Positions 1 through 64,000 of a stretch of DNA of 64,000 nt are shown here, in pieces (the stretch's first letter is position 1; each line of letters starts with the position of its first letter). The notes below the pieces were generated by a model, which saw only the letters and a list, made by a program, of their open reading frames with translations, did no database searches and was not told where the DNA came from. This stretch comes from Tetraselmis striata (lineage: Eukaryota > Chlorophyta > Chlorodendrophyceae > Chlorodendrales > Chlorodendraceae), in NCBI GenBank assembly GCA_006384855.1, contig VCJN01000420.1:1-64000 (forward strand), written 5' to 3'. The position numbers and the translations under genes were made by a program.

Positions 1-185
1 CTAACCGAACTCGCTAGATCTGGCCGCATCACGCGTCGAGCAGACAGGCGGCTACTGTACGCTGCCACTCGTCTGCCTACACCTCGAGTGGTCCTAGATT
101 ACACCGCTTCTACAGTGAACCCTAACCGAACTCGCTAGATCTGGCCGTATCACGCGTCGAGCAGGCAGAGCAGCTACTGTACGCC
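1..185. repeat. Direct duplication of a ~65-bp sequence
   Basis: Positions 1-65 and about 119-183 are near-identical copies, both running from ctaaccgaactcgctagatc through cacgcgtcgagcag to ctactgtacgc, separated by about 53 bp. They lie in what would be the first intron of the minus-strand gene starting at 257. The array may continue left of the window. Nothing shows a function. Confidence 0.8.
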
Positions 186-196
186 GCGCAACTCAC

Positions 197-257
197 CTGG
201 GGTGGCGTCGTCCTTGTCTTCCTTGTCCTTGGCAGGCTCGTTCTTCTTCGGCGCCAT
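197..257 (-). CDS. First coding exon of an unknown minus-strand gene, cut by the window edge
   Basis: On the minus strand an ATG at 257 opens a 61-nt exon encoding about 20 residues rich in Lys, Asp and Glu (starts MAPKKNEPAKDKED). It runs directly into a consensus splice donor, GTGAGT, at 196-191, leaving one base of the next codon. The following exon would lie left of the window. The lysine/acidic start resembles the tails of many nuclear basic proteins, but no family can be named from 20 residues. The long reading frame around it (174-452) reads through the donor and is not evidence for a different product. Confidence 0.45.
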
Positions 258-800
258 TCTGGCGGTAGGTAGGTTGACGCGGTAGATGAGCGGGTTTCTT
301 GGTGGGAAGCGGTGAGGGAGAGGTGGAAATGACGTGGTTTCTGTCTGCCGCCGCTCTGACCCCTGCTGGACCAACGGCGCGCGTGCGCACACTATAGTGT
401 ACCTCGTCGTCGTCATCAGGTTCATGTATTTTGCACCGCGACGAATATACAAGGCTAACTACTGCGACTATATATTACTATTACTGGAAGATAAAATATT
501 CCCTACTCGAGAGTCATAACGGTACGAGAGTACAGTGGCGTGGCAATAATATTCCTTCATGGGATGATATATTCCTTGGATTGGATTCGGGTTGTACTTA
601 CTAGTATAGAACTATTTCCGACATACGAAAGAAACACGAAATAATACGGTATTTGAGTCCTCAATTATTTTGACCCGTAGCTGGATATTATGCCCCCCGG
701 TCAACGGCCCGTCCGAGAACGGTCATCGGCCGTCACTCTTCCTCACCACAGATCACAGTCCTTCACCCCCCCCCCCCCCCCCCCACTCGCCCCGCGCTGC
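258..800. other. Upstream spacer of the DUF7869-type gene
   Basis: No supported gene. The stretch is AT-richer between 420 and 660 and ends in a C run (about 767-784) just before the chosen ATG at 801. An earlier in-frame ATG at 690 would read the C run as polyproline, so I prefer 801. It should contain the promoters of the two divergent genes, but no clear TATA-type element was identified. Confidence 0.4.
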
Positions 801-3800
801 ATGGCGGCGGTCGAAAGCATGGCCTCTTCTCCAGGATCCGGCGCGTCGGACACTACACTTACATTACCGACGTGTTCGTGCCGCAGCGGGTACTCGTGTG
901 ATTGCGACGCGCGTGCGAGTGATCGTAAGGAGCCTGAGAAAAGGAAGTACACGTGGGGCAAGGGCTCCGATGAGGTCGCCGAAAGCGATAATGGCAAGGT
1001 CTCGTCTCTGATCAGCAAGCGCACCTCTCGCGATTGTATCCGCCTCATGCTCGCCAAGGAGGCTAGCGAGCAGTCGCCATGCTGTTCGCGCAAGTGCGTG
1101 CACAAGCTATACACACAGTGCGGAGAGGCCCTCGTTGATGCCGTGTTGGACCGTGCGTTGACCGTATACTCTGGCAATCAGAACCGCTCCTTTGACCGGC
1201 TCGCTCAGGTTCTCAGGGGTGGCTACGAGTCGGCATCCGACAAGTTCGATTACATGTTCGATCACGGTGGCTACTTGCGATCTTTCGATCATCGCGGCCC
1301 CATCTACACGTGTGGGCGTGCGTGGGAGGTCTTGCATCAGGTCTCGAAACACAGACGTCTCGTGATCCAGCGGTCGGTGGTGGATAACGAACCCACGTAC
1401 ATCAGGCAGCGCAAGCAATACGAGAGCAGACAAACCGGACCGAGGGAGCATGTGCGCATGTTTCTCGAGCACTTCTTCTCGGATGACCTCGGTCACGTCG
1501 AGATCATGCCTTTTCATGACGGAAACAACGAGACCTTCAAGAAGCACCTACCTCCCTGGATGACCAAGATTTGCGTCTACTACTACTACAAGTCGTGGGC
1601 CGAGGACGACAACGCCATTCTCCGTGGTGAGGCCCATTTTGTCCCACTGATGACATACCGTTTCGTCCCGCTGACGACACACCGTTTCGTCCCGCTGATG
1701 ACAAACCGTTTCGTCCCACTGAGGACAAACCGTTTTGTCCCGCTGATGACATACCGTTTTGTCCCACTGATGACAGACCGTTTCGTCCCGCTAATTACAT
1801 ACCGTTTTTGTCCCACTGATGACAAACCGTTTCGTCCCACTGATGACAGACCGTTTCGTCCCGCTGATGACAAACCGTTTCGTCCCACTGATGACAGACC
1901 GTTTCGTCCCGCTGATGACAAACCGTTTCGTCCCGCTGATGACAAATCGTTTTGTCCCACTGATGACAAACCGTTTCGTCCCACTGATGACATGCCGTTT
2001 TGTCCCACTGATGACAAACCGTTTCGTCCCGCTATCGCTAGAACGTTTAGTCCCACCGACGCCGGACCGATTTCGTCCCACTGATGACAGAACGTTTCGC
2101 ACCGCTCATGGCATACCGTTTCGTCCCACCGACCACAAAAGTATTTGTCCCACATAATTAGCCGATATCGTCCCACTGCAGAGAGAACGTCTTGTCCCAC
2201 TGTTGAGAGACGGTTTTGTCCCACTACTGACATACCGTTTCGTCACACTGATGACAGATTGTTTCGCCATGCTGATTACAGAATTATTCACCCACTACCG
2301 ATATAATTATTTCGACCCACTTTAGACCGAACTTTTCTGTCTCGCAGTATGAGACCTTATTTGTATACCGACCTATCATGCCCCTGCCCCTTTGTAGATT
2401 TGGCTACCGAGAGCGAAGTGAAGCTCGCATCGTTCGACACTTTCCGCCGGACTTGGAAGGAAGACTTCCCGGATGTCACCACGCCGAAGGTGAAGCGATT
2501 CAGCCACTGTCCCATATGCGCGGCGGGCAAAGCACTCAGAGACCAAGCTCGCGAGATTTGCACAAAGGACATGACGCCAGAGGAACGTCAAGTGCACCGT
2601 CAACATCAGCAGCTGGTGAGGCGTCAGGTCAGAGCTGAGCAGAAGGTACACCTCGAGAGAGTGCGCCAGGAACGAAGGGATCTGAACAACGCCGTCTTCC
2701 AGTCGCGCCTTGGCCATTGAAACTTCTTCTTCTTCGAAATTGATAGCATGGACTCCGCGAAGACCCTGCTGCCTCACTGGGTTCGCATCCCCAAGACTGT
2801 GAAGCCCGACATGCTCCTCAAGTACCACCTCACCTGTGTGAAGTACGACGGATACCGCCCGGACGACATCTACTACTACACCAACACCATCCCCCACGAC
2901 TCGTCCACGACGTGCACTCTGATATGGATCACGATCATGAAGGTGAGCTCGTTAGCCTCCCGATAGGTTCGCCGTGGTTGTCCGGTAGCCATGGACTGAT
3001 GAAATCTTGTCTGCGATGCAGGAAATTCAACACCGTGGTAGAAAGATTCCGTACATCAGAATCCAGATGGACAACACCGTCAGGGAGAACAAGAATAGGA
3101 ACGTGGCGGCCCTCTGCAATTGGCTTGTGTCTATCGGCATCTGCGACGTCATTCATTTGGTCTTCTTGCCTGTCGGGCACACTCACGAACGGGTTGACCA
3201 GATCTTCAGCCGCATCAGTCTTGCGCTATCTCGCAGCTCCGCCTACACAATCGAGGCTTTTCTTGACTTGGTGGCGAAGGCATTCTCGCCCACTCCGGAG
3301 ATTGCTGAGCTCTCATTCTCCCTCGACTTCTCTGAGTGGTTAAGGCCCCATTTCCAAGACCACATTCAGGACATCAGTAAGCCGCACAAATTCGAGTTCA
3401 CCCGTGACGACGCCGCCGCGTCTGGCGGCTCGTTGCGCACCGCCTTGTGGTCCAACACACCGCTTTCTGAGCCCGTGCAGATCTTGAAGAGCGCGCCAAC
3501 TGGGACGCCCGAGATTCGTGCGGGCCGGCCCCTTTTGTACGCTCTCTGCGACAAAAAGAAGCCCGACGCGGTGAAGGTCCAGAGGTACTTGGATGATTTC
3601 AAGAAGGTCAGGTCGTACATCACGGACCTGCACTGTGAGATTCAGATGTGACATACGGGTGACGAAGCACTACCGTACCGGTACCACTATTATCCGTGAA
3701 AGCTGTTGCTGGTGGCGGCATGTCCATCCAGTTACGTGCGAGTACATCCGGCGTTATTGCCGGCGGGCGATAAATCCTTTTTGCAATCATTGAGGTAGTC

Positions 3801-6800
3801 GTACATGACGTGTGATGTGTTACATGGCACTGAAGTATAAGGTGCGAGGTTGTCCGTGTAGTACCGGGTAGTACCGGGTAGTACCGGGTGGTACCGGGTA
3901 GTACGCTATATATTTATTAAGCCGGTACCGGGTATCTAGTACGAACCCGAGCGCGATGACGAGTCGTCCTGTGGATAACTACGACTATTAGTACATGGGA
4001 GCGCAAATCGCAGCCGTACTATTCGGCTAGGGGCCTGCCCGCCGTCCGATCAAAGGTCATCAGACGGGCGGTTTGGCTGCCATGTTTTGCCAAAGAGTGC
4101 TCACGTTACATAAATATTTATAGGGGGAGGGCGGGGGCAGGCAGCGGTTTGCCGAAGAATGTTTGAATTACAATATTCGCGACAGCTGCCATCGGGGAAT
4201 GTGGCCCGGGGGGGGGGGGGGGGGGGGGGGGAGGCGGGCGGGCGTGGTCCCCCCGCCGCCCCCCCCCCCCCCCCCCCGCCCCCGCCGCCCGCCGCTCCCG
4301 CCGGGGGAGTGAGGGGAGGGGGGTAAGGGGGCGGGGGCTACTGCTTGTTCTTGTTCTTGCGTGCCCGGGGGACCCTCCGCTTCGACGATCTCGCTGCCTC
4401 CGCCTCCGCCTCCGCCTGCGCCTGCGCCTGCGCCTCCGACTCCGCCTGCGCCTCCGACTCCGCCTCCGACTCCGCGACCGTCAGTTTCTTACCTCGGCGC
4501 TTCTTCACTGGCCTCTTCCGCTTCTTGTCATCCGTCAGTGTCTTCACCACCCCGGGAGGCTGTGCCGTCGACGACGCCGCCATGAGCTTCCTTACCTTGG
4601 CGTCGGGACGCCCCCTGTGCCCAGACGCCCACAACCAGCCACAATCGTTTCGCCTTTAAGCGGCTGAGGATGCGGCCTCCTCGGCCACCACGAGTTGCGC
4701 CGCTGGCACTGTGGAAGCCTTGGCGTTGAGGTGGGCCTTACGGCGCTCCCGGACGAACCTGCGCGCGGCACAAGTTAGCCACGAGTGGGTGCGTGCTAAT
4801 GTGGAGGATGGAGTGTTTTGTTGCGCGCCCACCTTGTCACGCGTTTCCTCATGTCTTTCTCGTCCTCCTCGATGCCGGCGGCACGGACACGCGAGAAAAC
4901 AAGGCTCGCCGCCCACTTTTGCCCGGGGGGGCGAGGTCTGCCATGGCGCTGTGAGCGGTGAAGGGGGGGGGGGGGGGGGGCGGCCGAGGTGGAGAAACTA
5001 ACACCTAGTCGACGACCGCCTTCCGCAGCAGTCAACGACACATCGGAGGCGAGGAGCAGCGCGCCACTACTATTTATATGCACGTATTGTCAAGAGCTAG
5101 TCGGTGCGGCATTGTGTCGGTGTAATTTCGCAATGTTTATTGTTGAAGTAGCACGGCGTAATGGATACGGCGAGTGAATCCGGGATAATATGTGCGGTAG
5201 GGCGCGCGTATATGTGCGCGACGAATGTGCGCGCGCAGCGTTGTGCGGCGGTGTGCGGCGGTGTGCACCGATGTTAATATAGTGTGAATATTATATCGGC
5301 CGTAGACGATCGGGTCTGGCAGCACCGCCCGTGCTTGTAAATAAGCGACAATGGATCTAGTCTCCCGCTAGTCTGTGCACCGCCATTGCACTCCGCAAGC
5401 CTCGCCTCCATCCGCGTCGGAACCGGTAGTAAGTGTTGTTGTGTGCGCACATCGTGACAACATTACACGGTGGCAATTGCAATTATTAGCGGTGGATAAT
5501 GTGAAGGCGTTTTCGAAATCGACAGAGAATGAGGCGGTGCTGGCGGAGTGCATTGGCGGTGCATAGAATAGCGTGTTGCTGGGGTTTTGGCTGCATCGGA
5601 CGCCGTATTCCCACCCATCCGGCACGGAATGTCCGGTTTTCACACATTTGTGTGTTAATAAAGTGTGAATATTACGCGTCTTTTACGCCGGGTGGATGGG
5701 CATCCGGCGTCCGATGCACCCCAATTATTTGCAGCACGCTACTCTACGCACCCCCAACGCACTCCGCAAGCCTCGCCTCCATCCGCGTCGGAACCGGTAG
5801 TAAGTGTTGTTGTGTGCGCACATCGTGACAACATTACACGGTGGCAATTGCAATTATTAGCGGTGGATAATGTGAATGAAGGCGTTTTCGAAATCGACAG
5901 AGAATGAGGCGGTGCTGGCGGAGTGCATTGGCGGTGCATAGAATAGCGTGTTGCTGGGGTTTTGGCTGCATCGGACGCCGTATTCCCACCCATCCGGCAC
6001 GGAATGTCCGGTTTTCACACATTTGTGTGTTAATAAAGTGTGAATATTACGCGTCTTTTACGCCGGGTGGATGGGCATCCGGCGTCCGATGCACCCCAAT
6101 TATTTGCAGCACGCTACTCTACGCACCCCCAACGCACTCCGCAAGCCTCGCCTCCATCCGCGTCGGAACCGGTAGTAAGTGTTGTTGTGTGCGCACATCG
6201 TGACAACATTACACGGTGGCAATTGCAATTAGCGGTGGATAATGTGAAGGCGTTTTCGAAATCGACAGAGAATGAGGCGGTGCTGGCGGAGTGCATTGGC
6301 GGTGCATAGAATAGCGTGTTGCTGGGGTTTTGGCTGCATCGGACGCCGTATTCCCACCCATCCGGCACGGAATTTCCGGTTTTCACACATTTGCGTGTGA
6401 ATATATATAGTGTGAATATTACGTACGCGTCTTTTACGCTGGGTGGATGGGCATCCGGCGTCCGATGCACCCCGAATCTCACCAACACGCTACTCTACGC
6501 ACCCCCAACGCACTCCGCCAGCCCCGCCTCTTTCCGCGCAGGTCCTACGTTCCATTGTATGTATATACATACGTACATATACTGCTCCGAAACCAGCCCA
6601 AACTTAATGAGTGCACAAGTGTAAATGGGGGGGGGGGGGGGGGGGGGTGGGTGGGTGGGGGGATGTGGCGGCGGGGCATCCACTCACACATACCCCGGCG
6701 ATGCATGACAGATATTACATGCCGTGGCGGGTCGGCGGGCCGACCCGGCGGGGGGGGGGGGGGGGGGCGTCTATTCAACTACACGTGCGACAGTGTCGTT

Positions 6801-9800
6801 TCGTGGAGCAGTATATGTGCCCGGCCTCATTTATACCGCCCCCTACCTGCGCTGCATGGTCCACCCCTACGAATTACTTAGCACAAACCGCCATTACTTA
6901 CTAGGAACCTAGCACAGCCAGGCTTATATGCCCGCTTTGCCGATCAACTTCTACGCACTTTCCGTCCCTCAACCGCCGGACATGGGGGTTAAGCCGCCAG
7001 CCTCGGCAGTTGCTTAGCCAGACTTGGCATCCCGTACCGTGTCCATGGCTTCGCAGCTCTGCCGCCGGCACACGCCGAGTCCGGCGCTTGCTGCCGCGGG
7101 GTTGCGCACGCATGCACGCACGGTAATACGCCGCCGACGCCGCCACGCTTACTTCCACCACCTTCGCCAGCCGCAGCTTCGCACGCCGTTCCGCCGACAT
7201 ACGAAACGCACGAATCCCCCCCCCCCCCCCCCGTCCCCGCGTCATGTATAATATATTCGAGGCGACTATGCGGGGCGCAGCACACGCCGCGGCGTGGGTC
7301 GGCGGAGCGGCAGGCGGCGGGAGCCCTAATGGCCGGGCAGTATCCACACCCACACAGGCACCGCCGCTCACCTCCGACGCGGATGAACCGCCTCCCAAAG
7401 GAAACATGCCGGTTGGTGGTAAGCCCAGCAGGCGTGGGGTGCCGGCGCCGGTACTGGTGCGACGGAGCTGTCGCGTCAGGAACCGCACCGCATGTGGAGC
7501 AACACATGGCGGTGCCGGCCCCACCTATGTCTAGGGCCACCTCCTCACATCACCCCGCCACGACGGCGTCGGCCACCGCCGACGGCGCCGTTGCGGGGGG
7601 GGACGCCCTGCCAGGCGACGATGATGCGCCTGGTGCGCCGCGTCAGGAGGCGGAGGAGGCCGTGGTCGAGGCGACTGATGGGGCTGAGGGGGTTGTCGAG
7701 GCGAGCGAGGCTGCGCTCGCGCCACCCGCCCCGCAGCCACCTGCGGGACATGCCGACTTGCTCGTCGCCATGTTGACCGGAGCACTACGAGCAGTGGCGG
7801 GAGGCGGCCACATGCACTATCATATGCGTGTCCTGGCCGGACGCCCGTCATGCGTGTACTGCGGCCAACGGACGGACTGGGAGTGTTGCTGCGACGGCAC
7901 CCCGGCTTTGTGCGGCCCCAAGTACCCATGCATGGCGACCCATCAGCGGGCAGTCCCCTGCCCGACCACGGCCACGGTGAGGGCGGAGTTCCGCCATGTC
8001 AGGGACGCGTTCCACGACGCGACTCGCGCCGCCGTGTGTGAGGCTTCCGAGAAGGCACGCGCGGCTGGTAGGGTGCGCAGGGTGAGGCGGCGGACGGCCC
8101 AGGAGCTGAAGGAGAGCGAGACATGCCGTCAGTGAGGTCGGGCGCAATGTCATTGGGTGGGGCACACGGACGTGTAACACTTGCACTTTGCGCGTACTGC
8201 TGGGTTACATCCAAGCGGTGTCACACTATGCAACCGGAAAGGCTGCGTTGCTACTGCAAACGATGCGACGCCTCACTCTGTAGCAACCGCTGCCGAGCCT
8301 ATCCCACAGCCGCTGCCCCCCCCCCCCCCCCCCCGCGGGATCCCCGCCATCAGCAGCTTGTACTTGCACTTTGCGCGTACTGCTGGGTTACATCCAGGCG
8401 GCGTCACACCGGAAAGGCTGCGTTGCTACTGCAAACGATGCTACGCCTCACTCGGTAGCAACCGCTGCCCCGCCCATCCCACTCGCGTTGGCGCCGCGCT
8501 GCCCCGGCCGCCGCGCCTTGGCGCCGCGCTGCCCCGGCCGCCGCGCGTTGGCGCCGCGCTGCCCCGGCCGCCGCGCGTTGGCGCCGCGCTGCCCCGGCCG
8601 CCGCGCGTTGGCGCCGCGCTGCCCCGGCCGCCGCGCCTTGGCGCCGCGCTGCCCCGGCCGCCGCGCCTTGGCGCCGCGCTGCCCCGGCCGCCGCGCCTTG
8701 GCGCCGCGCTGCCCCGGCCGCCGCGCCTTGGCGCCGCGCTGCCCCGGCCGCCGCGCCTTGGCGCCGCGCTGCCCCGGCCGCCGCGCCTTGGCGCCGCGCT
8801 GCCCCGGCCGCCGCGCCTTGGCGCCGCGCTGGGTATCGAGTCCTCCCCTCCCTAGTGAGCGCGTCCACCTGCGCCTTGCGCTCGGGGCCGTCCTCCTCCG
8901 TCACCACATTCTGCAACCCCCACCGCGTGACGAACCACGTAGCTCCTTGCAGGCGCTTGTACATGTGCCCAAGCACCGCCAGTCGCGACACCGAACGCAC
9001 CACCGCTGGGGACGCGAGCTCCTTCTCGGGCATGATCGCCTTCACCCGGGCCTCCTCGAACAGCGGACCGGCGTTAAGAATGGAAAACGTTTCCATGTGG
9101 TGCAAGCAGTCCTCCATGACCCAGCCGGACTGCACCGTCACCTTGCCTGACCCTGCAGTCATGGAGGGGAATGCCGTCACGCCCACGCCCACGCCCACGC
9201 CCAGGGGGGGGAGGGGGGGGGGGTTTACCTTTCGATTCTTGGACACTGCAAACGAAGGGCGCAACCCGCGTTCAAAGTTGCTGGGTATCGGGACTAAAGC
9301 CTAGCGCCGGTCTTCCTGCTTCATAGCTCGGAATCCAACGTGGCCCTGCACGGTGACAAATTTCCTCCAGAAGTCCCTTCCCAAGCCAAAAAAAAACAGG
9401 TGGAACGGCGCGAGGGGGAAGAGGTTGACCATGCTGACATAGCCCATGACCACATGCACATGGCACACGCCATGGCAGCCAGTGTTCTGCTTGGCCTCCG
9501 CCAGCCGGGTTGTGTTGAACGCACGCCGGGCAAGGTGCGTGATTCACTGGACAAGTCATCGCCTTCATGGACGGTTACCAAGCGAGCATCCCCGTCCGCA
9601 TCCACAGGGGGGTGCTCCTGGGCAGCCGCCATAGCCTCCACAACCTGCCACGCCGACCAGACGGGTGCGTGTGATTCCATACAACCGCAGTTGAGCGGTG
9701 CCACCAGCACGCATGCCGGGCCCACTCACCTCTGAACGCAGAAGGTCCACAATGTCACCGTCCTCGAAAACAGCGCGCCACTGGGTCGCCCCGCCGTAGA

Positions 9801-11972
9801 TCTCCAACACCCACTCCGTAACGACGCTGGTTATCACGCCGTAGTGCCATACTCCCCGGAACTTCTTGGCGATGACCTTCATGTAGAAGTCGCCGGGATC
9901 GCCTTCCCGTATCACGCCCTCATCGCGGGTTCCACGCCCGCCGGCGGCCACGCAGGCGCGTCGATGTCCATACCGTCTTCGCCAACGGGGTCCTCCCCCA
10001 CGCCCATCACATCGTCCACCTTCGAGCCGCCGTCGTCCGAGACCGGCGCCGGCGGGCCGTTTCCGACGGCTGCAGCTACTCCTGCTGCCGCCCCTGTTGT
10101 TGTTGCTGCTGCTGCTGCCGCCCCTGCTGCTGCTGCTGCCGCCCCTGCTGCTGCTGCTTGTGATAAGGCGGCCTTGCGGCGCAACTTAGCCGCACGCTTC
10201 AACGAGTGGCTACAGTTCGGGAATTTTAGGAAGTGCCGCTCTCGCGCCATCTTATCACATGTGCCCGTCACGTTGCCCCGGCAGTGCTTGCATGAGTACA
10301 CGCCATCCTTCGACACACTCGCTATCCATCCCTTTGCCGGGATGCCTGCTGCCGCGCGCGGGGGGCTGGGGGGGGGGGGGGGGGGTTGAGAGTTGGGGTG
10401 GATGTAACCCACCACCGGCAGGCAACACAGATGCGAGTGCGCGGCTGTCCGCGCTTGATTCAGCGGTGAGCGGCGGTGACCGTGAGGCGACCCCGTACTT
10501 CATGCGCGTGCTGGGGCGTTACACAATCATCAGCAGTTAGGGCGGCTGCATTAAAACGCGCACCTACGAACACCACCTACCGCCTACCACCTACCGTACC
10601 ACCTACATCCGCCCACACCTCCGCCCGTCGTGCCGCACATCGCCGCACACCGCGGGGTCAGCGATGTGCGGCGATGTGCAGTGAGTGCGTACATCCGTCT
10701 GTACTTAGCCCGAGTGCTCCGCGTCGGCGGGCGACACGCGAGCCCGCGTGCGCATATCAATTTGATGAAATTATGGAAACGAGAAATTCATATAGTACTT
10801 TACAGGTCGCGCGCGATAGTCGTCGCTACTGGGTATGAAATCCACGTCCCTCGTCCGTCCCGTATCGTCCCCGTATGTCGTCGTTCGTCACCAGTAGGGC
10901 ACATTTAGGTCACATCTGAATCTCACAGTGCTGGCGGTCCAGTGGCACTTGTCCCCAGTCGAGCGCGAGAGCTGGAAGAATCTGCTCGACGACTTGGATG
11001 AGATGCAAACTGCTCCTTCGGCAGCTTTCTCCGGGTTCTGGCCGCAACGGAAAAAGGAAGTTGACGACTTCTTGCGCGAGCACGGGCAGACCGCGCCTGC
11101 TGAGGCACGTCACACGATGGCTACCAACGCAGACCTCAACAATGCCGAAGCCGCTCGCGTTGAAGCCGAGGTTCGTGCTCAAGTGCTTCAAGATGACAGC
11201 GCCTTCCGGGGAGTTCACGCCGGCGCCAAGGAGAGGCTTCATGACAACACATCGCCCAGCGATGCAAAGGGCTCGAACCTCGTTGTCATCGACGTCTCCG
11301 ATGTGAGTCCCATTGTTTGTCATTTTTGTCCTTTACGGGACAAAACAATTTGGTTCTTCTACCTTGCTTGTTATTTTGTCCCAACTGGGACAAAAATGGC
11401 GTGGCGTCTCGCTCGGGACTAACATAGCTCGCGGTCTTGGTCATCGTTAGGTGCATGAGGAAGACAAGTGTCCTGAAACTCTTGGTGATTGGGAGTCGAG
11501 ATTCGTCATCGGGCTTGTGAAGTCGCGCGAGACTACCGAAGACACGTTGACCGTGGCCGTATACGAGCCCTTCCATGCCGATGCAAAGGGCAAACCCCTC
11601 ATGCCCCTATGGTTGTACGCGCAGACAAAAGGAGGGAAGAAGCCAGTTGACACAAGCTGGGAGAAGTGCCTGACGCTTCCTTGGAAGCTTGTTGAAGCCG
11701 TCCCCCTATCGTACGCGAAGGCCATCCACGACGCGTCGGGAAGTCGAGAGGTGTTCAACGAGGACGGCACCATGGTCAGAAAGAAGTGGTACGGTAAAAG
11801 CGTCCAAGTCGTGAAGACATATGCGCAAACTGGGTGGCAAATCAGCCAGCCACGAAACAACTGCGTCCACGTCATGTCAACCACCCCAGCGCAACGCAAG
11901 CCCGGCGGAGTCGTCAAGTTTAATGCAGCCACGAAGAAGGACTTGCTTGAGTTGGGGATGCTCAACGAATAA
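801..11972 (+). CDS. DUF7869-type transposon-associated protein, five exons, one in-frame TGA
   Basis: CDS join(801..1626, 2398..2942, 3022..3634, 10929..11302, 11451..11972), about 959 codons. All junctions are GT-AG and all phases agree. Exon 3 carries the family signature: QMDNTVRENKN near residue 473 followed by FLPVGHTHERVDQ, typical of DUF7869 proteins, which are abundant in animal and protist genomes and suspected to be transposon-derived; their biochemistry is unknown to me. Exon 1 has a Cys-rich start, and exon 2 has a CPIC zinc-knuckle-like pair and the conserved IDSMDSAKT segment. An in-frame TGA at 2718-2720 (codon 383) interrupts exon 2; skipping it by a 45-nt intron would delete the conserved IDSMD segment, so it is probably a real nonsense mutation. 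Intron 3 is a complete CACTA-like element. Start at 801 is a choice; 690 is also possible. Likely a decaying or domesticated mobile gene. Confidence 0.82.
1627..2397 (+). other. Intron 1 of the DUF7869-type gene
   Basis: Donor GTGAGG at 1627 and acceptor after a pyrimidine tract ending TTTGTAG at 2397. Phase 1: the leftover G joins AT to give Asp. Almost the whole intron is a 24-bp minisatellite. Reading straight through the array also gives a long repetitive open frame, because 24 is a multiple of three, but that frame shifts at about 1806 and ends before exon 2. Confidence 0.75.
1637..2290. repeat. 24-bp minisatellite inside intron 1
   Basis: About 26 imperfect copies of a 24-bp unit whose core is cgtttcgtcccgctgatgac, most regular from 1640 to 2030 and increasingly diverged towards 2290. 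Variants differ by cac/cgc and ttt/ttc alternation. The core ttttgtccca recurs in hairpins in the last intron and in the 3' flank of the same gene. Confidence 0.9.
3630..3652 (+). repeat. Left terminal inverted repeat carrying the splice donor
   Basis: Reads CACTGTGAGATTCAG from 3631 and pairs with the reverse complement of 10909-10931. The donor GTGAG starts five bases inside the element. A following TGA makes the unspliced reading end after about ten further residues. Confidence 0.9.
3855..3910. repeat. Short gtagtaccgg tandem repeat
   Basis: About four copies of the 10-mer gtagtaccgg, one variant with gtggtaccgg. Several other scattered ggtaccgg motifs occur in this window. Confidence 0.7.
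4338..4916 (-). CDS. Possible C-terminal exons of an unrecognised nuclear-type protein inside the CACTA-like element
   Basis: Two adjacent minus-strand open stretches. 4656-4916 ends with a basic segment (ARRFVRERRKAHLNAK). 4338-4634 has a Lys/Arg cluster (KKRKRPVKKRRGKK-like), then alternating Glu-Ala/Gln-Ala residues and a basic end (RARKNKNKQ). A GTAAGG donor-like site lies at about 4593. The composition suggests a nuclear protein tail with a low-complexity linker, but no domain is recognisable, and the linker comes from a (gcctcc)n-type repeat on the plus strand. Exon structure was not resolved; it may belong with the antisense stretch 8850-10415. Confidence 0.3.
5380..6540. repeat. Three tandem ~375-bp palindromic (foldback) units
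   Basis: Copies start about 5385, 5756 and 6131; the first two are essentially identical over 375 bp and the third has small deletions. Each unit is an imperfect palindrome. In copy 1 the arm at about 5530-5630 (contains gctgcatcggacgccg) pairs with the arm at about 5686-5785 (contains cggcgtccgatgcacc), with a loop of about 55 bp carrying tgtgaatattacgcg. This looks like a foldback or MITE-type element duplicated in tandem inside the CACTA-like element. Open frames across it merely follow the repeat. Confidence 0.85.
6541..7505. other. Interior of the CACTA-like element without a recognised gene
   Basis: Contains three G or C homopolymer runs (about 6627-6647, 6751-6767, 7208-7222) and GC-rich open stretches on both strands that show no recognisable motif. 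Nothing else was identified. Confidence 0.4.
7506..8135 (+). CDS. ORF with a piggyBac-type C-terminal Cys cluster (fragment)
   Basis: Open frame ending TGA at 8135, shown from the internal ATG at 7506. An Ala/Pro/Glu-rich low-complexity first half is followed by HMHYHMRVLAGRPSCVYCGQ, then C-C-C...LC...C....H spacing and a basic tail (RVRRVRRRT). The order H...R..C..C......C..C...LC.....C...H is that of the small zinc-binding domain at the C-terminus of piggyBac (DDE_Tnp_1_7) transposases. No DDE core is visible upstream in this frame, so it is a fragment or a separate Cys-cluster protein. It lies inside the CACTA-like element, on the sense strand of the host gene. Confidence 0.4.
   Translation: MAVPAPPMSRATSSHHPATTASATADGAVAGGDALPGDDDAPGAPRQEAEEAVVEATDGAEGVVEASEAALAPPAPQPPAGHADLLVAMLTGALRAVAGGGHMHYHMRVLAGRPSCVYCGQRTDWECCCDGTPALCGPKYPCMATHQRAVPCPTTATVRAEFRHVRDAFHDATRAAVCEASEKARAAGRVRRVRRRTAQELKESETCRQ
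8165..8478 (+). pseudogene. Duplicated Cys-cluster exon (two copies)
   Basis: 8165-8300 and 8358-8475 are near-identical apart from a short deletion after gcgtcacac in the second. In the frame starting at 8123 the first copy reads LCAYCWVTSKRCHT, then YCKRCDASLCSNRC, another C..C...C..C...LC..C zinc cluster of the piggyBac C-terminal kind. The deletion shifts the second copy out of frame. A C run (8318-8335) separates them. Confidence 0.5.
8484..8830. repeat. 30-bp GC-rich minisatellite, ~11.6 copies
   Basis: Unit gcgttggcgccgcgctgccc plus cggccgccgc, nearly perfect; copies differ almost only at the base pair separating gcgttgg from gccttgg. Because 30 is a multiple of three, both strands have long artificial open frames (AAAGAARRQG-like on the minus strand). 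Confidence 0.95.
8850..10415 (-). CDS. Antisense candidate gene with zinc-finger-like and Tudor-like segments (structure unresolved)
   Basis: Minus-strand open stretches read in order. About 10354-9960 has a Cys pair (YSCKHCRGNV) followed by RERHFLKFPNCSH, a BED-like C..C....H....C layout, and then an Ala run. About 9895-9731 (FRGVWHYGVITSVV, then WRAVFEDGDIVDLL) matches the style of Tudor-like/agenet modules and ends at a GTGAGT donor. About 9670-9300 includes RAFNTTRLAEAKQNTGCHGV and a hydrophobic stretch. About 9165-8860 includes MYKRLQGATWFVTRWG. It lies wholly within the CACTA-like element, so it may be the element's own protein, but no transposase core is recognised and not every junction keeps phase. 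A zinc finger plus Tudor-like module is a known layout in transposon proteins of protists. Confidence 0.35.
10080..10160. repeat. Trinucleotide (GCT/GCC) tract
   Basis: Alternating runs of gctgctgct and gccgccc. On the minus strand it encodes the polyalanine part of the antisense candidate. Confidence 0.8.
10416..10908. other. Right subterminal part of the CACTA-like element
   Basis: No supported gene. Contains repeated cacctacc motifs (10560-10620) and cgtcccgtatcgtcc-type repeats near the right end, which could be subterminal transposase-binding repeats; that is inference. Confidence 0.35.
10909..10931 (-). repeat. Right terminal inverted repeat carrying the splice acceptor
   Basis: Reads ctgaatctcacag then TG on the plus strand; the AG at 10927-10928 is the acceptor for exon 4. 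On the minus strand it is identical to the left end for 23 bases, so the same terminal sequence works as donor in one orientation and acceptor in the other. Confidence 0.9.
11303..11450 (+). other. Last intron of the DUF7869-type gene with two hairpins
   Basis: Donor GTGAGTCC at 11303, acceptor CATCGTTAG at 11450, phase 0. It holds two inverted repeats built on the same word, ttttgtcc...gggacaaaa, at about 11323-11346 and 11373-11396. A related hairpin (cttgtcccattttggacaaa) sits 3' of the gene near 12048-12068. Confidence 0.75.
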
Positions 11973-12359
11973 ACTATCAGCAACGTCTTGTGGCTAGCTA
12001 GCCGCGGGATGTAATAATCATAATAAATATTGATTTCATTGCCTCATCTTGTCCCATTTTGGACAAAATGCTCCAAAACCAACATTGGATATGCGTCGCG
12101 GCTGCCCTTCATGCTGTTGAATGCTGCACTGCACCCAAGGTCTACAAACCCAAGCTACATCACCAGTGAGTCTTAAGTACTGATAGTAAACCCGGGAACT
12201 AGGGTATAAACAAACCCTACGGTGCAAAATGAATTCCACGGTGCAAAATAGGTTAAATTACTGTTATATATTCGGACTCATAATATATTACGCGCGAGGG
12301 AGGCACAAAAACAGAGACAAACAGCTTCGTGAGGACCTCCGAAGACAAAAAAGAAACAA

Positions 12360-12417
<58 letters not shown>

Positions 12418-13883
12418 TTGCGCACGACACAGAACTGCTCGAAACGGCGACATGGCACATGACCGACACACAACGTACGCCCGAGACGAGTGACCGAATA
12501 CGCGGACCGGATAAAAGGACACAGAAAGCCGTAAGCTACATGCATAACAAAACACATACAGGTGGGCGGCGGTGCAGTTGACGCGACATGACTAATGCCG
12601 GTCAGAACGACGACATGCCGCAGTGGCATGGAACGCTGCTGCACGCGCCCGACCGCAGAAGACCACGCTCCACACATGTCCCAAACCACCAGCAGTGCCT
12701 GTCTTAACCAAGAAAGAAAAAACACAGGTAGCCAGAGTGCTGCCTATCCTGTCATGCTATGGCTGCGTAAGCATGCAGTGCATGTGTTGGCGGAGAGGGG
12801 TAAAACAAGGGAACGAGAAACATATTGTAAACGGGCGAACCACGCCCAGCTGCGGCGAACGCGTCTCTCCTCCACGACGAGCGCTTCAGAATCGTCTAGC
12901 ACCGCCTCATGTGCCTACTCCTGCATGTACGGCGGCGATTAGCGATTAGCCGCTCCTCCCGCTCCGGGACGCGCGCGAGTGTTGGGTGCGTGCGCGGAGG
13001 TAGAGAGCGGCAATCGCGCTTAAAGATTCTGTTGGGAACGGAATAGATATGGTCCACCGGCGAGCGCAACCCGACCAGCAGGTGCGTGTACGGTGCGACT
13101 GCCTTGTTCCGATAAGCCATATGATATACACCAATCAAAATTATGGAAAAAGCCAATGAACTCAGCACGAACACAACTTGGGTCATTATTTTGTCGAAGC
13201 ACATAATGCGTGCATATCACGATGACACTGCGCAAACCTACCGATATTTGATATTTAAATTTTAGTACATCCATCCGTTTCATCACACTAGCCAATCATA
13301 GAAGCATATATGCATCACATCACCGGCCTCGTACACCTCGCGTTACATCCCGCACACAATCATACTTAATGCCACATGCATTTTGCGCGTACAGCTACGA
13401 TTTAACCTTTTCTGATACGTGATAGAAACTACGCTTTATCATACGAAGATACGTCAGTGTCATAACATTTACCTTTTTGCTCCCTTTCGGTTTACGAGGG
13501 CACACGATACAAAACACTTTTGGGAAAAGTGCTCCACTCTGGCAAGCCTCGTACAACCGCACCGACATTCGTAACACACGATGTTTTTTTCGATGTACTT
13601 CAATATGACTATTCACGTGCTCCGGCAGCCTCGATATCAGCGTTCCAAAGAGTTTTTCCACAACGGTACCACTACACTACGATCATGTTCCAGTACTTGA
13701 TCAGTGTTTTAAAGTACCCGACACCAGCCCGTAGTAGTGCGCTCTGCGGGATAATGCGGGCCACTTTATTTAACTTTTTTACATGCATGCATGCCGGCAT
13801 GGTAGGCGGCTCGCGGCTCCACTAGAAGTCGAAGAGACGGATGGAAGTGACAAACGGCGCTCCAGCCCGTAGGTAAATGATAT
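11973..13883. other. Spacer downstream of the DUF7869-type gene
   Basis: No supported gene. Contains a (GA)n microsatellite at about 12362-12411. Small open frames on both strands (for example 13395-13661 minus, 88 codons) lack recognisable motifs. Confidence 0.45.
12362..12411. repeat. (GA)n microsatellite
   Basis: About 24 uninterrupted GA dinucleotides followed by cagacag. Confidence 0.95.
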
Positions 13884-14236
13884 GGTATATTTCGTCGACT
13901 TCGGAGCTGTGGTGACAGTGGCGGCGAAATAATGTTTTCGGAAGGGGCGGCACGGCCGCGCGCGTCGCGCGCTCTCCGCTTCACATGCGGTGTTACGCGT
14001 AATTTAACTAATTATGGTAACGCCTCCCGACAGCTGCTGCGACAGCTGAACCAGCTGTAGAAGCGTTGCCTTTCAACGGGCAAATAACAACCGCAGAAGT
14101 GACGGAAGAGGAAGATCAAGCGACACTAGGTCAGGGTGTGGTGGGCCGCGGGGGTCGTAGGAGCCTCGGCTATCCCACTACATATAAAGTTAGGAGGTCT
14201 GGAAGATTCGGCTCAGTTCCGGCTGTTTAATCGCTC
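13884..14236 (+). repeat. Split direct repeat A1
   Basis: Starts ggtatatttcgtcgacttcg and ends gctgtttaatcgctc; matched by A2. The gag-like ATG follows 68 bp after its end, so A1 probably contains the promoter. Confidence 0.85.
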
Positions 14237-14304
14237 AGACAGCGACAAGACTACCGTCTCGCCTTCCCTCGCTCTTGCACCACACACCACTACTCCACCT
14301 CATC

Positions 14305-15375
14305 ATGGCACCCAGCTTGAGTCGTCCAACTGAGGCTGAAGAGGACGCTCACCTCGGGACCCCAGCAGCGCTGGTGGCTGAGCTGCGTCGTGTGGGGAGG
14401 GACGGCCGCACAGCGACTGATTGGTTGCGTCGTTTGCTACGCGTTGCCGAAATGCATAAGGACATTTTCGTCGACAACACGGACGACGGTGGGAGAGAGC
14501 TGACCATGCTAGCCCGTCATCTTTCTGGCCGACAGCAGCTAATGGCGCTGAGCTCAGCGGACCAGACGCGCTACGCGACACTGTACGACAGTATGTTGGT
14601 GCGTATTTCGAGCAACGGCCTGCCGCCAGCAAGGTGCGGCGCACCAAAGAAGGATGGCAAGCGGTGCTCGCATACCCCGTCAGGTAACGGGCCGCACTGC
14701 GGCAACCACAAGGCCCACGGTCTACAAATTCTAGCGAAGGACAAGGATGGCTGGGCCCCTCACCGACCGGTTACGATTTGCTGCATCTGCGGCAAGACAC
14801 CGGGCGAGCATGTGGAGATTGACTTCCCCGAGGAGGTGGTGCGTTGCGAGTTTTGTGCCACGGGTGCTGTCAAGTCATGCACACAGATGCTCGAAGACTT
14901 CGCGCTCACGGACATGCAGTGCAAGAACGTATGCGCGGTGTGCTACGATACACGCTTAGAGTGGGGTCTCCTACTCGGATGTGAACTGAACGACGACAAC
15001 GAGCCAGTGGGACCGACGGTTGTGTTACGGCTACCGGTGCACGAGACTTTCTTCCGTGACCCGCAGCACATGCCGTCAGCTCCGGATGAACCGCCGACGT
15101 CCGCCAACAACCAACAACAGCCGCAGCAACAACAACGGCGGGCACCTTCAGCGAGAGAACCGTCTCTGGGCGTCAGGTCCTCAAAGAGAGAGCGAGCCGC
15201 CCTATCGGCGGTAATGGAACTGGTGCACGGGATCGCTACCCGGATGGAGGGCGTCGAGCAGAATTTGGCGGGCCTTAAGCGCTCCGCGCCCGTTCCGGCA
15301 CCGTACCCACCAATGAACGCCAATTTCGCTGGAGCCCCGTTACCTTACGGTCCCATGCGTCTGGCGCCCGGGTGA
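14305..15375 (+). CDS. Gag-like ORF of the first split-repeat element
   Basis: Single-exon ORF of 356 residues from ATG 14305 (an upstream in-frame ATG at 14275 is possible) to TGA 15375. A helical N-terminal third is followed by Cys/His pairs: RCGAPKKDGKRC, then CGNHK near residues 115-140, ICCICGKTP and CEFCATG near 155-190, and NVCAVCYDT near 210. A Gln/Pro-rich linker (QQQPQQQQRR) and a predicted short coiled coil (MELVHGIATRMEGVEQNL) end it. Position directly after the A1 repeat and several zinc-knuckle-like motifs fit the nucleic-acid-binding first ORF of DIRS/Ngaro elements. Family identity is inferred from position, not from a recognised domain. Confidence 0.6.
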   Translation: MAPSLSRPTEAEEDAHLGTPAALVAELRRVGRDGRTATDWLRRLLRVAEMHKDIFVDNTDDGGRELTMLARHLSGRQQLMALSSADQTRYATLYDSMLVRISSNGLPPARCGAPKKDGKRCSHTPSGNGPHCGNHKAHGLQILAKDKDGWAPHRPVTICCICGKTPGEHVEIDFPEEVVRCEFCATGAVKSCTQMLEDFALTDMQCKNVCAVCYDTRLEWGLLLGCELNDDNEPVGPTVVLRLPVHETFFRDPQHMPSAPDEPPTSANNQQQPQQQQRRAPSAREPSLGVRSSKRERAALSAVMELVHGIATRMEGVEQNLAGLKRSAPVPAPYPPMNANFAGAPLPYGPMRLAPG

Positions 15376-16240
15376 CGTACGTAACTGACATGAACCAAGC
15401 AGGTACTCCCGCTACTATCCAGCACCCGTCAGATGACCATAGTACCGCAAGCGAACCGCTAGCGGATTATTTAGAATTTATTGGAGCTAAATAAGGCCAA
15501 TACCGATCCGGTGGGCCGGCCCACTAGTCGCCAGGGCATTATTTGCATACCGGTTATCCGATGGAAATCGATTACACGGCGCGTGGCCAGGGCGAGAAAG
15601 GTCCGGTCTTTTTGGATCTGATGGGCTACTGTTATGTACTCTACACTGCTGTACTTTGTACTGCGGGAGCCGACGAAGGAGCGAAGAACTGGCGACTGAG
15701 GCGGACGAGGACGAGTACAAGCCAAGCAGCGAAGTACGAGTATGAGCATTGCGAGTGCGAGTACAAGTGAAGGCGAAGTACTGGTACGAGGACGACGAGG
15801 CGTCAGTACGCGCGACTACAAGGCGACTAGTAGTGCAGGACAGTATTACGAGTACCCACATGGGGTGCGAGTAACCTGTACTTACGCCTGCGTACCAGCA
15901 GGAGCGCGATTGTCGTACGCTATGGTGTCACCTGCTAGAGGATGATGATACCAAGCGTGAGATGGAGCGCTGCCTTAGTGGAGTGTTAGTAGTAGGTACT
16001 AGAGCCTACTAGAACCATCTAGAACGCTATAGCACTTGCTATAGCAATAGTAGAGAAATATAATAACCGATGTGCTGCGGACAGGCGAAGGTGCTAGGAA
16101 CCGTGTCTGTACTTAGTAGTATGTGACTAAAATAGCGACGGGCCGCGGATTAGAGGCTGTAACAGCTACAAACGTGCAAGGGTCACAAGCCACCGTCACC
16201 AACTCGAGACTTACTGGCGGAACCTGCTAGCGTATCACGC
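15376..16240. other. Body of the first split-repeat element without a recognised ORF
   Basis: No convincing coding sequence. From about 15700 to 15850 it has repeated gcgagtacgag/gaggacgag words, and 15990-16060 has ctagaaccatctagaac repeats. Confidence 0.4.
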
Positions 16241-16247
16241 TCGGCTG

Positions 16248-16660
16248 ATGAGCGTGCGCGACGTGGCGTGGTTCGACCCGTCTACACGGTTGGGTGCGCG
16301 GCGCCGTGAAGGAGTGGCGCAGGTCGTGGTTAGATTGAGATTGCTCTACGGCACCAAGCTGGCGCTCGAGGAGGGTCGTGCCCGACCGGGTCAGGAGCTG
16401 TCGTGGGACACGATTTTTCGCTATCTGTGCAACATGCACGATCATGATTTTCGCCATCAGGCGGACGCTACCTTCGGGCCGGAGGGCGTTTTTCTGCAGC
16501 ACGCAGTCATGCGCCAACTGCAGCGAGCTGTTCCATGCACATGTGGCGCCGCACTTCCACGACAGCCTACAGGAAGAGCTCAACCCCTTCGCACGGCGCA
16601 ACGTCAACGCGTTGTGGATCGAGCCGAGTGGCAGGCCGGGCCTAGCCGGTGGTATATAAT
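16248..16660 (+). pseudogene. Broken ORF, unknown product, in the first split-repeat element
   Basis: The frame from 16248 reads plausibly (LSWDTIFRYLCNMHDHDFRH) to about 16500. The neighbouring frame then continues equally plausibly (SCANCSELFHAHVAPHFHD) to the stop at 16657-16659. This looks like one coding sequence with a +1-type shift near 16490. No domain is recognised. Confidence 0.35.
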
Positions 16661-16679
16661 TACTAGCAGTCAGCATTCA

Positions 16680-17935
16680 GAGCCGCGTCGCGCAGCGCGC
16701 AACACACGCACTGACATAATCTCGTACCGGTGTACCGGGGCACGAGCGCGCTGCACGCACGGGCCCGCATGGACGAGTTTCACCGGTGAAATGTCTTCTT
16801 CACCGACGACGCCCCGTTGTACGCAGCGCGTACACGCCGGCGTGCTCCGCAGGACCTGCGAAGGGCTAGTTTGGGGGGGGCGCCTCGCCAACCACCGTGC
16901 GGTGGTGCTGACAGAGCTCGGTGGACGGTACATGCAGCTCCTCGATCTAGCTTTCCGGCGGCGACCTCGCCGGTGATGACGCTGCGTAAAACGCAGCTGC
17001 GTACACGCCGGCGTACACTTGGCTGATCCAGCGGGTGTTAAAACGGGCGCCGTTACCTACATTCCCTACATTCGCATCTGCGCTAATGTCGGAAAATTGT
17101 GAACAGTAGGCAAGAGGCTGTTGCTTATATTCCAGACGACATCGCATCATTACAATTCAAACCAGTGCAACTTCAGGAACAATACCTGAAAGTATTCCGG
17201 CCCCCGACGGGCGGCTTCTTGCTCACACCTCCATCTTCTCGGGGGTTAAGGCCAGCTACATTTTCTAGCAAGCCATCTGCCGGATTTCCAGTAGCATTTC
17301 AGCAAGCATATGTCCGGGCGTATCGCGACGCGGCAGCCCGCACCGGGAACTTGGCACGGGTTTCATGCCGGAAGTCGCACGCCACTTGGATGAGGAACGC
17401 ATACCATAGTCGGCGGTGGATCGCGAATGTGGACCCTTCAGCCAACAGAGAGGATGCGATGGAGGCGTATTTTCGCCGATCTGTGGCACACTCAGAATCT
17501 GCGGCTGAGTCGTAATATATACATAATTACAAGCCATCAGCGCTCAGGGCCGCGTCGCGCAGCGCGCAGCGCGCGACACGCGCACTAGATTAACCTCGTA
17601 CTGTCGTGCCATGCATGAGCGCGCTGCAGCATGAGCCTACACGGACGAGTTTCACCGGTGGAATATCCTTCCCCAGCACTGCTGACGCCCCGCTGTACGC
17701 AGCGTGTACACGCCGGCGTGCCCCGCATGACTTGCGAAGGGTTGGCTTTGGGACGCCCCGCCATCCACCATGCAACAGCATTGGTAGAGCTCGAGGGATG
17801 ATACATGGCGCCCCGCAAGCTAGCTTTCCGGCGGCCATCTCGCCGCTGATGACGCCACGTAAAACGCAGCTGCGTACACGTCGGCGTTCACTTCGCTGAT
17901 CCAGCGGTTGTTCAAACGGGCGCCGTTATCTACGG
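16680..17935. repeat. Internal ~370-bp duplication flanking an ORF
   Basis: About 16680-17040 and 17540-17935 share gccgcgtcgcgcagcgcgca, acgagtttcaccggtg, gtacacgccggcgtg, agctttccggcgg and ttaaaacgggcgccgtta-type words at about 80% identity, in direct orientation, with the ORF 17099-17515 between them. Confidence 0.7.
17099..17515 (+). CDS. Unknown ORF between the internal repeats
   Basis: About 138 codons ending TAA at 17515. It has a basic segment (RVSCRKSHATWMRNAYHSRR) and an acidic end. The RKS...WM spacing loosely recalls the C-terminal half of tyrosine recombinases, but no H-x-x-R box or nucleophilic Tyr can be assigned, so I do not call it one. Possibly the decayed 3' end of the element's recombinase. 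Confidence 0.3.
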   Translation: MNSRQEAVAYIPDDIASLQFKPVQLQEQYLKVFRPPTGGFLLTPPSSRGLRPATFSSKPSAGFPVAFQQAYVRAYRDAAARTGNLARVSCRKSHATWMRNAYHSRRWIANVDPSANREDAMEAYFRRSVAHSESAAES

Positions 17936-17971
17936 CGTAACCTAAATAAAAGTCTGTGAGTGGAGTCTGTT

Positions 17972-18142
17972 GGGAGTCAGGTCTAAGGTATTGGCTGCTC
18001 TTCGATAGCAGCGAATATCGATGAAGCTAAAGCCGGCACCTCAGACTGGCTAAAACTACTGTGCGGCAGGGGCCACTTCGAGCAAACATTGTAATGTACA
18101 GTGTTTACATCTCGATTGAGTGTGGCCCAGCCCTTCCAAAAA
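17972..18142 (+). repeat. Split direct repeat B1
   Basis: Starts ggagtcaggtctaaggtatt and ends cttccaaaaa; about 93% identical to B2. Directly joined to A2. Confidence 0.85.
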
Positions 18143-18492
18143 GGTATATTTCGTCGACTTCGGAGTTGTGGTGACAGTGGCGGCGAAATAATGTTTTTGG
18201 AAGGGGCGGCACGGCCGCCCGCGTCGCGCACTCTCCGCTTCACAGGCGGCGTTACGCGTAATTTAACTAATTATGGTAACGCCTCCCGACAGCTGCTGCG
18301 ACAGCTGAACCAGCTGCAGAAGCGTTGCCTTTCAACGGGCAAACAACCGCAGAAGTGACGGAAGAGGAAGATCAAGCGACACTAGGTCAGGGTGTAGTGG
18401 GCCGCGGGGGTCGTAGGAGCCTCGGCTATCCCACTACAAATAAAGTTAGAAGGTGTGGAAGATCCGGCTCAGTTCCGGCTGTTTAATCGCTC
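18143..18492 (+). repeat. Split direct repeat A2
   Basis: Copy of A1, with a few substitutions and a 3-bp deletion (caaataacaacc versus caaacaacc). Confidence 0.85.
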
Positions 18493-18531
18493 CCGCCCAC
18501 CTCGCCCTACGCGAATAAAGCCAGAGGAGTA

Positions 18532-18701
18532 GGAGTCAGGTCTAAGGTATTGGCTGCTCTTCGATAGCAGCGACTATCGATGAAGCTAAAGCCGGCACCT
18601 GAGATTGGCTAAAACTACTGTGCGGCAGGGGCCACTTCGAGCAAACACTGTAATGTACTGTGTTTACATCTCAATTGAGAGTGGCCCAGCCCCTCCAAAA
18701 A
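18532..18701 (+). repeat. Split direct repeat B2 (right end)
   Basis: Second copy of B, 39 bp after A2. It should mark the right end of the element. Confidence 0.85.
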
Positions 18702-20115
18702 TGTAACAGGGCGGCTATCCGGAGGGCGCGCGTCATCAGAGCACCTGGCGGCACGCTGCGCAGATGTCTGGGGCTGTACCAATGCTTTACCGCCGTGCCG
18801 TCGTCCTTTTGCGAGGCGTATTGGGGCGGAGAATCCTTGTCAGCGATGTGTAGGATATGCTCATGTACTGCATTAAGTACTGTTTCATGCCGTTTCGAGT
18901 TCAGACTTTCTGCACGGGGTCAAATAACTACCCTGTATATCCCCCGCCCCGCCCACACCGTTTTCTGAGCGTACGTGGGAGTGTGGGACCCAATAAGCAA
19001 AACTATTATTTGAATAAATCTGTCACTCATGGCCTATTTATTATCTCTAGGATATCGCACTTTAGATTTTACAACAACATTATCTAGAGATAACGGGTGA
19101 AGGGTACAGGGTGATTAGGTACAGGGTGATCGGAACACGTAGCGACGCTAGCGCGCCGGCGCGCCCAACTGACGCGCCAGCAGCAAGCTCCCACAGCCAA
19201 CCTCCATTGTACTACCCAAGTAGCGACTACCCGGTCCGCCATCTGCTGCCAGAACCAGCCGGACAACGCAACGGCCGTCCCGGCTTGCAGCACAGAGGCA
19301 CGGTCAAATTTATGCTCGCGGAGCATTTGGTCTCTGCGCTCGCGTCCAGTGTCTGATTCGCAGGGTATGGTGGCCTCACGTGCCGCGGCCGTCACGACGC
19401 CCCGCCGTTTAACGACCCAAACTGCCTGCATGTCCCGAGCTCTTCCGCTTCACCCCCCCCCCCCCCCCCCCCCCCCCCCCGCCTTTCACAGTGCTGGGAC
19501 CCCCTTTTGGCCCTGCATGCATAATGACGCGCCAGTGTCATTGTTTTTTCGGCGCAGCCGCTGGGGAGCTCCACGCGGCGTGCACCTCTTGCTTTGCCCG
19601 CCGTTCCACGCATTATTCGGCAGCTTGGTCTGCGCGCTATCGGCCGGGCCGAAGCTGCTACGGGCGGTACCTGTACCAGTACCGATGAGGATTCAGGCTG
19701 CGCTAAGGGTAGCTCGCCGACGTTGCCCAAGGTCAGACTGAGTCGCCGGTGCACCAACTACGGCAACCCTGCTGCGCCCCCCGGCCAGCCCGACAACACG
19801 GTGTGCCGCTATTACTATTAATCTATCCCAGCACGCGTTGTTGGTATGGCCATCTCGTGCTTTTAAATCTCCGTTTCGTCGCGCTGGGGGCTCAGTGTTT
19901 TTTATCGCCTGGCGGACATCTGTGGGTGGGAACAGTATAACCCTTGCAATGGGCTCTTCGGCGGCTTTGATAGGCAGCATCTGGTTGGGGCGCTGCCAGT
20001 CGCTAGGGCGATCACTGGACGCCCGCCACCTCCCGTCTCGGATCGCACAGGCCAGGCGGAGAAGCTGGCTCGCGGCTGCTAACCCCGGGAACCCGACGCC
20101 TCGCTGCCAGGGCGG
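18702..20115. other. Spacer upstream of the SFI1-like gene
   Basis: No supported gene. Contains a C run at about 19453-19480. GC content rises from about 19300 onward. The promoter of the SFI1-like gene should be at the right end, but no specific element was identified. Confidence 0.4.
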
Positions 20116-23100
20116 ATGTTCTCGAGCGACGGGGAGTGGGAGGAAGCGCTGGCGCCGCCCTCCGTCGCAACCTCCCAGGCGCCCGCCTCGAGGCGCGTGA
20201 CGCGCGAGTCCTCCACCGGCCAGAGCGTGGTGTCCAGCGGCCTGTCGGACCTGGAGGGGCAGCCCAACTACGTGAAGGGCCTTGCGCAACGAGCCACCGA
20301 GCCGGACTACAAGCAAATCCGCGAGAAGGGGCCGTTCACGGTGAGCCTGCGGATGAGCAAAATGGCTCCGCCATCGGCGTGGCACGCCGCCAGGGTGCGC
20401 ACAGGGGTGGGTTCTTTCAGGCCAGCTGAGCCCGGCGATGGTCCCTACTTGATGCCCGTGAACGCAGTATGAAAAGCGAGCCTTTGAGCCTGGGGAGCAT
20501 TACTACGAGGCGGAGCGCCCACCTAGGCCGTCCACAGCTGCGGCCGCCGCTGGTCAGCCCCACCCCCCTTTCCCCTTTCTCCATCTCCTGCTTCTGCCCT
20601 TTGGAGGTAGACGGAAGTCTCTACGCCATGCATGCGTTGCTTATCCTTGTCAACATCCCGTCCCGGGCTGAGCAGGAGGCCGATGCTGAGCGCCACCTCA
20701 CCTTGCAGGCACCTCTGCCCCAATGGAGCGCCGGCACTCGATGCGCAGCTCCGCTCCGGGGTCGGACCGCGCGCTGTCCTCGCGGGGAAGCAGCAGCCGG
20801 CGCTCCTCCGCCGCCATGGCGTCTCGCAGCCCCTCACGCTCCCCGCCGCGCAGCAGCCGCAGCCCCTCTCGCTCCCCGCCACGCAGCAGCGCGGGGAGGG
20901 CGCCCTCAGAGCGCTCGGGCCACCGCCGCGCCAGCAGTGAGTCTCTCCCTGCCCTCGCCGCGTTTCCCGCACAGGCAGGACAGCCCAACAAAAGCAGCAC
21001 CTCTCCACCATCGGTAGCGCAGTATGTCAATGCTGTGCACTTTCCACCCGTTGAATTGCACCAAACGCTCCATGGAGAGGGGGAGGGGGGGGGGGGGGGG
21101 GGGGGGCAGTGCTTGCCAGAGGCTTTGTCAGAGGCGGTGGCTGGTGGGAGGCCGAGACAATTACAATTAAGAATGGCGTGTTTCTCTATGAACCGCTCAC
21201 AGTAGGTCGTTCAGGGGCATGATCGGACGGCTGCCCCTGAAAGAGTCCTGGCATCCTGCCTGCATCCGGCCTGCGGGAGCAGAAAGCCCAGGGCGTGCTC
21301 CTTTGGTGCTTGCGGTAGAAAGATTTCATTGGACACCCGCACAGCCAAGCTCCGCTCAAGGGGCTTGCCCCGTGCCCGACATGACTTGCAAAAGACTCAG
21401 CACACGTCTCCTGCACATCTCAAACGGGCATGTGGGGTTGATTCTCAGCACTGACATCTCTTGCGACGGACTGCACCGGCGCGTGATGGCAGGGCACAGC
21501 CGCAGCCCGCCGCCGGAGAGCGAGCGCTCCTACTACTCTTCCGAGCCGGAGGCTGCGCGCGAGCCCGAGGAGGTGGACGTGTCGCTGTGGGGCCACGACC
21601 GCGACCCCAGCGAGAGGTGCGCCCCCATCCTGCGCTCGCACCTACCGCACCGAGGGGAAGCGGAAGTATGCGGCGGTGTGGAGGTGGTGCGTCTACGTTA
21701 CCGGTGCCTGTCTACCGGCGTCAACGTAACTGTGGGAACCCGGAACAGACAGCCTCAAGTCGGACATTCCAGCATTCACTGCAGGGCCGGCACAGTTTCT
21801 TCTACGAGTATCTATAACCTCTGGCAGGTCGGACAGGTTCTCATTCGCTGTGTTCTCTTGTTACTGCACCCTCAGCTTGCGATGTGCCTCCGGCAGGTTG
21901 GGGTGGTTGTTGTTTATAGAGTTGCCATTGCCAACCGTGTCTGTTGGTAGGTCCGCCTATCATTATTGGTCTTATTGCCATCGCGGTCGTTATCATGACA
22001 ACCTTATTGTTGTTTATCACTCCTGACCCAGGAAATTGAGCTTGGTTGCCTGGGTCCAGAAGGGGCATGGGCAGGCATTGTGCCAGAGGAAGAGGGCGTG
22101 AATAGCGCGCGCCGTGGTTGGTGGTTGTCGCTGACCGCGGCGTTGCTGTGCCCTGGCCTGTCGCGGATGCCGCACCGCAGGGGCAGTCTACACAGCATGA
22201 GCAGCGGGCTGAGCCCGCGCGCCTCCCGCCCGCGGGAGCGCGGCTTCGACGTCGGCGCCGCCACGCGCACGCTGCGCTGGGCGGGCGAGAAGTACACGCA
22301 GGCGCAGATGATGCGGCGCGAGGGGACGGCGCCCGAGGCGTACGGCGTCATGGAGGACATGCCCACGCGCATGGCGTACCAGCAGCTCAACGTGCTGGCG
22401 GGCATGGCCGGCAAGGTGCAGAACGTCATCGAGCACAACCGCAAGATCTTTGAGCGCCGCGTGGTGGCGGCGGACCGCGCGGAGCTGTCACGCGCCTTCA
22501 AGGCCTGGCGCGCCGCGCGCTACGGCAGCATCCGCAAGCAGCAGCTGCTGGCGCGCGCCGCAGCGCGCATCATGCGCGGCAAGCTGTCGCGCGCCTTCTA
22601 CTGCTGGAAGGACAAGTTCAACCTGGTGGACAAGTACCTGGCGATGAAGCGCAAGGGGCTGGCGGTGCTGCGCCGCGGCCGCCTCACACGCTGCTTTGGC
22701 GAGTGGCGCCGCCTCGTGGAGGAGCGCGCCTGGCGCCACCAGCTCTCCATGCGCGACAACGAGAATGACCGCCTCGCCCGCCTGGTGCGCCGCCCTCCGC
22801 GGACCCACCAACATAAAGCACCTACTCGGGAATAACAGAAGGCTGTTTCTTAACGCATCCAGTGGCCATGTGTTGTTGCTTTCGCTGGTCATCGTGGATG
22901 TACATGGATCATCATCGCCTTGTTGTCATCACCGTAGACGCATTACGCTCATTAAGAGTGATGCCATTGTCTGTACAAATACGCGGTGATGTTATACGAC
23001 TATTGCATGCTTTGATCATCCGTCTTATTGACTATGTGTTTGAACAGTATTACTCCATGTAGTATTATGCCCTTACCCGCTTCTGTGTCGCTGCACCGCA

Positions 23101-25362
23101 GTGCCGCAAGTACGAGAACAGGCCGGTTACCATTCTCGCCAACCGCCACCTGCGCAAGTGTATCTGGGGCTGGCACAACCAGGCCTGGGAGCGCATCCGC
23201 CGCCGGAAGCTCATGGACAAGGGGCTGAACCGCCTGAAGATGCGGCAGGTGTCCATGGCATGGAACAGCTGGTGACCCCCCCCCCCCCCCCCCCCCCCCC
23301 TCCCGCGGCCTCTGGCGTCTCCACATCGCAATTTCTGAATCTGAACCCTTACAAAGATGGACAATTTCTCGTTTGACGTCTCATTGTCGTTTCCTTTGAG
23401 CGATCCATTCCTGACAGCAAGAGCGTGGTGTGGCAGGTTTGAAGCCTACGACGCCGTCCGCACCCGCAAGCAGCACGTGCGCCGCACCATGGGCCGCCTG
23501 TGGAACAACAAGCTCTCGCGCGTGTGGCAGAAGTGGCAGGAGGTGGTGGGTGAGTGGGCGCCACGTCGAGGAGGCTTTGCCGGTCCATGAAACGGCTCTG
23601 TTGCGGGTCTGTGGATTATTTTTTGAGTTGCTGTATTATCAGCGGTCAAGGGCCTCGCGCCGCCAGCGTACGAGTGATAAGACCGGACATCCTACCTGCA
23701 TAATACATTTATACATCTCTAACATTCAATATGCAAGGTTTACTTATGTTTTTAATATCCAGCTTTCATATACATCATACCGTATTTAAAAAGGTTTGTT
23801 ATACCTGTACTTATATTATATAGTACAATATGAACATAATCGTAAAAAAGTGATGTAAATGTAGAAATATTCCTTGATATTATCCGTATGTATGTGTATG
23901 TGTGCATCTATACCCTCTGACGATGTGCGTGCGCTGGCCGCGTGCAGACGGGGAGCATCGCAAGCGCCTGCGCTTCGCGCGCGCGGTGCGTTTCTTTGCC
24001 AACCGGACGCTCGTGCGCGCCTGGAACTCGTGGGGCGCCTTCGTTGAGTTTATTAAGCAACACAAGAGGGTGATGCGCCACTGGAAGGCGCAGCAGACGA
24101 GCAAGGCGTGGCGCCGCTGGCTGGACTTCGTGGACGAGCGCGCGCGCCAGCGGCTCATCCTCACCCGCGCAGTCAACAAGATGCGGCTCAAGACGTACTC
24201 CATGGCGTGGAACACGTGGCAGGCGTACCTGGAGGACAAGAAGTGGGCGGAGCTGTACGGCACCAAGGAGGCGCTGCTGGAGGAGGTGGCGCGCCTGCGC
24301 GGCGAGAACGAGCGGCTGCGCCGGGACAACGAGCGCTTTGTGCGGCTCATCGACTCGGGCGAGTGGGGGCGCGGCCGCGTGGCGGAGCTGGTGCAGGCGG
24401 GGGAGATCATGAAGGGCGAGCGCGACGCGCTGATGAAGCTCATCGGCAGCCTGCGCCGCGAGTACGAGGCGGTGCAGGAGGCCAAGGCGGCGCAGGAGTC
24501 GGAGCTGTCGGAGATGAAGTCGCGCATCACCAAGTTTGGCGGCCCCGGCCGCAACCGTATGCTCGTCAAGGGCGGCTCGAGCTTCAACGGCCTGGTGCGG
24601 CAGATGAAGACGGAAATGGCGGAGGCGGCGCAGGCGGGCAAGGTGGTGGACCCCAACCGCATGTACGAGGTCAACAAGCTCAGCATGGACCGCGTGCAGG
24701 TCGGCCGCCGCCCGCCAGCGCGCCCCATCTGACGCTGCATCGTTGTGACAGTCGTCGCGGCTGTGTGTTCTATCAAATATACGGCATGCCTGACTGTACA
24801 GGTGCTGACACGGTTATCAGAACACTGCGAATAAGAACATGCCGGGCCTGCAAACAGGTCAAATGTTAGACAGAACTATAATAGCGAATGTTTTTATAGG
24901 CTTTATCCGAGCTCATTTCAAGGCTTCAAATAGTAGGGGTTCTTATAGGTGCGCCGGCACAAGTACTCGTGCTCGGGTACACAAGTTATCAGCAGGCACA
25001 CATCGGCGGCGGACTCGCGCAACGTATATATACATTACGCCGCCACCATATATATTGTGACCACTCTGGCTTTTTCCCCTCAGGTGTTCCCGGACGGCGA
25101 GCTGACCATCGAAGCGGTCAACCCGGAGAACGCCACCTTCGACCGGCCGCACCCCATCGGCAAGTCGGCTGTCCGCCGCGGCGGCGGCGTGCCGGTGACC
25201 GTCAAGACGCGCGTCCCGCCCGAGTTCGGAGGCGGCGGCCGATCTGGCCGCCCTGGCGCGCCGCCGCCGCACGCGGGGCCGCCCACGGGTGGGGAGGGCC
25301 ACGTGATGAACGCCATCGGCAGCCGGCTGGCCCGCACCGGGGGCATGAACTCCTCCCGCTGA
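20116..25362 (+). CDS. SFI1-like W-repeat, coiled-coil protein, nine exons
   Basis: CDS join(20116..20340, 20468..20552, 20709..20936, 21493..21616, 22181..22784, 23102..23271, 23437..23549, 23948..24699, 25084..25362), 859 residues; all introns are GT-AG and all phases agree. The N-terminal ~220 residues are low-complexity with a Ser-Arg-Ser-Pro repeat block. From about residue 325 to 620 come nine degenerate repeats with a central Trp: AFKAWRA, AFYCWKD, CFGEWRR, CIWGWHN, MAWNSWFE, VWQKWQE, AWNSWGA, AWRRWLD, AWNTWQA. These are the hallmark of SFI1-type proteins, whose repeats each bind a centrin at spindle poles or basal bodies. A coiled coil (EVARLRGENERLRRDNERF) follows, then a Gly/Pro-rich tail. 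Role as a centrin-binding cytoskeletal filament is inferred from the repeats. An exon upstream of 20116 is possible, as a CAG acceptor-like site precedes the ATG. Confidence 0.85.
21700..21845 (-). repeat. Dispersed repeat copy in intron 4 of the SFI1-like gene
   Basis: On the minus strand contains aacctgtccgacctgccaga then ggtta, matching the copy in the F-box gene intron (44467-44585). More diverged than the others and antisense to the host gene. Confidence 0.5.
24841..24960 (+). repeat. Dispersed repeat copy in intron 8 of the SFI1-like gene
   Basis: Contains cctgcaaacaggtcaaatgt, tagacagaactataatagc, ttttataggc, caaggctt and ends ataggtgcgccggcac. The same words occur in the same order at 44467-44585 and 39825-40025 on the minus strand. 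Sense to the host gene. Confidence 0.65.
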
Positions 25363-25872
25363 ACCACCCAAAATGAAGCCTTCCATGCTGTGCCTCGCCT
25401 CTGTGCGCGGCCATCAAGGCCGTTCTTAACCTCCGAAGTGGCCCAGCTGCCTGAAAGTGCAAGACCTGTATTGTGCATTTTATTTAATCCACATTCCACT
25501 ATCGTCGCCGAATCAGTACCACTATTGAAGCTGTATTCGGTTTCGAATCCTGTCCATTCGCGGGTGCTCTGTGAACGATGAACATGGTCAGCGCTGCGGG
25601 CACACGGTGACATGTCATATTCTACGTCGAATCGCCATCTAGCGTATGTCTTAGTCCTGACTAAAAGGCGTAATTATGAAATGAATTGGTATATATCTTC
25701 CCGTGCTACATGTGTTTTATTACAAAGAAACAATAATTCCACCGCGCTTACGTAGTCGCTATATGTACCTTACACCGTCGTCATCAAGTTAACAACGGCA
25801 GCATATATTTTACACTTTGTGGATAGTCTTTTTGTAGATTTTTAACAGAGGGGCGAGGTGCCGGGGCGAGCG
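25363..25872. other. 3' flank of the SFI1-like gene
   Basis: AT-richer spacer; no gene recognised. AATAAA-like words are rare and no clear polyadenylation signal was chosen. Confidence 0.4.
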
Positions 25873-26429
25873 CACTTGAAGTCGTTATACTCGTCTGTCG
25901 TTAAACTCCGCAAGGTGCATCCCTTCTCCCTTGCGGAGTTTAAGATTTTTATTGGACTCCTGCTTGCTATGCGTGTGCACAGCACTATCTCTCTTGAGGA
26001 ACGTTGGGACAACCCGGCAGTGCATAATATCGCATAAGATCATAAGATCGAGCATAAGACCGAGCATAAGATCGCTGCCGACTCGCTATGGGTTTTCTGA
26101 TATCATGACACTCAGCATCGGGCTGCACACTGTGGCCAATGGATGGGGAGGCGCGTGACTGCATGTCTCGCTTTTGGCTTTACACCCTTACTGTCATTGA
26201 GATAAATGCGTACCTGTCGTACGATGCTTTCACAAACAACATCAACCTTTCTCGCCAGGAATGGAAATGTGCCCTGGCTGATGCCTTGGTATTGAAGACG
26301 GCAAATCTGAGCTCTCCGGCTTGGTGGCTGAGTTGTACTCCATGTCGCCTTGATCATCTGGGCGTCGCTCACGCCGCTCAGCCCGCAGTTCCGAAGGCAG
26401 TGCACCAGCTTGATTTATCTACCGAGTAA
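25873..26429 (+). pseudogene. piggyBac transposase remnant lacking the catalytic core
   Basis: Two blocks survive. 25873-26037 reads SLAEFKIFIGLLLAMRVHST and then LEERWDN, the start of the piggyBac (DDE_Tnp_1_7) domain. 26139-26429 reads RFWLYTLTVIEINAYLSYDA and then INLSRQEWKCALADALV, the end of the same domain (the iNAy...F...L pattern). They are about 110 bp apart, separated by an imperfect cataagatcgagcataagac repeat, so the region with the catalytic Asp residues is gone. This is an internally deleted, inactive copy. The second block ends at a TAA (26427-26429) soon after the domain, without the Cys cluster. Confidence 0.6.
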
Positions 26430-27380
26430 GCATCAACATACTATATCTATCTATTAGCTTTCTTTCAAGAGATTCAAAAATACCAGCGCACATTTTCTAT
26501 TCTATTCCTATTATATTTTAATGGCCGAACTTTCATCCGAACTTTTGGTAGGTGGTCGGTAGATAGCGGTAGAGTAGATTTTAGTTTATATCATATCGCG
26601 TGGGCCTAGATATGATATGCCGTTGATGACGGGGGTATACGCGATGGCGTCGTCGCGCGCTTATTCCCAACTACCACTACGAGTAGCGGGATACATAATA
26701 TATTCGTGATTTGTTGAGATAATAGAATATGTCTTATACATGGCATGTAGCTCTGTTATTTGAGGGGACACGAATGCTGATGAATAACAAGAATGGCCGG
26801 TTAACGGCGTCAATGCTCCAAAACCACAATAAGCGACTTAACGACATGCTATAATGCTACGACTGCATTTATCCTTAATTTTATCACTTTTATTTATCTC
26901 GTCTGCTTCCGCCGCTTTGATATATGCAGACGACTAAGATATGCAAAACGACATCAATAGTAATATAAATATGCAGAGTACTCCCGCGATGATACTTAGG
27001 AGCGCATAATACTTATTCCATCATACTACTATCATACTGCTATTCATATACTGCAAGAGTTTCTAGAATACCTGTATAAGACTTTGAATGTTCCCATTGG
27101 GGAGGCATCATTTTGGGGCACTCCGCACGGCTTTGCTTATGTCCAGACGCAGTCCACGGACCCGACCCCCCTGATTTTGCCCGCCGTTTGTCTGTTGATG
27201 TGGGTAACGGCCCCAAGATTGTAACATGAATCAAACGTAATACATCTCCAGGTCAGAGGGCTGCATACTACGCACTATTAAATCAGTGGGCCTTATGCGG
27301 GTTCGTGCCGCCGGACCGTAAGGCAGCTGGCCCGCTTAGCATCAGAGACTGAGCAGGAAAAGTAAGAGATTTCAAATTTC
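26430..27380. other. AT-rich spacer without recognised features
   Basis: Nothing supported. A short minus-strand open stretch (27040-27234) could be the tail of the ankyrin-like remnant to its right. Confidence 0.4.
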
Positions 27381-27399
27381 AAATGTCCAGGTCAGCAAT

Positions 27400-28450
27400 C
27401 ATTCCGCATCAACAGCAGTAACTACGGCACGGCGCACCAAATCATAACTAAATCGGGCAGCGGGACCCATCTCAGCTTTTATCCACTTCATCAAGGACAC
27501 GTGCCCACCGCGCGCCGCCTCTTCAGCCGTGTTTATGTCCACCAGCATGCCTAACCACTACACCACGTGCACGCGGCCTTGCCTTGCTACAGCCGCAAGT
27601 AACCCACAACCCATCAGAGCTCCAGCGGCATGTGCAATCCGCAAGGTATGCAAGTCGGCAGATAGCGCCAGCTGCTCCCAACAGTCTTGCGGCATATGCC
27701 CCTCCCAAGACTGCGGATGCCGCGATGGATGTCCCACCTGATGGTTTCCCCCTGCCCGGCGCGAAGGCTACAGTGGACCGTATCCGAATTGTCCAAATGC
27801 TTCCGCCACATCTAGTCTCGTACATGGATGTGCCCCCTTCCGCAGCACAGCCTGGAGGGTACCCATCGCGAACCTAGATGTCACGGGGGCATCGCGTTCG
27901 TCGCGCAACCACTCAAGATCATCAAGGTGACCGGCTCGCGGAGCCGCAACCACCAAGTCCGAAACCCCGTACCCCAAGGGTGTTGTCTCTGAAAGAATTC
28001 CGCCCACTGTAGCACCAGCAGGTGGCCGCCCTCAGCGGCGCCCTCCATGATCGCCGTAACCGCCATCACGATGATCGCCGGGTCCAACTCCTTGAAATAC
28101 TTCAGCAGCGTCAAGAGCCCGCCCCGCCGCTCCGCCGTTTTCACCACCACACAGCGTGTGGTATCAAGCCGTGAGCCGGGGACGTCGTACCCAATCTTCT
28201 TCATCATGACGAAAAAGGTCTTGCTCCCTCGGAGACCCACCGGTATCGACACTCCGCGGCCATACATGCACCACCCGAGATGTTCTAGGCCCCACTGCAG
28301 AGCCTTTTAGTCGCAGACGGATACGGAACCCAGCCACGATGTGTGGCCATCTAAACACATGCCGGGGTCGCTCTCCACAACCCCTAACCTCCGGCTCGTC
28401 CGCCGCCCACTCCAATAGGCCCACCCGCACCATGAATAGGCGCGCGCCCA
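27400..28450 (-). pseudogene. Decayed ankyrin-like repeat gene
   Basis: Reading the minus strand across frames gives ankyrin-style pieces: GAAEGGHLLVLQWAEFF (28020s), VAAPRAGHLDDLEWLRDE (27930s), LAAVARQGRVHVV and then WLGMLVDINTAEEAARGGHV and SLMKWIKAEMG (27590-27430). The A...GH...L.WL pattern is that of the single-motif ankyrin repeats common in protists. At least one in-frame stop (near 27555) and two frame changes interrupt it. Introns could explain part of the frame changes, so decay is likely but not proven. Upstream residues (28450-28200) include GLLEWAADEPEV, perhaps another repeat. Confidence 0.5.
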
Positions 28451-29054
28451 TCACACGTTTGCTGCCTCATTCGACGGCGGGATCGACGCCCTCGCGCAGG
28501 GCGCTGTTCACAATAGAACGCAGCACACCGCGCCAGGTGTCGCATGATAGCGTGTCAGCCACCACTGGACACACTCCCTTCGAAAGTGACGATGTTTTGT
28601 CCATTGCTATGCATCACAAAGCGGGGAGGGGGTTCAGCGGCCACTCCGTTTCTGGGCCATGACAAGGATAGGGATGCCGCGCTGCATCCGTGTTCGGGCA
28701 CCGGGGGGGAAATAAGCACAGGCAGGCGCGGCAGGATCCGCGCCGCAGTTTTTCTGTAGCGGAAGAAACATGTTGAATGCACAAGCCAACTCTGCTCAGC
28801 TGCCCCCCCCCCCCCCCCCCCTCCTCCCCTCTCTTTCCACTCTTGCAGCACCGAGCGATCCGCCCGTCTTGCTTCCCGCCGTTTTGGCTCGCTTTGCCTC
28901 CTGCTCAGTGTGGTGACGCGTCGCCTCCCTCATCTCGGGCAGCCTCCCGCCGCATGGCGCCTCTGAGCACCACTCACCGCCACGAAATGATCGGCGAAGG
29001 CCCTCACCAGCCTCACCCTGTGTCAACCCTCTGCTTTACCAGGCTGCAGCCGCC
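28451..29054. other. Spacer 3' of the ZIP gene
   Basis: No supported gene; C run at about 28802-28821. Open frames here are by-products of high GC. Confidence 0.4.
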
Positions 29055-29982
29055 TCATTCAAACATGCTGACGAGGCTCATGAGCGAAAAGCCCAGGATG
29101 AACGCCGTGAGCTTGGCCGCCTTGGCCCAGTAGGTGCGGTGCACGCTGTCCAGCGCGTAGCAGTCCAGGCGCAGCTCGTTGCCCAGCACCTCCACGACCG
29201 CGGAGTACATGAAGGTGCCCGACGCGACGGCGCACAGGCACACCGACCACATGCCGTTGAAGGAGGTGCTGGACAGAAGCGCGCCGAGCAGGATCCTGCG
29301 CCGCCAGGGTGGGGTGGGGTGGAAGGTGAGCCTGACACGCCCCGCCCCCCCCCCCCCCCCACCCCCACCACCACCCGGCGCCAAGGCCACTGCGCTGACA
29401 CGAGGCGTGCCGGATGCCGGCCAGGGTTGGGCGTGACTAAAGTGACGCGAAGCAACGCAGCGCCAGTTCGCAGACCCCGTTGCGTTTCGGCACACTGACG
29501 CCAAATCACATCGACACGAGACATGTAATAGGCGAGGGCATCGCGGAGGGGGGGTGGCGGTCATGCCAGGATTACGGCTGACCAGGGGCGGGTGTTTAGG
29601 GTTGAAATAAAAGGGTTTAGGGTTTTGACGCAACTCACGGCGGCACTGCGTCCGACGCGCCCCACAGGCCGGGAACCAGCTCCCTGTCGCGCTGTTCCCT
29701 TGGTGTGACGCGAGAACTGGAATACCGCCGATAGAGAGAGAGGGGGTGGGGGGGGGGGGGCGCAGTGTGACCTAACGCGAGACATCGTCGTGACACTACG
29801 CCCGACCCCGCTGCCAATGCACCCAGCTGAGAGAAAGAGGGGGGGGGGGGGGACCTCAAGTGCTCAGATGTTAACTGCTCAAAGTTCCGAATGTGGTGAT
29901 CTTAATCGCACCGCTGTGAGTGTGTGTGTGTTGGTGTGTAGGCGAGTGTGTGAGGAGGGCAGGAGTTTTTTTTTGGGCAGGA

Positions 29983-30014
<32 letters not shown>

Positions 30015-32487
30015 GAGGGGATTGGGCTGGGGCGCAAACGTGCATGACCGCTGGGAAGTACGGAGGAGAAAGGGATTGGGACGGGGGGAAGACAGGGAGC
30101 CCCCGGGGGGGGGGGGGGGGGGGGGCATTACCCGGCGGGGGTTGCCAGCGTGAAGACCGCCAGGTACGAGGTGTACTGCGCGCGCGTGGCACGGGCCACC
30201 AGCAGCGAGGAGCCCACGGCGTAGGCGGTCAGCCCCTGTCGCGCCACCAGCGCCACGGGGAGGGGGGGGGGGGGGGGGGCATCCTCAGGCCTCAGCACGC
30301 ACCCCACCCAAACCCACCGGCCAAGTTTAGCTGTTTGCTCCCTGCTGAGCCAGGGCGCTTTCCTCCGCTTCTCTTCGGCGAGAGGGCGAGGAGGATGGAG
30401 AGGATTGGGGCGGGGGGGGGGGAGGGGGGGGGGGGGGGGGGGACCTTGTGCGCCAGCACCGCCAGCGCCACGTGGAAGACATCGCCGTTGTTGTCCTGCG
30501 CCCCGATGGCAGCCCCCTGCGCACAGGCAGGAACGGGAGAGGCGGGCAAGAGGGGGTTCAGGGAGGAACGGCGGCCCGGGCAAACCACGCCCCGGGTTTG
30601 CTACATGTCATGGGTCACCGCCCCCTCCCAGAAAAGGGAAAAGGACACCATTCTGCGCTCTGCGGGACGACAACGCCGACACTGCCTTGACACCGCAAAT
30701 CGATGGTATCCCCTTGTAGTTGAGCCCGCAAACCCAAATCCATGGTGCCCCCGCCCCCCCCCCCCCCCCCCCCGCGCGCAATATCATCATTGACGCCATC
30801 ATCGGTATTAACACCAACATTGTCGTCACCACCGCCTGGGTTGCAACCATTGCCAGAGCCTGGTTTGAGCATTGGCGCTACAGGGCGCCTCCCCAGGCCG
30901 GGGCGCACCTCGATGCACGAGTGCAGCGCCAGCCCGACCGCGAGCACGAAGCTGCCAACCTGGTGCTGCCCCGGCGCCGCGGGCTCGTACAAGGGCGACA
31001 GCACCGCGACGGCCTCGCCGTCCCCCAAGACCTCCGCCGCCTCCGGCAGCAGCTGCTGCGTCAGGGAGGTGTGCTCCGAGCAGCCGCACTCGTTCACGCC
31101 GGCGCGCTGCGCGTGCTGGTGGCTGCCGTGGTTGCTGTGGCTGCTGTGGCTGCGGTGCCCCTGCAGCGGGTGCTCCCCGTGGCCTGCGTGCTCCGGGGCG
31201 AGTATGACGTGGTGCGTGCAGCGGCTGTGGTCGAGCACGAGGTCGTGCCACATGTGGTGCTCGAAGTTCCCGCCTGCACAGGCGCATCGGGGAGGTGGAG
31301 GAATTCTTATAATGTAATTAGTAGGAGAATAATAGTCTCAGGGTGGTCTAGTTCCAGGAAGGGAGGGCCACTCACTGACGCCCTTGGTAAGGATGGCCGC
31401 CGCCGGCGAGACCTTTCGCGCCTGGTTGATCTGGCAGCCCTCGATGCACTCCACGCAGCGGCTCTCCCCGCTGCCGGGCTCCAGCAGCTGCGCCGTGACG
31501 AGCGTGATGATGAAGCCGCCCCCGCTGAGCGCCATCGCCCACGGAAAGGGCTTCTCATCCTCGGCAGCCGCGTCCATCAGCTTCACGAACGACTCCGCCA
31601 GCAGATGCACCAGCGCCGCGGACAGCATGACTGCCGGCGGCCGAAAGGAGCAGGGCGCGCTGTCAGCGAAGCTGTCGGGAACGCTGTCGGCTCCTCCGCC
31701 CCACCAAGTACCGGGCAAGCAGAGCCACCGCCCAATTCCCCCCCCCCCTGTTACCACCTGATGGCTGTACTACGACCACGGTTGTAGCTGGCAGCCCACT
31801 GCAACTGTGGCTCAAGCCTCAAGACTCCCTGGGCCGTGACGTTTGCGTGGACACAGCGTTGAAGGTGTTTTGCCCGCCGGCGAAAGTTTCTGTGACCAAT
31901 ACATCAGGTCATGGACACCGCGTGGTGTTCAGGCCCCATGCCCCCCCCCCCCCCCCTTCATCCCTCCTCGACGCCCACCCTTCGCAACCAAACTGGCTTT
32001 GGACTCGCCGGTAGCAGCCCGATAGCAGGCGTTGCGGCTCCCAGTCAGCGGGCGACTCGCACCCTGCAAACCTGCCGACTCGCCGATCGGGCGCGTGCCG
32101 ACACGCCGGGTGGAAGGCGGGGCCAATGCGCGTGGAAAGGGGAGGCGGGGGGGGGGGGGGGGGGGGGGGGGGGGGAATCGCACCGCCAGCGCTGAGCATG
32201 TTGCCAATGCTGAGGCCCAGCGAATAAACGGGCGCCGCGGCGCCGGGGGGCGCTGTAGCAACCGACCGGAACAGGTATTGGGGGAGCAGTGCGCCGCCGA
32301 GCGCCACCGCGAAGGCGACGGCCGCCACCGCCAGGTTGGCCATCGCCGTGTCATCGACGGCAGGTGGAGTTCCGGAGGTGGGCCCGGCCGCCATATCGCC
32401 CAGCTTGCACACTCGCCGGCGGTCGACTCGGTCGGTATACGCGACACACCGCGCTTCAAAGCCCTCGAGCGACTTCCTGTCCTCCAA
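29055..32487 (-). CDS. ZIP-family (SLC39-type) metal transporter, six exons
   Basis: CDS complement(join(29055..29295, 30132..30235, 30445..30516, 30909..31273, 31376..31630, 32184..32487)), 446 residues; all junctions are GT-AG with matching phase. ZIP proteins carry Zn(II), Fe(II) or similar metals into the cytosol. Visible: a Cys-containing N-terminus, TM1 (ANLAVAAVAFAVALGGALLP), TM2 (SLGLSIGNMLSAGVMLSAAL), TM3 (WAMALSGGGFIITLVTAQLL), and a long His-rich cytoplasmic loop (HRSHSSHSNHGSHQHAQ, about residues 215-235). TM4 has the family signature ALHSCIEGAAIG, TM5 the HKGLTAYAVG motif, TM6 ATPAGILLGALLSS, and TM7-8 end VSMFE. The HSxxEG and HK residues form the usual binuclear metal site. The His-rich loop may sense or bind metal. 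Introns hold several long G/C runs. The start at 32487 could instead be the ATG at 32394. Confidence 0.93.
29594..29626. repeat. Telomere-like TTTAGGG words in a ZIP gene intron
   Basis: gtttagggtt and gggtttagggtttt lie 10 bp apart. Too few copies to call an interstitial telomere block; similar single words occur near 37745 and 39306. Confidence 0.4.
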
Positions 32488-32924
32488 CTATGCTTCCTGC
32501 AGTCTACCTCTTCGCGGGCGGAGGAACGGGCGCGACCTGTAGTGCGGGTGGTGGTGACAAATAAGCAGGATGGTTGCGAATGGTACAGAGTGCCGCCCCC
32601 GCAGCGCGTGTTGTATCACTTCGTGATGATATGAAGGGATCACGTGACGATATGGTGGGCTCACGCGTACCCGTACGAGCAGGAGTAAGGATTGCTCTAG
32701 ATGTACCTGTCCCATCTTTCATTCACGACTCAGTAGCAGCATAATATCCGCCGCAGACGATCGCGCGCGGAAAATCACGCGTCGATGAGTGGAAGCGGCC
32801 CTCGTCTGCTGCGACACAGCAGCGACTATCGTGACAGCATGATCGCTCATGACAGAAAACGGACTACGAGACATAGGGACGACCAATCCTTATATATTAC
32901 ATATTATTATTATACTAAGCGGCG
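32488..32924. other. 5' flank of the ZIP gene
   Basis: No other gene. It should contain the ZIP promoter. A duplicated cacttcgtgatgatatgaag / cacgtgacgatatggtggg motif at about 32615-32660 is the only local structure seen. Confidence 0.4.
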
Positions 32925-33990
32925 CTTCGCGCCGGGGATTTGTGGAGGTGCCCCTACCTCTTGGGTTGAGCCTGGTGCGGGATGCGGGCCGCTTTTAGCC
33001 GGCTTGTACAGTAGTGTTGATCTTGTAATACTGTTGTTTCCGGGTAATAATGCTTTTAGCGTTAGATTTTTCAGTAATAATTTATTTTTTCAAAAGAGAC
33101 GTATTATTTTGTAAACCAGATTAAATCTGCAAGCCGCGTAAAAGCGGGCCGCTGACCACTGGTGTGCATTACAAAAAGGCCGGTACCCAACCCACCGCTA
33201 AAAGTTGTATTACCCAAAAAAAAAAAAAGCAGCACTGCAAGATCAGCAATACAGTACAAGCCGCCTACAGGCGGCCCGCATCCCGCACGAGGCCGCGCAG
33301 GTCGGGCCGGTCGTCAGGTCTACGGGGCGGGCACGGCGCGAATCGCCACGCCCGCCGCCTGTACCGGCACCGGACGCCGGACGCCGCCGCTCGACCGTCG
33401 CCCGTCCGTCGACGGACGCCGGGCCCCGGGTCGGCGGACTGCCCCCGCACCGCGGCGACCCCTTTTTACAGCATCATGTTACAGCATATCCTCGGACCAC
33501 CGTGTATATAGTCGCTGTATAAATATAGAGGGCGAGTCTCGCTTGCTGATTCAGCAGTAAAAACGCGCTGCGGTACCGCGTTATTTTGGCGTTTCAGACG
33601 AATACATGACGTGCCTGGGCTAGAATACACGCGCATCCATTCAGAATCTTGCGTTGTCGGAGGTGTGCCTAGAAATCAAACGATCACAGATCGAACGTAT
33701 GACGGTTCATACGCGAAGACGCAGCACTGGAGGACGGACGGAGGACGGAGGACGGACGCCTCAAAATCCGTGATAAAACCGTATTGTAACCGGTATCGAT
33801 TCTCGCGTATTCCAGGCGATTTCGGACGCGGCTCTCCTTTTCCTCCGCTCAACCCAAGAGGTAGGGGAATACAGCACACGAATTCTATCTTAATTCATAT
33901 TCGGTTTATTTAAGGATCCTAAGGTTTGACTGAATCGATTTACTTCCATATTATAATGGTGTGAATTACAAAATGGGCAATATTACAATG
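32925..33990. repeat. Repeat-rich block with foldback-type sequences
   Basis: cccctacctcttgggttgag (32953-32972) recurs inverted as ctcaacccaagaggtagggg (about 33846-33866). The block gcgggatgcgggccgctttt ag at 32977 is shared with 56398, inside the foldback element at 56252-56478. gtgtg(a/c)attacaaaa motifs at about 33162 and 33960 match the termini of that element. Probably two or more related miniature elements, nested or degenerate. A ggaggacggac microsatellite lies at 33731-33762. No coding sequence is recognised. Confidence 0.5.
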
Positions 33991-34088
33991 GTACCGGTAC
34001 CAGGTACCGTAGCAGCAGGGGTGATTAGTCGCTACGTAATACTTACCCCGGGTATAATATCCTTCCGCCCCGACCTCTTGCTTTCTTC

Positions 34089-34285
34089 GTGGTCAATCCG
34101 TTCAGGCACTTCGGAACTTTGTCGCCAGCCAACCTGCTGAGTTCCGCCGTCACCTGTCGCGCACACGGCGGGGGCTGTTGCAGCGGGTCTCGGCTTGCGT
34201 GCATGGTACCCTGGGCGGCATTCTCTCTTCCGGTGTGCAGATGGCCAAGTCTTGATGCGAGTGCTCGTGCCCACTCCACGTCTTC
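34089..34285 (+). repeat. Dispersed ~200-bp repeat, copy 1
   Basis: Shares ttcggaa/cttt..gccaacc, gttccgccgtcacctgtcgc, gcttgcgtgcatggtaccct and gggcggcattctctc with the reverse complement of 49323-49535, about 80% alike. On the plus strand one frame reads ACVHGTLGGILSSGVQ, and the other copy reads ACVHGTLGGILSAGVQ, so it may derive from a coding region of an unrecognised mobile element. Confidence 0.6.
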
Positions 34286-34381
34286 TCATGTTACTGCTTC
34301 CACCCCGCAGTCGTAGAGGACCTTTCTGATTGCCCTTTTCTTTGGTGATTTCCGATATCGCCTTCTGCTGCTAGCTCATGT

Positions 34382-34573
34382 AATGATCTAAACTAGTTAC
34401 TTTATGGGGTTTCCATCCTTGACCTAACCGCTTTTCAGCTACAAGTGCTGCGCAGTGGTACGGGAACTAGTAACTGTTGTTGCGCCCTTGTCGGGTGCAG
34501 CACGAGTAGACATAAAAGCAGCCAGAACAGCTGAGCCTGCCATCTTCCAGTTTTCGCTGCGTTCCACGCAGCG
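34382..34573 (+). repeat. Split direct repeat A1 of the second element
   Basis: Runs from aatgatctaaactagt to ttccacgcagcg. The gag-like ATG follows about 110 bp later. Confidence 0.85.
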
Positions 34574-34686
34574 ATGTAAAAACTGTCTCGTAACCCGTTG
34601 CGAGCAAGGTCACCCCAGGTTGTTCAAGACCACACCCGGCTCGCCACCCGAGTGTGATATTCTCGTCCGTACGTCCGTGCGTTACC

Positions 34687-35562
34687 ATGCCAGATGGAGA
34701 AGAACCCGTCGCTGAGCCGACGTTGGAGTCGCTGAACGCAGATATGAGGGCCCAGTCTTCATTATTGCGAGAGCTGGCTACAGCTGTGGCACAATTGACG
34801 GCTCGTGATCGTGTTGTTGATGGAGAAGGGGCACATGGCTCCGGCTCCGGGCAGCGCTTCGCGGGACAGCCGAAAGGCAGCGGGGGAGCCGCAGAGCGCC
34901 CCGACTTGCTAGAGCTAGCCCAGAGCGGCCGTGTCGGAGCAAAATCCGTGAGTGCCGAGGATGATTACCTCGCGGTGCCAGAGCTACTGCAGAGAGCAGA
35001 TTCTGGTTACGAGGCCGTTCGACCGGTCAGCCGAGTGCCTGGACTTTTCCCTTTGAGCACCGACCTAACGAACGAGTACCTCAAGCAGGATGACCGGCGT
35101 CTGCCGGCCCAGGAGGAGTACTTGTGGATGTCGTGTTTCGGGGCCCACATGGCCGCCCTTTTCGTGGCGCTCGACGAGCTGCTACCTTACGTCCCCGCCA
35201 CTAACCAGGACTTCACCCCCTACCTCGCGAGAGCTCGGAATCACGCCGAGGCCATCGACAAGGCGTTTCGTTTTCGTCTAGCCTTCCTGCGGAGGTTGAA
35301 TGAGATCAAGCGTGTGCACGGTGACCAAGGTGTTCTGGACGTGCTGCGAGCTCAGCATTTTCAGCCTGCTTCGGAGCATCTGGGTTCTGCGATTTTTGGG
35401 GACCTCATGAGGGACTACGAGCGTCGTGTCTTCGAGGCGACCGTTGCCAGCAGCGCCAAGGCGACCGCTACTTCTCGAGTAGCGGCTGCAGCTGTAGGTC
35501 GCGGGCGTGGGCGAGGACGTGGCGGCGGACGTGGACGCGGCCGCGAAGGTGAGCACGAGTGA
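34687..35562 (+). CDS. Gag-like ORF of the second element
   Basis: Single-exon ORF of 291 residues from ATG 34687 (MPDGEEPVAEPTLESLNADM) to TGA 35562. A short N-terminal coiled coil and a Gly/Ser linker are followed by a mostly helical middle (LWMSCFGAHMAALFVALDEL and onward). The C-terminus is Arg-Gly-rich (VGRGRGRGRGGGRGRGRE), an RGG-type nucleic-acid-binding tail that could replace zinc knuckles. Role as the structural/nucleic-acid-binding first ORF is inferred from position and tail. It has no visible similarity to the gag-like ORF at 14305. Confidence 0.6.
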   Translation: MPDGEEPVAEPTLESLNADMRAQSSLLRELATAVAQLTARDRVVDGEGAHGSGSGQRFAGQPKGSGGAAERPDLLELAQSGRVGAKSVSAEDDYLAVPELLQRADSGYEAVRPVSRVPGLFPLSTDLTNEYLKQDDRRLPAQEEYLWMSCFGAHMAALFVALDELLPYVPATNQDFTPYLARARNHAEAIDKAFRFRLAFLRRLNEIKRVHGDQGVLDVLRAQHFQPASEHLGSAIFGDLMRDYERRVFEATVASSAKATATSRVAAAAVGRGRGRGRGGGRGRGREGEHE

Positions 35563-35598
35563 CGGCGTGGGGCGCCGCTCGTCGGAGCTGCAGGAGCC

Positions 35599-37305
35599 TT
35601 GCGAGGCCACCTTTCGGTGACCGCCGCAAGACGCACCCTTGCAGCTCAACGGCGGGATGAGCGCCCTGTGTCAGGACCTGACCCCCCCACCTTACAGACT
35701 TCATTTAGACCTTCCTCGGTGCGGCGCTTCTTACAGCTACAGCCGAGTGCGGCTCAACCATCCGCACACCTGCACATGGCGGCTCAACCATCCGCCTTTC
35801 TTTTTACCCCATCTCTGCGTTCGTCGGTTGTTACACTACGTGTTACAACCGGTTCGCAACGACCAAGTTTCGCGCGTGTACGTTACGCACGGGACAGGCG
35901 CTACGAGCGCGAAGGGCGCGCGGGGCGGCCCTCTTACCTGAACCTAGCCCCGCAAACCCGTACTGGAGCTACTGCAAACCCGTCCAGCAACTACCGGCCA
36001 ACCGCCGGGAACCTAACTGCTGCTGCCGAGTACTTTGCGAACAGTAGCCGTGCCGGTGGCACTCTGTCAGTAAAACGACGCACTTACGTAATCGACGAGC
36101 CCGCAGCTATCGCTCCGTGGGCTGCGTCACTGCGATCCCGACTACAGGACGCGTTCGGCTCAGACGAGCTAGGCCAGCGGACGCTCGACCTGCTCTCCAG
36201 CTCCCTCAGCGCTCAGACCCTCAAGAGCTACGCCGGCAGGTTGGCTCAGTTCGCTGAGTTCTGCCACGACTCCGAGAACATCAGCCCGCTAGAGGCGACT
36301 ACTGCTACTGTTGTTCGGTACGTTGCCTGGATCGGGGAGCGAGGGCATATCGCAGCTAAGTCGCTGCAGCCCTATCTGTCTGCCATCAACACCTTCTTCG
36401 AGCTGCACAACCTCGTCCCGATCGCCAAGGACAGCCTACACCTCACTTCGGCAAGACGTGGGTTGATGTTACGTCAGCGTCGACTGGACGCTGCTCCTTT
36501 GCGTGTCCCTCTGCCTGCGGATGTAGCTTACCGCTTCGTCTCAAAGGCCGAGCTAATTGTGTCTGCTCCTTACCCAGAGTCCCACCTCGACTACCGAGCC
36601 CTCTTGGCCTCGGTTATCAACTTCATGTTCTTTGCCAGGGGCCTTACTGGCGTCTCCTGTCGAGTGCAAGATGTGCATGTCGACACCTACAACATCACCT
36701 TGCAGATCTACCGCGAGAAGGGTCGCGCCGGCCGGCGGGGACCTGACGACCTGCGCGTACTTCTCCTTCCAGTGTCCGAGCACCCTCGAGTGGCACGTCT
36801 CTTGCGCTACTTCATCGACAACGTCCAGTCTGTCCCCCTGGTTACTGTTGGCTTAACTACCTCAAACTTTTGGGCTGTCAATGTGGCTGAGCAGTCAAAA
36901 CCTTGGACTGCTGCTACGATGTCAGACTGGTTGTCTACAGCGGTCAACCTAGTCAACGCTGCCCCTCCTGCTGGCACTTCCTGGACTTCACACAGTCTAC
37001 GCAAGGGCGCAGCCTCTGCAGCAAACGCCATCGGAGCGCCACTGTCCCACATCCGCTACCAAGCGGTTGGGCCACTAACTCCGATGTCGTTCTGGACTAC
37101 ATCGACCCCAACGTTCTTCCTTCTCCTGGCGCGTGGTTCTTCTTTGGACACATCGCCCCCCTCCGCCACTTCCAAGTCCAACAGGACTCCGCAGCGGTGG
37201 CCTTCCCAGTGCCTCCTTCATGACTTGGCGCTACCCCTTCTCCGTCAATCCACCGCTCTCTACGTTCGCTCAAGACTGGCAAAACCAGACTCAACTTTGA
37301 AATGA
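35599..37305 (+). pseudogene. Tyrosine recombinase (YR), frameshifted before the catalytic Tyr
   Basis: Open from 35599 to 37305; the recognisable recombinase spans about 36100-37130. An SAM-like N-terminal part (SSSLSAQTLKSYAGRLAQFA) is followed by the box I region with its Arg (ARGLTGVSCRVQDV) and box II HSLRKGAASAANAIG with the H-x-x-R pair. At about 37062 the open frame leaves the family pattern, while the adjacent frame continues it (GWATNSDVVLDYIDPN), including the likely nucleophilic Tyr in LDYI. A 1-base deletion, or a frameshift used by the element, is needed to make the full enzyme. YRs of this type (DIRS/Ngaro/Crypton) integrate circular DNA by strand exchange. The first 500 bases of the frame are low-complexity and may not be translated. 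Confidence 0.75.
37277..37303 (+). repeat. Short repeat B1 of the second element
   Basis: tggcaaaaccagactcaact followed by ttgaaat; identical at 37581-37607. It overlaps the end of the recombinase frame and the first bases of A2. Confidence 0.8.
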
Positions 37306-37488
37306 TCTACACTAGTTTATGGGGTTTCCATCCTTGACCTAACCGCTTTTCAGCTACAAGTGCTGCGCAGTGGTACGGGAACTAGTAACTGTTGTTGCGC
37401 CCTTGTTGGGTGCAGCACGAGTAGACATAAAAGCAGCCAGAACAGCTGAGCCTGCCATCTTCCAGTTTTCGCTGCGTTCCACGCAGCG
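37301..37488 (+). repeat. Split direct repeat A2 of the second element
   Basis: Copy of A1 differing by a 3-bp deletion and isolated substitutions (for example tgtcgg versus tgttgg). Confidence 0.85.
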
Positions 37489-37580
37489 CCCCCCTGACTC
37501 CGTTTTCCCTCCACGCTTTTCGCTAAACCTTCCTGCCAATTTCGGCTCTTGACCGTGTAAAACAGCCTGCGCGACCTTTT

Positions 37581-37607
37581 TGGCAAAACCAGACTCAACT
37601 TTGAAAT
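37581..37607 (+). repeat. Short repeat B2, right end of the second element
   Basis: Second copy of tggcaaaaccagactcaact plus ttgaaat, 92 bp after A2. Confidence 0.8.
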
Positions 37608-38153
37608 TTAATAATATAGTAGCAGGGTTAAACTCCTGTTCGGGTTCTAGGTGTTATGCGAAAACCCCGACTAGGGCTCAGCACTCCTGCGGTCCCGCCG
37701 CGAGTGGCGCGAGGACGCGCGTCGTCAGGGCAAGAGCGGTTTACGGTGTTTAGGTCTAGGGTTTTAGCGCGGGCACCAGCATGCGCCCGGCAGTTTTGCG
37801 CGTCCCATGTGAACTGCCCCCCCCCCCCCCCCCCGCAAACCAGCAGCAACCGCAACCACCGCATCGCAGCCCCCAAGCTGCACCCAGAGCTCGCCGTGAA
37901 TAGCACTGAAAAATTGGGCTTGAAGGCACCGCACCACGAGCACGGTGTCTCAGCGCCAGAGGACTGCGGCTGCGGGTGGCGGACGAAGCTGCCAACGCAC
38001 ATTTTCACCTCACTCGAGCATTCCTTGTCGCTAAAGACGGCCAGGCACGGTGTCCTGCTCGCAGAGGCGTGTGCCGCTGCAGCAAGCGGCAGGAGGGTCC
38101 GTCCCTGCTACCAGCGACATATAGGCCAGGTGCGGGTGGTATTGAGTGCGACG
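37608..38153. other. Spacer upstream of the small gene at 38154
   Basis: No supported gene; one C run (about 37818-37835). Open frames on both strands lack motifs. Confidence 0.4.
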
Positions 38154-38912
38154 ATGGCGAAGAAGACGAAGAGCAAAACCGCTCCGCCGGTGAGCCCCCG
38201 CCCACTTGCTTCCGCCGCCTCTCTGCGTCCCCCCCCCCCCCCCCCCCCCCCCCGCCGCCGCTGGCAATGGGCGGGCGAGCTTTGGGCGGGCACGCGCGAA
38301 GCGGACCTGGCTGCTGGACAGCCGTCGCTTCACAAATCCGCGGGGGTCACCGCGGCGGAGCGGGCCACTTATTCCCCCCCCCCCCCCCCCCCCCCCCCAT
38401 TTGCCATGCCTGCGCAGTCTAAGCCACAGTGGGGCGCACCCAAGACACCGCCTAAGGACGCGCGCCGCGCCTCTGTCACGGACGCGCCCATCACCAAGGA
38501 TAGCCCCGTTCCATCGAGCACGCCGCTGTGGGCGCAGTGCGAGGATAAGGTAACCGTAATAATCTGGCAGCGGGCCGCGTCTGTTGCGCCCGAGCTGCCT
38601 CCAGCAGCATGTGGGCACCCGTGGCAGGGACACATGGCTCTTGACTGGGAGTGGGACGGGGAGTGCATTAAGCCGCGCACCGCGATACTCGTAGCGCTAA
38701 TCGTTATCGTAACCCGCAGCATAGTCCAGGCGCCCTGATTGACCGTGTCCCCACGTGGTGCCTGTCCGCAGCTGCTGGCGCTGATTGACGAGCGCATCAA
38801 TGAGCACAAGAAGGCGCTGATGGTGCACCACCTCAAGGTGCAGCAGGAGGATAGCGTGGCGCCGACGCCCACCTCCGCGCGAGGGGAGCCCTCCGCTGAA
38901 CGTCTTTTTTGA
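38154..38912 (+). CDS. Small unknown protein, three exons
   Basis: CDS join(38154..38189, 38418..38549, 38772..38912), 102 residues. Donors are GTGAGC and GTAACC, acceptors GCGCAG and CCGCAG, all phase 0. The product starts MAKKTKSKTAPP, continues SKPQWGAPKTPPKDARRAS, then a helical segment LLALIDERINEHKKALMVHH and a disordered end. The basic Lys-rich start and single amphipathic helix suggest a small nucleic-acid- or cytoskeleton-associated protein; no family is recognised. Both introns have C runs. The last exon could instead splice onward, since no 3' signal was identified. Confidence 0.55.
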
Positions 38913-39824
38913 GTCCCAAAAGGGGGTCAGGGGAGGGGGGGGGGGAGGGGGGGGCTAGCATGCGTTTGGGCCGGCTGGAGGTGCGCTGTCCCCAGGGCGG
39001 CGGCCAAGTGGGCAGCGCATGCTTTGAGCCCCTTTGCATGCGTACATACATGGTGCCGCTGTAAAGATGCACCGCAACAGCTGCTCGTATCACCCACGGG
39101 CAGCGCCAACTGAAGCTGTGCCATCTGCCTGCGCCTCCACAGTACTGTATAGCGTTTGGTGTGGCAAGACGTGCGTCCCGGCGCACGCACGCACACGTGT
39201 GTGACATTTGTGTGCGTGTGGGAGGGGGGAGGGGGGGGGGTTCAATGTGTAGGTTTCCTGAAAAAGACCTGAAGCAGGGTTTCCTGGAAATCACGAAAGA
39301 GTGTATTTAGGGTTTAATTCTGTAGGTTTCGTGGAAAACCTAAAGACCTTGAGCAGCGACGGATTCCATGGTAGCATGCATCAAATCTGAACAATCTGGA
39401 CAATGCTGACGTCACGCAACGTGACGGAGGACACCGGCACGCATATAGACACTCACATGTGCCGTGTGCCGCCGCCTCCCACACTCTGCCAATACACACT
39501 CTCTCACACTTTCCGCCATCTGCCACTTTGGCAGTCAGCTATGGAGTGGTGTGAAACCCGCCCCCCCCCGGCCCCCCCCCCCTCCTCCCCCACTTACACC
39601 ATCATCGCGACCACCTCACCCTGCATCCCCCCTTCCCCCCCTGCTGGACACCCTGACGCACGCCGATGCCAGTCCAATCACCCGATGGCTGGTTTTCACC
39701 TCATCCCGTCAGCGCCTTTGCCGGTCCTCGCACTGGCCCGGCAATGAAAAAAAAACACTGTGAATATGCGGACCGAGCGGGGCTGCTAGAGGCCGGACAG
39801 AGACACAGCTACAGCGGCACTACG
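38913..39824. other. Spacer without recognised genes
   Basis: Contains G runs near 38935-38955 and 39230, a repeated taggtttcctggaaa-type motif (39250-39350), and no supported coding sequence. Confidence 0.4.
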
Positions 39825-40025
39825 GGTGCCGGCGCACCGGTAGGCACCTGTACTGCAGCCCTCAGATCGGGCTCGCATGCAACCTATAGGCACGTTGGTT
39901 GTAGTTCCGCTGCAGGTTCGTCTAAGTTTGACCTCTGGCAGGCGGGGCAGCCCCCGGTTTGCAGTGCTCTTGTTACCGCGTCTGCACCCGTAGAGGCTTG
40001 TGATACGGGTTCCTATAGGAGGGGG
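39825..40025 (-). repeat. Dispersed repeat copy, intergenic
   Basis: On the minus strand contains cctgccagaggtcaaactta, gacgaacctgcag, cgtgcctatagg and ends with the near-palindrome ggtgcgccggcacc. Same family as 24841-24960, 44467-44585 and 21700-21845. Confidence 0.6.
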
Positions 40026-40405
40026 GGCAGCCACAGGTAAATGGGTGCGGCCGGGCGGGCGGCCGGGCAGCGTGGGGGCGAAGAGGCGAAGACTGCTGCA
40101 TTGACGCCGCAGTGCCTGGCATAATGTTCACATTGAAAACACCCCCCAGCATCCGGGGCGAACGGACGCGGCGAAAGTGATCCAACCCGTGACAAGAGTG
40201 CCTGAGAAATTAAGGTGCCCCATGACTTCCATCCTGTCCAGTCGTCCTGACTCGCATGGGCTGTGCAAGGCCCGGCCAAATGTGTGCGCCGTGATTGAGT
40301 GGGGTGGGGGGGGGGGGGGGGGGGAGAGAGACTGGCACCATCACTCGGCTCACAGCACTGCGGAGCAGGCGTAGCCGGCAGTTACCCGCCTGCGTGGCGC
40401 TCCGC
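40026..40405. other. 3' flank of the Ala/Glu-rich gene
   Basis: No gene recognised; a G run at about 40306-40324. Confidence 0.4.
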
Positions 40406-41208
40406 TCACTCAGCCGGGACCAGCGCCTCCTTTGGTGTCTCGCCCTCAGTTGGAAGCCCGGCGCCAGCGCCGTCCGGCGCCGCGGGCGCCTCAACCGCTG
40501 CCTCCCCGTTCGCCGCATCAGCCTCAGCATCGCCGGCAGCCGCAGGAGCGGCTGCGGGCGCGGGGGTAAGTGTAGCCGTGGGCTCGCCGGCCTCCCCGCC
40601 AGCATCAGCGCCGCCCGTAGCTCCCTCTTGACTCGGCTGCGTGGCCTCCGGTGCCGGCGCTGGTGCCTCTGGGGCTTCAAGAGCCTCCGGGGGGGCTGCT
40701 GCCTCGGCCATCTCGACATCTGCGTCAGGCGGGGGATCCCCTGCTTGCTCATCCATCTCTACCTCCGCTGCAGCCGGCGCCCCGCCTCCCCCTTCCCGGA
40801 CGCCGCCCGTGTCCGCCGCCTCCCCTAGCCCTGGCCCTGTCGCTTCTGCTGTCGGCTGCTGGGCCTCCGCGGCCGCCACCGCCGCCACCGCTGCCGCCGC
40901 GGCCGCCTCCTCAGCCGCCTTGGCCGCCGCCGCGGTGGCTGCTGCCTGCGCCACCGCCGCTGCCTGCGCCGCTTCCCGCTTTGCCGTCTGCTCTTGCTGC
41001 TTTAGGTTCTCCGCCTGTGTGGTGCAGGGCGCGCCTCAGGCAGACTGCCCTCACCCCCCGGGGCGAATTGGGGGGGGGCGGGGATGGGCGCACCGCAACC
41101 AGGTGGGGGAAGCGCGGGAAGGAGCCATCTTCGTAGCGCTCCTCTGGAAAGCGGGAAGGCGACCGTCAGTCGTTTTTTTTTGCACATATTTTCTTCCAGG
41201 AAAGCTTT

Positions 41209-41257
<49 letters not shown>

Positions 41258-41642
41258 TGTGAAGGGTGGAGGGGGAAGGGAAGGAGGACCCCCCCTTCTT
41301 CTCCGGCAACCACGGCTCCCCTGCCCCCTTGTCTGGAAATCCCCCCCTCCCTTCCCCCTCCAATCCCACCTCCCTTTCACCCCTCCTGCTCCCGCCTTCA
41401 TTTAGTGCACGTATCCCATCACCAGCTCAGCGTCTCACCACATCACCGCTGGGGGATGAAAACGGCGGCGGCGGGGGGGGGGGGGGGGGAGGGTGCGCAC
41501 CAGTCGGCACCCATCGCAGCAGCCGCAGACTGCCCGCGCCTGCCGAGTCGGAGGTCACCCATTTCTTAGTCCACTTACGGACTCGGCCGGTGAAGTTCTG
41601 CTGCACGCCCTGCCCGCGCGCGATGCTGCCGCGCGTGGTCAT
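40406..41642 (-). CDS. Ala/Glu/Pro-rich unknown protein, three exons
   Basis: CDS complement(join(40406..41014, 41100..41143, 41579..41642)), 238 residues; all junctions are GT-AG and phases agree. The N-terminus is the only compact part: MTTRGSIARGQGVQQNFTGR, then VQERYEDGSFPRFPHL and a Gln/Lys-rich helix (AENLKQQEQTAKREAAQ). The remaining ~180 residues are Ala, Glu, Pro and Gly with almost no hydrophobics, so intrinsically disordered. The YEDGSFPRFPH segment is a candidate conserved motif, but I do not recognise the family. The opposite strand of the last exon is also open, a consequence of composition. Intron 1 contains a (GT)n tract and a G run. Confidence 0.65.
41218..41256. repeat. (GT)n microsatellite
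   Basis: About 18 GT units, within intron 1 of the Ala/Glu-rich gene. Confidence 0.95.
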
Positions 41643-43173
41643 GGCGGCCCGTCAGCTTGAGCCCGTAGCAGCCTCCCCTCACCCCCAGAAGTGAAAAAGC
41701 GGCCGCGATCGTGTTCAGCCCGCAGTTCAGCAGCGAGCGCGTGTCAGATTTCAGCCACGGCACAGCACCCTGGTCGGGGCAGGGACAGTGGGCTCGGCCG
41801 TCGCGGTCTCCGAAGCAGCACAGGTTGTGCGACGCTGGGGTGTGGTGACCGACTGCTGTGGGCTCACCCAGCAGCGCGCGATGCTGGGCGCACCCTACCA
41901 CTCCGCCTGCTCGCGCCTCTGCTGGGGATAATGGTTCTCCGCGGGCTTTCTGGTCCACCGGTAAACACGACTTCAACAAATATTTATTTTGAATAATTTC
42001 AATTGTATCTTGATATAATACCGACTATTTCAAGCACATGCCGGTACCGTACGGTAGAAATCCTTATATCGCGACCCAGCATATCGATACAAATATGTCA
42101 GTATTTCACGACATTTTTCGGCGCCGGAAACGGGCGGCAGCAAGCCTGCCCACAGTTATGAATCAACAGTCTGCCCCAGATGTATGCTGCACAAAATGTA
42201 CGACTACAGTACTGAGCTAATGATGCTGCTGGTTCTGACGGGGGGCAGAGAACACAGGGGGAAAACATCGTCGATATCGCCGACTATACCAGCCCGCACA
42301 TACCATTTCAGTGGCATGTTTCCGCCCCATCAGGCGCTGCTGTGATGCTGAGCAAGGATTATAATCGTTTCGACCGTGCGAGCGCTGACACAGTCACGAT
42401 CTCATGGCGACATAATAATGACTATAATTGTGCAGAGAATAGCAGGTTGGCATGCTACTAGGCATTATTGTCTGTAATGGCATAGAGATCATACCACATG
42501 GTGTGGTATGAAGCAGTCTACACAATTACAAATTTAATGTTGGCTACTACACAACAAAATGAAACTGATGTACACATTCAGACTTACACTGATCGCACAC
42601 TCAGCAGCACACAGATGCTTCAGAAGTTCACATAATACCCGGAATAATATTGGAACGATGAGTGCGCCAAAATACGATCCTGAACAAATAACAGCGTGAC
42701 CAGCAATGACAATGCGATACTCATGGGTAGGCTCCCAGCGATGCACCCATATAAATACCAGTTGTGATGGGACACTTTGCAATGCAGCAGCGAGCCATAT
42801 ATACTTGCACGGAGTGTGCGCTACTTGCACACACAGCTAGCATTAGTGCATATCAGAATGGGAAGCTAGCCGTGCTCATATATGCAGCCAACAGGTCCGC
42901 CCTTTCCAGTCAATCAAAACACAGCTCGCCGTGTCTGACCTGGCGGATGGTATGACAGGGTAGTTAAGTATTACAAGTGCTGCTATACATTTGTTTCGGC
43001 TGCGGGCGAAGGCAGTCAGTCAAGCTGTCAAGCATCTCATCTGAAATTCACATCGGATTCGTAGTATACATTGAGTACATGCATTCGCTTGCTCTTTCAC
43101 CGCTTTGATGGTTGGCAGCCCAATCCTGAGATTGGTGATTCTTGTGGCGGCCAGGCTTGGCTTGGACAGGGGA
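41643..43173. other. Spacer between the Ala/Glu-rich gene and the F-box/LRR gene
   Basis: GC-rich to about 41980 (5' flank of the minus-strand gene), then AT-rich. No gene or repeat recognised. A small inverted repeat ataccacatggtgtggtat sits at 42492-42510. Confidence 0.4.
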
Positions 43174-45033
43174 CTAAAGGGAAGCATGGCCATTTGAGCA
43201 GCGATGCTGGCGATCCTGTGACGGAGCTGTGGGATTAAGGAATACATTTAGTGCCTCCCTTCGAAATTCCACATGCTGTGGTCGCCGCTGTGCCATCGCG
43301 TGGAAGGACACAGGAATGAGGATCTGCAAGCAGCGGTGCAGCAATGAAGAGGTGGCGGCAAAGTGTTCCACTCCAGCCTGTGTCATCAGGTGGCAGCTGC
43401 GCAGGTCCAACGTCTGCAGCCTGCTAAGGCAGGCGCCACTGGAGAGGCTCACAAGCGCGTCGTCCGTCGCGCCGCCCGATACACTGAGCGACTCCAGGTC
43501 CGGGCAGAAGCGGGCGATGCTCTCAATAGCAGAGTTGCCAACCTGCGGAGGACGCATTCCGGCACAAAACTCAGTCCGCGGTGTGCCAAGGCGCCTGATA
43601 ACGTCATCGATATTAGCGATATGTAAGGCGGTGGCGCCATTATCCATGCACAAGAGAAGCCCTCACCTTTAGCAGCCGCCCACCCAGGTGGCACCGCCGC
43701 AGGCCCGGCCTCGCTTGGGCAACCACAGCCACGCCGGTGTTGGTGATAAACTCGCTGTAGCCTTCGATCTCCAGGTCGCGCAGCGCCCGGCTATGGTGCG
43801 CGAGTGAGTAGAGGGCGCGGTTGGTGATGCCCGTGTTGTGCAGCGTCAAGCTCTGCAGCTGAGTGCAGCCTGGACAACCACAGCAGCAGCAGCAGCAGCA
43901 GCGCACATAGCTCAGATGCTGGTCACGAGGGAGATGGCGCTTCCTAGGGGCGAATGCGATCACATGTAGAGGCGCTCACCCTCAGCAAGCGTGCACATCC
44001 CCTCATCCGTGAACATCTCCGAGGCGCGCGAGTACGGCACGAAAAAGAGGTCCAGGGTCACGAGGCCCGGCGCGTGCTGCGCCAGCAGCGTGGCCATCTG
44101 GTCGCTCATGCCGCCCAGGCAGCTGGTGCGCTCGTCCAGCGAAAGGTGGGCCAGGTTTGCCAAGCAGCTGGCGAGCGGCGGCAGGGTGAGCTGCACCGGT
44201 GAAGGGGGGCGATACTTCCAGCCCTGCTGCACGCGGTCCGCTGTCTGCTGCGCCTCGGACTTGCTGGACCTGCTCCGCCAAGAGCAGGGACGGATGAGTC
44301 AAAACCGAGTGCCATCCAGAGGGGCGGCTAGGAAGTGAATGTTTTTCTGTGTGTGTGAATGTGTGTGTGTGTGTGTGTGTTTGGGGGGGGGGGGGGGGGG
44401 GGGGACGCGTAGCTCCGGAATAATAACTTACTTGGGGTGTGACAGGTTTGTGAGTATGCCACTGAGGGTGCCGGCGCACCTACAGGGGCCCCTATGACAA
44501 GCCTCAAATGCTATAGGAACATTGCTATAGTTGCGATATAGTTTCGTCTACATGTAACCTTTGACAGGTCGGGCAGGTTATTTTTAATCGGAACATGCGG
44601 GGTCCTGTTGCCAAACGGATTACCTGCAGAAGCATAGCGCCTGGAGGGATTGCTTGGAGCGTTGGGCCAGGCGCAGCAGGTCTGCTGCCCGCAGCCCCCG
44701 CTGCTCAGAAGCGCTGCGGAACACCAGCTGCCCCCAGTGGTGTGGCAGCGCCAGGAAGTCCGCCCAGTCGCGGCGCACGCTGAGCGCGCGGCACTTGGAG
44801 CGCACATCCAGCCGGGTGACAATCTCAAAGATAATATCTTGTGGCAACTCGCCCAGGCTGGGCTCTTGCGCAGTTTTGCCCGCGGTAAACGATCCATGGA
44901 CCATCTCGAAAATCTTGCGCGGCAACCCCGGCGTGACGCACCTGCTGGCGGGGCGAGCAGGGCGCCCGTCTGACACGTTATTTACCACTGTCCCCTCCCG
45001 CACCATTTCCCAATACACGGCCACACATTTCAT
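43174..45033 (-). CDS. F-box / leucine-rich-repeat protein, four exons
   Basis: CDS complement(join(43174..43542, 43667..43869, 43980..44269, 44624..45033)), 423 residues; all junctions are GT-AG with matching phase. An F-box lies at about residues 58-100 (LGELPQDIIFEIVTRLDVR, then RRDWADFLALPHHWGQLVF). It is followed by leucine-rich repeats of the AMN1/FBXL type: LAHLSLDERTS, LVTLDLFFV, LQSLTLHNTGITN, LRDLEIEGYSEFITNTGVAV, LESLSVSGGATDDALVSL and LQTLDLRSCHLMTQAGVE. F-box/LRR proteins select substrates for SCF ubiquitin ligases: the F-box binds SKP1 and the repeats bind the target. Intron 1 contains a dispersed repeat and a (GT)n/G-run tract. The start at 45033 is the first ATG; one at 44904 is also possible. 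Confidence 0.88.
44467..44585 (-). repeat. Dispersed repeat copy in intron 1 of the F-box/LRR gene
   Basis: Minus strand reads acctgcccgacctgtcaaag, gttacatgtagacgaaacta, tagcaatgttcctatagc, gaggcttgtcatagg and ends ggtgcgccggcaccc. Sense to its host gene; collinear with the copy at 24841-24960. Confidence 0.65.
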
Positions 45034-47340
45034 GTATCTTGAATATATAGTCAGCAGCGTTAATGATTAATAACTTTCAATGTATATGTTGCATGTAATT
45101 CTTGGTGAAGTAGAATTCTTTCGACTACCGCCCCCCCCCTCCCACGCCCCGTGTTCCCAAGTAAACATTTGCATATCGGATAGCCCGGAGGTGACAGACT
45201 TTCTTCCGGGTATACTTGCAACGACACTGCTACCCCAGCATCCTGGGGTGTACTGGGTATATATTGCCCCCACAACCCTCCAACACGTGCAGGGCTTCAC
45301 CAGCTGCTTGCTGCATGCGTGCATCGATATTGAGACGAGGTTGGGTCGATGTAAGGACGTCGATCCATGAGCGCCGTAGCTTACTCTCCTCTCCGAGAGA
45401 GAGCTTACTCTTACACTCCGTGTTAACCGGTATAAACGTCGACATATATCGGCCAGGGACGTCTACAGCAACATAGGTGTTTACGTGTGACACCACGAAA
45501 ATTCTGTCGGTGTCATCAAGCTGTACGATACTTTATCCCGGTGTGAGCATCAAGCACAGCAAGTGCGGTAGCGATTAACCACGGGGCGACTGCCTTACTA
45601 CCGCCCATTCTCGGCGTAATGATAGCGAGTATCGCTCGTCGATGAAAGAAACGGCAAAAATCGCTGCGCCGCCCAATACCCCTCATCGGATGTTGACGTC
45701 ACTACGGCGTGGAATCAAGCGTCGGAAATTGCCAACCGTGTTTACTGCCGCTCTTTGAGGAGCGCCGACTGCTGAGGCGCGGCTCTACGGAAGCTGGCGT
45801 TGTGGAGTTTCCATGCATGTTCAATATATAACTAGTGCATTCTGTCGTCCTATGGAAGTAGCTGCAAGCACTGCCGCTAGAGGGGCGCTATGGAGACGGA
45901 TGTTGGCAGCAGGTGACGATACCCTGACGTGTCTTTTCGATATATTTTATCGAACCCAGGGTCGGAGATTTATGGCATTGTACCACACGTGCCTTGACCG
46001 GCTTGCGCTCCCCAGTCGCTGACCAGCAACGTGCGTATATGTATCAGGATATGTGATGGCGCTTGCGGGGCAGCTCATGTATCGCATGGGTTGTCGGTGT
46101 AGAGAGTGCGACAGGTAGTGCTGGTTGCTGTGATCATGGAGTGGACGATGGAGTGGAACGGACCGTGGTACCGGGTACGAGTAGCAGCGACTAGTCGCTA
46201 GCGACCTACTACCTGGTACGGTACAGGTAGCGGGTGTATCACTGATGCTGCTGCGCTGGTCGGATATGGGCTACGGTACGTCGGAACTGGCGGCCGGCCA
46301 CAAGTGCGAGAACGTACCCCAACTCGGTCCCGCAAATTGCTTGCTGTGATGAGTGAGTGCCGAGGATCGCGTAATTTTGGCGACTGTACAGTCGCTAATC
46401 GTTATATATTATTCCTCACAAATAAGTATGGCGGCTTCGCTGCTATGAGAAAAGGAGACTGGAGTGGGCCTTTATCCCTTTTATGTCGAGTGGCCGAAAC
46501 CGGTCCCGATGAGATCAACTACAAACGTAAAGTATGTTTCAATCATGACACATGCGCACATCTTAACAACGTCGTTATTGTTTTGAACATTTGAAATCCA
46601 TATACTAATATTGTCTTTCTATCCGTATTATTATACGAAGTGTCTCCACATGCAAACGGGTAATTGTAGTGTTCCTAAAACACTACCTGCTTTAAACACG
46701 GTTGAAATAAAATATACAGATCCATATATACATCAGGTATATGCAACATTTATGTTCACGTATAGAAGTCATCTGCATAACTAGCTGCCTTAAACACACA
46801 TAATATTCAAAATATATATAGATGGGACGACTACGGGCGGGCGTACCCGGTATCTTAAATTAAGGATTGTACATGGAGGACCACCATCGCAGCTGCAGTA
46901 CGCGGGCGGAGGTCGCGGATATTCGGCGGGAATAAGTCGGAAGTAGAGGTAGTACATACAGGGGAAGTCGGAAGTACGGGAAGTCGGCAACGTCAGCATC
47001 GTCTGCGCGCCGTCAGCACCTGTCCGCGCCTAGATTATGAATCCAATATAAATCCGAGATGTCATCAGCATATATCGTTTTTATGCAGCGGAGCATCTGA
47101 GATATTATTAGCGAATAGTCGCTAGTCATTTGGCTAATAAGGATTAGTAGTCGCTTAGATGTTAACTACCATTCTTGCCTCGCGTGGATTCTTGTATGAT
47201 TATACGGCAACATTTATTGTATATATGTCATACAATAACTGTGGGATGGCCCAGCCTCACGGGACCGGCACTTGGCCGGTTTAAATGGGTTAAATGGCCA
47301 CGCGCATTCTCTTTAGTTCAACTTCAAATCTTGTGCCGAC

Positions 47341-47371
<31 letters not shown>

Positions 47372-48099
47372 CCGCCACATACCATGTTGCGCAAGACAGT
47401 GATCACCGGCTTCCTAGCTTTGGCCCGCCGAGCCCCCTTGCTACCCCTTTAGCATAGGCACCCGACTCGCCCAACGGCAACACGTGTGCAACGCGAAGAA
47501 CTGGATGGCGATTTCGTGTCAGTACCGGCTCGCATGCCGGGGATCGGACCTTTCGCCACACTACCACGGTGCCAAGTAAGGCGCGGAAATGGTACTACCG
47601 TCATAGTAGTGCGTGCGGCCACCGCTCCCAACGGTGTGGTGCGGTTGTAAGAGTGGCCGACATAGTAGGCTTGACGGAAAGGGGTAAGTATTGGGAGAAA
47701 TGCGCTCGCCGTGTATACCACGCCACTGCACTCATCAATCGACGCCAATATGGTTTCGATTGTTACTGAACGCAACAGCCTAGGTGACTAGTAGCTCGCG
47801 GGGTGGCGGAGGGTAACGGAGGGGCTGCATGGGCGGGGGAGTCGGAGGGGGTTGCCGCCGCCCATCAGCGCGGGGAATAATGGCTACGTCGCAACATGCT
47901 ACTCTTCTACCCCCCCCCCCCCCTCCAAAGTGCCCAAGACAACCATTCTGTTGATTCGGGGGGAATATCGCTCTTCACGCCTCTCGACACAAGAGCCCCC
48001 CATTCTCTCTGGCGTTCGGCTCGCCGGCGAAGAAGACCGCCATTTCCAGGCAGTAACCATCCATGCGCCGATGTGACCACAACTCGGCTGGCCATCGCA
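45034..48099. other. Long spacer without supported genes
   Basis: Short open frames only; none shows a recognisable motif. Contains a (CAA)n tract at about 47353-47371 and a C run at 47911-47923. A possible small ORF at 45813-46022 cannot be supported. Confidence 0.4.
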
Positions 48100-48790
48100 A
48101 CCCCCTTCACGCACCCGGTCGGCGCCAACCGGCCATCACTATATATGCCGCCTCCGGGCCACCCACGCACGCGGCAGGCGCCATCGGGCCGCCACTTTGC
48201 GCAGCTGGTCGGCACCATCAAGCCGCCGCTGCACCTTGTGCCCCTAGTCACTTCCACGGCCCCGGCTAAGCAGTGAGTCGGCGCAAACGGGCCGCCGTTG
48301 CACCACGTAACACGGTCGCTTCCGGAGCCCGAGCACGCAGTGAGTTGGCGCCATCGGGCCGCCACTGCACCCATGTGCTCAGCAGCCGCTTTCGCGCCCC
48401 GGACCCGCAGCTGGTCGGGGCCAATCAACGGGCCGCCGTTGCACCATTTACCATGGGTGCTCATGCAGCCCGGGCACGCATTCGGTCGGCGCCATCGGGG
48501 TATACCATTGCACCGTGTGCCCCGGCCGCTTTCGCAGCCCGAGCACGCAGTGGTCGGCGCCATCGGGTAACTACCGCACCGTGTGCCCTTGCCGCTTCCG
48601 CCGTCCGGGCACGCAGCTAATCGGCGTCGACGGGCCGTCGCTACACGTTGCTGTGCCCCGGTTGTTCTCGAAGTCCGGGCATGCACCTGGTCGGCGCCCT
48701 CGGGTCTCCACTTCCGCAGCCTGGGCACGCAGCGTGCCGGCGCCAAAGGGCTGCCGCTGAACGTTGTGCCCCGGCTGCTTTCCCCGGGGC
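48100..48790. repeat. Degenerate ~66-bp minisatellite
   Basis: About ten imperfect units built on ggtcggcgccatcgggccgc, ttgcaccgtgtgccccgg, ccgctttcgcagcccg and agcacgcag. Spacing is near 66 bp with indels. The minus strand is open through most of it and gives a degenerate Cys-containing repeat (for example SGRGTRCNG), probably a by-product. Confidence 0.75.
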
Positions 48791-49322
48791 TCACAACCGT
48801 TGTGCCGCCGTTATACGCCTGGCTCGTCGGGCTGCCCTTTCTGCATCCCCAACCTTGCGCGAGTTTGCCTACATACTACATCGTTTACTACAACCCCCCG
48901 CCCGCCCGCCCTTCGCATGCCCCTCCGAGCGATGGTAGTGTTGTGCGCAGCATCCGTACCAACCCGCCATGTGCGGGTGATGGCGCGAGCTGGGATTGGA
49001 GGGAGTGTGAAGCACGGGGAGTGGTTGGTTTCAGAGAAGCTATCTTGCTCGCCTGGGCGCCGCATGCATCATATATATGTATATCTAGCTAGGCGAGCGT
49101 TGCGATGCCCGGCGGTGCGCGCGCGTTGTGCCAGGGCGGAGCATCCATGAGGATATGTGCTAAAGTACTAAAGCATCCCCTACCTACATAGTACATATGA
49201 AGTAGTGTATGTAATCGTTACATGAGCTAGCTGCAAAAGTCGATAAGGAAACCACCCAAAAAAGCAATAGGAAACGTCCACTACAGCAATAATTGCGCAG
49301 TGGAAGCAGCATCAGAATAGGG
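48791..49322. other. Spacer
   Basis: No supported features. Confidence 0.35.
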
Positions 49323-49535
49323 GGCGGAATGTGCACGGGCAGACGCATCAGACTTGGCCGTCTGCACTCCGGCAGAGAGAATGCCGCCCAAGGTACCATG
49401 CACGCAAGCAGAGACTCGCTGCCCCAACCTCCGCCACATGCGCGACAGGTGATGGCGGAACTCAGCGGGCGGTTGGTTGGCAACAAAATTCCGAAGAGCC
49501 TGGACGGACCGACCACGAAGGAAGCATGAAGTCGG
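49323..49535 (-). repeat. Dispersed ~200-bp repeat, copy 2 (inverted relative to 34089)
   Basis: Reverse-complement relative of 34089-34285. Here the minus frame extends further (VQALRNFVANQPPAEFRHHL, then RVSACVHGTLGGILSAGVQ), supporting a coding origin. Confidence 0.6.
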
Positions 49536-52500
49536 GACAGAGGACCGCCTGGAAAGTTGTGCACAGCAAGTAACACCGCGATGATATAGACCACCGTCAA
49601 AGCGGATTTTCCGATTGACCGCGGTCCTCAACCACAAAAGGATAGTACCGGTGAACACCCTGGGGCGGAAGACGCCCGGTCCGCCGCCAGCTTGTTGCGC
49701 TCGGCCTCGGTCGCCGCGATCCCCGGGGTGCACCAGCGGGGTCGTTGCCCGAAGTGGGGTCGTGGAGGACTCGCACGCGAAATATCGATCATGTAATGTC
49801 GATCAAGCCCCCCCGCCCCCCCCCCCCCCACGCACCTTGCCAGCGTCAAATCTGACAGCTGCGAGAGGTCCGATGGGCGTAGTAGGCCACTCCCGAGCGG
49901 TCCCGGTCGAGCACCGACCCCGCTTCAATCACCACGGAAGCCCACAATTAAAAAAAAAAGCACGTTGCATGCGGTTCTTGTAGTTCGCGACGGAGCAGAT
50001 AGGCAGATGACCCACGAGGATATCCGTGGCAAGTAGTGTATTAACGTTGATGTCAATAAGTAGCCAGCCCCGTTTTTCTCCGAGATGGTCGCTGCTCTCC
50101 CGCCCCGGCCGTCGCCCTGCGGCCGGCGCCCAAGATGTGTCTCGGCAATGTGCATGCGCCCCCTCCCTCTCTTGAAATGCTTACTGCGAGTATTAGTTGG
50201 GGTTTTCTCTTCCATTGTCTACTTAGCAGGCGCGAGACGTGAGCTGCACCGTTACGGCGCTAGTATGTTCACGTGGCGTGCTCGTACCGCCCGAGGAGTG
50301 CATAGACCCAGCAAATAGACTGTTTAGATAGACATAAACTGTAACTCGGCATTCTCATAGTCCGACGGAAGTTGTTGTTCGCCCGTACGGCTCGACCCCG
50401 CGCGCGGTTAGCCAGCGCACCTATCCCGGGAAGCGATGCTCCCGCATGATGATGCTTCATCGTGTGCTTAAGAGCACCATGGTGCTTGTCTGTCTCCGCC
50501 ATCATCCTCTGTCGCGGTGCAGTACCCACCACGGGGTCGCGCCGCGACAGCCACTCCATCCCTCCCAACCTTCACTTCGTTCAGCAAATTCGTCGCGAGT
50601 CTGCCTCTAAGGCTTTCTGACCCCTCCAAAAAGCTTGTAAAAATGCCAAAGTGCCATTTCGGCAATATGCTTGCGCCCCCTCCCTCCCTTGAAATCCGTA
50701 GTCGCGGTCGCGCTATGCTGTGTGACTGACTCGGTCGGCGAGTCAGTATCTGCAGCGACTATTATCCATTTACGCCCTTATCTAACGAAATCGGTCAAGG
50801 CGGACAATGGGAGATGCAAATTAACCCTAATGGTTCCGCCGCGCCTAATGGGGAAACACGCCGCCGCCCAGCTTTTTGCCGCCTCGCTAGATCTAGCAGC
50901 TCCAATGCTTGCAGGGTGACTGTCCGGTGGGAAACGAAGTAGAAACTCCTCGTAAGGTAGCTAACATGCACGACATCATAACATATTCGTGCTCGTAATG
51001 GTAATGCTATGATACAACATCGACAATACACAACGTCATGTCTATGTAATATTTTAATATTACGTGATATTTTTATTGTATGCGCGCCAATTTAATATAT
51101 TACTATATCGCAAACACATATTTGTATTGTGAATTATATAGATGTCACAGAAAACCGCTCAGGGAGCGAGCACTACTGTGTAATTTGGTGTAGTACGACT
51201 GCCCTTTATCCGACCCCTGTCGCCTAGCTCCTTCACCTCGCCGCTGCCGTAGGGGCTATACTTTGTGGCTTAGCGCCATAATCTAGTATGCCAATTGAGG
51301 GATGCAGCATGCATGTCATATCGCATTCTTTGACGTGTTACAATCAAGCAGTATCAAGTTACATGCAACAGCAAGCATACTACCTTTCTTTATCTCAGTG
51401 GGTAGTTAGAATGCTCAAAATATTATATTGCTAGTTAAAGACGATTCTATGACGAGTCAGAAACCAAGAGTCACACCATAAGGAACGTAAAGCAGAAGCT
51501 TACCCGATACCAGCTTACCAGGTCGCCTGGCAATAACAATAGTTGCAAGACATATAGATAGCGCTGACCGCTCTTATATATGGAAGTGGGTAGACTGGAG
51601 TTGGGTGTCAAGGCAACTATCAATCCTCCTTGACTAAAATGAACCATAATTTGATGACGCGGGAGCCCACCCACACCGAGCCTCCATGCAGCCAACCGAC
51701 TAATACTTGCACAACATGCAGCGCATCTAAACAGGGGGGGGGGGGGGGGGGGGGGCAGTAAGGCTAGAATGCCTAGATAGGCAGATAGAAGCTGAAGTCC
51801 TCAGGGCGTAGGAGTGACAGATTTTGTGAGCCAAGCATAGCCCATTGCTTATTTGCATCGAGACGTAGCAGCTGGGCGCGTTCCAGCCAACTTCAGGCTG
51901 GCCCTTTGTGCGCAGTCCTCCTACTAATCCGCCCCGACTCGACCATAGTCATATCTACTTGCAGAGCTTTCCAGGGCGTCCAGGGTCACCTGCAGCAGCG
52001 CGTGTAGTGTGGCCACGATCAGGATATTTGGACAACGCTGTACTATTTAATTCTGCCCCTGCGGGTTTCTCGCATAATGCCGTGCTTGTCGAGTACAATG
52101 AATATGCTTATGAGTAGTGAAGTATGTATTTATCATCTTTCACGATATACTGATTTCCCATAAATGCAACAAGAATCATCACTGGACCGGAAGGGAGGGG
52201 GGAGAGGGAGGGAAGCATTCGCAAATTTGTTGATGAGGTACATGTTGCCGTGCACAAAAGTGTGCTACCTCTAGTGCCTCGGGGACTTTTGTATGTGAGG
52301 ATAAATCCAACATGGTTTTGTTGTATCGTCATTCCGGGACCGGTACGGTAATTAGGGAAATTTCTGTCAAAGGTAGGTACGCGACTGTACCGGTACCGAT
52401 AAGAGCGCGCTGCGGGCGGGACCTACAGAGCGCACCCGCCCACCACATCAGCCAGCTCAACTGGCAGGATATAAGCTCATACACCATCCCGCGGCCAGAG

Positions 52501-52569
52501 GCCCGGGTCAACTACGGGGAGGGGGGTCTACGGGCGGTAGCCGGGGCGGCGGACTTGGGGTGTGCCGCC
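49536..52569. other. Long AT-richer spacer
   Basis: No supported gene. A ~48-bp direct repeat (ggcaatatgcttgcgccccc type, with tccctcccttgaaat) occurs at about 50139-50180 and 50659-50697. G/C runs are at 49807-49829 and 51735-51756. Confidence 0.4.
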
Positions 52570-53376
52570 CTAGCCGGCGCGGGCGTGCTTCAGGCGGCCG
52601 ATGGCGGTCTCGTCGCAGTGGAGATGGTGCTCCCAGCAGTCCCGGCTGTGCAACGAGCTGGGCATGCACAAGGTGATGTTGCACTGCACGCAGTAGCACG
52701 AGCTCCAGTGCTCCTCGCCCTCGTCACGGTAGCAACGGCAGCACCTTGACTGCTTGCTGCGGCGGTTCGCGTATCGCCCGTGGTTGCCAGGGGCGTGCTG
52801 GCCGTCGGTGTCCAGGTAGCGCTTGGGCGCGATGGCGAGGCGGTGGCCGGCGGGACGGGATGGCGCCAGGTCTCCCTCCAGCCCTGGCTGGCTGCCTTGC
52901 GACTCGGCAGACATGTCAAGGTTGTCGGCAGGCAGGGGCTCGGTGGCTGGGATAGAGGCTGGGAAAGAGTTCGCAAGGATGGATGGGATCTCTGTGTGGG
53001 TGCGGGTGTCGGGAACGACATTGCCTGTAACGCGACTGCCACCCAGCGCACTCGCACTCGCATCAGCAGCAGCGGCAGGGCGGGGCGGCACGAAAGGGCC
53101 GACGGCAGTCACTTGACCTCGTGGCGCAGAGGCAGCCGAAGGAGGGGTGCGACCATCAGTAGCTTGCTCGCGGCGGAGTGTCTGGTCGGGCTCTTGGACA
53201 TCGGCCGGGGCATGGTCCCAGCGGACCCTCCAATTGCCATCACAGACGGACTCGGTAACGTTGCCGAACAGGTGAGCATGCTGGCACCGACGCTGGTCGC
53301 CATTAAAATGTGGCTGGGTTAAAATGTGGCCTCGGCAGGCTGATACACGAGCGCCTTTGGTGACGGAGGTCCTCAT
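52570..53376 (-). CDS. ORF with N-terminal chromo/Tudor-like segment and piggyBac-type C-terminal Cys cluster
   Basis: Single open frame of 268 codons on the minus strand. Near the start HLFGNVTESVCDGNWRVRWD resembles the small beta modules found at the N-terminus of protist transposases. A Pro/Ala-rich disordered linker follows. The C-terminal 60 residues are SRCCRCYRDEGEEHWSSCYC, then CNITLC, DCWEHHLHCDE, with the C..C...C..C...LC...C...H order of piggyBac C-terminal zinc domains. No DDE core lies between them, so it is either an internally deleted transposon gene or a separate non-catalytic partner. A CAG acceptor-like site before HAHLFGN leaves room for an upstream exon. Function unknown. 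Confidence 0.5.
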   Translation of the reverse strand: MRTSVTKGARVSACRGHILTQPHFNGDQRRCQHAHLFGNVTESVCDGNWRVRWDHAPADVQEPDQTLRREQATDGRTPPSAASAPRGQVTAVGPFVPPRPAAAADASASALGGSRVTGNVVPDTRTHTEIPSILANSFPASIPATEPLPADNLDMSAESQGSQPGLEGDLAPSRPAGHRLAIAPKRYLDTDGQHAPGNHGRYANRRSKQSRCCRCYRDEGEEHWSSCYCVQCNITLCMPSSLHSRDCWEHHLHCDETAIGRLKHARAG

Positions 53377-53733
53377 AGCGTCGTGTGGGTGGCTGAACAG
53401 GTGGGTGAGCGAGTTTGAATATTTTTAAAAGTTTGGAAACGGCAAAACGGTGTTGACCACTTTTTGGCGGCCGGTATGCTTCATGTATCCCGGGGGATAT
53501 TGAGACAGGCCCTTTAGCCCCCCCGTAGGCCAGTTGAAATGCTCTAACTATGTTTGGCATGATCCCATCTGGGCCTCTCAAGTTTGTGTGATATGTACAA
53601 CAAATGTTGGATATATCTAACAAATATCCCCGAGGCACTAGTACGCTGCGTGGGGCCCACTGCCTTATTGCAAATCAAGAAATTCCCACAGCCATCAGTG
53701 AGATTGGAGACAGCGCCGACGGGGGGAGGGGGA

Positions 53734-53768
<35 letters not shown>

Positions 53769-54784
53769 CTGTGAGAACTATGCCAGAATGGCACCCAGTC
53801 AGCTCATACAATGGATACAGGCCATGCTTGTTATTGGGTCGGCATAGCCAGTTTCTATAACTTGCGATATTCCGATCACTCCCACCGTTCATTCTCCCAT
53901 GATAGTGTGCCTGCGTGCTAGATGTGTAGCAGCATCTCCTGGGGCATGCAGGAGTGCATAGGAATCGCAGGATACTATCGAATGCGGAAATGTGGCAATG
54001 CTTAGCAACAGACACGGTGTTTAACACCCACAGGGAGAAGATGCACATGCTGGCAGAGAGCGTGGTCCCGGCGCGCTTTGGAGCTTCCATGCATTATAAT
54101 CCTTCAAGGCAATCATGCTGAGACCCAATAGCAATAACGCTGCCGCCATGACTCTTTCTGCCATGCCCTCCCTCTCCCCTACTTTCCTCCGCTAACCCTT
54201 TGGCCAGCGTCAATTGTCTGGACGAGCCAGTCATAGATGACGCCTTGTGTAGATTCATGGCAAACACGAATAATGGAGCAATCTGATAATGTAGTGTTCC
54301 AGCTGCAGTGAAATTGGTTGAGTTCACAAACCGACGCACGGTCCAGTACACCAGTCCATGCAACTGCAGCATGCGGCATCACGTAGGCTCACAACAATGC
54401 AAATCTCCACTCAGAAACATCGCAAAACTCTGGTTTGCCCCTTTACAAGGTCTACTCGCATGATACTTTAGCGTGTCATGACTAAAACTTATGGCAGCTG
54501 TTGGACGTAATCAGCATTTTGCAGCTCTTGAATGTTTCCGCCATCTGGCGAGGAAGGATGCTCCGGGTGCGAGAGGTTGCTGATTATGTCCAAAGACTAC
54601 CCCCATAACATTTAAATGATTTCACTATACTGAACATCCGCTGGTCTGCCTGCTGAAATGTAAAGAGAAGAGGAATTAAACCCACGCTATCTTCGGGTTG
54701 CAAGATCTCGGACACAAAATGGATGTCGTCGGCCTTGCATGAATGTGACTTGGTCGCTATGTACATGGATGTGCGGCCGAATAT
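53377..54784. other. Spacer
   Basis: Contains the longest G run of the window (about 33 bases, 53736-53768). No gene recognised. Confidence 0.4.
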
Positions 54785-55585
54785 TCAGCTGGCGAAAACG
54801 TGGACAGCCACGAGAGCAGCGCACAGCTGCACAAGAAGCAACCAGGGTGTGGCCGTTCCCGCTGCAGAATCAAGCGACTCTTCTTCCGAGAGGGCAGCGA
54901 CCGGCTGCGTCGGCTCCTCAGGCTCGGGCCCTTTCGGGACCTCCAGTGCAGGGAGGTCTGCCAGTGCCTCCGTGCGCGTATCCTTCAGAACGGAGTTTGG
55001 ACAGCCAGTGTCCGCGACGCACGAGTCGTCCTCAAACTCGCACTCGCTCTTGCACACGCCGCCGTTCGCCGGGACGTAAACGCAGCCTTCAGCCAAGCAA
55101 GTAGAGCAGTCTCCCACGTACTGCCCGCAGCCTGTGGCATCGACGGCGGGCACGATATCGACGGCCTGCTCGTCCTTCACAGCGCAGTCGGCGACGCTCC
55201 AGGCGCATAGGCCCAGAACTTCACCCATGTCCGCGAAGTTGCACTCGGGCTGACATACGCCTTCAGTGAATCGGCATCCGGCGGCCGTGCAGTCCTCGCA
55301 ATTCGTCTTGCCGCTGCAGACGGCCTGGCTCTTCGGGCAAGTTTTGGCGCTGCCGGAGTAGCAGCGCCTCAGAAAAGCTGCGGTGTCGTCCCCGCCCATG
55401 AGGCAGTCGCTCAAGCAGTTCGTGTCGGTGCCATCGGCTCCGGGTTGCCAAGCACAGCCTCCAGCGAGACATTCACCGCAGGTTTGTGCTTCCGCGCAGG
55501 TCTCGGCGACTATCCCGACGTCCTCAGCAGCGACGAGGCAGGCAGTGACTGCCAGTACGCCAATGAACAAGCGGAGCGAGTTCAT
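54785..55585 (-). CDS. Secreted Cys-rich surface protein with PSI-like modules, probable GPI anchor
   Basis: Single-exon gene of 266 residues from ATG 55585. A clear signal peptide (MNSLRLFIGVLAVTACLVAA) is followed by Cys-rich modules: CAEAQTCGECLAGGCAWQPG, CSGKTNCEDCTAAGCRF, and CGQYVGDCSTCLAEGCVYVP. Each has the C....C..C....C spacing of plexin/PSI-type domains. An acidic Pro/Glu linker and a C-terminal hydrophobic segment (ATPWLLLVQLCAALVAVHVF) with no basic cytoplasmic tail suggest GPI attachment. It therefore acts at the cell surface or outside the cell; ligand unknown. An in-frame ATG at 55723 is less likely, because the signal peptide starts at 55585. Confidence 0.8.
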   Translation of the reverse strand: MNSLRLFIGVLAVTACLVAAEDVGIVAETCAEAQTCGECLAGGCAWQPGADGTDTNCLSDCLMGGDDTAAFLRRCYSGSAKTCPKSQAVCSGKTNCEDCTAAGCRFTEGVCQPECNFADMGEVLGLCAWSVADCAVKDEQAVDIVPAVDATGCGQYVGDCSTCLAEGCVYVPANGGVCKSECEFEDDSCVADTGCPNSVLKDTRTEALADLPALEVPKGPEPEEPTQPVAALSEEESLDSAAGTATPWLLLVQLCAALVAVHVFAS

Positions 55586-55823
55586 GTTGCGATCACTGCA
55601 CAGATAATGCACCGGTAGTGCTGGGGAAGTCGCGTGCTTTCGACTACAGTGCGCTATTGGAGCCAAGCGGTCTGCGGCTGTCAAGACAATAAGGGTCTTC
55701 GAAACAAACAATAAGTTTCTCATGCAGAGAACAACTGTTGTCGCGACGTCAGCCAGGGGGGGCTTTATGTAGTAGAGTTTCCTGGCCGCTGTCGTCTGGG
55801 TCGATCGAGTGACCGCGGCCGGG

Positions 55824-55858
<35 letters not shown>

Positions 55859-56251
55859 TTACGCTAAGTAGCGTACCCGTACAGTAATGTACAGGGAAAT
55901 AACCAATATCCGTACGGGGAAGAGTCGGATGAAGATTAAGTACTACTGTCTATACGGGAATAAGACGGCGGGCGTGCGGGGTTAAAGCGGCCAGCAGCAC
56001 GTGCGGTGGTCGCGTGCTGTGTATGCGCGGCGCCGGCGGCTGCCGGTACGGTACGCATCATGTTATCGTTTCACATACTAGTACGGGTTAATCCTTACTT
56101 GCTACGGGATACAGCATATAGGTTGGCGTCATCGGCTGAAAATCGGCTACTGCGGACGCGGCTCTCAAACTACGGTAAATTTGAAAACTTCAATTCGTCT
56201 CTACCAGGTACCCGGTACCTGGTACCGATGTCATGACAAGCACTACAGGTA
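55586..56251. other. 5' flank of the Cys-rich gene
   Basis: Contains a 28-base C run (55828-55855). No other gene. Confidence 0.4.
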
Positions 56252-56478
56252 CTGGTGTGAATTACAAAAAGGGCAGTTCCCCAGAATTAGAAAATCAACA
56301 CAGGTACTGGTGCTGATAGTACCGGCCAAGTTTATGGCCCGCGTGGCCCGGACTCTGACGAACCGTGTGCGCATCACTCATCCATCCCGCCTTATGCGGG
56401 ATGCGGGCCGCTTTTAGGCGGCTTGCTGTATTGATTTTCTAATTCTGGGGAACTGCCTTTTTTGTAATTCACACCGGT
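56252..56478. mobile_element. Foldback / MITE-like element with ~46-bp inverted termini
   Basis: The left arm ggtgtgaattacaaaaaggg followed by cagttccccagaattag (56255-56300) is the reverse complement of 56432-56477. The loop includes gcgggatgcgggccgctttt ag, also found at 32977. Related arm sequences occur at 33162 and 33960. No coding capacity. A target duplication was not clear. Confidence 0.7.
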
Positions 56479-57386
56479 CAAGTTTATGCATGTCACAAAC
56501 TAACAACTAGCGGCTTCATGTACGGGATAACGTAAAAGTGAGCATAAACCCGTACCAACATGGCTGCTGCGCATAAAATCCGACTTGCGATCAATCGCTG
56601 ATGTATCCCGGGGATAATAATAATCCTGTTCGCAGTCGCCACTTTGCCGCCGCCACAATCAATGCACGCGCTTATTGAATTGATGTCCACCACTACCAAC
56701 GTTGTTAGAACTGCAGTGATGTACTGAACTACGTTCTACCGTCGCCGCATATCCCGTACCCAATTACTCGCCGGGTGGTCGTGGTGACGTCGTCACCCAG
56801 CCAAGCGATGTGGACCCGGATGATAAAGGGCATGTGCCGGACACAGCAATAGTTATTACTCAATACTTTATTTTCGCCCCCGGGACAGGACTGGCACCAG
56901 CAGTGAAACCTTTGCAGCGTCTCTACGACGGCCGTTTGGGCAGCGATCCAGTTACGGAAAGCCCTGGGTAGGCGACGCTCCGTTGTAGTCAACAAGCAAA
57001 TTTCCGAAATCATCCTGCAAGACTTATTAAGGGCAAGTGACGGAATTTCCAACACTGTTAGATCACCGTCTATAAAACACGGCCATGAAAATACCCGGCA
57101 TTGACCACGAAAGGTCCGCCCTACCCGTTTGGGCGTCGGCCCATTCGAGTAATGCGAGTTGGGGCAAGCACACATGTTTGGGAGTGCGATACATGTGCAA
57201 CAAAAAGGCGATGTGAGGGAGGGCATGACGCCATAATTGAAATTTTCCCATTCCCAGTAAGATCCAAGGCGCCGTGAAGGGAGGGAGGACCTCACCCAAA
57301 ATAAAGGCAGTTAAGTCCTCAAGTGTTGACGCAATAACCCGACCTACTAATAATAAATTCCCTAAACTCCGGAACTAACAATCCAT
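56479..57386. other. Spacer, possibly the 3' part of the LINE remnant
   Basis: Minus-strand open pieces (57063-57299 and 56729-57295) follow the LINE fragments in order and may be its degenerate 3' end, but show no diagnostic motif. Confidence 0.35.
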
Positions 57387-58545
57387 TCAAATTACGACGG
57401 TATATATATACCCCCACAACGGGCACTCCACCAACATATAATGTTCGATCGTCTCATATTCGCCTCCGCCACATGCACGGCGTTGTTCAAGGAACCGCTC
57501 AGGCATGGCATGAATCCGGGCCAATCGGCGGGCAATGGGAAATACTCGGGCGCGTAATTGTATCATAATGTGACGCCCGGCCACAGTCCCCGCTGGGACA
57601 CCCACACCGTACTGTGGCAACGGGTTTGACGCATAAAACGCCTTGCTAGACATATATACCCCATGGTTTAACACGAGATAACGATGCCGACGATTTGTAG
57701 CGCGCTCATACCGATGCCTTGTGGGCTTAGCGGCATCGCTCGGCTAGTGACCTCCACTCAAGTGGAAGGTGCGCCCCCTCAGCTAGCCCTACGTTCGCCC
57801 TAGCTATTTGATCTAACCACCGCACATTGATTCCCCGACGTCCACGTGTTAGGGCGCGCCCGACTTGGGTGATCTACTTAATGGGTTATATATGTATTCA
57901 AGTCGGATGCTTTCAGGAACGCCCGAGCCCGTGCCGTAGGGGCCGTAGCCTCTATGGGCGCAATATCCAATTATTATTCCCGCATCATCGGTGCAGTGGC
58001 CACCCCAGGGGAGTTTTATCCAGCCCAATAAGACACCGCAAGCACGAATTGAGTAAGGCTTGTAATTTATTTGCGCCACTAGTTCTATCCATACCCCATA
58101 CTTCACACCCGTAAGCTAGAACTTACCGGTAGTACATAGGTTTTAAAGCAAAGATAGATAAAATAAGATAGACAGAAAGGAGAGCAGAAAAGAAAGAAAG
58201 AAAAGATAGATAAAGTAAGATAGACACACGCACATTAATATGAATTATATCCCGTCCACCGACTATTAATACCGAATCGAGCGCCTCAATGGCGCGTTTA
58301 TCCTTCTTGCCCCGGTCGTCTACTATGTGCCGCATACCTAAATCCGAGTTAATGTTCGTACCCAAATACCTATATTCATTTACAACCGGTATGCGTTCCC
58401 CCACAACCTGCCATCGGGCAGCTTGTTCGCGTAACGCGGTCTCGTCGGAATGTCGGCCAAACGCCACCACCTCACACTTAAGTACCCCAAACCCGGCCCA
58501 TAAAATGGTCCTCCGCCTATTGCGAGAAGTGGGCGAACATGGCAT
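57387..58545 (-). pseudogene. Non-LTR (LINE-type) reverse transcriptase remnant
   Basis: Three minus-strand pieces in order. 58545-58250 reads KCEVVAFGRH and then VVNEYRYLGTNINSDLGMR, the end of the RT palm and thumb (the K.evm.fg ... YLG motif). 58106-57849 includes GVKYGVWIELV and ACGVLLGWIKL, typical of the region after RT. 57674-57410 ends RRACGGGEYETIEHYMLVEC, the CCHC-like C...ET..H...C motif near the C-terminus of many LINE ORFs. Frames differ between pieces, and a low-complexity tract (58140-58215) interrupts. The catalytic part upstream (the FADD region) was not found, so this is a truncated, inactive copy. Confidence 0.65.
58140..58215. repeat. Purine-rich AGATA/GAAA microsatellite
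   Basis: Repeats of aagatagataaaataagatag and gaaagaaagaaa words. Confidence 0.8.
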
Positions 58546-61500
58546 GCAGGTTATCGAACCAAAATAAATCTATGGATTTAATGTCACATGTCCATATACA
58601 TATATATTGATTGTTGCAGTCGATGTACGCATTATGATGTTTACATATAGCATTTCGCACACTTTTATGTGTGGTTGATTATATATGTGCTCGCGGGCAT
58701 GTGAGAATAGACAGTGTAGCACAATGCATACTACATGTGATGTGTAGCAAACGTGATATCAAACGTTGCTTGCAATGTTTAAAACGTAGGATAATTTACA
58801 TCATTACATCAGTGGGATGGTAGTGGATGCTGGCGCCATCTCATATGTTATTGCTATGCTCGCTAACGCCTAACTCAACGATATCAGTCACTTGCGTGTG
58901 TGGGCTCACTCCCGCCATCATCACCGCCATGGGCTGCATTGCCCAAGCGCGTACAACGCCACCGCCATCACGCACGTCATCGAGCTATTATTATGCTAAT
59001 CCACGATGGCGTCCGCTGGCAAGTCCGAGTTTGGTGGGTCGGGCTTGGGCTCCCACTCTAACATGCTCAAAGTCCGGCTCCGGTGTGGATTCATCGCCAC
59101 CATTGGTGTCCCGGCTTTGTCGAACTCTCATACATGCAGGGGGTGATGCAATACTGCCATTTCTCCCACCCAAAGAGCGAAATTGAAATTGAAATTGAAA
59201 TTGAAATTGAAGTTGAAATCGAAATTGATTACATCACTCGTGCTAGTCTGTTGCATCAGTTCGCTCGGATTGAGTTGCTCTTAAGGCTTGCTATCTCTGA
59301 AAACTACATGAAACACAATCAAAGTGTAATCATAGCCCACGCTACCGGCCAAAGCATTCTCATTCTCGGAGCTCAGCAAGTCAGAATGCAAGGTAAGGCA
59401 GCCAGAGGCGTCCCGCGCGGACTGCTAACGAGATGTGATGGGAGAGGGGAGCTAGCCGAAACAGCTATGCGGTGTTCAATGTTTCATACATCGCCGGCTA
59501 ATAGGGCTGGGTGGGGGACTGAGGTCTCCAATGCCCTCAATATAATATTTTGTGGCAAAGTATCTGTCGTTTTATGGCATGACGTGTATTGGCGCTTGTA
59601 CGATTCCTCTTGGTCGAGGGTGCACTATCTACTACTGGCGGGGGATGTTTTGCAATTGCGATAATCATTAGTAGTAATCGGGCGCAGCGGTTAGAAACGC
59701 CCGCCGTCTGTCTTGGGTCGTGCTGCGGGGCAGCGCTGTCGTTCGGCTACGGTCGGGGCGCGGTGAAATCTTCGCTACTCCGGTGGATGTTTCTACCGCG
59801 GGGCAGCGGCTCCTCCGCCGTCGCTTGTCGGCCGTCGACCCCCAGTCGTTGTCGTCGCTGGCGGAGTCTGTTGTCTTGCGCCATTGGTTGCGGTTGCGCT
59901 GTCGGGTTGATGCTAGCTTGCCCCCAAATGCTGCGTGGCTGCGGCTGCGCTAGATTTCAATTTTGGGTACCAGCATCTGGCCCGCCGGCGGCCGCTCCAA
60001 CGAGATCGTCTAGGGCGAGGGAAGGGGGTTGGCGGTATTGTCGGAACGCGGTCTGGTTGGCTGAAATTGTTAATGGCTGTCGCTCGTCCGCTGCCCGCGC
60101 CCGCCTCTGCATGTTCATCTTACTGTTGCCGACCGCCACAAGCTTGGGGCCTGCCGTCTCCGCTGTCTTGCGGCAGTGCTCCGGGTTGTTGCTATCGCGC
60201 GAGCCCCCGATCTAGTTGCGCTAGTATTTTTGGTGGTGTACGGCGGCGAGGTGGGGGGTGAGGGTGTAGAAGGTTGTCTTCCCTGCCCGGCGGCTGAGCT
60301 TATATTGGCTACAACGGTCGACGATCTCGCTCGCCTACTTCACGACTAAGAGGCTGAACGAATGAACCTCAAGTGTCGATGGGTCGATGGCTGTCGGGAT
60401 AAGCTACATCACTGTCCGCAGCTGGATCGAGCGGTGCATGGCAAGGGAGCGGGGTTGAGCGGGAGCGCGAGACGCAAGGTGTCGGCGAACTCGTCGTAGA
60501 GCCGCATCGCGCTCAAGTGCTCCGGCCCCTCGCCGATGGGTCGCGGGCGGGGCTCCGGGTCGCAGGCATTTGGCTGGACTCTTGCCTCGTGGAGGGTGTG
60601 AGGCATCCACTAAATATGCGTGTGAGCATCTACTAAATATGCCGGGCCGTTGACGCGGTGACCGAGGGTGGCGGCAATCACATCCGCCAACCCGGCGACA
60701 TTATATGCTGAACGTCGGAAGCCCCTACGAGGCAGACGTACGCAACTTCCTTGGCTCGCAAAAAAATGACACAATCATCGTCTGTACTGTCGATGGTGAC
60801 ATCGTGCTGTACAAGGCGCCCTAAGTGTATCTCGATTGCGACACATGGATAGGCAAGTGCACTGCTATTTCTTGGGGCGAGCTCTCATACCCATCGTTAT
60901 TGTGGACCCATGCGGAAGAGTAGTCTGTGGGTGGGTGTAGTATAGCAGGCTAATGGGAACATTCCCGCGAGCATCAAGCGCCGAATTGGCTGCAAAGTGG
61001 TGCCAAGCTACCCGCCATACCTGGTCACCACCGCCATAGTTGGCCAGCATCTCGCTGACGTCGGCGCGCGCGATGCACATGCAAGTTATTAGCATCTTCT
61101 TGCGATTGGTTACCCGCTCGAAGCAGCTCAGCACGAAGCCGCCACGCTCCTTCCCCAGTTCAACCCGGCACCAATCGAACGAGCACACGCAGTATCGCTG
61201 CCCCCCGCATGGCCGCCTCTGGGGGCCGCTCATCGTTCCCCGGCTCCATGTGTAGCGATGGTGTGGCTGTGCCGTCCGCGCGGGAGGGTGTTTTTATGGG
61301 CGATGCGCTGGCTTGGCCACATCGGTCGTGGGCGCGCATCTGCCGCCCGATCTGCTTTGCCCCGACCTCCACACGGGGGTTTACTACCCAAATTATGGGT
61401 TTTGATGCTTCCGAAACTCGGCCGGCACCGTGACGGCCGGTCGACGGACTGTGGGTTTTTGACGAAAATAGATCGGCTAACAAAGGAAAACGGGGAGTCG

Positions 61501-62534
61501 GCGGGCGGACCAGCACTTGACCACCGGACCTTTGAAATGCCGATACCCGTATCCGTGTGTTAAGCGACGTGTAATATGCGTGTAGTTTCTGTATTGTTAT
61601 CATTTGTCCATCGCGATCAACCGTTATGGTCGGTAGTCTACTTTAGGATATTTTACCCACCTACGACAGGTAGTAAATCGTTACATGTGCTCACTGCAAA
61701 CTAAAATTCCGGAATTTGCATAATAATGACCCGCATTATCGGAGAACATTTTAAACGCGGGAAAATTACGCAGTCCTCCGATGAATTTTTAGATTTGCGA
61801 CATTATTTGGGAATAAAATGCCATAAATACAACTTCACAAGGCAATTTGTACATTTCGTCATCCCGCCGCCCACTACTGCTTGCTGGCAAGCCCGAGTAC
61901 TGCCTATGTACTGCACACCCATGTTTTCCGGGCATAGCATTTTCTTCCGGTATGATTTCGTGATCCTTGCCGTGGTACTTCGCATGCCGTAAGGTTCCTA
62001 GCATATCGCCCACCGGACAGAATTTTGATATTGATTTGAATCAGACCGGTTCGATTTAATTTCATGGTTAGCACTCTACGACTTTCTGGAGAAACGTAGG
62101 GGAGGGGAGTTCACTTTGCAAGTGGCCTCGGTTTTATGTTCACGTACTTTAGCAGTACTCGCCGGCTGGGAGCGGTGCATGAGCGGCTGGCGGCTCAGCC
62201 CCGCACCGCCGCCGCCGTTAATATCTAGGCCATGTATATCCTTGCTTGGACTGCGCTTGGCCAGGCTTATTGACGGAGGACTCATAGTAGATGAGGTGTT
62301 ACAGACTGTCTACACCCGTGTTTTGCCTTGTGCAAAACCTGTGAGCGTGCCGGCTATCATGTGCGCGCTCGTAAGGGGCGCCAAGGCCAACCGTGTTGAG
62401 AAAATGCGAGAACTTGATAGGCAGGTAGCATTATTGCGCAGAAGGGCATAGCAGCTCGGTGCGTGAGAGCAGCACCACATAGCAGTGGCATACACTAGCT
62501 TAGCAACATCATAGCACTACATGGACGGGTGGAT
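58546..62534. other. Long spacer with isolated open frames, nothing identified
   Basis: 59083-59664 (+) is open for 193 codons, including a (gaaatt)n microsatellite. 60865-61233 (-) has Cys residues (RYCVCSFDWCRVELG). 62116-62451 (+) ends in a basic helix (EKMRELDRQVALLRRR). None could be tied to a family or to neighbouring exons, so they are not called as genes. Confidence 0.35.
59178..59232. repeat. (GAAATT)n microsatellite
   Basis: About eight imperfect copies of gaaatt. Confidence 0.9.
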
Positions 62535-62830
62535 AGGGCCACCGTATGGTTGGGTTGCCATGATGTTGATTGTAATATGGTGATAGTTCCAAAACGTGCC
62601 CCACCCCTCTCCATTTTATGCTTGCATATGGCAGGGAACAAATTTCTGCACAAAGCCACGCATTGAAACCATTAAAAACAAGTCATGCCAGTGGTAATTA
62701 TTATGCAACTTTGGGCATGTTCTACTAAGTATTGTGAGATCAACATAACTAAAGTCGGGGGGGGGGGGGGGGGGGCAGAGGGGGGGGGGGGTCTAAAACA
62801 TAAATTAAATCGGACCCGCCTCATTTGATG
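62535..62830. repeat. ~300-bp direct repeat, copy 1
   Basis: Shares ggttgggttgcc, ttttatgcttgcatatggca, gggcatgtt and a terminal G run followed by aaatcgga(c/a)c with copy 2 at 63199-63505, 664 bp away; about 80% identical. Confidence 0.75.
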
Positions 62831-63198
62831 CGTCTATCATTTACTTAGGCAGAAACGAGGAAATTATATTTTTTAGGTATTAGATTTCCAGAGAAACTGG
62901 GGGGGGGGGGGGGGGGGGGGGGATTCTTTAATTTGAGTCGAAACTTTAGTTTCAATATTATTCAAGCAGTACTTGGCGGTTGGTGGCCTGAGGTAAGACT
63001 CTCATGAGCGCCGCACCGCGTGCGCTAGCAACGGTATCTATATCATCATGACAAACGATACCGTACTACAAAGCGGCGGCGGCGCTGCGTCAGGCTGGAA
63101 AGTCACACGCTACCTCCCGCTCGCCCAACCTACCTAGCCCGCCATCGTCGTCAGGGATGATGGCAGACGACGATGAAGTCAGCCTGAAGTTAATTAAG

Positions 63199-63505
63199 TA
63201 GGGCCATCAAATGGTTGGGTTGCCTTGATGCTGACTGTAATTTGTTGATGGTTCCAAAAAGTGCCGCACCCCCTCTCCGTTTTATGCTTGCATATGGCAG
63301 GGAACACTGTCTTGCACACAACCAGGCATTGATGAAAGAGTTCAGAAAAGTCATGCAAGTGGGAGTTTTTATGTAGCTGAGGGCATGTTCCATTAAGTTC
63401 TGTCAGACCTAGTAAAGATAGTTGAGAGGAGGAGGGGGGTTAAAGTTTGGGGGGGGGGGGGGGGGGGGGACCTACAACATATAACAATAAATCGGAACTG
63501 CCTCA
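63199..63505. repeat. ~300-bp direct repeat, copy 2
   Basis: Second copy of the unit at 62535. Both copies carry a long G run at the same place (62759-62776 and 63450-63469), so the homopolymer is part of the repeat. Confidence 0.75.
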
Positions 63506-64000
63506 TTATTCGCGACCCAGTCCTGGACCACTGCCTCGTCGCGACTGTACGCGGTATATAACGAAATGATTTTCGATAGATGTGCTAATTTATATGAGCT
63601 AGCAGCAGAAGGCGATATCAGGAAATCACCAGACGAGAATAAGGACAATCAGAAAGGTCCTCTATTTTCGATGTGCTACCGGGCAGGTATGCTGCTATCT
63701 GGCGTGCTATCTAATCCGAATAGCGCGCGATTGATGAACATAAATAGTACGGCGTCACGAGTCGCACGTGATACACACCTGGCAGACACTGACCAATAAG
63801 AATACGCAAAAATGAAAAGCCGAATTATTGTTGCCCACTGCCGCCGCCGCCCCACGCATGCACGCCGACGCACGTTCCCGCCGCTGCGCCGCGCCTGCGT
63901 TTGGCCAGGACCCTCACTGGTGATAGAGTCGCGGCTGTCGCCCGCGGTGTGTTGTCCGCGTATAGCGCAGCCGTTCAGGGGCCGAAACCTAGCACTCGCC
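63506..64000. other. Right end of the window
   Basis: No supported gene; short open frames only (63566-63799 plus). Confidence 0.35.

Follow-up and report, generated by a model that had tools for sequence, protein, structure and literature searches.

Transposable elements of the CACTA (EnSpm) type are defined by inverted termini starting with CACTA or CACTG; such termini and a 3-bp target duplication are features of En/Spm, and the autonomous members have a TNP2-type DDE transposase and reiterated subterminal motifs. Splice sites have reportedly been located in the termini of En/Spm (CACTA), in the maize dSpm insertion in A2, to go by the title of a 1990 paper of Menssen et al. Related elements are known from soybean: in the available parts of the respective reports TgmR* is a 13 kb element with a 3-bp duplication (PMC4219821), and the 5.7 kb Tgm-Express1 carries captured gene fragments, which are also spliced in as exons (PMC1947982). 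Smaller elements that act as introns are the introners. According to the available part of PMC9860276, median lengths of the introner families range from 30 to 654 nt, inverted repeats and target duplications occur in many of the families, not in all, and the Aureococcus introners bring both splice sites with them and lengthen the message by 12 bp, which consist of 4 bp of the element and an 8-bp duplication.

The DNA analysed here (the window) is a stretch of 64,000 nucleotides from Tetraselmis striata. In the first-pass annotation a 7.3-kb segment of it was described as a complete CACTA-like transposon that is spliced out as an intron, using splice sites inside its own terminal repeats. The features of the locus are the following (window coordinates):

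1..12269, forward strand: interrupted high-copy repeat; right end near 12230-12269, left end beyond the window
801-1626, 2398-2942, 3022-3634/10929-11302, 11451-11972, forward strand: exons of the predicted gene of the interrupted repeat (DUF7869), exon ends placed by eye
3628..3630, no strand: target-site duplication, left copy, CTG (a single CTG in insertion-free copies)
3631..10930, forward strand: CACTA-like element, A end to B end, 7,300 bp
3631..3652, forward strand: left terminal inverted repeat, A end, 22 bp, with donor-like CACT/GTGAGA
3635..3636, forward strand: candidate splice donor GT (CACT/GTGAGA), proposed, like the acceptor below, from sequence context alone
5366..6538, forward strand: tandem array of 375-bp units within the element
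8484..8831, forward strand: tandem array of 30-bp GC-rich units within the element
10907..10908, forward strand: additional AG, 20 nt 5' of the claimed acceptor, use of which would shift the frame
10909..10930, reverse strand: right terminal inverted repeat, B end, 22 bp
10927..10928, forward strand: candidate splice acceptor AG (CTCACAG/TG)
10931..10933, no strand: target-site duplication, right copy, CTG

The structural part of the earlier description was borne out. The inverted termini of the element (CACTGTGAGATTCAGATGTGAC) are identical in 22 of 22 bp and begin with CACTG, CTG is duplicated at the two sides of 3631-10930, the GT and the AG are located as claimed, and when 3634 is joined to 10929, the frame of exon 3 is open on both sides, keeps its phase and gains three residues. 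Scanning the window with an 18-base terminus pattern (up to 3 mismatches allowed, 0.04 matches expected) detected just the two ends of the element, and the word GGTGACGA was seen close to both termini. None of the six long frames of the window element matched Pfam, and no transposase was recognised among them. A BED-finger-like pattern was spotted on the minus strand of the element, by eye only, and long runs of G or C are numerous inside it (4210-4300, 6627-6662 and elsewhere).

The termini of the window copy (CACTG, 22 bp perfect) agree with those of CACTA elements, and the putative placing in this superfamily has the termini and the length of the duplication as its sole basis. En/Spm (maize dSpm in A2) offers a precedent for splice sites in the termini, whereas here the target is a high-copy repeat and splicing is a candidate read from the sequence only. 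The soybean elements TgmR* and Tgm-Express1 are likewise large CACTA insertions with host transcripts that can still be processed, but, in the available parts of both reports, they lie in a pre-existing intron of a host gene (PMC4219821, PMC1947982), unlike the window element. With the Aureococcus introners, as they appear in the available text of PMC9860276, the locus shares the two splice sites and the addition of whole codons (the scar would here be 6 + 3 = 9 bases); those introners are, however, introns of genes with median lengths of 30-654 nt, whereas the present elements are about 8 kb long and lie in repeats where tested. The introner elements of Amoebophrya (PMC7789003, available part) are similar in that their intron ends have inverted repeats (8-20 nt) and their boundaries direct repeats (3-5 nt), but they were defined among non-canonical introns of genes.

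The frame interrupted by the element encodes DUF7869 (PF25273, Pfam E 1e-37), a name that was not mentioned in the literature searched. Two fetched copies of the repeat align across about 10 kb, with the left end beyond their reach. We infer from its copy number and dispersal that the interrupted repeat is itself a mobile element. The repeat, as seen in the window (1-12269) and at the loci L029-L032 and L049-L051, is about 10 kb long or more and has, besides the DUF7869 protein, further unnamed frames on the opposite strand; its right end is ...TTAAATTACTGTT. Intron 1 of the DUF7869 gene (1637-2256) contains about 26 copies of a 24-bp unit, and other copies of the repeat have arrays of a similar kind at places further upstream.

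Insertion-free copies of the target are abundant. The exact 24-mer spanning the window junction is present uninterrupted in 141 copies in the genome, and in interrupted form once, in the window itself. The joined flanks were found intact, with 99-100% identity over 600 bp, in the best 40 of 358 candidates, and all four insertion-free copies that were fetched break exactly at 3630/10931, with the CTG common to both sides. These exact empty sites (141 uninterrupted targets against one interrupted) prove the insertion, and with it the 3-bp CTG duplication. Two other possibilities were rejected: an ancient or host intron at this site, by the 141 exact targets that lack it there, and a sharing of this insertion with further target copies, by the single exact match genome-wide, which is the window. 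A search of the genome for 1-30 extra bases between the exact flanks of the window site, such as excision or a retro-copy of the spliced form would leave, was negative; this weighs little because a scar would require retro-copying or excision.

In a comparison of 2,548 bp with four insertion-free copies, nine substitutions proved private to the window copy of the repeat. Seven of these are exonic: one creates a stop in exon 2, two change amino acids and four are silent. The stop is in frame and lies about 0.9 kb upstream of the insertion, so that even perfect splicing would yield no full-length product. This copy is young, its upstream part is nevertheless defective already, and at its low divergence an open frame in exon 3 is expected without selection. 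Neither the high copy number of the interrupted frame nor the stop in exon 2 of the same predicted gene could be seen in the first-pass annotation.

In the 224-Mb genome the exact 22-mer terminus occurs 1,868 times (994 forward and 874 reverse), whereas the reversed control pattern does not occur at all, which puts the terminus well outside chance. The transposon part of the earlier description holds: a member of a CACTA-like family was inserted whole. When candidate pairs of termini were fetched, 18 of 20 proved to be true members of the family with lengths of 6.1-8.9 kb, a range partly set by us because pairs were chosen with ends about 5.6-9 kb apart and longer members are therefore unrepresented; the other two were chance pairs. 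Rows L014 and L018 (chance 9-mer pairs) and L052 (fetched without its mate) were dropped. The two ends of every copy, A and B, can be told apart; relative to the interrupted frame the A end comes first in the window copy, and the B end in L012 and L069/L070. The aligned parts of different copies are 92-97%, mostly 95-96%, identical. Neither an autonomous element nor a transposase was found for the family with Pfam on the six window frames and a PF02992 profile search; the latter gave no match and was uninformative because its controls gave no signal anywhere. Searching viral contigs for the family termini yielded 0 matches.

Duplications of 3 bp had also been predicted for the other copies. 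To a large part this holds: among 28 insertions not selected by a match of the duplication (window excluded), 17 are flanked by identical triplets, compared with 1.5% when ends of different loci were paired as control, and the remaining 11 (among L009-L048 and L069-L072) have no matching triplet. In a set of ten pairs, eight had been picked via a CTG/CAG adjoining the terminus, and these eight were excluded from this rate. As a guess, the mismatched triplets might be due to recombination between copies. Five insertions (the window copy, L012, L071, L016 and L067) can each be matched with an exact empty site in which the triplet stands once. Together with the 17 matching pairs, these five sites agree with the 3-bp duplication of CACTA/EnSpm elements. 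The empty counterparts of L012 and L071 are in the same window, near 37190 and 34610, respectively. The segment 34594-37305, which contains these sites, has long frames, one of them with a phage-integrase (tyrosine recombinase) N-terminal domain.

For 37 insertions, spliced as proposed, the longest frame crossing the junction was determined on both strands, the shorter arm being counted. The median was 53 residues, compared with 43 at random points in longer flanks (one-sided p 0.12) and 44 at junctions made from the left flank of one insertion and the right flank of another (one-sided p 0.06). The excess was gone (n = 28, median 47.5, p ~0.55) once the window was left out together with the eight CTG/CAG-picked insertions, and the longest crossing frame of all insertions is that of the window copy. 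The excess is slight at most and limited to sites picked through CTG/CAG. Crossing frames are on the whole longer in insertions picked in this way (L053-L068) than in the others, perhaps owing to base composition.

Pfam covered the crossing frames of 10 of the 37 insertions (window included) and one flank of L013. No ordinary host exon was recognised among the 36 other insertions, nine of whose crossing frames Pfam saw, and at this coverage host exons may have escaped notice, particularly any that lack a Pfam domain. Two matches that fell short of the Pfam threshold (Mus7, 0.037, in the crossing frame of L009; CxC6, 0.038, in that of L021) were set aside. The suggestion that other copies sit in genes as phase-preserving introns thus found no support in this small, partly covered sample; the family has the inverted repeats and target duplications of introners, but copies recognisable as introns in genes did not turn up in it. 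The insertion L069/L070 interrupts a reverse-transcriptase-like frame (RVT_1, E 2.1e-5, under the Pfam curated cut-off), whose uninterrupted form was found at 89-90% identity in the best 40 of 247 candidates, and L012 interrupts the end of a long frame with a phage-integrase N-terminal domain. A domain similar to the latter is encoded in the right flank of L013. L028, L047 and L067 are inserted in other copies of their own family. In the approximately 0.36 Mb compared, 19 of the 37 flank pairs matched other sequence (E up to 1e-8, mates and overlapping loci excluded). Whole-genome searches with L010, L022, L041 and L069 identified high-copy sequence, so that, with the window, all five sites tested are high-copy. 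The 14 insertions left over had no match in the approximately 0.36 Mb. At the L010 junction (G000 C9 45531/53769) the insertion has a different high-copy repeat on each side, although the flanking triplets match.

The donor- and acceptor-like words at the ends are one and the same sequence, CTGTGAG when read inward and its complement CTCACAG when read outward, and since they stand at a perfect inverted repeat, a donor and an acceptor are offered in either orientation. Both fall within the nine outermost bases of the family inverted repeat, the very bases via which the copies were found. The scar computed for splicing is 4 + 2 + 3 = 9 bases in any phase and either orientation; with C fixed as flanking base, 16 of the 192 triplet-phase cases would gain a stop. 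The additional AG at 10907 is missing at that place in 76 of 76 other ends (A and B ends taken together, a few overlapping loci counted twice), and besides it there are further AGs upstream of the window acceptor. In principle, splicing of the element from RNA would be possible.

By far the most probable explanation of the locus is a recent nested insertion of a CACTA-like family member into an abundant transposon-like DUF7869 repeat, whose frame is open by youth and not by splicing. A member of a large CACTA-like family, without a recognised transposase of its own, was inserted, probably by cut-and-paste transposition with the transposase supplied by a partner element, into one copy of the abundant transposon-like repeat encoding the DUF7869 protein, and CTG was duplicated. 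To judge from the empty sites and the stop, the open frame on the two sides reflects the youth of the target copy and not an excision of the element from transcripts. The terminal words may permit occasional splicing, but no selection for it is visible. What fits this explanation less well are the 11 of 28 insertions without a matching 3-bp duplication, the lack of a recognised autonomous element or transposase (the PF02992 controls being silent) and the crossing frames, which, over all 37 insertions, are slightly longer than controls in the middle of the distribution. It is unlikely that RNA processing treats the element as an intron (CACT/GTGAG, CTCACAG/TG) and leaves nine bases, so that insertion in a gene is tolerated. 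The GT stands in a good and the AG in a fair context (our judgement), the frame joins, and the three by-eye introns of the repeat's own gene also begin with GTGAG; yet this gene is in a broken copy of a high-copy repeat, and use of the additional AG upstream of the acceptor would shift the frame. The nine added nucleotides would suit any phase and orientation, but the genome is without a scar at the window site, and the advantage in crossing frames over the two controls is that which disappears in the set of 28. Precedents exist in the En/Spm termini (by title) and the Aureococcus introners (PMC9860276, in its available part). With a high-copy target of which uninterrupted copies exist, the case for an intron is removed; that the element is "spliced out" was an inference of the first-pass annotation, not an observation, and of its transposon-as-intron the CACTA-like insertion stands, while the intron is left unsupported by the 141 empty targets, the upstream stop and the recency that explains the open frame.

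Very improbable is selection of the whole family for splice-competent ends, which would make it a CACTA-sized introner: both splice words lie inside the nine outermost bases, but the transposase is expected to need terminal bases too, and the tested insertions are in repeats, some of them in the family's own copies. An assembly chimera of two unrelated pieces can be practically dismissed, since in spite of the repeat-rich genome in 2,903 contigs both ends of the element are complete, the CTG duplication matches, the empty sites are exact and other loci have the same anatomy. There is only a slim chance that this family of about 8-kb elements, with some 900 copies' worth of exact ends, has in its self-complementary splice word a means of making exon insertions spliceable in any phase and orientation with a fixed in-frame 9-nt scar, and would be a full-size introner hiding several kb of cargo in genes, including those of other transposons. 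The splicing mechanism and the codon-adding scar are both already known, from the maize title and the available part of PMC9860276; only with proof of splicing would the family stand out by its size and by a 9-nt scar that is the same whichever way the element lies. If RNA revealed efficient splicing in real genes, introner-like behaviour would extend from sub-kilobase to 8-kb elements, and a single terminal word would be seen to act as donor as well as acceptor in either orientation. As found, the element is an ordinary nested transposon, and it carries the caution that in a young high-copy target an open frame across an insertion is no proof of splicing. As to the size of such elements, exact 22-mer termini in inverted order lie 13-14 kb apart at G000 C142 88885-101914 and 117723-131576, which are possibly longer members or nested insertions.
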